A stretch of DNA of 64,000 nucleotides from Salminus brasiliensis. Its lineage: Eukaryota; Chordata; Actinopteri; Characiformes; Bryconidae. The notes under the pieces were generated by a model. It had not been told where the DNA came from, did no database searches, and worked only from the letters and a program-made list of their open reading frames with translations. Location: assembly GCF_030463535.1 (NCBI RefSeq), contig NC_132892.1, forward strand, positions 30,276,507-30,340,506, in the 5' to 3' direction. This document shows positions 1 through 64,000 of this stretch, one piece after another (the first letter of the stretch is position 1; every line of letters starts with the position of its first letter). The translations under genes and the position numbers were made by a program.

Positions 1-337
1 TTTGGAGTTACTGTCTCTACTGTCCAGGCAAGAAGGCTTTCTACTAGATTTTGGAGGAGCACTGCTGTGAGGATTTGATTGCATTCAGCGACAAGAACAT
101 TGGTAAGGTCAGGATGTTAAATAATCACCACCTCACTTCATCCCAAAAGTTTCCTGGCATTAGACATGGTGCCAACGGGTTCATGCTTATCTGCTCCAGA
201 GTCTGATACTTCTCTACAGGGGACAGACAAGCTGGGTGTGTGCATTTGCATGTCTGTGTCAGCAAAGGGTGCAACTTAAAGTAGCTGAATGCATTCATTA
301 GAAGTGTCCACAAACTTTTGGACAAATGGTGCATATC
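1..337 (+). mobile_element. MITE family A copy, 3' part, cut by window start
   Basis: The sequence is the right-hand part of a dispersed nonautonomous element that recurs at 13.4, 34.1, 53.9 and 54.9 kb. Shared landmarks are TTTGATTGCATTCAGCGACA, the ACAGACAAGCTGTGTGTGC region and the terminal GTCCACAAACTTTTGGAC. It lies in an esf1 intron. Confidence 0.75.
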
Positions 338-1075
338 TAATATATTATAGATATACATATATACATATTTTAGCCATTCATATTCACACCCCTGTCATAA
401 AACTAAGTGCAAACATAAAGGGAAAGTCCACAAAATTTTCACAATTTCCTACACTGTAAACAGTCAGTCAATAAACTAGCAATATTTGAGTATTGACCCC
501 CCCCCCCCCCCCGACTATCCAAACCCACCAACGAAGCTCCACCACTATATCTTATGAGTTTTAAAGGTTAAAGAGCAACAAATCAGCCAAAGTAAGTTCT
601 CTGAAGGGACTATTTATCCTCAGAACAACCTGCATGTATCCCTCCACCATCTGTGTATCACTATGGTAAACAGGGTCTTAAACATCATCATCATGTTCAT
701 CATCATCATGTTCATAAGCACTGGAGCTTTCGGAGGCAAGAAACTGAATGACAGAACATCTTAATATTTCTATATTAAATACTTAGTATTTATCGACGAC
801 ACGTATCCCTCCACCAGAGATGCGTGTAAAAAAAAAACTATGTACTAAAAAGCATGTTTTCTTTGATGTAGTGTTTCAAGGCGCTAAACTCTCAGATGTC
901 TGGTCCTATTCCACACCACTGTGAACAGTTCTGAGTCAGATAGTTTATCTGGAATAGAGCGATTCACACCACATCCACTCTGACTGACTGTGTTCACGTA
1001 ATAATCAGTAAATCATGCAGCAATTCTGAAACCTCAGTGGACTTCCCCTCTAACCGAGCTTTCTGCACTGCTTAC
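338..1075. other. esf1 intron, no gene seen
   Basis: The stretch holds a 16-bp poly-C run at 497-512 and short CATCAT repeats near 690. I see no conserved coding block. Confidence 0.6.
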
Positions 1076-1538
1076 CTTCTTCTATCACTCTCACCCCTCT
1101 GACCAGCTCTGCTGCGGTGGTCTTTCTGGGTTTTTCAGACTCTTTAGATTTTAAAGCCTTTTTGTTTTTCTTTACAGTCGTCTCAGGCACGGGTTCTTCC
1201 TCTTCCTCTTCCTCGTCCTCTTCCTCCTCCTCATGTTTTTTTCCTTTCTTCTTCATCATCTTCTTCTTTTCCTCCTCCTGTTCCTCCTCTCCTCCATCTG
1301 ACTGCTCCGAGTCGGACACCTTGTAGAAGCGCTTCAGGTCCTCAGTGGACGTGTGGCTGACCGGCCGGCCGCGTTTGTCCACCGTGTATTTCAGCTTAAA
1401 CCGCTCGTCATGGAACATGGACTGGAACCTCTTGTCGATCCGGACCTTTTTCTCCACGTCCGGAATCTCCCAGAAGCGAGGGTCCTTGGTGATCTTGGAG
1501 AAGCGGTCATCGCCGCTGGACTGTTTCTTAGAGGACAT
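1076..1538 (-). CDS. esf1: ESF1 nucleolar pre-rRNA processing protein homolog, first coding exon (gene continues beyond window start)
   Basis: Esf1 is a nucleolar factor for early 18S pre-rRNA processing. This exon encodes the N-terminal 154 residues. It opens with MSSKKQSSGDDRFSKI, followed by DPRFWEIP and DKRFQSMFHDERF, the conserved ESF1 N-terminal block. A Glu/Lys-rich acidic stretch follows at about residues 77-115, typical of nucleolar proteins. The ATG is at 1536-1538 on the minus strand. The exon ends at a GTAAGC donor just below 1076, and a CAG acceptor lies at 1568-1570, so the start codon sits 29 nt inside its exon. All later exons lie left of position 1. Identity rests on recalled family sequence; the acidic tract alone would not be diagnostic. 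Confidence 0.93.
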
Positions 1539-2159
1539 GGTGGCTGTAGAGCTTCACACACAGCAACCTGTTCATGAAACACAGAGAGAGAGAGTTATTA
1601 TCCCACATTATTCTGGTGTGTTTTCATTATTTTTTCATATTTCACTCCAATTTAGCCTCGTCCAATCACTCAGACCCACTCCGAGCTCAACACGCTTGGA
1701 GGAGAACACTAACCTCCTGCTCTGTTAACTCAGTGAACAGACACCCACACCGGCTGGCATTACACTGAATATTTCATTTCTACACGATTATTTTCCATCC
1801 TCTCTTTATCCTTCAGAATCTAACAGGCTGTTTTCTGTTAGTGTTTTAAGACTAATGCGTGAATGAGTTCTGTTCTGATTGGCTGCCCTGCATTTTGCAG
1901 ACCTTCTAACTTCAATTTGAACAGGTGAGGATAAAATGCTGTAAGCTGAAGAAAAAACATACATAAATGCATCAAAGTGAAAAAAAAGGAAAAAATAAAT
2001 AAATATGTCAATAAAAAGAAAACAATATTCAGTTTAAAATAGTAATTGTGTATTAAAATGTGCAAAAAATAAATAAATAAATAAATAAATAATAAAAAAA
2101 ATACATATATATATATATATATAAACATAATAAAATAAACACACATACATTTAAAGGTA

Positions 2160-2234
2160 AAGGTAAGGTAAAGGTGCATGTATTTGTCACTGTACAGCGA
2201 AATGTGTCCTCCGCATTTAACCCATCTGGTAGTG

Positions 2235-2296
<62 letters not shown>

Positions 2297-2452
2297 TTAG
2301 GGGCAGTGAGTACACACACCCACCCAGAGCGGTGGGCAGCCAACTCCAGCGCCCGGGGAGCAGAGAGGGTAAAGGGCCTTGCTCAGGGGCCCCAACAGTG
2401 GCAGCTTGCCGAGCCCGGGGCTCTAACCGCTGAGCCACCACTGCCCCTAATT
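2160..2452. repeat. Interspersed repeat with internal (CA)n, SINE-like
   Basis: A recognisable fish repeat starts with an AAGGTGCATGTATTTGTCAC-type head. It contains a (CA)n run at 2239-2292, then a GCGGTGGGCAGCCAACTCC block and ends with CCGAGCCCGGGG and CTGAGCCACCACTGCCCC. It sits in esf1 intron 1. The class is inferred from wide occurrence in fish genomes. Confidence 0.65.
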
Positions 2453-3031
2453 TAATACACAAGTACCATTTATTTACATATAAACAAAACAATAATATAA
2501 CAAATATAATGACCCCTTAGCCCCTTATATATTATATATAAATGTATTAAAAAATTAATTAAAAATAATTAATTAAAATATTATATTCAAGTCTAATATT
2601 ATAATATTACTATATTTGCTTAATTATATTTTATGCAAATTGTTTTCACTTTTTTACACTTAATAAAACAAGATAATTAGTTAAAGATAATTAACTAAAT
2701 GTGCCCAAACATTTGCTTAGAGCTGAGGAATGAATGCACTCAGGTTCTTGAGCACAGTTAACTAATAATTTATTTTATTTATTAATTTAATATAGTTTTA
2801 TTCAGAGGACTGGAGGAAACGTGTAGACTATGTAACATTCACATAGCAGAACAACATTAGCCAGCATTAGCCTCCTGCTAGCTGCTCCAGTGGAGCTTGG
2901 TGTTAGTCTAGCTACAGGAAAACGCCCCTAAATAAGCTGATAAAACAGAAACATCCTGCTGCTTTTATTAAAACTCGGTCTAAAGTCTGAAAGAGTGTCA
3001 AATTAAAACCTACAGCTGTAGATATCCTCAC

Positions 3032-3080
3032 CTGGAGCTGATCCTGACCACTCCAGCCACACCATCCACGTGTTTCCGTG
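3032..3080 (-). other. esf1: Putative non-coding first exon of esf1
   Basis: On the minus strand a CAG|GTGAGG donor at 3032/3031 follows GC-richer sequence containing a CACGTG E-box and a TTTCCG ETS-like site near 3067-3080. It would splice to the acceptor at 1568. The upstream limit is a guess; 5' cDNA ends would define it. Confidence 0.4.
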
Positions 3081-3639
3081 ACCTCTCCTCAGCCCCGCCC
3101 ACTGCTCCTACGGCAAGCCTGAAGGCTCAGCACAGCTCCCTCCCATGCCTTCGCTGTGTCCGCATACGACTTTCATCCTCGTGTTTGTTTCGTAAAGGAT
3201 TTAAGTAAATCTGAGTGCTCCAAGTGTCCTTTAGCGTCATTTAGCCTCTGCTCTGTTAGTTAGAACACTAGCTAATACGCAGATTGGGACACAGCCTTCG
3301 TGAATGGCACACTGCGGGCTGTGTCCCAATCCGCGTACAAGCTCGCGTCAATAAAACGAGATACTTAAAATGACAACATAATATGTCATTTGCACGACAT
3401 AACCTCTTAAAATAATGAGATATTCTACTTTATAATTATAACAAATGCTGTGTTCACATTTGTCGCAATAATGAGATGTTTTTCTCGCAATTACAATTAT
3501 TTTATAATTACATCATAGCATTTTGGTTCTACTACATCTCAAACATATGTCGTAATTATGATTAATTAATTATAATTATACCTTTTTTCTTCATAATATC
3601 TCATAATAACACGATAAATATATCGATATAAATGTAATG

Positions 3640-3673
<34 letters not shown>

Positions 3674-4097
3674 TACACTATAAATAAACAATATTCATAT
3701 TTATTAAATAATTAAATAATAATAAATATTATTATACTTGGCAGCAACGTGTTTCCGTTCGTCGTAAAAAAAAAAAAATATATATATTATTTTTTAATGT
3801 CATGTGATCTCATAATTACTCGTACTTACGAGTTATTTCTTTCAGAATTACAACATAATTCATGCTGAAGGAGGTTTCTCTCATTTTGATTGCCAACAAT
3901 AAGCCTTCGTATCCAGTCCCGTGTACTCGAGTGCACTAGGTAGTGTACAAGGGCGAGTATGCGAGTATCGGAACACACCCACGACGTCACCGTCGAGACT
4001 TCACGCAGAAGGTCAACTCCGCCGAATGGCAGCAGAGCCCAGTCTTCAACATGTCCTTGTTTCTGCCTCGGTGACTGGTTTCACGGTGGTTTAGACG
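3081..4097. promoter_or_regulatory. Divergent esf1/ndufaf5 promoter region
   Basis: The two genes are transcribed away from each other and their likely 5' ends are about 1 kb apart. GC-richer edges flank an AT-rich middle (3360-3880). A GACGTCAC CRE-like site lies near 3983-3990, about 110 bp before the ndufaf5 ATG. The AT-rich core looks like an inserted MITE (separate entry). TSS positions are not visible. Confidence 0.55.
3316..3985. mobile_element. MITE-like insertion in the divergent promoter
   Basis: The left end reads GGGCTGTGTCCCAATCCGCG and the right end, reverse complemented, reads GGGTGTGTTCCGATACTCGC, giving imperfect terminal inverted repeats. The interior is AT-rich. A related interior block occurs in ndufaf5 intron 1 (5478-5790). 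Family is unassigned. Confidence 0.5.
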
Positions 4098-5675
4098 ATG
4101 AGTAGCTTTGTAGGTCTCCGGGCTCTGAGCGGGGCCGGTCGGGCTTGCTGCAGGCTGCTCGACTGCCCCCAGATCAGTTCTCCGCAGGCGCGGAGCTGCA
4201 GCACTGCTGGACGGGCTGAACCCACAGACCGGCGTGTCCAGCCTCCGGCTCCGAGCCGGCTCTCAGAGAGATGCCTCTCCTCAGGACCTGGAGGCATGAT
4301 GAACGTGTTCGATAGAAACATGAAGAAGAGGCAGAAGAAATGGGCCTCGTCTTTACAGGACAGCCACAAGTACGACTATTTAAGAGATGAGGTCAGTGAC
4401 GATCGATTATCACTGTAATCGAGCAGCCTGCCGATTATTGTGACGATTAATCGATGAGCCCACTAATGGTTGCTGATTAGTACCGTAGCCTACTGATTAT
4501 TTTTGATAAATAATCAAGCAGTCAACCGATTATTTTTGAAGATTAATTGTGCAGCCTATGGATTATTGTGCCGATTAATCGATGAGCCTACAGATTATTG
4601 CGATAATTAATCAAGCAGCCTACCGATTATTGTGATGATTAATCAATGAGCTTATAAATGATTGCTCATTAATATCGTAGCCCACTGATTATTTTGATAA
4701 ATAATTAAGTAGTCAATCGTTTATTTTTGTAGATTAATTGAGCAGCCTACCAATTATAATGCCGATTAATCGATGAGCCTACAGATTATTGTGATGATTA
4801 ATCAAGCAGCTTACTGATTATTGTGACGATTAATTCATGATCTTATAAATTATTGCTCATTATAACCATAGCCTTCTGATTATTTTGATGAATAATCAAG
4901 TAGTCAACCGATTATTGTGATGATTAATCGATGATCTTATAAATGATTGCTCATTAATGTCGTAGCCCACTAATCAAGTAGTCAACCGCCTACAGCCTGC
5001 TGATTATTCAGATTATTAATTAAACAGCCTACCAATTATTTGGGAGAATATTGAGTAGCCAACTGATTATATTAATAACTCAAGCAGCCTACCGATTATT
5101 TTAACGATTAATCGAGCAGCCCACTGATTGTTTTGACAATTAATCAGTTTTGAAAAAGGTCAAATAATACAAATGCGTAGCTTAGCTGAAGAATGCTAAA
5201 CCATGCATAGTCTGACAACTGCAGTAAGACTTGTACCTGTAGAAAATGTAACTTTTAAAAAGACTAAAAATAATAAAACACTGATGTGTATATGATAATA
5301 ATATAATATAATAAAACTGAAAAGAGAGAAAATACACATTATCATTTGCATACTCGACACTTTTGCTGCCTAGGACATAATCCTGTTAGAGATATCGTCT
5401 TTATGAGATGAGTGTTCACCATATTTACACAAGCTCAGATTTTTAATAAATCTTGAGTTTGTCAATAAAAAAATAATAATGAGATATTTTATGTTATAAT
5501 TACAACAAATGCTGTATTTAAATATTTCATAATAATGAGACATTTTTCTCGCAATGACAATTATTTCATAATCATAACATATTGGTTCTACTACATCTCA
5601 AACATATGTCGTAATTATGACACAACTTTTTACTACATAATATCTAATAATAACACGGTTCTAAAAAGTATATGT

Positions 5676-5708
<33 letters not shown>

Positions 5709-7152
5709 CAATATATCATACTTGTAATGATTTATTAAATAATCATAATAAATATTATTATACTTGGCAGCAATGTGTAAATAAATATAATAAAACACTG
5801 ATAAAACTGGTGAAAAGAGAGAAAATACACATTATTATCATTTGCATACTCGACACTTTTGCTGCCTTTATGTCCTGTTAGAGATATCGTCTTTATGAGA
5901 TGAGTGTTCACCATATTTACACAAGCTCAGATTTGTAATAAATCTTGAGTTTGTCAATAAAAACACTGATAACTGTTTTAAACTGTTGTATTTGAGTTAT
6001 TTACTGTATTAACTGTCTTTTCACGTTTGTTTTAATGGTAAAAGTCATCTTAAACCTCTTCATCTCAGTGAGTTGTGGCTGTTCTAGCTGAAAGGTTTCA
6101 TGATGTTGCAGGTTGGAAGCAGAGTTGCAGACAGGATTTATGACATTGCGAGGTAAGGGGCTGTGCTTCTTGTGACCAATCTCATTCAGGCCTCTAAATA
6201 CAGGCAGTATAAGCTGTTCTAGTTGAACGTAGCTGTGAGATTTTCTACTTTATTAAAGTATTGATTATAAATACTTCTCAATTCTTCTAATATCCCCAAA
6301 CCAGCACAGCCGAACAGCCTTGAACAGCACTGATTACATGACTTCTTGTGGTGTTTCTGCAGGACCTTCCCATTAGCGCTGGACGTTGGCTGTGGAAAAG
6401 GCCACATCGCCGAGCACCTCAACAAGGTAGGCCCACCGGTTCTTCTCTGAGCAGCAGCCCTGGGAGCTCATCATAGTAAAGGTCAACCCGTTATTGATTT
6501 GTAATCAATAGTAAGTAAATTAATGATTTTTTTGTGTAAAGGTTGGTGGCAGACAGTGCTTTTGTTTGAGTGTTGTAGTGTTTAAACCCCGATCACTAGA
6601 TGGCAGTGTTGAACTTTTGCTATATTGCAGGATATTATATGGTAACCCCGGTATCGTGATGTGTATCGTATCGCCGGGTTCTTACCTGCACACAGCCCTA
6701 GTCCATTCTGTACATTTCTCCCTTTCAGGAGGTTGTGGAGCGCGTTTTCCTCACCGACATTTCCGACGTTGTGCTGGTGAGTAACACTGCTGAAGAGGAG
6801 AGGGTCAGGAAAATGATGAAGACTTATTAACGACAGGTGTGTGTGTGTGTTTTTTTTTGTGTGTGTGTGTGTGTGTGTGTGTTTCAGAGGCAACAGAAAC
6901 AGAGCGAGATGCCCACACAGTGTGTGATGGCGGACGAGGAGTTCCTGCCCTTTCGGGAGAACACTTTTGATCTGGTGGTCAGCAGTCTAAGGTACGCTGT
7001 CAGCACTCACAGATGAGCTGTGCTGGGACTTGTCCTGTCTAACTTCTCCAGCAGCACTATGGGATAAGCACCACGGCCAAGTGAGAGATCACCTAGGGGC
7101 CTACCTCAGAAATAGCTCTGATTATGACCAGAGTTTAGACACACCATGGTGA

Positions 7153-7207
<55 letters not shown>

Positions 7208-7342
7208 ATATATATAATATATAAATATAAATTGATGTTACTATGCATCTATATTCATACATGCACACACATTCTTGAATTTATTCTTGAATTTATTTGC
7301 AGGTAAATTGTATGTGCTAACGTTGATGGCACTACACATGCA

Positions 7343-7394
<52 letters not shown>

Positions 7395-7424
7395 GTTATA
7401 TTATATAATGTATGTATGTATGTA

Positions 7425-7492
<68 letters not shown>

Positions 7493-7660
7493 TATAGTAC
7501 ATGTGACACTAGAGTTGCACTGTACAATGAAATTCTTACTTTACTTAGTTCCTCCATTTACCAACATAATCAATATATCAAATCAATATATCATATCAAA
7601 AGAGAGAAACCGAGTAAGTTTAATAATAATAATAATAATAATTAAAATAAATAATAAAAA

Positions 7661-7712
<52 letters not shown>

Positions 7713-10700
7713 TAAAGTAAAGTAAATAAGTAACAAGAGTACAGACTGAACAATATTGTGAGATCATTTCATATTTACAGGTTTAAGTAGAAGTTTATCT
7801 GTATTATTAAATCTATTAAAAACACACATTATCTTGTGTTGGAGGATTGTCGTCACCACTGTTGTGTTTCTGTGTGTTTATGTTTTTAGTATGCACTGGG
7901 TCAATGATCTTCCCGGAGCTTTGCGGCAGGTACTGTATTTCATTGACTTGCTGTTTTACTATGTTAAATTTAATTTCTGATGTTGTAAATGCAGGAGAGG
8001 CCTGGATGGATTGATGGTTGGACGCTCTCAACACGCATCCTAAATGTACAAGCTGTGATGTTGAAATTGTGGAAAAGCGAGGGTATAGCTGCCTCCCAGT
8101 ATTTAACTGAAGACTCCTTTCCTGTCTTCTTGCCATGTGGATCCACTTGTTAGTCAGCTCTTACAGTACAGTCTCTGTCTCTCTCTCTCTCTCTCTCTGC
8201 AGATCCATCAGGTGCTGAAGCCGGACGGAGTGTTTATTGGGGCGATGGTTGGAGGAGAGACGCTGTATGAGCTGCGCTGTTCTCTGCAGCTGGCTGAGCT
8301 GGAGAGGGAGGGGGGCTTCTCCCCCCACGTCTCCCCCTACACCGCCGTCACCGACCTGGGCAACCTGCTCGGCCAAGCTGGCTTCAGCATGCTCACTGTG
8401 GTTAGTAGCAGATACCGTAAGCCCAGAGTAAAGCCTGACCAGAAGGAGGAGCCACTGGACAGTCCTTACATTAGGATATGGACAGCATTTTCAGCCTTAT
8501 CTCTATCTGTGGAATATGTATAATAATGTATATCAGCTAATAATAATAATGACCGTAATAGCATTGATGTCACATTCCCGCTGGACATGTCCCCTTTAGT
8601 CAGACGGAAGGCAAAACATTCGTCAACTTTGGGAAAACGACTCGGCAGCTGGACTCGACAGCGATTCCTCCAAATGACCAAAGAACCAACGGCCCATGGA
8701 CAGCAGGGACGTGTAGTCGGGAACGTCTAACAGCTAACTGAGGCCCAAATCTCACCTGTTTAGAGGATAAAGCCTCATATCTGAGATCACAGAGTCGAGG
8801 GAATGCTCTTAGCAGAGTTTTCCACTGTTTTTTAGACTAATTTTGTTGACTGGCTCATCCAGATTTACCTGCTTTCCCCAATTACTTGAACTTAGCATGT
8901 TGCTAAACTCCCAACTACAGTGGGCTTGGTTTTTTCCCCCCACCTGTTTTAAGAGCGTGACTTCAGCACTCGGTGAGCTCCCACATGTTTCAGTGCCTGG
9001 GTTCCAGCTGTTTCTGTGAATTGCAGCAAATCCATTAGCTTCCAGTTAGTCACACAACAGGGCCGCAGTGACCCCCCACCCCCCAAGCAGAGACATCACA
9101 TGCATACCCACTCTGCTGACTCTCTATTAACAATACCTGTGTTTAGTCTGTGAGGTTGATCTGCGTTCATACAATGGTCCACGTACATAACTGATCATTT
9201 CCTGTATTGATTACAGGACGTTGATGAGATCCAGGTGAATTACCCGGGGATGCTTGAAGTCATGTCTGATTTACAAGGTATGTTACTGCATCGTTTTCCG
9301 AACCAGTAAATCGCAAATCCTCAAACAAAGAACTGCATCTCTCCATGCCTGTTCGTTTGTCTCCTGTCTGATTTCAGGTATGGGCGAGAGTAACTGTGCG
9401 TGGAACAGAAGGTCCCTCCTGCACAGAGACACCATCCTGGCAGCCGCTGCTATTTATAAAGGTGAGCTGGAGAAGAGGAAGCGGGAGGGGGGTTGTACAT
9501 GTAGTACTGACTGGGTTGTTAAACTAGCAGATAATTCCAATGCATTTAGTCCATGAGATGGAGTTCAGACGGGTTAGAACGGGGTTCGAGTGCATGCTCA
9601 GGTAGTAATCAGAAACACTACTATAATGTACCACTGAGAGTCCTGCTCTTTGTTGTAGAGATGTACGGTAATGAGGATGGGTCCGTCCCAGCTACGTTTG
9701 AGATCCTGTACATGATCGGTTGGAAGCCTCACGAGTCACAGGTTAGTTGTAATTCCATTGCCTCAGGATTGTCTCATGTTAAGGGCCAGTTCTTTAGAAT
9801 CAGATTAACCTTGAACTTTAGGCCCCATGGCCCTGTTATAGACAAAGAGCCCTATCTCACACACCGCCAACAGTCTATTCTCACGCCTCCCGCCTACGCT
9901 GATGGCTGTGGTGGTCTCGAAATGACTGAAAACAACCCAGGCAGACGTCACCAGTCAGTTCATTGCTATCTTGGCAGTGACTCGTCAACACAGGCGCGTG
10001 CAGCCCAACAAACGCGTACGCCCCCCGCTTGTTACGCACACATGAACACGCAGTACTGCACAAATCCAGAGTGCGGCCAGCTGGCAGCTATGCAAACTTT
10101 TACATCAACAGTAAACAGAAACAAAATAAAATAACATTATTCAGCAAACCTTCCCAGACCACTGAAACAGCAATCCGCCAAAGTCAGACCGCACCTGGCT
10201 CTTAAAGGGAACGGTGAGCCACACGCTGATTGGTTTATTATTGTACTTTACGCCCAAAACACACCCATGAGTAACTAAGAGACTTAGTACATGCACAAAG
10301 GTGTACATTTCCTGTCGTTACGATAGCAAAGACACACAGACACGCCCCCTAAATCAAGCTGCACTGTACACGGTTGACGACTCCCCTAAAGATTGCTAAA
10401 AAAAGGGGCCCATAGTCCTGGATCTGCAAATCTGCACAGTGCAAGGTGTGTACTTTTCATTTCCCACATAACAGGTCACCAGTGCTTCATGCTAAGATGC
10501 TCTAAAAGCTGCGTAACGTCATAGAGAATTGCTGTTGCTGATGTCATATCTAAATCCTACAGCTGGTTTTATCTACTTACATTTGAACTACATGGTAAAA
10601 AATCTTTTTACATTAAATGTAACAGTGCAGACCTTTGAAAATGATTATTTTAGACATGGGAGAGGGAACACAACCCAGCCATATTGCTTGCAGTAATCTG

Positions 10701-10869
10701 CACCATCTGCACATTTCTTAAATTGCATTATTCTCACACTTTTCCATTCTTTTATTTGTTTGTTTGTTTTTAGGCCAAGCCAGCTAAAAGGGGTTCAGCC
10801 ACTGTGTCATTCGGCGATCTGTCAAAAATCAACCAATTACAGACCAACACCAAAGCCGATAAACCATAA
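4098..10869 (+). CDS. ndufaf5: NADH:ubiquinone oxidoreductase complex assembly factor 5, complete
   Basis: Ndufaf5 is a mitochondrial class I SAM-dependent enzyme that modifies an arginine of the complex I subunit NDUFS7 early in assembly. Eleven coding exons: 4098-4391, 6112-6152, 6363-6426, 6729-6776, 6888-6991, 7890-7929, 8203-8400, 9217-9277, 9378-9461, 9659-9741, 10774-10869 (TAA). They total 1113 nt, 370 aa, close to the family length. The first ~50 residues are Arg/Ser-rich with few acidic residues, as in a mitochondrial presequence. [13 protein letters not shown] and DYLRDE precede the SAM motif [17 protein letters not shown] (about residues 115-130). [16 protein letters not shown] and the C-terminal [11 protein letters not shown] are family hallmarks. 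All junctions are GT-AG. It lies head to head with esf1, as in human chromosome 20. Confidence 0.95.
4400..5145. repeat. Degenerate minisatellite, AT-rich ~35-40 bp unit
   Basis: The unit approximates GATTATTGTGACGATTAATC followed by a GAGCAGCCTACC-type segment, repeated roughly twenty times with indels across ndufaf5 intron 1. Many units contain ATTAATCGAT. Confidence 0.8.
5321..5966 (+). repeat. Local direct duplication in ndufaf5 intron 1
   Basis: The block 5321-5470 (AAAAGAGAGAAAATACACAT through TCTTGAGTTTGTCAATAAA) recurs at 5812-5966 with few differences. Between them, 5478-5790 resembles 3416-3740 upstream of exon 1. Confidence 0.8.
7157..7718. repeat. Microsatellite cluster (TG)n, (TG)n, (CA)n, (TA)n
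   Basis: Runs of TG at about 7157-7202, 7346-7391 and 7434-7460, then CA, then TA at about 7664-7702, lie in ndufaf5 intron 5. Overlapping apparent ORFs here are repeat artefacts. Confidence 0.9.
8401..9216. other. ndufaf5 intron 7, no feature recognised
   Basis: Non-repetitive, moderately AT-rich intron between exons 7 and 8. I see no coding block, RNA gene or strong repeat. Confidence 0.5.
9742..10773. other. ndufaf5 intron 10, no feature recognised
   Basis: The readthrough ORF after exon 10 has no recognisable family features and crosses the GTTAGT donor. I found no repeat family here that recurs in the window. Confidence 0.5.
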
Positions 10870-10994
10870 CACTGCTGCAGTCTCATCCGTGAGTCCATGG
10901 ACAGTGTTTTAGCAGCAGTGTAGCTTTTAATGAACTGTATATAGACTCCATACCATCTGTACAAACGTTACATATATTTCTAACACATTAGAAT

Positions 10995-11000
10995 AATAAA
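10995..11000 (+). terminator. Polyadenylation signal for ndufaf5
   Basis: AATAAA lies 126 nt after the ndufaf5 stop codon, which would give a short 3' UTR. Confidence 0.65.
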
Positions 11001-11552
11001 ACTCTCCAAAACCAATCAATGGTTTGAATTTATTGGCATGGTCAACAAATATACAGACACACATAAATAACCGAAAGGCCTACAGATCATCATATTCAGA
11101 AAGGGACAGGCTGGGAAAGTGCAGGCTTTTTTTTTTTTTTGCATGGCTTATTAAATATCCAACCTCAAGTCTGAAAACCTTACATATTCATAGTGCAGGT
11201 GTTAATAAAAAGGACAGTACAGAAGAAAAAAAAACTTTTAATGAATAAAAACTAAAATTAATAAAAAAAAAAAAAAGAAGACAGACAGACAACTGTACAG
11301 TCCCTTTCACCCCTCCTGTTGAACTCGTATTGCATTAAGCACTTTATACAGACTGTGCAGTAAAATATACACATTCACATGGCTGATTCTACACATATGG
11401 CTTTCAGGGGAGCATTGCTACCTGTGCAGGTGAGCTATAATTCAGTTTCATGAGAGTTGTAGTAGAGTTTCAGTATGTATTTGACATACAATCAATCTGT
11501 AGTGTTTATAATGTATTGTCAGTTTTATTTATATAATTTTTTATGTAAAAAT

Positions 11553-11694
11553 AAGATGGGGGGGAAATCCGTCCCAGGATTTTGTTCCAACTGCCTGGGC
11601 AGCCCTGCTGCAAATCCAACTGCCTGGGCTAAGCTGCAGCAGGGCTGCCCAGGCAGTTGGAACAAAATCCTGGGACGGATTTCCCCCCCATCTT
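11553..11694. repeat. Perfect inverted repeat, 60-bp arms, 22-bp spacer
   Basis: 11553-11612 is the exact reverse complement of 11635-11694, including a G7/C7 run. The spacer is AATCCAACTGCCTGGGCTAAG plus one base and repeats part of the arm. It is intergenic. Confidence 0.97.
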
Positions 11695-12054
11695 TCCGGA
11701 CCTGAATCTCCCATTTCTACACATAAAACACTAAAGAAACCCATGCCCAGCTTCGCTTTGACATTAATCAGTTCATGCTCCGCCCATAGCTGTGCTCTTT
11801 CCTAGCAACTGTAGCTAGGTTGGACAAGCTCTACAGAAAACTGCAAAACTCAGGCTAATGGAATACTAAAGCATAAGACCCAAAAGTTTCCCACAACACA
11901 CACCAATTTTTTTATATGTTTAGGGGTTTCTATGGTAACGCTGATCTTCCAGTTTAAAATATGCTATGTTGCCGTGCTAACATGAGCGTAAACGTATTCA
12001 TGCGCTTATTGATTTACGCTACCATCATACACAAACATAGAGTTACAGTTTCCT

Positions 12055-12335
12055 GCGGTTCCCGAGTGGCACAACTGTCTAAGCGCCGGCTCAATCATTT
12101 TAAGACTGCTGGTTCCAGCAACAGCGATGCCACAGCTATCCGTAAAGGAGAGTGTCGGTGAGCATGAGCGGCCTTGCTGGGTTGGCGAAAGGTTGGCTGC
12201 TGCCACTGGGCGACCAACCAAGCAACTGGGCAACCCCGCCAGCAACGGCCAGCAGGGAAGCTGTGTGGAGAAGTGGGGAGAGAGCGCCATCTGGAGATCT
12301 GGAGCAAGGCCAATTGGGGCCTACTAGCGGCCCAC
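12055..12335 (+). mobile_element. tRNA-like SINE candidate
   Basis: GGTTCCCGAGTGGCACAACT and GTCTAAGCGC resemble a tRNA 5' half with an A box, and GCTGGTTCCAGC lies at B-box distance. The following GAGCGCCATCTGGAG part resembles bodies of other tRNA-derived SINEs here. A functional tRNA is unlikely because the stems do not close cleanly. Confidence 0.5.
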
Positions 12336-13385
12336 AGACATTTTTGAATATTTTGAAATATATTTTTGACATTTTCAATTTTCGAAAATAATGCCAGGTT
12401 TTTCACAATTTAGATTTTTATCGCTGTTGAGTTGAAAATAAGTTTTTCAGGATAAACCATTGAGTTTATTAAATTTGCATTTATATATTTATTTTCTGAA
12501 ATACTGATAAAGGGCTTTAGAAATACACAACAAAAACTCATTTTTTAAATGAAAAACACTAAATGTAGATATGGTTTATGAAACACAGAGTTGTACACTA
12601 CACTTTCTCATTAGCTTGAATGCGACCGATATTCATGTACAGCTTGTTGAATCAAGCAACAGTTGAAATGACAGATGAAGCATTTGTGGGCGGAGCCTGG
12701 ACAGATCCACTGATTACAGGCAGAGAAAGTTTCACGCTATAACGAGACACTATCATAATTTATTGCATAAAAGAAAGAGTGGATATTAGACACCTGTAAA
12801 CGGCGTTGCTCTACGAAAACCCTGTCAGTTAATAACTGACACTAAGACGCATCATTGCCACCTACTGCTGTTAAAAAGCTGCAGGATCGGCAGCACCGCC
12901 TGGATGCAAAACATGGAAAAAGTGGCTACACAGCAAACCATTTAATGCACTTCAGTGGATTTTTGTTGGGGTCCAAGCACTCTTGGCAGGAACTGTATCG
13001 TTTCAGGTTATTAGTAGTAGTGGTCCTAATGGAAGAAGAACTGTAGTCGAGTGTTTTTGGAAGACTTTTAGATCGAGCACAATTACAGACCACAGCGATA
13101 CACACAGTCGAGCTATTCTATTGCACTGCGAGTGAATTGAATGGCTGGTAATGAGAGTGGAGCATGGTGGTATGGTGCAGGCAGTGAAGCAGGGGAATAT
13201 TGGCACAACGGTTTCTACTTGATCTGTTTTTCTGAGGTGCTGAAGAAACGGTCCACTGGCTTCTGCTGTTACAGAAAGATGATCATTAATGGTCATCTAC
13301 TGGATGCCCCAGATGCTTAAAGTCAGGAGAAGATCTGGCCTGTTTACTGAAGAGCCTCAGACTGCTCATACACATACAACTTCTT

Positions 13386-13830
13386 ATACAGTATATGGAC
13401 AAATATTTGTGGACACCAGCTTATCCACTGTTTCTTCCAAAATGGAAAAACATGCAGCATTTGCTGATTTCCACTCTATTGGAAGGCTTTTCACTAGATT
13501 ATAGAACATTGCTGTGAGGATTTGATTGCATTCAACCACAGGCGCAGTAGTGAGCTCAGGTACTGATGTTGGATGATTAGGTCTGCATCACAAACAACAC
13601 TCTAGCTTGTCCCAAAGGTGCTGGATGGAGCTGCATCACTCCAGAGAAAGCCTCTCCACTGCTTCACAGCCCAGTGATGTGATGCTCCAGAGCATCCCGT
13701 CCTATTGGCAATTCCTTTCTATGGAAATTATACAAGCTGAGTGTGCATTTGAACCCCTGTATGAGCAGAGTTAGTCCTGGCAAATTCACTATTCAGAAGG
13801 CCCGTTCACCACTGTTTGGACACAGTGTAT
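13386..13830 (+). mobile_element. MITE family A copy, diverged, both ends present
   Basis: The left end ACAGTATATGGACAAATATT and the right end CTGTTTGGACACAGTGTAT form inverted termini. The interior contains TTTGATTGCATTCAACCACA and GAGCATCCCGTCCTATTGGC, parallel to the 54.9-kb copy. Confidence 0.7.
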
Positions 13831-14159
13831 TTCAAATGTGTGGATAATGAATCAGGCAGTTGCTCCAAAATGACCTGGAATAAAATCGCTCTACACAGAC
13901 TGTTGAGAGAGCTGCTGACTAATTAGACTTTAGCCTAATTAGTAGGCCTTAGCCGTTTTTACATATGAGCTCTGGAAAATGTCCAGAGAATCAGGGCCGA
14001 GCGTTTTCAGTGGTTGCCCTTTTAAAAACAAATGTTCTGCTAGGTTTAGGTTTAGGTAAGGGTGTGGGTTACCTGTGAGTGATCTGGACTATGTTTTAGG
14101 GGGACTGGCAGGATGAAGTCCAGGTAACGTCTGGTACAAATGACTCAGACATCAGCGTT

Positions 14160-14520
14160 CACACATACAGCTCTTCTGGGTTATTGCGGAAATTAGGGTG
14201 AGGGTCAGGGTTAGCGGGCATGTCTAAAATGGGACTGATGAGAAATCTGAAATCCCCCTACTGAGTTTGGAGAGGTAAAGTTAGATCTACTTATATAAGA
14301 GTAGTTGATATGGTGTTTTGTAATAGCTGGGTGTAGTGCTCAATGTATGCAGTTTGTTTATAATAAAATAATAATAATAAAAAAAAAAAAGACCAGATTG
14401 TCAGAAATAGTTGAAATTCATATGAAAGTAGGCCAAAAAGTGTGATTCAGGACCTTTACAGAAATGTCCATGTATGTATTTATGAATGAATGTGGTGGTA
14501 AAAGCATGTTTGGTCATTTC
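14160..14520 (+). repeat. Dispersed duplicate 1 (partner at 15.9 kb)
   Basis: Shares ATTAGGGTGAGGGTCAGGGT, GTAGTTGATATGGTGTTTTG and AAAAGCATGTTTGGTCATTT with 15938-16250 in direct orientation. The pair straddles the last kif16b exon. Confidence 0.85.
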
Positions 14521-15043
14521 CAGTTTAATGATGATGATTTTGTCTGGTTGCTATGGCAACTAAAAAAAAAAAAAAAAAGCATGTCTGGACATTAAGGTGG
14601 GAAGAAAAAAAAGGGGGGAGGGAAGAGGGAAGGTCTGGCTGGTGTAAACTCCGAATAAATGAAAGAGAGATGTTTGGGACGGACCCCGATAGTCCAGTCC
14701 AGCCAGAAACGTCCGGTCTAAACTGTAGGACCACCAAAGGCACTGGGTCTAGCACTTTGGGTTTCTGCTTCCGTCTCCATGACGAGTGAACAGCCCTCAG
14801 CACGCTTTAAACCTGTCCTGAGTGAGCGAGCGAGTGTGAGTGTGTGTGGTGGAGTGATTATGCAGGTGGACACACCGGCAAGTGTGCGTTTCTCCACTGT
14901 CATAACAAAACCTCCCCAAAACGAGAGGAAAACGCCATTAATGTTAATGTAACAAAAGACATTCATCCCAAAGTAATTCTGTGCAGAAGTGCAGAGGTTT
15001 TGATATGACAGTGAGGTTAGGAGGAGATCAGGCGCCAGGGCGT

Positions 15044-17415
15044 TCAGCCTGTTCCGTGACTGCTGTAGTCGAACACCCCCTTCCTAAAGAACGGCGAGAG
15101 GTCACATACGGCGTGTTTGGAGAGATGCATGCCGGCGTCATCGTCCGCTCGGAGAGGAGAGGAAGAGGAGGAGGACAACATGACCTGGAAGAAGTTCCTC
15201 AGGTAGCGCTGAAGAGCAGAGAGAGAGAGACATCAGACCATCATTAGCAGAGTTAGACCGTCATGTGATGCTCCTGGTGTCTAAACACATGTGATGTGAT
15301 GCATAACTGTAGTAATATGTAATAATCATGGCCCATAGGTCATAAAGTAAAGACTGGCTCGGCACACATTACTGTTTCTAAACACTAGACATTTAGCTGA
15401 CGCTCTCATCCAGAGCGGCTCACATGGTTACCCATATTACAGAAGTGGGCCAATGCAGTGCAAGGAGTCTTGCCCAAGGACTCTTACTGGTGTAGCGCAG
15501 CATAGTCACCCAGACTGGAAATCGAACCCTAGTCTCCCACATGGTGTAATAGCTCACTGGCAGCTAGTGGTTTTATCTGTTGCGCCACACCAACCACAAC
15601 ATTTCTAAAATGCTATGGGAGATTACAATAACAAATCAGGACCATTAAATTAATATACTCTTGGCGTATCATCAGTATTTCATACAAGATAATGAGAGAA
15701 GAAGTAGTTTGACAGCTTTCACAGCCAAAGGAAGTGACATGGATTTTCTGCGTTTTTTAAACAAACGTAGTTATTGTTGACCAGAACATTGGGCCAGACG
15801 TTAAATTTGGTTGACTAACCTCCTGCCCCAGACAGGTCTGACCAGTCAGAGGAGAGAAATGTTCTCACATGGTTTGTTGTGATACATTTTGATGCTTGAA
15901 TTTTTCCCCTCTGTGAAAAATTATCAAACCAAGGGAAAATTAGGGTGAGGGTCGGGGTTAGCGGGCATGTCTGAAAGGGGCTGATGAGAAGAGGGAAAGT
16001 TGGAAGAGGGAAAGTTAGATCTACTTATATAAGAGTAGTTGATATGGTGTTTTGTAATAGCTGGGTATAGTGCTCAATGTATGCAGTTGGTTTATAATAA
16101 TAAATAATAATAATAATAATAATAATAAATAATAAAAAAGACCAGATTGTCAGAAATAGGCCGAAAAGTGTGATTCTGGACTTTTACAGAAATGTGTATG
16201 TATGTATAAATGAATGAATGTGGCAATAAAAGCATGTTTGGTCATTTTTTAACAAATGTAAATCATAGTTGACCAGAACATTGGGCCAGACCCCAGACAG
16301 GTCTGAAACGCTCCAGGTTCACAAACCGGTGGACTGATTCAGACCAGATTAAATCATCTGCCAAAACGCATTAGGATGGCATTTAAACCACATGAATTTA
16401 AGCCTTAGCTTTAACACACATCATGGAATTGCTTATTCATTTCCATTTATACTAGAAACGGTTTAACTTAAGCCTCACCTGAACTTAAAGCTACAGGCAT
16501 ATTAGCAATATTAGCAGCAATGCAATGTTTACATAAATAAATAACATGCAAACAGAACACAAACCTCATTAAATAACACAGGGAGGGCTTCCTGTAGCTG
16601 CTGTCCAAGTCATCAGATTCAAAACCCTGACTCAGGCCTACAAAGCCAAGACTGGACCAGCCTGTCCGTACTTGATAGCGATGGTCAAAAGCTGATCTGC
16701 ACAGAGAGCCCTTCCAGCTTCAAGTACGACTCGGCTCGACCCTCCATCCCTCAAAATCCACGGAAGACGAGCGTCCAGACTTTTTACTGTCCTAGACCAA
16801 AGTGGTGGAACGAGCTTCCCCTGGGTGTCCGAACAGCAGAGTCCAACGCTCGCTGTCCTCAAACCCAGACTGAAGACCCTCCTCTTCAGAGAGGACTTGG
16901 GCGAATAGCAGAGTGGTCTCCTTATTGACGTGTGTTTAGTAGAGTCTAAGATTAGAGGATCTTTTAATTTATAGTCTACTCAAACTAGCTGAGGTTTTTC
17001 TTGGGTAAATAGTGAAGCACTTTTGTAAGTCGCTCTGGAGAAGGGCGTCTGCCTAAACTGTAAATGTTAAATGAGGGCATGGCTTCCTTTTGAGCTTTCC
17101 TCGACATGTAACGTTTGAAATAACGTGAAAAATGAGCTCTCTGCTGCTTGTATTGTCCGTGCATATAAGCGGAAACCCTTGCAGAAATACAGTTCTGCCG
17201 CAGTTCCTAAAGTCCTTAGGGGGTAGGAACTAAAAGAAAGTGGGTTACACCCACAAAAAAAATTTAGCCTTCAGGACGAGATCTTACCTCCAGGTGATTT
17301 CGCCGCTCTGCAACCATCCGCTCATCCCGGTTCCCAAACAGTTTTTTGGGAGGGAACTCCAGTGCTGCGAGCTACAATCAAGACAAAAGAGAAGATTATC
17401 CAAAATCTCAGACAG

Positions 17416-17456
<41 letters not shown>

Positions 17457-19084
17457 CACACTAATAATATAGAGCATAAATGACACTGAGCTAAGATACA
17501 AGAGCCAGTACTGATGCAGACACACCATACCGAGATACGACCCTTCAAGTACTGGTATTGTGGTTGGTTATAATGGTTGGTGTGGTGCAACAGATAAAAC
17601 CACTAGCTGCCAGTGCAGTATTACACCAGGTTGAAGGACCAGGGTTCGATTCCCAGTGTGGTGTGACTATGCTGCGATGCACCAATAAGAGTCCTTGGGC
17701 AAGACTCCTAACACTACATTGGCCCACCTCTGTAATATGAGTAACCTTGTAAGTCGCTCTGGATAAGAGCATCAGCTAAATGATGTAAATGTAAATGGTA
17801 TTTTTTTTTTGCTCTTGGGCTCCCCCTACAGTTTGGGAGTGTAATTCACTTCTACACGACTCAAAGTATGTGGTTTAGGCTGAGCTGTGCTTGAAATGTA
17901 AAGAGCTTTTGAAATTTGATGCAGGCAGTAATGGCAGAGGCACGCCGTGCAGACTGTGCAGCATACAGGAGATGTAGTGGGTTCTTAACAAGCTCACCTC
18001 CGGGTACTTCATTTTGAGGGATTTGTGCATTTCCCTGAAGCGGCTGTACCGTCGAAATACAGTCCACGTCTCGTCCAAAACCGTGATCTGCAACCCGAGG
18101 AGAAATCTCATTACACTACTGAATACACCACTAATGCCCTACGACACCAAATACATGATTTTCACAAAGGTGATAGAGCCTAAAAATGAGGATTTGATTA
18201 AAACTGAAAGTAACCTGGATGTAGAGCTGGGCAATATGACGATGTTTTAATATCATATCGTGATGAACTTTGTTTTTCGTGATTACAATCTGCTTTTCTA
18301 AGCATATGGAGGAGACTGTTGGGGCTTAATAAACACTGATCAGCTGCAGGTTCCATTGCTAACAGTGTAATTAGACTGGGTTATTAGATGAAGAGCAGCA
18401 GATGTTGAATAAAATAAATCACCAAAACCATCAAAAATAGTAGTTTTTAAAGATCTGTCGCTAATGTTTTTAGTCTGTGATAAATATCGGGTATGGCGAA
18501 AAAAAGTCTTTAAATATTGTGATATAGTTTATTATTTTTACCATATTGCCCAGCCCCACCTAGATGCCTTATAATCTAACGTAATCAATGTAAGCCTGAC
18601 TACTGCTCTGTTAACCTGCTAATTGAAGGCAGACTATGAGTAAGGTTCCTTACTCTACTTAATGAGTTAAATAATGAGTCAGGAGCATCAGAATAGGAGG
18701 CTGTAAAGTCTCAGAGCCCTCATTCCCATTATTTAACAGTCATCCGGAACCTTGTAGAACCATGTAAAAGCTCAGGTGCTTGAGTTTTGGTTCTGGCCGG
18801 AGTGCTGACCTTGACTTCAAACTCGTAGTGCTCATCTTTGCCCTGTCCACGGAGGACGTAGCGCGGGATGCTGATCCTCACGGGATCCTTCAGACTGTCT
18901 GGACTGGGGCAGGAGTGGACAGATACCATACGCTGCACACGAGAAAGGAGAGAGAGAGGGAGATTGAGAGGGGGAGCGAAAGCTTTGTAGCAGTTAATTA
19001 TTATTAATACGACAAGTGATTGCAAGCTTGTCGAGCAGTTTAGGTAGTGTCGATCAGCCAATACCAGGGTGTTACTTTCCCCTA

Positions 19085-19158
<74 letters not shown>

Positions 19159-19659
19159 ATACAGTCAATACTGGAGCCATACCTCATACTTCTGTCGGCG
19201 GGGGTCTATGCGGTGTGTGTAGCTGTCCTGAAAGAAAATAAACAAACAATGCATGAATAAATTACAACAAATAACAGATCCTCGATGACGCTACACCAGC
19301 CAATCACATCTGCATTTGGGAGGTTCTGCAGTCCAGATGTTGGTCAGCCAATCATTCCCAACTTGAACTCCTCCTTAATAAGCAGGGCTTGATTTAGCAG
19401 ATCCAGGTAAGGAAAGTGATGTGTGGGACATGCAGAATGTGGAAAGGGGACTCAAACAGGTAGACCCGAAATACACCAAACTGAGCTCTACCACGGGCAC
19501 TATGGGTAATCGGTAATAGGCACATGCATGCAAATCTCAGCCCCGGCGTTCCCATCTCCAGATCCCCAGAGCTGCTTATTATGCGAGACCCCCGCTTACC
19601 TTCAACATTACCTCAGCTTTCAGTTTAACATTGTTATTCTCACTAACTTCCTCCTCCTC
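15044..19659 (-). CDS. kif16b: kif16b exons 26-31, PX domain and C terminus
   Basis: Exons: 19612-19659, 19183-19227, 18810-18932, 17998-18087, 17288-17371, 15044-15208. [15 protein letters not shown] begins the PX region; [20 protein letters not shown] holds the RRYSRF PI3P-binding basic motif, and FPPKKLFGN is the proline-rich loop that inserts into the membrane. The end [20 protein letters not shown] tail is highly conserved in KIF16B. Exon 26 (48 nt, [10 protein letters not shown]) is the least certain, as it rests on splice sites and reading frame rather than strong conservation. Confidence 0.9.
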
Positions 19660-22600
19660 CTGTTGGGTTGAACAGGTGTTAGTAGTGTAGTCTAAAGCGC
19701 CTCCTCATTCAGAACAGTGAACTATACAGTGTTATACTGAGGTCATTACCATTACAGTGAGTGGCCGCGTCATCACAGTAAGTGACTGATGAATTATGAC
19801 GAGGTCATTACTGTTGCACTGAATTGTAATGTTGTGTTACATTGTTGACGTAATGCTCAAGTCATTACAGTGGCACCGGAGTTATAATATGTGCCCTGAG
19901 CACCGATTTAAACTACACAATAAACTACATCTCAGTCATCCTTGAGTATATGAGGAGACTTATTCAGCGTTATCATCAATATTAATTCTGCGAAGCATAG
20001 CTATGATTATGCCAGTAAACCAGAGCACAACAATGGGTTTATGTGGAGTTAACAGACGTTATATAATGTATTATTATTGTTATTATTAATAATAATAATA
20101 ATAATAATAATAAATACACACTGGTTAAAGTCCATAAACACCACATAAACCCACAAATAACAATAATTATAATAATAATAATAATAATGTGTAAGTAGTA
20201 AGAGATTTTTTGCAACAGTGGTTTGCACACTTGCACACAGGACAACATAACCTGTTACACCGAGCGAGATATGCTGATATCATACCCTGTTACACCGAGC
20301 GAGATATGCTGACGTCATAACCCATTACACTAGATGAATTGTATAGTTATGCTGACGTCATAACCCGTTACACTAGATGAATTGTACAGTTATGCTGACG
20401 TCATAACCCGTTACACCAAGCAAGTTATGCTGACATCATAACCCGTTACACTGAGCGAGTTATGCTGACATCATACCGTTACACTGAGCAAGATATGCTG
20501 ACGTCATAACCCATTACACTAGATGAATTGTATAGTTATGCTGACGTCATAACCCGTTACACCGAGCGAGATATGCTGACGTCATAACCTGTTACACTAG
20601 ATGAATTGTATAGTTATGCTGACGTCATAACCCGTTACACCGAGCGAGATATGCTGACGTCATAACCCGTTACACCGAGCGAGTTATGCTGACGTCATAA
20701 CCCGGTACACCGAGCGAGTTATGCTGACATCATAACCCGGTACACCGAGCGAGATATGCTGACGTCATAACCCCTTACACCGAGCGAGATATGCTGACGT
20801 CATAACCCCTTACACCGAGCGAGATATGCTGACGTCATAACCCCTTACACCGAGCGAGATATGCTGACGTCATAACCCCTTACACCGAGCGAGATATGCT
20901 GACGTCATAACCCCTTACACCGAGCGAGATATGCTGACGTCATCACTGCTGCACTAGATGAATTGTACAGCTATGCTGACGTCATAACCTGTTACACTAG
21001 GTAAGAGTTATTCTGAGGTCATTACAGTGGGTTGCAGTGTTACAGGGACACCATTACTGTCATAGCAAAGGAACTGTAAAACTGTGAGCTGGTGAAGAGT
21101 TTCAGGGGGAAGTGTAGGTACCTGCAGGGAGTCTGAGGAGATTGAGAGACTGTTGATGCTGTCTCCATTCAGCAGGTTAATTTGACGGAGCCTCCTCTGC
21201 ACCTCCTCTTCAATAAATGCATTTATCCTAAACACACAAACACACAGTTTAATGATCCTATTTTCATTCTGGTTTGTGTGTGTGTGGTGAATATGGCGCT
21301 ACCTGTCGTCTGTTAAAGGCAGCACTGCAGGAAGGCCCTGGATGGGACTCACTGGACAGTTAGCCACGCCATTCTTCTCCTCACTACTGACCGACAGAGT
21401 CCGTCCATTTTTCTCACTCTCACTGATCCTCTGCTTCAGCTGAGCAATCTCTCTCTCCATCCTGAGACATACATGAGAGAGGGAGGGGGTGAGTATCAGA
21501 TACAGGAGCATTAAACATTAATAGTAATGTTCTAGTATTAAATGTTATGATTGGTGGTCATCAATAATGTGGACTATTGAAAGGATAGGCAAGTCAATAC
21601 AAAGGACAGGGTGTAGTAATTCCCACTGCTCCTCCGCTCCATCACCTTGAGTTCCACCCTCTATTCTGCACCTGCTCTCAGCTGTAATCCAGAGGTCCCC
21701 CTTTGAAAACATACCCCTCTTAAATATGGTTAAATAATGGTTTGAGTGATGCCATAGAGGAACCACTTTAGGCTCTTCACACTCTCTATTCACGAACACT
21801 CACAAACACTCTTGTGGCTGAATGTAATCAATTCCTCACAGCAATGATCCTCCAAAATTTAGTAGAAAGCCTCTTTCCTGGACAGTAGAGACCGTTACTC
21901 AGGAGAAACTCTTTAATACCCTCGATTTCAGAAGAAACGATGAATAAGCAGGTGTCCCAATACTTTTGTCCATAAAGTGTAGAGAAATACAGAGAGAGAT
22001 AGAGAGAGAGAAGCCCTGTCATACTAAGCTCCCCACCTCTCCTGGTCCAGTTCAGCCCCGAGCAGGGTGACGATGCTCCTCCGACGGCCGTCCTCCGCCT
22101 CGGGCTCCAGGCTGAGGCTCCTGCGGAAGGCGGAGTGTCTCCTCTCGAGCCGTGCCACCGCTCGCTCCAGAGCCTCCCTCTGCTGCTTCTCCTGCGTCTC
22201 CAGAATCTCCTGCTCCTTCCTCCGCACCTTCTCCTCCTGACGCGCCACGTTGGCCGTAAACTCGTACGTCTGCTGCAGCTGCTGGAGCTGCTCCGCGTTG
22301 GCGCTGTGCTGAGACAGGCGCTCCTCCTTCTCCTCCAGCTCCTTCTCGATCTGAAAAAGAGCCAGAGCCAGCTCAGATCAGTACGGTTTTCACAGCACGG
22401 CGTCTTTAACGGAGCTGAACGCCGATAATTTTCTCCTCACCTGATAAAGCGTCTCGTCCAGCTCCTTCTCCACCTGATCTGGACTGGGCTCGGCCCCCAG
22501 ACTCCTGCCCCCTGCACCTCTAGCCCACATCCTGTCCAGCGCCTCCTCGGCCCTCTGGCGCTCCTCAGAGACGGCGGGGAGGTGGTTCTGACGCAGACAG

Positions 22601-25600
22601 AGCAGCTGCCGCTCTTTACACTGCAGCCTGTGTTCGGCCTGAGACAGTAGCGCCTCCTCCTGGAGCAGAGAGGAGGTGTCCTGAGCGCCGCGCTCCACCG
22701 CCTCATACACCTACAGGAGAGGAGACAGCAAAAATAACGTCTGAAATTCACCAAAACCTTCAGCGCTTCTGCAAAGCCAACCACACCGTCCTGCAAAAAC
22801 ATGACACGTGGGTGAACTCGACAGCACAGGACAGTCCTGCCAGGAAGCTGTTCTCTCAGTCGAGTTTATCTTTACACACTTGCATGGTCCCACAGGTGTG
22901 AAAAAATTAGGACACCCCCTGAAAACTAGGGAGCTGGCTTTTTCAGTTCCAATACTGATACATACATTTTGCATATCGGTCGATACCCGATACCATTGTT
23001 GAATTAATAAACCATATACCTCAGCATGCGGGAGAGACTTAAGACATCAGGATTGACTGAAACATTACTTTACTAACTTTGTAAAACAAAATCTAACAAA
23101 TTAACACATAGATATAAATGTACTAAATTGCTATTTCTTTGTCACTAAAATAAACAAATTGTGCAGGACCCTGACACTGCATTCAAAGTCAAAATTCCAA
23201 AAAGGAGTCAAACTTCTTAAAATATATTAAAATAAATCAAACGTATCAGCCAAAGCTGAAAATAAGCAGCTTCACTTTGTCAAACACGCAAACAGTATCA
23301 ATCAATCAAAAATTATTTTTTATCAATTGATTTTGAAAATCTTTTTTATTTTTAGCGTAAACAGTAATTCAGAACAAAATCTAGCAGCTGAACCTGAAAC
23401 TAAATAAGTAACTTGGTCAAATATACAAGCAGTAATTAAATATTGTATGTAAACTATTTAAATATAATTAGAATTAGTAATTAAATATAACATGTAAACA
23501 TTTAGAGCAGTCTCACACCAACCAATTAAACTGAAAGGATCGGTTTCATGGATCTGCCTAATTATCCGATAACCGATCCAGCTAATTTTGTTAATATCGG
23601 GACCGATATCCGATCCTAATATCGGATCAGTGCATCTCTAATGAAAACCTTGATATTTTTTAATATAAAGACGTGATCTTTGTGATTGATTTTCATGGGA
23701 TATGAACAAAGAGGACAAATCTTCAGGTCAAGATTGACGAAGTAAGTAAAGTAATGTTTCAGTCAATCCTGATGCCTTAAGTCTCTCCCACATGGTGAGG
23801 TATACTATGGTTGATGAGGTTTATTAATTGACCATTCATCTGATCATCTGTCCAGAAGTCCTGGTCTTTGTCTAGACATTCCCTGGCAACCCTTTCTTTG
23901 CTCTCCTCCTCCCATGAAGATCAGACTGGTTTTGGCTCTTTCTAATGGTAGATGCTGTACTTCGTCTGATTTCTAAATGTTCTGAGATCTTTTTAAACCT
24001 CTTCTCAGACTCCTCTGGATCTCCAACCTTCTTTCTGAAGGCCTCAGAGAGCTCTCTGGATCTGGCCATGCTGGTGACCTTCTTCACCACTCACTTCACA
24101 AGGACAGTAAGCACAGGGGTCCCTCAAGGCTGTGTGCTGAGCCCCCTTCTGTACACGCTCTTCACATACGACTGTGTGGCCTCCCAGAACAACACCAGCA
24201 TCATCAAATTTGCTGATGATACTACAGTCATTGGACTGATCACTGGTGGGGAAGAAACAGCGTACAGGAAGGAGGTGGCTGAGCTGGTGGCCTGGTGTCA
24301 TGACAACAATCTTTCCTTGAATGCAGACAAGACCAAGGAAATGATTGTCGATCCAAGGAGGAAGCGAGAGCTGCACACACCCCTGTACATAGGGGAGACT
24401 GAGGTGGAGAGGGTGAAAACCTTCAAATTCCTTGGCATCCACATCAGTGAGGATCTCAGCTGGTCCCACAACACTCAGATCATCATCAGGAAGTCCCAGC
24501 AGAGACTGTACTTTCTGAGAAGGCTGAGAAAATTTGGCATGCCAGCCAAAATTCTCAGCACCTTCTACAGGAGTATGATTGAGAGTGTTCTTACCAGCTC
24601 CATCATCGTCTGGTATGGAAACTCTACTGCCCAGGACAGAAAGGCTCTCCAGCGTGTGATCAAAACCGCACAGTCCATCTCAGGAGCAGCCTTCCCCTCA
24701 CTGCAGAACATCTACCATAACAGAGTCACCAGGAGAGCCCACAACATAATCAGGGACAGTACACACCCCCAGCACACACACTTCACACTTTTACCTTCAG
24801 GCAGACGCTACAGGAGTGTGAAGTCCAGGACCACAAGACTCACAAACAGTTTCTACTCACAGGCCATCAGGCTTGTGAACACCTCACGCACTACCTCTCC
24901 AACCCTTCCTATCTGAACTGGTTTTAAACTCTAATCTGATTTTAACTGCACCTTACACTCACTGTACTGCTGCTGTCAGAACACTGTTTACATTCGCTAC
25001 TTGCACACTATTGTTTACATTTCTTACTTGCAACCTGCACTTTATAGCTGCTGCTCTTCATACTTGCTCATACTTGCACATAAAAGCACATGTAACTTTT
25101 ATTTTTAATTTTTTAATTGTAAAAAGGGAAAAAGTTTACTTTAATTTTATTTACTTCAACTTATATTATTATACTTTATTTATTTTGTATATATTTTTTA
25201 TTTTTTATTATTATTTATTAATTTCTTTTTTGTTATCTTTATCTATTGGTGAATGGAGGGACAGCAAAGTAAGAATTTCATTGTACAGCGTAACTTTCTG
25301 CTGTGCATATGACAATAAAACTCTTGAATCTTGAATCTTCAACTTCAATCAAGATTAGACCAGACTAAACGTCTGAGGTTTAAATCAGACAGACTCCTCC
25401 AGAATAATCCTCTCCAACCATGTTCTGATCATCTGCAGCTGATGTTCTGCTCCTGAGTCTGAAGCTTTTCCTACCTGTCTCTGTTTCTCTCTGTGCGTGT
25501 GCTGCATCAGGCTGATGGAGGCTCGTTCGTTGGCCACCTCCTTCTCCAGTCTCTCTCTCTGCTGAATCAGCCCCTCCTCCAGCGTCTCCAGCTCCTGCAC

Positions 25601-28600
25601 CTGCTCCTGTTTGAACCTCCTGTAGCGCCCCCTGGTCCTCTTCAGCGCCTCCTCTCCTCCGTCCTCCTCCTCCTGTCCGTCCAGCCTGGCCTCCTTGGCC
25701 TTCAGCAGCTCCCCCCGGATCTCGGCCAGCGTGCGGCGTTCGTCCTGCAGCCGCCGCGCCTCGTCCTGAGACAGCAGAGCTGCTGCCTCCTCACTGCGCT
25801 CGCGCAGCTGCTCCTCCAGACGACCCACCAGAGAGAGCTGCTCCCGCTCCCGCTCCTCCAGACGCCTGCACATATAGAGCCGTTTAGGGCCATTTTTTAG
25901 GGCCTGTGAGTTTCTCGAAGTATTTCCCAGGCATTTATACTTGCACACTCACCTCCTCTCCAGCTGGATTTTAACCACCTGCTCCTCTCTTTCCCGTTTC
26001 AGCCGTTCCAGCTCCCTGAACAGCTCTGTCTGCTCTGCGTGCACCTCCTCGTCGTCATCCTCCTGCACCTCCAGAACCTCCAACACCTCGAGCACCTCCT
26101 CATCCATTAGAGGCTCTTCCAGCAGAGACTCCTCCAGCAGGGACTCCTCTAGATAATGTTTCTTCTGCTTGTGCTGCTCCTGTTCCTGCTGCTCCCGGTC
26201 ACGCTCCTCCTAAAGTAAATCCATTACAAACAGAAATGCATGGAAATGTTGAGTGTTTTTAAAGATAGAGTTTGACACAGGATCATGGGAATTTCACATT
26301 TACTGCAGCAGTATTTTTTTACTTCTAGAACATTCAACACAATCAGGACCTTCATTCTGGAAACTGGTGGTTATTAGAGCCTCGTTCTGGAGACCGATGG
26401 TCATTAGAGTGCCAGTCTGGAGACTGGTGGTTATTAAAGCGCCAGTCTGGAGAACGGTGGTTATTAGAGCGCCAGTCTGGAGAACGGTGGTTATTAGAGC
26501 CTCATTCTGGAGACTGATGGTTATTAGAGCCTCCATCTACAGACCGATGGTTACAAGAGCCTCCATCTACAGACCGATGGTCACTAGAGCCTCGTTCTAG
26601 AGACCGATGGTCACAAGAGCCTCGTTCTAGAGACCGATGGTCATTAGAGCCTCGTTCTAGAGACCGATGGTCATTAGAGCCTCGTTCTAGAGACCGATGG
26701 TCATTAGAGCCTCGTTCTAGAGACCGATGGTCATTAGAGCCTCGTTCTAGAGACCGATGGTCATTAGAGCCTCGTTCTAGAGACCGATGGTCATTAGAGC
26801 CTCGTTCTAGAGACCGATGGTCATTAGAGCCTCGTTCTAGAGACCGATGGTCATTAGAGCCTCGTTCTAGAGACCGATGGTCATTAGAGCCTCGTTCTGG
26901 AGACCGATGGTCAATAGAGCGTCGTTCTGGAGACCGATGGTCAATAGAGCGTCATTCTGGAGACCGATGGTTATTAGAGCCCAATTCTGGAGACTGATGG
27001 TTATTAGAGCGTTCATCTGGAAACTGATTGTTAATAGAGACTGATGCTATGTTTTGTTCTTAGTTGTATACCTAACCAGTACTGTACATCTAAAATGTTC
27101 ACCACACAAACCTGGAAGCGCTCTTTCTCTGCGATCAGATCCCTCATCCTGCTCTCGATATCCTGGCTGCGTCTGCGCAGACTCTCCTCCTGCCGGCGGA
27201 TGCGGCGCTGCACCTGCTCAGACTCCTTCCTCTGAGACTCCACCTCCTGCTGCATTCGCTCCAGCTCGGCCTTCTCACTCTTCTGCTTCTCCTCCATCTC
27301 ATTAATCAGACGCCTGATTAACAAAAAACAACAACAACACTGGTCACTATCCAGACTGCTGACGAATCCCTGCTAATTAATTAAGAGCATTTATTTGAAT
27401 GATTATTATTCCCTATTGACATCAAAACCTTTTATGCTCCAGTTTCTCCAGCTCCTCCCGCTGCTGCCTCTCAAACTCCAGTCTGTAAAACACAGGAAGT
27501 TAATCTACACCATGCAAATATCAATCAGTCAAATCACACCCACTCTCTCACACTTTCTTCTGTTACTCAAAATCTATTCCCCAACACACAAAATCACATC
27601 TACACCTACACCGCACACACAGTCCTTAAAAGTTACAGTTATTGCAGGAAATAATTAAAGCTTGCCATCATTTCATATGGATATACAGCAAATGTTTGAG
27701 CTTCTTTGGTCAAATACCACTTTTTAATTATAAAATATAAAATATATAAAATATTATAAAATATTATTATATTTCTTTATATATTTTTGTGGAATTCATT
27801 CTTCCCCAATCGCACAATACTGCCAATGTCACTGTCTGCAACACAACCCCAAAACACCCACCCCCATGCTTCACAGTTGGCAATGTGTTTTTTCCATGAA
27901 ATGCAGTTACATTTTCTCTCTAAATGAATCTTTTGCTGATTGTGGCCTATGAGCTCTACTATGACTTTCTCAATCCACAGCCCTTAATTATAAAGCTGGG
28001 CAATTAATGAAAAATGAATCAAAACCAATATTCAGAACCTCCTAGCAACATGTTTTCATTCATGTCGATTAATTAATTTTTTATTCTGTTAATACATTTC
28101 CCCCCACTGTGTTTGTGTGTTCATATGCTGTTCAATTCTAAACATACTACCACGTGGGGTTCAGAGTGTCTCAGTGGTCTAATGTGATATCACTATGGCC
28201 ACTAGGGGTCGCAAGTTCGAATCCCGAGCCATGCCCTTTTGCCATCAGCAGCCGGAGTCCAAGAGAGCAGATTGGCCGAGCTCTCTCAGGATAACTCCCT
28301 CATCACTCTTAAGCGATGTTGGTCAGTGCAGGCGTCTGTAAGCTGGAGCTGGATGTCCAGGCTGCATTGGTGGCAGTGAGGAAAGAGGCGGTGGCTGGCT
28401 TTGCATGAATCAAAGGAGGCATGTATTAAATTCTTACCCTCAGGAGCATTGCTAGTGCTAGGGGGAGCTGAAAAAGGGGAAAAAATTGACAATAAAAAAA
28501 AACTAGCGTATGTAGTCACATGACTCCACCCAACCAGTCTGTGATATGAAAATAACAAGGAGGAACTCAAACTCCGAGCCAACAGAGCATCTCGAGCAGC

Positions 28601-28861
28601 TCGTATAATTTCCATTAATCATAATCAGGGTAAAAAGTTATCGTGATTTTTATTTGAGGCCATGTCGCTCTACTTTATTATTAATAAAAATGACTACATT
28701 GTTTATAATTTTTTTACTTCAAACTATTGTTTTTTTAAAACTTCTCTGCCCCATGAACTTTAGATACTGCGCTTGACTAGGCAAATAGTCTATGCATCGT
28801 TTAGTAATTACAAGAAAAGCAAAATGACCACAATAACTGTAGACTTCTAAGTCCTGATCAC

Positions 28862-28902
<41 letters not shown>

Positions 28903-31900
28903 AAACTAATACAGGGAATGATCTGCGGCATACAAAGCAATGAGCAAGCACTGCAGCACCGTATGTGTGAACTAAGCAAGCATTAAAGTGGATGCAAAAT
29001 TATATATAAAATCTCCCCAGACCAAAAAAATTAGCACCTGTGTTTTGGGTGGTGGTAACTTCAGGCTCCTGCAGATGGCGCTGCACGATTCTAATTGAGC
29101 TATAATTACCAGGAGAAGAGGTGGTACAGTGCAGTGAGAGTCGGAGTTGGATGTGTGGAAAATGGGTCACAAAGCAGATGCTAATGATTGGCTAAAAGGA
29201 GTGACTGCATTTGGGTGTGGCCAAAGACCACCATATAAAGGAAGTAGCTGAATCTACGGGTGTGTGGAAGCATACGGTCATACGGGTCTACCAGTATGAC
29301 CGTATGCTTCCATACACCTGCAGATTCAGGTACTCCCACTGCAATCACACCTTTCTGCCAATCATTAACATCAACGGCTGCCCATCTGCTTAATCTATGA
29401 ATCCAGTCACACACCCGCAGGTACTTATAGCCCAATCATCCCCCTGCAGCGCCATCTGCAGGAGCCTGAAGTCACTACCACCTAAAACAAGCAAGGTGAC
29501 AATTCTTTTGTCTGGTGAGATTGTATATATATTACAGAACATGTTATATATAATATAAATATCATTATATAATATATATAACATCGCAGGTCAACATGCT
29601 CAAATCAAAAGTGATGTGTAAACATAAAAAGTGGCATCAATTAATCAAGTCAGAGATGAATGACAAACAAGTGGAGTGTCACGAGCACCAAAAACAAACA
29701 AGCAATGGAAAACGATCACGTGAAAGAAAACGATCACCACAACTGAGGTTAGACACTTTTTTGGGACTTGTTGGTCTACCTGAAAAAGACTGGCACCTTT
29801 TCTGTGAAGAGACTGCCAAAAAAAAAAGTGGAAATAAAGAGTTTCAGGCCTGTTCAACTGTTAGCATGACACGCTCATACACAAACTAATCCCAAACTCA
29901 AGGGATTTTCATGTTAGATTCACACATTGTAATGCCACACCCTATTAGGGACACACTGCAAAGGCTAACAGTCAAAAGCTCTTCCAAAAAATAAATAATA
30001 AAATAAATAAATTAATTAATATTATATATATAAATAAATCAAAATCAAATAAATTGTGTGATTGGATGTAGTTTGAGTCAGGAGTCATAATCCTCAGCCA
30101 ATCCATGTTCTAATCAACTTTAGTCATAATTTAGTCTAATTCCCACACACTAGTTAGGACTCCCCCTATACTGCGGTGCAAACACTGCTGGGAAAGGTGA
30201 AGGCTAGCATGTGCTTCCTCCACCACTACCCCTCATCACTGTGCAGCTGAACACGCTCGGAGGAGAACACTAACCTCAGTTCTGTCAGCTGAATTAGTTT
30301 ATAATATAATAGAACGTTACTAAAATGCTAAAATGCATAGAATTTATTTCCAAAATAAACAAATAAATAAATAATGATGATAAAAATAATAATACTAATA
30401 TTAAACTGCTAATTTGTTTTTCGTTTTGGAACTTAAAAATGCTGAACCTCAGAATCTTTCAATAAAGAGTTACTGTTAAAGGGTTAGGTGTGGTAGAGAG
30501 TGGGTTTAAAGTAATAGTTTGGCACAAAATCAACCCCTCATGATTGATCACCGACCCCAGATGCAGTCGATCAGTCAAGACGTGCAATTTCTGAAGTAAT
30601 GAGATGGTAAATGCAGTAGTAATTTTAGCTTATATGTTTAAAAAGTCTATAAGATCCATCATTTTACCAAACATTTTTTAAACTTGCTTACTCAGCTTTT
30701 CTGTAGTTTTTTTTTAAGTAAATAAATATGTGGTTGGTGTGGTGCAACGGATAACACCACAACCTACCAGTGAACTACCACACCACGTGGGAGAATGGGG
30801 TTCCAGGGCTGCGCTAATCCAATAAGAGTCATTGGGCAAGACTACACTACACACTTATCCCAGAAGTACTGGATCGGACATCATCCATCATTCCAGAGAA
30901 CACAGTTCTTCCACTGCTCCACAGCTCAGTGCTGGGGGGCTTTATACCCCTCTAGCCCACGCCTGGCATTAGGCAGCATGGTGCCTAAAGGTTCATGTTT
31001 ATCTGCCCCAGGCAGTCCCTCTCCAACACTACATTGGCCCTCCTCTGTAATACAAGTAACCTTGTAAGTCGTTCTGGATAAGAGCGTCAGCTAAATGCCA
31101 TAAATGTAAATGTAAATAAAGAAATTTGTAATACACAGGTGAGATTGGTGACAATTAGGGCTGGGCAATATGACGATACTTTATCTCATCGTGATACATT
31201 TTGATACACAATGATACACAATAAGCTTTTCTGGGCATATGGAGGATGCTAATAGTGCTTAAAAACACTGATCAGCTGCAGGTTTCATTATTAACAGTGT
31301 AATTAGACTGGTTTAATTACATGAAGAGCAGCAGATGTTGAATATAAATCACTGGATTCAGTACAGGAGTGTCTGAATAGTAGTCTGTGATCACATGTAT
31401 CGTGAAAAATGTCTTTAAATATTGTGATTATGTATTTTTACCATATCGCCCAACTGTGACCGTCCAAGTCCAGGGTTTGTAGCAACATTAGCCTAGCACC
31501 TCCGGGTTTAAACCAAAAATGTGGCAGATTGGCTGATCTGGGGTAAGTGATGAATCTGGTGAATTCGATGTTTTTCACTGAACTCTTCAGTCCTGGTTTG
31601 CAGAAGATCAGTATTTCCTGGCTAGGGCGAGGCCGCTGTTCTTCTAAAAAGTGACCAAACTAAAGGATAAATCTTCTGTTTTTAACTAATTCTGTATCTT
31701 TTACTTTACTTTCACTTAAAATGACTGTTTAATCCATGTGGTCGGTTCAGAGGTACTGTGACAGATGTAAAGGGTGCTCCCCACCCAGCTTTCATTCACT
31801 GTTAGCCACTTTAGCATAGCCAATCCACCCAGTCAAGAGAAAGCCTCATATCTGATGAGGTTTTCTTATGACAACATCGACATGTGGGTGAAGTGTCCCT

Positions 31901-34695
31901 TTAAATGCAGGGAGGGGTGGAGAAAACCAGGCGGGATGAGCGGTACCAGCAATGGCGTTGGAGAGCGTGGAGCGAGAGAAGGATGGAGAGAGGAGGGAGG
32001 ACAAGACTCCTACGGAGGAAGAGAGGGAGGAGCGCTAAGGAGAAGGAGCAGGAGGAAAGGAAGGGGGAAGAGAAATCACCCATGCTGTCTCACACACACT
32101 CACACACACTCCGGTGCATACCCAGGGTTGTAGAGCATCACTGTGGAGAGGTTCTCACAGGACTTGGACAGATCAGTCATGGAGAGACTCAGCGAGCTCA
32201 GCAGACCACTCTGAAAACACACCCAGCAGAGGAGAGTCATTGGAGTCATTAGCTTTAGGTCACCGTTAGCCAGGTTAGCATATCCAGCTGATATTCCTTT
32301 TATTTAAAAGTAGTTAAGGCTGACGAGTGCAGCAGGTATATTCATCATGGATATGTGTACATGTGTGTGAGTGTGTTTAATTATATAAAAAAGGAAGGAA
32401 AATAATATTTAACAAAATAAAAAAGGAAAAAAGGAAAATAAATAAATAAATAAATAAATAAGAAAATTAAAAAGGAAAACAAAAAATTGAAAAAGTAAAA
32501 CCAGATTTGAAAAAAACGGAAAAGATAAACAAAAACAAAGAAATGGGAAAAAAAGAGAAAATGAGAAGGGGGAGGCTAAAAATAAAACTGGAAAAAAGAA
32601 AGAGGCAAAACATGGAAGACACATTTATGAGAAAGAAAAAGAAAAGAAATGATAAGAGGAAAAACAAAAACAAAAAAAAACAAGAGACAAATTATAAGAA
32701 AGGAAAAAAAAAACACAAAAATTATGAAAAATGTCAGAAAGGAAAAAAAAAATGCAAAACTTGAGCAAACAAAAACAAAAAATGAGTAAACAGACAGACA
32801 GACAGACAGACTGACCTTCCTCTTCTCCCGCAGTTTAGCCGCCTCTTTGGGATGATTAAACCTGAACATGTTGGTTCTGCCTAGCAGGATTACAGCACCT
32901 GAACACAGGAGAACCACATTTAGCTCACAGTGCATCAGAAACACCCGTGTGTGTGACTGTAACCAACTGTACACCAGCAAGGTGGAGCTACAAGAGAGGG
33001 GTTTCCAATAAAGTGGCCAGTGTGTCACTACATAACTAACTGTACACCAGCAAGGTGAAGCTACAAGAGAGGGGTTTCCAATAAAGTGGCCAGTGAGTGT
33101 CACTAACTAACTAACTAACTACACCAGCAAGGTGGAGCTACAAGAAAAGGGTTTCCAATAAAGTGTCCAGTGTGTGTCTCTACATAACTAACTGTGCACC
33201 AGCAAGGTGGAGCTACAAGAGAGGGGTTTCCAATAAAGTGGCCAGTGAGTGTAGCTAACTAACTGTACACCAGCAAGGTGGAGCTACAAGAGAGGGGTTT
33301 CCAATAAAGTGGCCAGTGAGTGTTACTACATAACTAACTACACCAGCAAGGTGGAGCTACAAGAGAGGGGTTTCCAATAAAGTGGCCAGTGAGTGTTACT
33401 ACATAACTAACTACACCAGCAAGGTGAAGCTACAAGAGACAGGGTAGTACTGAACGGACCTTGGTTGAGCTGGCAGGGTTCCGTGACCTGGACTCCATTA
33501 ACAGAGCACTGAGCTTCATTCAGAGGAATCAGAGTCACCATCCCGTTCTGATTCTCGAACAGGCAGTGTTCACTCTCCAGACCCAGACCATGCAGCACTA
33601 CGAGAGACACAGAGAGAGGCTCTTCTCAAATTACATACAATCAAATGAATTCCCCAGCAGCATCTGCCACATTACACAGCTCGTCTATCTTCTGGACCAG
33701 CCACACATGAGCCCGAGGTCTCCATGCCCAATGCTAAGGATCACCTCCAGAGATATAAAGCCCCCCTTCCCCCCCCTGCACTGAGCTGTGTATTGAATTT
33801 CAGCTAATACTTTTGGGATCGGGAGTCGGTGTGGCAGAACTACTCATCTAACATCAGTACCGGACCTCATTGATGCTCTGCTGTGGCTGAATGCAATCAA
33901 ATCCTCACAGCAATGTCCCAACATTTGGGGTAAAGCCTTCTCAGAAGAACAGGCTGGTTCTGCAGAGTAAAGGGGCTCCTTATGAATGCTCACCAATGTC
34001 CTGCTCGTTGTAGGCGTCTTCACGACCTACGAACGTTCTCCCCTCCTGCAACAAGAGATCGGAATCAGGTCTTTCCCAACACTGCCGATACTTTCAGAGC
34101 TTCATAGAACACTACACACTGTCAAATTACAGCGTTACACTACATGTCCAAATGTTTGCGGACACCCCTTATAATGATTGTATTCTGCTTCTTCAAGTTG
34201 CACCTACTGTTGACACACTAATGCCAGGCGTGGGCTAGAGGGATATAAAGCCCCCCAGCACTGAGCTGTGGAGCAGTGGAATAACTGTGTTCTCTGGAAT
34301 GATGGATGAAGTCCAATCCAGTACTTCTGGGATAAGTTGGGGAGCCAGAGTTTAGGCCCCCCAAAACTTTCCCTGATGGTCACTCCAACAAAAGCAGGCT
34401 AAAACCTTTTTTTAATACCCTTGATTTAGGAAGAAACAATAAATGAGCAGGTGTCCCAATACTTTTGTCCATCTGGTGCACAAACACCCATCAGGCCTCA
34501 TTCTCTCTGGGCAGGCTGTTAGCGGTTGGACATGCACAGTTTAACAGTGACTGAGCTTCGGTGAGTCTGACCTTCAAGTGGTAGAGGATAATGCCCGTGC
34601 TGAGCAGGTCATCATCTATGCCAATTAGATGAGGAAGTTCAGAGTCCAAAACAACACCGATTCCCTCTTTTCTCAGAGCTAGAGTCTGCTCCTGC

Positions 34696-34751
<56 letters not shown>

Positions 34752-34819
34752 ATACAGTTGCTAAGCCAGACTGAATGCAGCTGTGGTCCAAAACATCTGT
34801 ATTAAACATCTGTAATTTC

Positions 34820-34892
<73 letters not shown>

Positions 34893-37800
34893 CCACCCAG
34901 TTATTATATAGATATTATTATCAATTATCCACCCAGTACACATTCTCCACCCATTACATGCAATGTCCCCGTCGACTCCTCCAGCCAGCGCCTCCTTTTC
35001 CGAACTGCCACTAATGCAACGTCACCAGGCAACATCACTGTGTACCCAGAACTGCACTGGAGTGATGTGGGGAGAAAGGAGAAAGTGCCATATGCCACCC
35101 TCCCTGGAGAGAGCATGGCCAACTGTGCACGCTCAGGCTCCGGCTGCCGATGGCAAAGCGGCACGGCATGATTTTTTTTTTTCTCAAATCAAATCTGAGC
35201 CTCTTTCTTATTTGGCCCTAATTTAGACACAAATCTGACTCCTGAAAAATATCGCACTGAGAAATTGAACAGATCTGAATATTTATAAAACCACAAGAGG
35301 AAATTTAATGTCTGAGCCAAGTCGGCTAAAGTCACCAATCACAATTCTGAATGCAACTGTGGTGCAAATATACTGCTCGTACCTTGAGGATGTTCTGCGT
35401 TTCGTTCCATTTGTTCGTCCACTCTTTGGTCAGTTCCAGCACCTAACAAAGCAAAAAAAAAAAAAAAAAAAAAAAAAGACATAAAAACTCCAGGAATGTG
35501 CTTCTGGCAGGAGAGCTCATTAAGCTGTGCTGTGCTGGAGATGAAGGGGCTTACCCTGGCCTCGTTCTGGTGCAGTTTCTCCTCCATACTCAGAGCCGTG
35601 GGCGAGTCCAGCAGCGCTATCTGAGACCAAATAGCAAAGCTTACTTCACAGTGCAGCCACATCACACAGACGGGCATCATCAACCTCCACCATGTTTAAC
35701 ACATGAGCCTGCTGTACTAAGGGACAGTCTGATCTGGCCATGTTGGTCAGCTGCTCCACTTGTAAATGATTCAGTGGACAGAAACATCTGATTTCTAACA
35801 GATCATTTTAAACCTCTTCCCAGACTCCTCGGCATCTCCACCCTTCTTTCTGAAGGCCTCAGAGAGCTCTCTGGATCTGGCCATGCTGGTGATCATCTTC
35901 ACCCCTCACTTCAACTTCAATCAAGATCAGACCAGACTAAACGTCTGAGGTTTAGATCAGACAGACTCCTCCAGAATAATCCTCTCCAACCATGTTCTGA
36001 TCATCTGCAGCTGATTCTACATTCTACACATCTGAAGGAGTAATAAATATACATATGTGGAGGAGGTCTGAACTTTTTCCTCACAGGAAAATGACATTTC
36101 TATAAATTCCATTTTATAAATGACAAGGCATTTCTTCAGTGGTGTGAGTTTAGTTACATTAGCCCATCTCTCAGTGTTAATCAGATGAAGATCAGACCTC
36201 CAGATCTTTAAATATGTTCAAAAAGACAAAGGTTTTCATGCATTTTAAGAACTGGACCTGGTTTCCCTGCACCAGCAGGGCTTTAAGACGAGCGATTTCA
36301 GCCCTCAGCTCGCGGATCAGCCGCACGTTGGCGTCCTCGTTGATCGTGGGTTTGTTGATGATGTTTTTGGCACGGTTGGCGTAGCGCAGCGTGCTCAGGG
36401 TTTCACCATAGTTCACATCCGCAGGAGAGATGGCTGAGGACACAGAGAGCAAAGGTGTCACTTTGTTGTTGTTGTTTTTTTTACTGGAATAACAATGGCT
36501 TTGTTGCCACGAACATTTCATGGTTATAAGAAAAAAAACAAAACATGAATTAACTTAATATTATGTAAACATTTCATGACAGATTAACTAAAATGTTGAT
36601 GATTCCAATAAAATGTGGATAAAATAAAATAATATCCTTAAAAGTTGCCTTTTTCTTTTCTTAAAATAGAAAACAATACAAAAAAGGTACCATATTAGCA
36701 ATACAAGACACATGGTTGCAAAAACTTGAAAACAGAGGTTAAATCATTTTAATATTTATATGAATCATTTTAAATCTGATTTTTGACAAATAATGTTTTA
36801 ATAATAATAATAACAACAATTATATTATATTTTTGTTATACATATATACATATATTTTTTTGTTGTTGTTGTCGTTGTTGTTTTGTTTTGTTTTTTTTTG
36901 TACAAAGCAGACGAGGGGATTATACACTATTTATTTATTTATTCTATTTCAAATATCACCAAACACAAACACTTCACCAGTGGTGATTTGTTGGCAATGC
37001 TGGGTTGCAGCTACTGACTTGCGATCATGATGGTTTTGGAGTTTCCACCCAGGCTGTCTTTGAGGAGCCACGTCAGGACAGAGTCTCTGTACGGGACAAA
37101 CACCTGCTTCTTCTTCAGCTGACTGTTCCCTCCCATCTGAGACATATCGGCTGGACAGATAGGCAGGGAGACAGGTGGACAAACGCACAGAGATAAAGAG
37201 AAAGGTACAGATATAGAGACGGACAGAGAGACAGATAGAGAAGCAGATCCATAAGCCGGTGATTTCTAATACATATTTTTATTTCCCCATCCAGAATCGA
37301 CTCTCTCAGTACCTAAGGCCGATATGACGTTGCCGAGGGTAACCAGGCTCTTGTTGATATTGCCCCCTTCTTTGAGGCGGACGCCCGTTGCTCCTGTAGC
37401 GTCAGCCCTCTCACTCCCCGCCAGGTCCACCAGGTGAATTTTACTGACCGTCTCACACGGCATCTCCGCATCAAACTTGGCCTGGAAGGGGAAGAAGAGA
37501 CCGGAACATTAGCTGAATGAGCAAAACCGTGACGCTGCAGCTGTGCAAATCACAGTAAGAATCGTAATCGGGCAGAGTTCGTTACCTGCGTGAAGTTGAT
37601 GGTGAAGATGGCGTGCGAGCGGCTGCTGGCGTCGTTCATGCCGGTGCTGGCCGTGGTGCGGTTGATGTTTCCTGCCTCCATCAGCTCCTCCACATCTGTG
37701 TAGTTCTGTACCAGGTGCTTGGACAGGTCTGAGGAGACAAAGCACACCCTTACTAAATTCTCAGAGCTGCCTAAACACAACGGTGGGCTGGATATGGGCT

Positions 37801-40800
37801 GCCCAGCTTAACAACATACAGAACTAGAAAGCTTGCCTTTATGAAAATGCTCACTTTGGAGAGCCAGGGCGGTAAATGATGAGCCCAGAGCCTTACCTTC
37901 CACATAAGGGCCGTCTTTGGGGTGTTCGCGGACACGCAGGTTAAACGTCTTCGCCAGCTTCCTCCTCAGCAGATCGCGCACACGTTCATTATAAATCTCC
38001 AAATAACTGACGAACACACACACACACACACACAAAACAACATTAGCTTAGCTTCTACCACAGGGCTCTCCAAAAGCCCTCAGGCCTCGGACCATTACCT
38101 GACTTCTGTGCGAAAGGAAGCTTCGTCTCGGCGGGTCATTCCAGATATCCGAGTGAACAAGCCTTCACAGATCCGAGGAATTAACCCCACGTCTCCCTAC
38201 GACACACAAGACACACACAGGGGTAGAAGATACTCAGAGGGAGATGGACTGAGTAACAGTCACATTCCTACAGAAAGTCATGGTGGGGGCATTAGAACAT
38301 CTCCAAAGTTCTCCTCATGGAGTCTAGTACTATTCAGAGTTCTCCTGGGTGGGTTGTCCAGAAAAAGATCCACAGAAGATCTCACCTACGTTCCTGCATC
38401 TGTTCTAATGGGATCCGGAGCTTCCACAGTAAAAGCTCATGGCTGAGAGACATGCTTTTAAAGACTAGAGACACTTAGTCTTACAGGGTTCCCCATCATG
38501 GTGTAGGACTTCCCCGATCCAGTCTGTCCATAAGCGAAGATGCAGGCATTATAGCCCTCGAATGCTGCCCTCAGAACGTCCGAGCCCAGGTCCCTGAACA
38601 CCTGAAAAACAGCGACATGCATAAAATATAGTGTTGAACTTTGAAACTGCAGCTCTAAAAGCTGCGGCACCAACCCTGCTGAACCTGCCCGGGGTTTGTT
38701 CCAACCCTAATCTGACACGCAATATTAACATGAGCCTGAATATCGTTATGAGCAGGATTAAGGGTAACGGATTAGGGATGAAATTGAACTAATGTGAGGA
38801 TGGAAGATGTCCAGGAGCAGAGCCGGCCACTCACAGTGGCACTGTGACCTTCCAAATAAAGGTTATTTTAGTTTGTTTACCAAAAGAACTGAAGCCAACT
38901 GAGCAAGACTGAACGGTGAAGAGCTCTCTACATCAGTTTGAAGTCACATGATCGCTGAATGATCTACCAAACATCAGGACCATAAAGTAATGGCACAAGC
39001 CCTCAGGCTTTCACCAGAGCACAGGGATGGCGTTGTGTACTAAACACACAGACATGCCTGTAAAACAGCAGCGGTGCCACACCTTCAAACTACCTTTCAC
39101 AAACATGCTCAGTGTGTACCGTAAGCTAACACAGACTGAATGGACAAAAGACAAAAGTAATGGGACACCTGCTCCTTTATTGTTTCTTCTGAAATCTCCT
39201 TGTTGGAGGACTCTGTGTGAAAAAGGTGGCGAAGATTCTAGAACAGTGTGACCAAGGTAGGAAAGATTCTAGAACAGTGTGACCAAGGTGGAGAAGATTC
39301 TAGAACACTGTAAGTAAGGTGGAGAAGATTCTAGAACAATATGAACAAGGAGAAGATACTAGAAGAGCGTGACCAAGGTGGAGAAGATTCTAGAACACTG
39401 TAAGTAAGGTGGAGAAGATTCTAGAACATTATGAACAAGGAGAAGATACTAGAAGAGCGTGACCAAGGTGGAGAGGATTCTAGATGAGCACAAACATGAG
39501 AAGAAGACTGTACAACAGTGTGACCAAGGTGGAGAAGATTACGGTCAGCTTGTTCTGACAGGAGCTGAATCTGGAGATGAGGCTCTAAAAGCTCTCAACC
39601 TGAACCAGTGGCTCCAGAGGTGAGTCTGAGGAGCACTGTCCTGAATTCACAGTGAAACAGGATCACTGCCACTTACCCCAACCCAAAAAGTACGAGTCTA
39701 AAGGGTAAGCTGATTCAGGCACCAAAGCTGATTAAACCATCACACACCCAGTGCTTCAGCTGCCGACCCAGAACCTGAAAACTCAAGCATTTCCTTCATC
39801 ACGTCCACCATCGGGCAGAGAGCCACCTCTGACGGAGAGGCACACACCCACCCGGAGCTAAACCCGACGACCAGCTGAAAGAACAGCTTTGATTAAGCGG
39901 TTCCCTCTCGCACACTCTTAAAACTGAAGGTGCTACTAAGGGTTCCTCGAGCGATGCCTCAGAAGAACCATATTTGTGGACGCCATAGAGATGTGCGACA
40001 CACGTGGTTCTTTATGGAACCAGCGGTAGCTAGCTCTTCTACGGAATCGCTTATAAACCCATTCCTTTGCGTCTACTTATCCGTAACACACGTCTGTGCG
40101 TTAGCTAAAGGTCAGGTGACTTTGTAAAATGGGACAGTTCTTTAATAGGTCAGTGCTGCGCAGCCTGATTGGTCATTTTAGCATTAGAACCCCAGACAAT
40201 GGGCTTTTATACTCAGATATCCAGAGATTAGATGAGGAAAAGCTGGTCCTGGTAAATTTGGTCCCCAGGAAGTTACACCATTTTTTCCTTATCCCAAACA
40301 CACCGACCATCCATAACATCCGCAGAAGATTCAAGAACAAGATAAACATCAGGAGAACAGGGTGGAGAAGATTCTAGAACCCTGTGGCCAAGGTGGGTTC
40401 TAGGAGTATTAATAAGGTGGAGAAGATTATAGAGCCCTGTGGCCAAGGTAAAAAAGATTCTAGAACAGGGTGACCAGGGTGGAAAAGGTTCTAGAACAGG
40501 ATGAACAAGGTGGAGAAGGTTCTAGAACAGGATGAACAAGGTGGAGAAGATTATAGAACCCTGTGGCCAAGGTGGAGAAGGTTCTAGAACAGGATGACAA
40601 ATGTGTAGAAGATTCTAGAAACCTGTGGCCAAGGAGGAGAAGGTTCTAGAACAGGATGACCAAGGAGGAGAAGGTTCTAGAACAGGATGACCAAGGAGGA
40701 GAAGGTTCTAGAACAGGATGACCAAGGAGGAGAAGGTTCTAGAACAGGATGACCAAGGCGGAGAACATTCTAGCACAGGATAAACAAGATGATTCCACAA

Positions 40801-43287
40801 ATCTGATACCTAGAAAATTACATCATTTTCTCCCTATCCCAAACAGTCAGAAGGTGCCTGTGAAAGGTTATATTAGACACCAAGTGTACAGGGAGTCCTG
40901 GGATGCAGATCATTAAATCTTCAGGTTTTCCGAACATTTCTGAAACGTGACCGTCCTGGAACCTCTTTAAAAAGATACAGGACGTCCTTAAAACGTTCTA
41001 CGTTCTTTGGGTTATAGGCTAGTCAGATCTGTGGAGATGAATCATATCAGATCTAGCACCAACATCTCCAACACCTCACCTTCTCTTGAGAAACGAAGCG
41101 CATGCTAGAGCGGTCGCCTGAGTCGTAGGAAAAATCGTACGTGAACGTCTTGGTTCTTTCTCTTACAGTGTCTCCAGTCAAACCATCTGGAATCTGGAAC
41201 GAAAAAGAGAAACAATCAGTAATCAATGACTTTCTGAATGTAGCAGTAGTGCACTGTGCTTTTATACAGATGCTACCTATGCTAACTATCTGGTCAGCTA
41301 TCAGCAGCGATCAGCAGACAAAAGCATATTATTTCATATTATTCCACCCCCCCACCCCCCCCACACACACACACACACACCCCACCCCCCTCTGATCTTT
41401 GATGGTTCATTTCTCCTAGCTGCTGGATTTAGTTTAGCAAATACAGCAATAATGTAGTGTAACTAACTAGCGTAATTAGCTGTCAGTGACATTTTTTGAA
41501 GAGAGCGACCAATGAGATCAGTTCTAGGAGGCGATTCTAGAAGAGCGCGACCAATGAGATCAGTTCTAGGAGGTGATTCTAGAAGAGAGCGACCAATGAG
41601 ATCAGTTCTAGGAGGCGATTCTAGAAGAGAGCGATCAATGAGATCAGTTCTAGGAGACGATTCTAGAAGAGCGCGACCAATGAGATCAGTTCTAGGAGGC
41701 GATTCTAGAAGAGCGCGACCAATGAGATCAGTTCTAGGAGACGATTCTAGAAGAGAGCGACCAATGAGATCAGTTCTAGGAGACGATTCTAGAAGAGCGC
41801 GACCAATGAGATCAGTTCTAGGAGACGATTCTAGAAGAGCGCGACCAATGAGATCAGTTCTAGGAGACGATTCTAGAAGAGCGCGAGCAATGAGATCAGT
41901 TCTAGGAGACGATTCTAGCTCTAGAAGCGATTCTAGCTCTAGAAGAGCGCAATGAGATCAGTTCTAGGATACAATTCTAGAACAGTGTGAACAATGAGAT
42001 CAGTTCTAGGAGGCGATTCCAGAACAGCGTGAACTAGGCAGTGACGATCATTCTAGACTAACAGCTAAATGCAACACAGCCAATACAGCAATAAAGTGTA
42101 ATTAGCGGTCAGTGATTGTTCGCATTTTTTTGTGTTTAACCAGTTAAAATTAAACTCAAACTGGAAAAAAAACAAAGATACTACAGATTTCTGCTTTTAT
42201 AATACCTGAATTTCAGTCATTATTATTTTATCTACACATTAGAGTTTTAAATATGATGCTAAGTAGCGCTGCTAGCGTTTCCTACACCACAGTTAGTCAC
42301 ATCACGAAAAAGTTCCCAAGAAAAAGTCCATTAAAACTTACTTTTAAATTTGTGATGGTGGTTTTGTTCCCCTCCATCTCAATGATGCTTTGGGCAGATA
42401 ACTCCTTTTCACTAAACAGAAGAGACAGAGATCGTCTTCAGTTGAGGGGACAGGAACTAGCTAGTGCAACTGATTGGACAAGAGCACCATTTCTTTGCAG
42501 ATGTCCTCTAGTGCAGAGACATTCTTGGGTCGTCTTGCTGTCAAAACCCCTCGGCGGTCATTACAAACATCAGGGCAAGGCCAAAGTTTCCAGAGAACAC
42601 CTAGATGGAGACCAGGACATCTGGGACAAAGTGCTTTGGACAGATGACTCTTCTTCTCTTTGTCTCAACCTTGTCTCGTCTCTTTCTGACGGAAGACGCT
42701 GTACTTTAAGCTGGTCAGACCTACCTGAAGGTCCTGTGATGACCTTTTAGGACCGCTGGAGACTTCTTTGTGTACTTTGTGGTCTGATCTGGGGCTGAAC
42801 TTGCTGGGGACAGTCTGATCTGGACATGTTGACAAGTGTTTGACTTCTGAGATCCTTTTAAATGCTTAACCAGAATGACCAGCTAGTCCCATCAAACTCC
42901 ACGCTGGTCAACCTGCATCACCAGCTGTCTGGATGACCAGCGTTTCCACCACACTGACCATCAAAGACCAGCTTGGACCATCTTCCAGCAGATCCTGAGC
43001 TGGACTTAACATCGGTCCAGGCTCAGGGTCTGCTGGTAGCTGCTTTGAGATGGTCTAATCTGGTCTGTGATGGTCAAGAAGGTTGAAGAGCTGGTTGAGA
43101 AGATACCCTATACTGGTGAGCAAGCTGGTCTCTCCTAGCTGCTGGGTTTAGAGGGGGGGAGAACCAGTGCGTGGCAGGTGGATACTCAATGGGCAGCATT
43201 TGTGGTGGAAGCCCAGGAGAACCCACCTAGCAGCTCTTACCGTGTGTTCATGGGCCGGACCCTCACGGCCACTCGTACGGAGGCCAT
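15044..43287 (-). CDS. kif16b: Kinesin family member 16B (PX-domain kinesin-3), complete
   Basis: Kif16b is a plus-end kinesin-3 that binds PI3P on early endosomes through its C-terminal PX domain and moves receptors and cargo outward. Thirty-one coding exons run from the ATG at 43285-43287 to the TGA at 15044-15046 and total 4092 nt, 1363 aa, against about 1317 in human. The start [16 protein letters not shown] matches the family. Order: motor (1 to ~360), neck and FHA (~435-565), coiled coil (~595-1190), PX (~1220-1340), C-terminal FDYSSHGTG. All junctions are GT-AG and in frame. It is convergent with ndufaf5 and divergent from nup133. Teleosts may have two kif16b paralogs; which one this is cannot be decided here. 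Exon coordinates are in the part entries. Confidence 0.95.
15373..15605 (-). mobile_element. tRNA-derived SINE with LINE-like tail (copy B1)
   Basis: Reverse strand of the family at 17.56 kb. On the plus strand it shows CATTTAGCTGACGCTCTCAT (tail) through GTTGCGCCACACCAACCAC (head). It lies in the last kif16b intron. Confidence 0.8.
15938..16250 (+). repeat. Dispersed duplicate 2 (partner at 14.16 kb)
   Basis: Direct copy of 14160-14520, also carrying an expanded (TAA)n run. Adjacent to it, GTTGACCAGAACATTGGGCC at 16268 repeats 15776-15797. Confidence 0.85.
16580..17078 (+). mobile_element. LINE 3' end fragment (decayed reverse transcriptase C terminus and tail)
   Basis: Interrupted reading frames encode pieces resembling the C-terminal region of fish non-LTR reverse transcriptases ([51 protein letters not shown]). 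The sequence ends with TTGTAAGTCGCTCTGGAGAA and a GCGTCTGCC segment, the same tail type used by the SINEs at 15.4, 17.6 and 30.7 kb. The 5' end is truncated. Confidence 0.7.
17560..17800 (+). mobile_element. tRNA-derived SINE with LINE-like tail (copy B2)
   Basis: The head GGTTGGTGTGGTGCAACAGA has an A-box-like start, and GGTTCGATTCCCAGTGTGG is a good B box. The tail AAGTCGCTCTGGATAAGAGC is followed by ATGTAAATGTAAATG. It lies in kif16b intron 29. Confidence 0.85.
18221..18560 (+). mobile_element. MITE family D copy 1
   Basis: The left end GAGCTGGGCAATATGACGAT and the right end TACCATATTGCCCAGCCCC are inverted. The interior matches 31157-31458 (CACTGATCAGCTGCAGGTT; GAAGAGCAGCAGATGTTGAA). Confidence 0.8.
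19086..19156 (+). repeat. (CA)n microsatellite
   Basis: About 35 CA units in kif16b intron 27. Confidence 0.98.
20262..20998 (+). repeat. Minisatellite, ~35-50 bp units each centred on TGACGTCA
   Basis: The unit is ATGCTGACGTCATAACCC plus GTTACACCGAGCGAGAT, or a longer variant with ACTAGATGAATTGTATAGTT. I count 16 exact TGACGTCA palindromes from 20310 to 20984; other units carry TGACATCA or TGATATCA. It lies in kif16b intron 25. Confidence 0.95.
21122..27482 (-). CDS. kif16b: kif16b exons 18-25, coiled-coil stalk
   Basis: Exons: 27429-27482, 27112-27313, 25953-26209, 25475-25865, 22441-22710, 22037-22350, 21303-21461, 21122-21227. The encoded ~580 residues are Glu/Gln/Arg/Leu-rich heptads ([44 protein letters not shown]). 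Exon 20 contains an acidic insert built on an LLEES repeat and LEVLEVLEV. Donors of exons 18 (GTTTTG) and 19 (GTTTGT) are weak, so alternative splicing is plausible. Confidence 0.9.
21805..21982 (-). mobile_element. MITE family A fragment
   Basis: Ends on the plus strand with GGTGTCCCAATACTTTTGTC and CATAAAGTGTAG, the reverse of the family 5' terminus. It lies in kif16b intron 23. Confidence 0.75.
22955..23640. mobile_element. hAT-like MITE
   Basis: The left part has ATATCGGTCGATACCCGATA and the right part ends CGATCCTAATATCGGATCAG then TGCATCTCTA, resembling termini of fish hAT nonautonomous elements. An additional inverted block (23010-23075 versus 23735-23812, AGACTTAAGACATCAGGATT) surrounds it. 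Confidence 0.5.
23845..25450 (-). mobile_element. Tc1-like transposase relic, split by a LINE insertion
   Basis: 23872-24097 on the minus strand encodes a transposase N-terminal-like piece ([32 protein letters not shown]). It resumes at 25339 with CAATCAAGAT and GACCAGACTAAACGTCTGAG. An uninterrupted relative lies at 35735-36015. Confidence 0.75.
24098..25338 (+). mobile_element. 5'-truncated L2/CR1-like non-LTR retrotransposon
   Basis: The ORF continuous to 24916 encodes the C-terminal part of a reverse transcriptase: [19 protein letters not shown], catalytic [56 protein letters not shown] and [19 protein letters not shown] 3' UTR follows with ATTTCATTGTACAGCG and GACAATAAAACTC, ending in TTGAATC repeats, a usual 3' end for such elements. 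It starts mid-domain and lacks the 5' half, so it is a dead-on-arrival copy although this part of the frame is open. Confidence 0.88.
26346..27045 (+). repeat. 30-bp minisatellite, about 22 units
   Basis: The unit is AGAGCCTCGTTCTAGAGACC followed by GATGGTCATT. Units from about 26600 to 26880 are nearly identical, and outer units are diverged. It lies in kif16b intron 19, just after coiled-coil exon 19. Confidence 0.97.
27483..28150. other. kif16b intron 17 part, no gene recognised
   Basis: AT-rich unique-looking sequence with short AATATAAAA runs near 27730-27780. Confidence 0.5.
28155..28505 (+). mobile_element. tRNA-derived SINE (copy C1)
   Basis: GGTTCAGAGTGTCTCAGTGG and TCTAATG carry an A-box-like segment, and GTCGCAAGTTCGAATCCCGA is a B box. 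The body GCCATCAGCAGCCGGAG continues to GCATTGCTAGTGCTAGGGGG, and an A-rich tail ends near 28503. Relatives lie at 34945-35170 and 50155-50535 in reverse. Confidence 0.85.
28863..28900 (+). repeat. (CA)n microsatellite
   Basis: About 19 CA units in kif16b intron 17. Confidence 0.97.
29035..29500. mobile_element. Fold-back element with long inverted arms
   Basis: CAGGCTCCTGCAGATGGCGC near 29063 is inverted at 29446-29472 (GCGCCATCTGCAGGAGCCTG). A central palindrome, about 29247-29335, pairs GGAAGCATACGGTCATAC with GTATGACCGTATGCTTCC. Intermediate segments also pair imperfectly. Confidence 0.85.
29501..30730. other. kif16b intron 17 part, no gene recognised
   Basis: AT-rich sequence with (ATAAAT) and TATATA patches. 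A Lys-rich ORF at 29596-29889 has no family features that I recognise and no exon-like boundaries. Confidence 0.5.
30731..31118 (+). mobile_element. tRNA-derived SINE (copy B3) interrupted by a MITE A fragment
   Basis: The SINE head TGGTTGGTGTGGTGCAACGG and CATTGGGCAAGACTACA are followed at about 30840-31025 by MITE A sequence (CATTCCAGAGAACACAGTTC; CCCACGCCTGGCATTAGGC). The SINE resumes with ACTACATTGGCCCTCCTCTG and the TCTGGATAAGAGCGTCAGC tail. Confidence 0.8.
31157..31458 (+). mobile_element. MITE family D copy 2
   Basis: Same termini and interior as 18221-18560: GGGCTGGGCAATATGACGAT at the left, TACCATATCGCCCAACTG at the right. Confidence 0.8.
32122..35620 (-). CDS. kif16b: kif16b exons 11-17, neck and FHA domain
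   Basis: Exons: 35555-35620, 35383-35442, 34572-34691, 33994-34045, 33460-33597, 32816-32898, 32122-32210. Residues ~393-434 form the neck ([18 protein letters not shown]). The FHA domain runs from [15 protein letters not shown] to [17 protein letters not shown], with the FVGRED and ESEHC strands that bracket the phosphopeptide pocket in this fold. [17 protein letters not shown] follows as a Ser-rich linker. Exon 13 has a 50-bp (TG)n run upstream of its acceptor. Confidence 0.93.
32375..32815. repeat. Polypurine (A/G) low-complexity tract with (GACA)n end
   Basis: About 400 bp of A- and G-rich sequence in kif16b intron 16, ending in CAGACAGACAGACAGACAGA next to the exon 16 donor. Lys-rich and Phe-rich ORFs over it are compositional artefacts. 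Confidence 0.9.
32960..33440 (+). repeat. ~65-bp minisatellite shared with nup133 intron 8
   Basis: The unit contains GTACACCAGCAAGGTGGAGC, TACAAGAGAGGGGTTTCC and AATAAAGTGGCCAGTGAGTG, about seven copies, in kif16b intron 15. The array abuts exon 15. Confidence 0.93.
33665..33960 (-). mobile_element. MITE family A fragment
   Basis: Contains the reverse of the family interior (GCTGAATGCAATCAAATCCT; CACAGCAATG) between kif16b exons 14 and 15. Confidence 0.5.
34133..34482 (-). mobile_element. MITE family A copy with both termini
   Basis: Left TACACTACATGTCCAAATGT and right GTCCCAATACTTTTGTCCAT are the family termini. The interior GCCAGGCGTGGGCTAGAGGG matches the reverse of the 54.9-kb copy. 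Confidence 0.8.
34695..34746 (+). repeat. (CA)n microsatellite at the kif16b exon 13 acceptor
   Basis: On the transcribed strand this is (TG)n ending a few bases before the CAG acceptor of exon 13. Confidence 0.97.
34824..34889. repeat. (TA)n microsatellite
   Basis: About 33 TA units in kif16b intron 12. Confidence 0.98.
34945..35170 (-). mobile_element. tRNA-derived SINE fragment (copy C2)
   Basis: Reverse strand resembles 28155-28505 (GCTTTGCCATCGGCAGCCGG; GGAGGCGCTGGCTGG). The promoter half is lost. Confidence 0.65.
35735..36015 (-). mobile_element. Tc1-like transposase relic, uninterrupted
   Basis: Shares CTTTCTGAAGGCCTCAGAGA and TGGATCTGGCCATGCTGGTG, then CACTTCAACTTCAATCAAGA and CAGACTAAACGTCTGAGG, with the split relic at 23.8-25.4 kb, but without the LINE. 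Confidence 0.8.
36258..43287 (-). CDS. kif16b: kif16b exons 1-10, kinesin motor domain
   Basis: Exons, 5' to 3': 43241-43287, 42342-42411, 41080-41193, 38485-38601, 38099-38196, 37897-38006, 37586-37728, 37313-37481, 37019-37150, 36258-36433. The P-loop [13 protein letters not shown] starts at residue 102, switch I is [11 protein letters not shown] and switch II is [12 protein letters not shown], followed by [20 protein letters not shown] and [11 protein letters not shown]. All nucleotide-binding motifs are intact, so the motor should be active. Exon 6 has a (TG)n run directly upstream of its acceptor on the minus strand. Intron 3 holds two TTCTAGAA-rich minisatellites and intron 2 a third array. 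Confidence 0.95.
36434..37018. other. kif16b intron 9, no gene recognised
   Basis: AT-rich with a TTG/GTT-rich low-complexity patch at 36855-36900. Confidence 0.5.
39138..39215 (+). mobile_element. MITE family A 5' fragment
   Basis: AATGGGACACCTGCTCCTTT and ATTGTTTCTTCTGAAATC match the family 5' end. Confidence 0.65.
39215..39545 (+). repeat. ~30-bp minisatellite with TTCTAGAA core, block 1
   Basis: The unit is GGTGGAGAAGATTCTAGAAC followed by AGTGTGACCAA, about ten diverged copies in kif16b intron 3. Confidence 0.92.
40365..40785 (+). repeat. ~30-bp minisatellite with TTCTAGAA core, block 2
   Basis: The unit is GGAGAAGGTTCTAGAACAGG followed by ATGACCAAGGA, about thirteen copies, clearly the same family as block 1 but separated by about 0.8 kb of other sequence. 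Confidence 0.93.
41510..42060 (+). repeat. 42-bp minisatellite with TTCTAGAAG core
   Basis: The unit is CCAATGAGATCAGTTCTAGG followed by AGGCGATTCTAGAAGAGCGC and GA, about twelve copies in kif16b intron 2. Because 42 is a multiple of three, it yields a false repetitive ORF. Confidence 0.96.
42420..42850 (+). mobile_element. Decayed Tc1-like transposase fragment
   Basis: One frame reads [20 protein letters not shown] then LWTDDS, matching the first catalytic-Asp region of fish Tc1-like transposases; stops and frameshifts surround it. It lies in kif16b intron 1. Confidence 0.6.
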
Positions 43288-43469
43288 CCTCGTATCTCCA
43301 GTAACTCCCTGGCACACACCGGGTTTTCACTTTCAGAGCCCGCAGAGAGAACCTACAGGACCGTCCGGCTGCATCTACACCAACACCGGTACACACACTC
43401 CGCAGTCACGTGGAGAAGGCTGGACCCTGCAGGACCCTCATAGCGCCGTTAGTTCAGAGAGTGGAGGAG

Positions 43470-43501
<32 letters not shown>

Positions 43502-43768
43502 TGGACAGAGAAGTCAAACTCGGAGGAGAGAGGAGAGCCTTTCCTCGCTGTCTGTTTACTTCTGATTTTAAAGCGCCTCCCTCACGCCTCCGTTATTATT
43601 ATACACACTCTACCGCCCCCTGCTGCACCGGAGGGGGTGTGCAATAACACTAAGGGGCCCGGCTCCAATCTGGAGGTAGCTGCCTTGCTGCCTTGCTGCC
43701 TACGCGGCCTCACAAGTGTTCACTGTAAAAATCACGAAGGCAAAAGTGCTATGAGCGTTTATTCTTGA

Positions 43769-43799
<31 letters not shown>

Positions 43800-43811
<12 letters not shown>

Positions 43812-44275
43812 AATGAACTTATCTCTGATTGGCTGTATTCATTTAGGGTGCATCCAGACCCAGTCTAGACTGAAACCCTAGTCTCGGAGTCTCAGAGTCC
43901 TGCCTACGTAGGGAGCATTTCCTACAATTCAGACACACCCACATATCCTTAAGGAGTTATGCAAATGACCTTAGCTCTGATTGGCTGTATTCATTTAGGG
44001 TGCATCCAGACCCAGTTTAGACTGAAACCCTAGTCTCGGAGTCTCAGAGTCCTGCCTACATAGGGAGCATTTCCTACAATTCAGACACAACCCACATATC
44101 CTTAAGGAGTTATGCAAATGACCTTAGCTCTGATTGGCTGTATTCATTTATTGTGCATTCAGACCCAGTCTAGACTGTCTGGACTGAAACCATAGTCTCT
44201 GAGTCTCAGAGTCCTGCCTACATATCCTCAAGGAGCTATGCAAATGACCTTATCTCTGATTGGCTAGCAGTCTAG
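43800..44275 (+). repeat. Tandem repeat, ~125-153 bp, with ATGCAAAT and GATTGG
   Basis: Four units. Each starts near ATGCAAAT (43807, 43959, 44112, 44238), followed by CTCTGATTGGCTGTATTCAT; the first three continue with CAGACCCAGT-type sequence and GAGTCTCAGAGTCCTGCCTA. It begins about 0.5 kb upstream of the kif16b ATG. Confidence 0.93.
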
Positions 44276-44459
44276 ACACTAGTGAACAGGCTAGACTAGC
44301 CTAGCCTATCCTGTGCTTGTGTGCTGAACAGGATATGGGCACTCGTGACGTCATAAAACCTGTAAATCTGAGAGTTTGCAAATATTTATTTTTGTGTATA
44401 TCATGTTTGCATGTACATATAATGGGTGGGTAGATGCTTTGATGAAGCACCTGAAAATA

Positions 44460-45000
44460 ATAGTTATCAGCCATAATATTAAAACCACGGACAGTTAAAT
44501 AACATTGGATGTCCTGGTTTCAGTGGCAGTTGTGATGGATGGAGCTACATATTAGGCAGCGAGTGAACAGTCAGAAGGTGATGTTGGTGCTAGAAGCAGG
44601 AAGAATGGGTCAGAACATCTCCAGAACATCAGGTAAGGTCGGTCTTGTGGAGTGTTCCCAGTACGCAGTGGTCTGTATCTACCTACCAAAATTGCTCTGA
44701 GGAAGGACAACCAAGTCATGGGCATCAAGGAAGGCTCACTGATGCTTATAGAGGCCCGACCTTGCAAATTACAGGACTTACTGGATCTTCTGCTAACGTC
44801 TTGGTGGCAGAAACCACAGGACCCCTTTAGAGGCCTTGTGGAGACCATGCCTCGACAGGTCAGAGCTGGAGGGGGGGGGGGGTTGAGATATGACAGTGAC
44901 ATACTCGCTTGCGTCCAGTAGGGGGCGACACTGGTTTAAACAAAACATACACAGTGTGTTGAAGGAATAGAAAAGGTTGTTGACATGACATGGCATTTTT
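44460..45000 (+). mobile_element. Interspersed repeat G, copy 1
   Basis: Starts CAGCCATAATATTAAAACCA and includes CAAGTCATGGGCATCAAGGA, GACCATGCCTCGACAGGTCA and AACAAAACATACACAGTGTG. The head is widespread in fish genomes; class is not assigned. Confidence 0.8.
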
Positions 45001-45014
45001 ACTACTACTACTAC

Positions 45015-45050
<36 letters not shown>

Positions 45051-45539
45051 TGATTAATATTGCTATGTAATGTATGTAATATATATTACTATTTTATGTA
45101 TATAAAATGCACTAAATTGTTAAAAATCTTATTATTTATTTCTTTTTTTTCAGTTTTGAGCTAAATTCCACAATTGTCGTATGGTGTGACTGTCTCAATT
45201 TTTCTGAATTAAAAATAATAATAATACAAATAAAAAAAAATTTTTTTACCCTTAGCATAATTTTTACAAGCATTTAATTTAGTAAATTACAAGACTTGAT
45301 TAATTTCCTAACGCATATAGTTCTTCAAAATTATTCTTTAGAAAAAACAACACACTTTCCTCTAACGAAAATAGCAATAGCTATCCAACAACACACTGAC
45401 TGCAAACTAAATATGTCTAATATTATATATTCTAATATATACAGTTATATATTAATATTACTTACAGTCTTTACTGTCCAGTTAAATCGTTTTAAACAAT
45501 TTTCCAATATATATACATATCGTTTGCGCAAAAAAAAAG

Positions 45540-45723
45540 TTAAAAAGTTGTTGCACCTTGTTAAACTACATTTCCCATGATGCTTCGCGGGTAGTTGCGT
45601 CTCCGGCGCCTGTAGGTGACGTATAATGATCTGCGCGGTAAAATACACGCTGAATGGTGACCGCGTTTTAACGTCAGCGGAGTTTTGGTTGTTTTTTTCA
45701 GGTTTTGGAAGCTGCTGGAGAAA
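45540..45723 (+). promoter_or_regulatory. nup133 core promoter with ZNF143-type motif
   Basis: ACTACATTTCCCATGATGC at 45565-45583 matches the ZNF143/THAP11 promoter element (ACTACAATTCCCAGCATGC type) about 140 bp before the ATG. The surroundings are CpG-rich with a GTGACGTA CRE-like site near 45616. Confidence 0.75.

Positions 45724-64000
<18,277 letters not shown>

Follow-up and report, generated by a model that had tools for sequence, protein, structure and literature searches.

Sixteen exact CRE palindromes in an intronic minisatellite of kif16b

An intron of kif16b in Salminus brasiliensis holds a minisatellite most of whose units contain a full CRE (TGACGTCA), and the question is whether such a cluster serves as a CREB/ATF binding platform, an enhancer or a decoy, as the original prediction proposed, or whether the motif was simply copied along with its repeat. 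In vitro, CREB/ATF proteins would be expected to recognise TGACGTCA when it is unmethylated. The locus was analysed in a stretch of 64 kb (the window; positions 30276507-30340506 of contig 15) from a 1.066-Gb assembly with 103 contigs. It is proposed here, with considerable confidence, that the array is best explained as a private, recently homogenised intronic minisatellite in which the CRE is fortuitous; the functional reading of the CRE cluster gains no support from the indirect tests applied.

Host gene, repeat units and distribution of the array

The host gene had been named as kif16b in the original prediction, and matches of a PX-domain exon to KIF16B structures (PDB 2v14, E 5.2e-10; 6ee0, E 8.7e-9) together with matches to the kinesin motor domain bore this assignment out (Table 1). 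The PX-domain exon on one side and, on the other, a likely coding exon and the motor-domain ORFs place the array inside the gene. One of the motor-domain ORFs (38.5-38.7 kb) matches at the P-loop region; the array is more than 17 kb downstream of this exon and hence at least 17 kb from the gene start. No Pfam family (0) was found in the ORF of the candidate exon to the right of the array, and the ORF 41053-41310, which had been picked by eye as a first coding exon, was rejected, a kinesin match being absent. A further open frame within kif16b (23918-24916) has a reverse-transcriptase match (RVT_1) and probably belongs to a non-LTR element.

Table 1. Coordinates of the array, its parts and the neighbouring features (positions in the window).
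Feature	Position	Strand	Basis or remark
kif16b PX-domain exon	18789-18893	-	PDB 2v14 (ORF residues 105-139) and 6ee0
Relic of older array, four diverged units	19705-19880 (limits approximate)	+	nhmmer with array units
Minisatellite, 21 units	20248-21021	+	Unit dissection and alignment; TRF 20246-20943, period 35, 19.1 copies
Left edge unit of young array, decayed core TGATATCA	20248-20282	+	Unit dissection and alignment
Span of 16 exact TGACGTCA sites	20310-20984 (675 bp)	.	
Starts of exact TGACGTCA sites	20310, 20353, 20396, 20499, 20542, 20577, 20620, 20655, 20690, 20760, 20795, 20830, 20865, 20900, 20935, 20977		
u15-u19, five identical 35-bp units	20768-20942	+	0 differences between neighbours
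Right edge unit, 37 bp, divergent	20985-21021	+	Core TGAGGTCA, then TTACAGTG as in one left relic
Likely kif16b coding exon right of array	21122-21227	-	AG...GT bounded; assigned by position alone
Kinesin motor-domain ORFs, best kinesin-3 type	36.2-36.6 kb, 38.5-38.7 kb	-	

The units of the array are arranged head to tail, and their length falls within the range of minisatellite units (~10-100 bp). Type A accounts for 15 units (35 bp in 14 of them, 33 bp in one) and type B for five (42-43 bp), and one edge unit has 37 bp. With few exceptions both types have AG[A/T]TATGCTGACGTCATAACC..TTACAC in common; the middle of type B is longer than and different from that of type A. Units of both types are intermixed in the array, the edges of which have diverged, and the right edge unit contains TGAGGTCATTACAGTG, which is relic-like (see below) and unlike the other young-array units. 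The units u15-u19 are, judged by their identity, the array's most recent expansion. The limits proposed earlier (20262-20998) do enclose array sequence, but the array extends slightly beyond them.

A coding reading of the array was rejected, since its longest stop-free run is 36 codons and each of the six frames contains 13 to 25 stops. No RNA family was matched at 18500-22500 (0 Rfam matches). Terminal inverted repeats were likewise rejected: in none of the 19 inverted pairs in 19900-21300 do the arms enclose the array, and the single long pair is a separate, MITE-like fold-back element (20034-20153) with 58-nt arms that are 76% complementary and with the ends TGGGTTTATGTGG / CCACATAAACCCA. 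The relic units are separated from the array by this element and by (TAA)n tracts (20034-20188).

Close copies of the unit were confined to the array. A 29-mer of the unit has eight exact matches in the 1.066-Gb assembly, and a 26-mer has 17 when up to 3 mismatches are allowed (reversed control 0), all of which lie in the array (8/8 and 17/17). Pattern counts of repeats are lower bounds, and relatives with the divergence of the relic units would escape such patterns. In 200 kb from other places in the genome, no profile match better than E 1.7 was among the matches listed. The unit pattern had 0 exact matches in viral_contigs and genome_contigs and none in phages, as expected for fish DNA. Among the matches listed from the open-licence literature, the accessible parts of the papers describe neither a CRE minisatellite nor a kif16b minisatellite.

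Number of CRE sites and chance expectation

Exact TGACGTCA occurs 17 times in the 64-kb window, and 16 of these sites fall in the array, exactly the number of perfect palindromes that had been counted before. Being present in 16 of the 21 units, the site agrees with the CRE-centred units of the original prediction; these units have two main lengths. A few decayed copies had also been foreseen, and five of the 21 units do lack an exact site: three carry TGACATCA, and the first and the last unit have TGATATCA and TGAGGTCA, respectively. Comparison with shuffled sequence, proposed as a check of the motif density, gave a mean of 0.50 and a largest count of 2 in 100 dinucleotide shuffles of the window against the 17 observed, although such shuffles assume independent sites and those of the array are tandem copies of one unit. 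No relation to the array was detected for the 17th CRE, at 44346: its local score (26.5) lies inside the range of best scores of 20 shuffled units (26-33.5), and its profile match has 4.9 bits (E 5.1).

Because all of these array sites were copied from a single unit, the question to ask is how frequently a minisatellite unit contains a CRE. Under the composition of the window, the probability for a 35-bp unit is 3.5e-4, which is rare per array; under that of a sample of 200 kb, made up of 20 stretches taken at round coordinates on contigs 1-16, it is 2.2e-4 at 35 bp and 3.5e-4 at 48 bp. The sample contains 10 minisatellites (five or more copies of a 15-100-bp unit, with a total of 200 bp or more), 0 of which have a CRE in the unit, and in the whole sample 0 CREs were observed where 1.4 were expected. 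Extrapolation from these 10 arrays would give the genome ~53,000 minisatellites (Poisson 95% roughly 26,000-98,000) and, at the central value, about 12-19 CRE-unit arrays by chance. By the same rule, the density of minisatellites in the window is nearly three times that in the sample (9 in 64 kb vs 10 in 200 kb). A CRE is absent from the eight other window arrays that were compared. Against a purely fortuitous CRE, classical transcription-factor words occur in several unrelated arrays of the window; 3.7% would be expected per 35-bp unit, an illustrative figure based on 15 classical motifs that were partly chosen after the heat-shock elements and the octamer described below had been seen.

The window contains 16 exact three-unit heat-shock elements, for which we take the consensus to be GAAnnTTCnnGAA or its complement. 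Five and seven of them are in arrays at 39215-39540 and 40414-40788, respectively; both arrays lie beyond the P-loop exon in the 5' direction, within kif16b or a little upstream of it, some 18-20 kb from the CRE array. Among the 20 sampled stretches, L031 contains 31 exact three-unit elements in an array of 2.1 kb (positions 3470-5569 of L031); of the remaining 19, a single stretch has one site and 18 are empty. For a 17-mer of the L031 unit the genome gives at least 731 matches (398 on the plus and 333 on the minus strand; reversed control 0). The 100 matches that were listed form, once neighbours are grouped, 27 loci, which lie on contigs 1-3; at least two matches occur in 18 of these loci. 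Judged from these pattern matches, minisatellites with heat-shock-element-like sites form a dispersed family, a more remarkable class of repeat than the CRE array. Against constraint on the element, the central TTC C is kept in 35 of 60 loosely matched sites of L031; the three window stretches have it in 8/8, 10/11 and 10/10. A 42-bp array at 41498-42034, both strands of which are open for more than 150 codons, has a unit related to the heat-shock-element arrays (local scores 38 and 29 vs a shuffled maximum of 23). The arrays at 32960-33439 and 51098-51719 belong to one unit family (CTGTACACCAGCAAGGTGGAGCTACAAGAGAGGGG...) in which CpG is nearly absent (0 and 4), a 152-bp tandem repeat at 43806-44177 (2.4 copies) contains three octamer and three CCAAT-type words, and a long open frame of the Tc1/mariner transposase type (Sleeping Beauty HTH, DDE_3) lies at 60927-62063.

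Conservation of the core and units without a CRE

That the core CpG has mostly survived, as stated in the original prediction, holds for 16 of 21 cores, but such survival is not special to the core. In the 14 units of 35 bp, the core CpG is intact in 10 and two other CpGs in 12 and 13 (p = 0.20, Fisher test); with distinct units only, the figures are 5/9 in the core vs 15/18 at the other CpGs (p = 0.18). A fourth CpG, at unit position 6 and outside the Fisher test, reads CG in 8 of 15 type-A units (TG in two, CC in five) vs 11 of 15 for the core. The core losses in type A are CpG-type transitions, to CA three times and to TA once; type-B units have kept the core CpG in 5/5. In the alignment of all 21 units, the best-kept eight columns are TATGCTGA (0.994), followed by ATGCTGAC and then by TGACGTCA (0.964), which is tied with CTGACGTC. 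All six non-CpG columns of the core are invariant across the 21 units, and in the 14 units of 35 bp variable non-CpG columns number 0/6 in the core vs 3/21 outside (p = 1.0). The core is not seen to be kept better than the remainder of the unit, in tests whose power is low, the units being few and related.

The CpG o/e of the array is 1.24, vs 0.48 in the window and 0.34 in the 200-kb sample, and its 50 CpG in 776 bp equal the maximum among 633 sliding windows. The arrays at 4416, 41498 and 26368 also have high CpG o/e (1.20, 1.06 and 0.89; 0.00-0.26 in the five others compared), indicating that CpG richness is not tied to the CRE. Given the identity of u15-u19, recency and homogenisation would suffice to account for CpG survival.

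About 370 bp to the left of the young array, four diverged units remain of an older one. A search by nhmmer with the array-unit profile, which covered the window outside the array and the 200 kb from other places in the genome, matched 19731-19819 with 18.8 bits (E 0.00024), and a second, weak match at 19795-19868 had 8.7 bits (E 0.34); the best of 100 column-shuffled models reached 14.2 bits, and 0/100 attained the 18.8 bits of the relic. An earlier weak match of this region at ~19.7 kb (score 34.5) had been equalled by 2 of 50 shuffled tandem units. The word GTCAT[T/C]AC occurs nine times on both strands of the window, of which four are in the relic stretch (19742, 19769, 19804 and 19861) and two others in the array. 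The cores at the four relic positions are, in that order, TGAGGTCA, CCGCGTCA, CGAGGTCA and TCAAGTCA; none is a CRE (0/4), nor does the unit at the right end of the young array (TGAGGTCA) have one. The non-CRE cores of the four relics and of the right edge unit suggest that the CRE is probably derived and was then amplified. It arose perhaps by one substitution, TGAGGTCA and TGACGTCA being one change apart, and on the simplest reading the old unit would have carried TGAGGTCA or something similar.

We propose that replication slippage, unequal exchange or gene conversion built the array up from an older one with cores like TGAGGTCA or CGAGGTCA, in which the core of one unit would have been turned into TGACGTCA by chance. 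The CRE-bearing lineage would then have been amplified, the CRE being copied with each duplication, and the CpGs would survive through the youth and homogenisation of the copies rather than through selection on the site; the cluster itself would be without function. The relics support such a late, chance origin; a single CRE gain that spread to 16 units is what selection would also give, and as an amplified gain fits selection too, the relics leave our weighing of the explanations unchanged.

Alternative explanations and known systems

The array could be a putative CREB/ATF platform and serve kif16b as an intronic enhancer that responds to cAMP or stress, or else be a bZIP decoy. This is favoured by 16 exact full CREs within 675 bp, by the CpG kept in 16 of 21 cores and by a CpG count at the top of the sliding windows, and repeated CRE clusters in promoters are held likelier to be critical in the accessible part of one study (PMC3091680). 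The same part gives about 622 occupied full CREs in mouse round spermatids and 613 in GC1-spg cells, which its authors compare with more than 10,000 predicted in human (PMC3091680). The array is away from the 5' end of kif16b, although an internal promoter is possible; its core CpG is kept no better than two other CpGs, and the core losses of type A are of the CpG type, as expected under germline methylation. Iguchi-Ariga and Schaffner are said to have reported in 1989 that CpG methylation of TGACGTCA abolishes binding. A core without excess conservation (at low power) whose CpG decays like its neighbours, relics without a CRE, more than 17 kb to the P-loop exon and some dozen or more chance arrays per genome are indirect results, none of which favours a platform, enhancer or decoy, and we regard this reading as unlikely.

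Two further explanations place the cause of the expansion in the motif itself. An 8-bp palindrome might promote slippage, the motif then being present for its secondary structure and not for protein binding. Perfect palindromes of at least 8 bp do occur in five of eight consensus units (4416, 20246, 39215, 40414 and 41498), and the 10-bp palindrome of 40414 is reached in 0.8% of mononucleotide shuffles; but the folding of three two-unit strings does not surpass that of shuffled strings (z -0.54, -0.69 and -0.11) and 13% of the shuffles of the CRE-array unit contain a palindrome of 8 bp or longer, which leaves this explanation very unlikely. The array might also be an M26-type recombination hotspot, where meiotic ATF-type binding would open chromatin, attract double-strand breaks and drive expansion. 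On the minus strand the exact site reads ATGACGTCA, which contains the fission-yeast M26 heptamer ATGACGT; a T follows the site in 16/16 exact array sites, and all thus have the heptamer. CRE-bearing units were amplified and CRE-less relics were not. In fission yeast ATGACGT and Atf1-Pcr1 go with local chromatin opening, according to the accessible part of one paper (PMC9775316), and the accessible part of another describes a weak association of stickleback hotspots with the PRDM9 motif and an enrichment of six PRDM motifs (PMC6553505). However, the former also describes a natural ade6 CRE in fission yeast that is unbound and does not promote recombination (PMC9775316), the accessible parts of the matches listed hold no evidence of vertebrate CRE hotspots, and the eight other window arrays compared are arrays without a CRE; a hotspot of this type seems to us highly improbable. 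Equally little credence is given to the boldest version, in which one substitution would have made an inert repeat into a CRE that drove its own spread via germline ATF/CREM opening and recombination. If this were true, the array would be polymorphic and would act as an intronic kif16b switch that cAMP or stress could tune; together with the heat-shock-element arrays, both those nearby and those dispersed in the genome, it would mean that this fish draws stress-response sites from minisatellites.

A recently homogenised minisatellite with a fortuitous CRE is the explanation that we retain. A tandem repeat has here multiplied a transcription-factor word sixteen-fold with no sign of selection, which calls for caution in claims based on motif density. 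The array matters little as it stands; it is a clean natural test object for homotypic CRE clusters far from promoters, and alleles differing in intact and decayed cores, together with the adjacent CRE-less relics, would allow the effect of the cluster to be measured.

Human satellite III is bound by HSF1. Like satellite III, the kif16b array is a tandem repeat linked to a stress-responsive transcription factor, here by its sequence motif; unlike the pericentric, stress-transcribed satellite III, it is 0.8 kb long and intronic. The accessible parts of two papers describe satellite III as HSF1-dependent in stress (PMC8535310, PMC9032817). With the ade6-M26 hotspot of fission yeast it shares ATGACGT, an ATF/CREB-type site, but M26 is a point-mutation site in a fungal gene, as far as the accessible part of the source goes (PMC9775316), and the fish locus is an intronic tandem array described at the level of its DNA. 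The array most resembles an ordinary vertebrate intronic minisatellite of the VNTR type, with its unit of 33-43 bp, two mixed unit types, diverged edges, identical recent copies and no close copy elsewhere by pattern search, and it differs from such repeats in that its unit happens to contain a full CRE.
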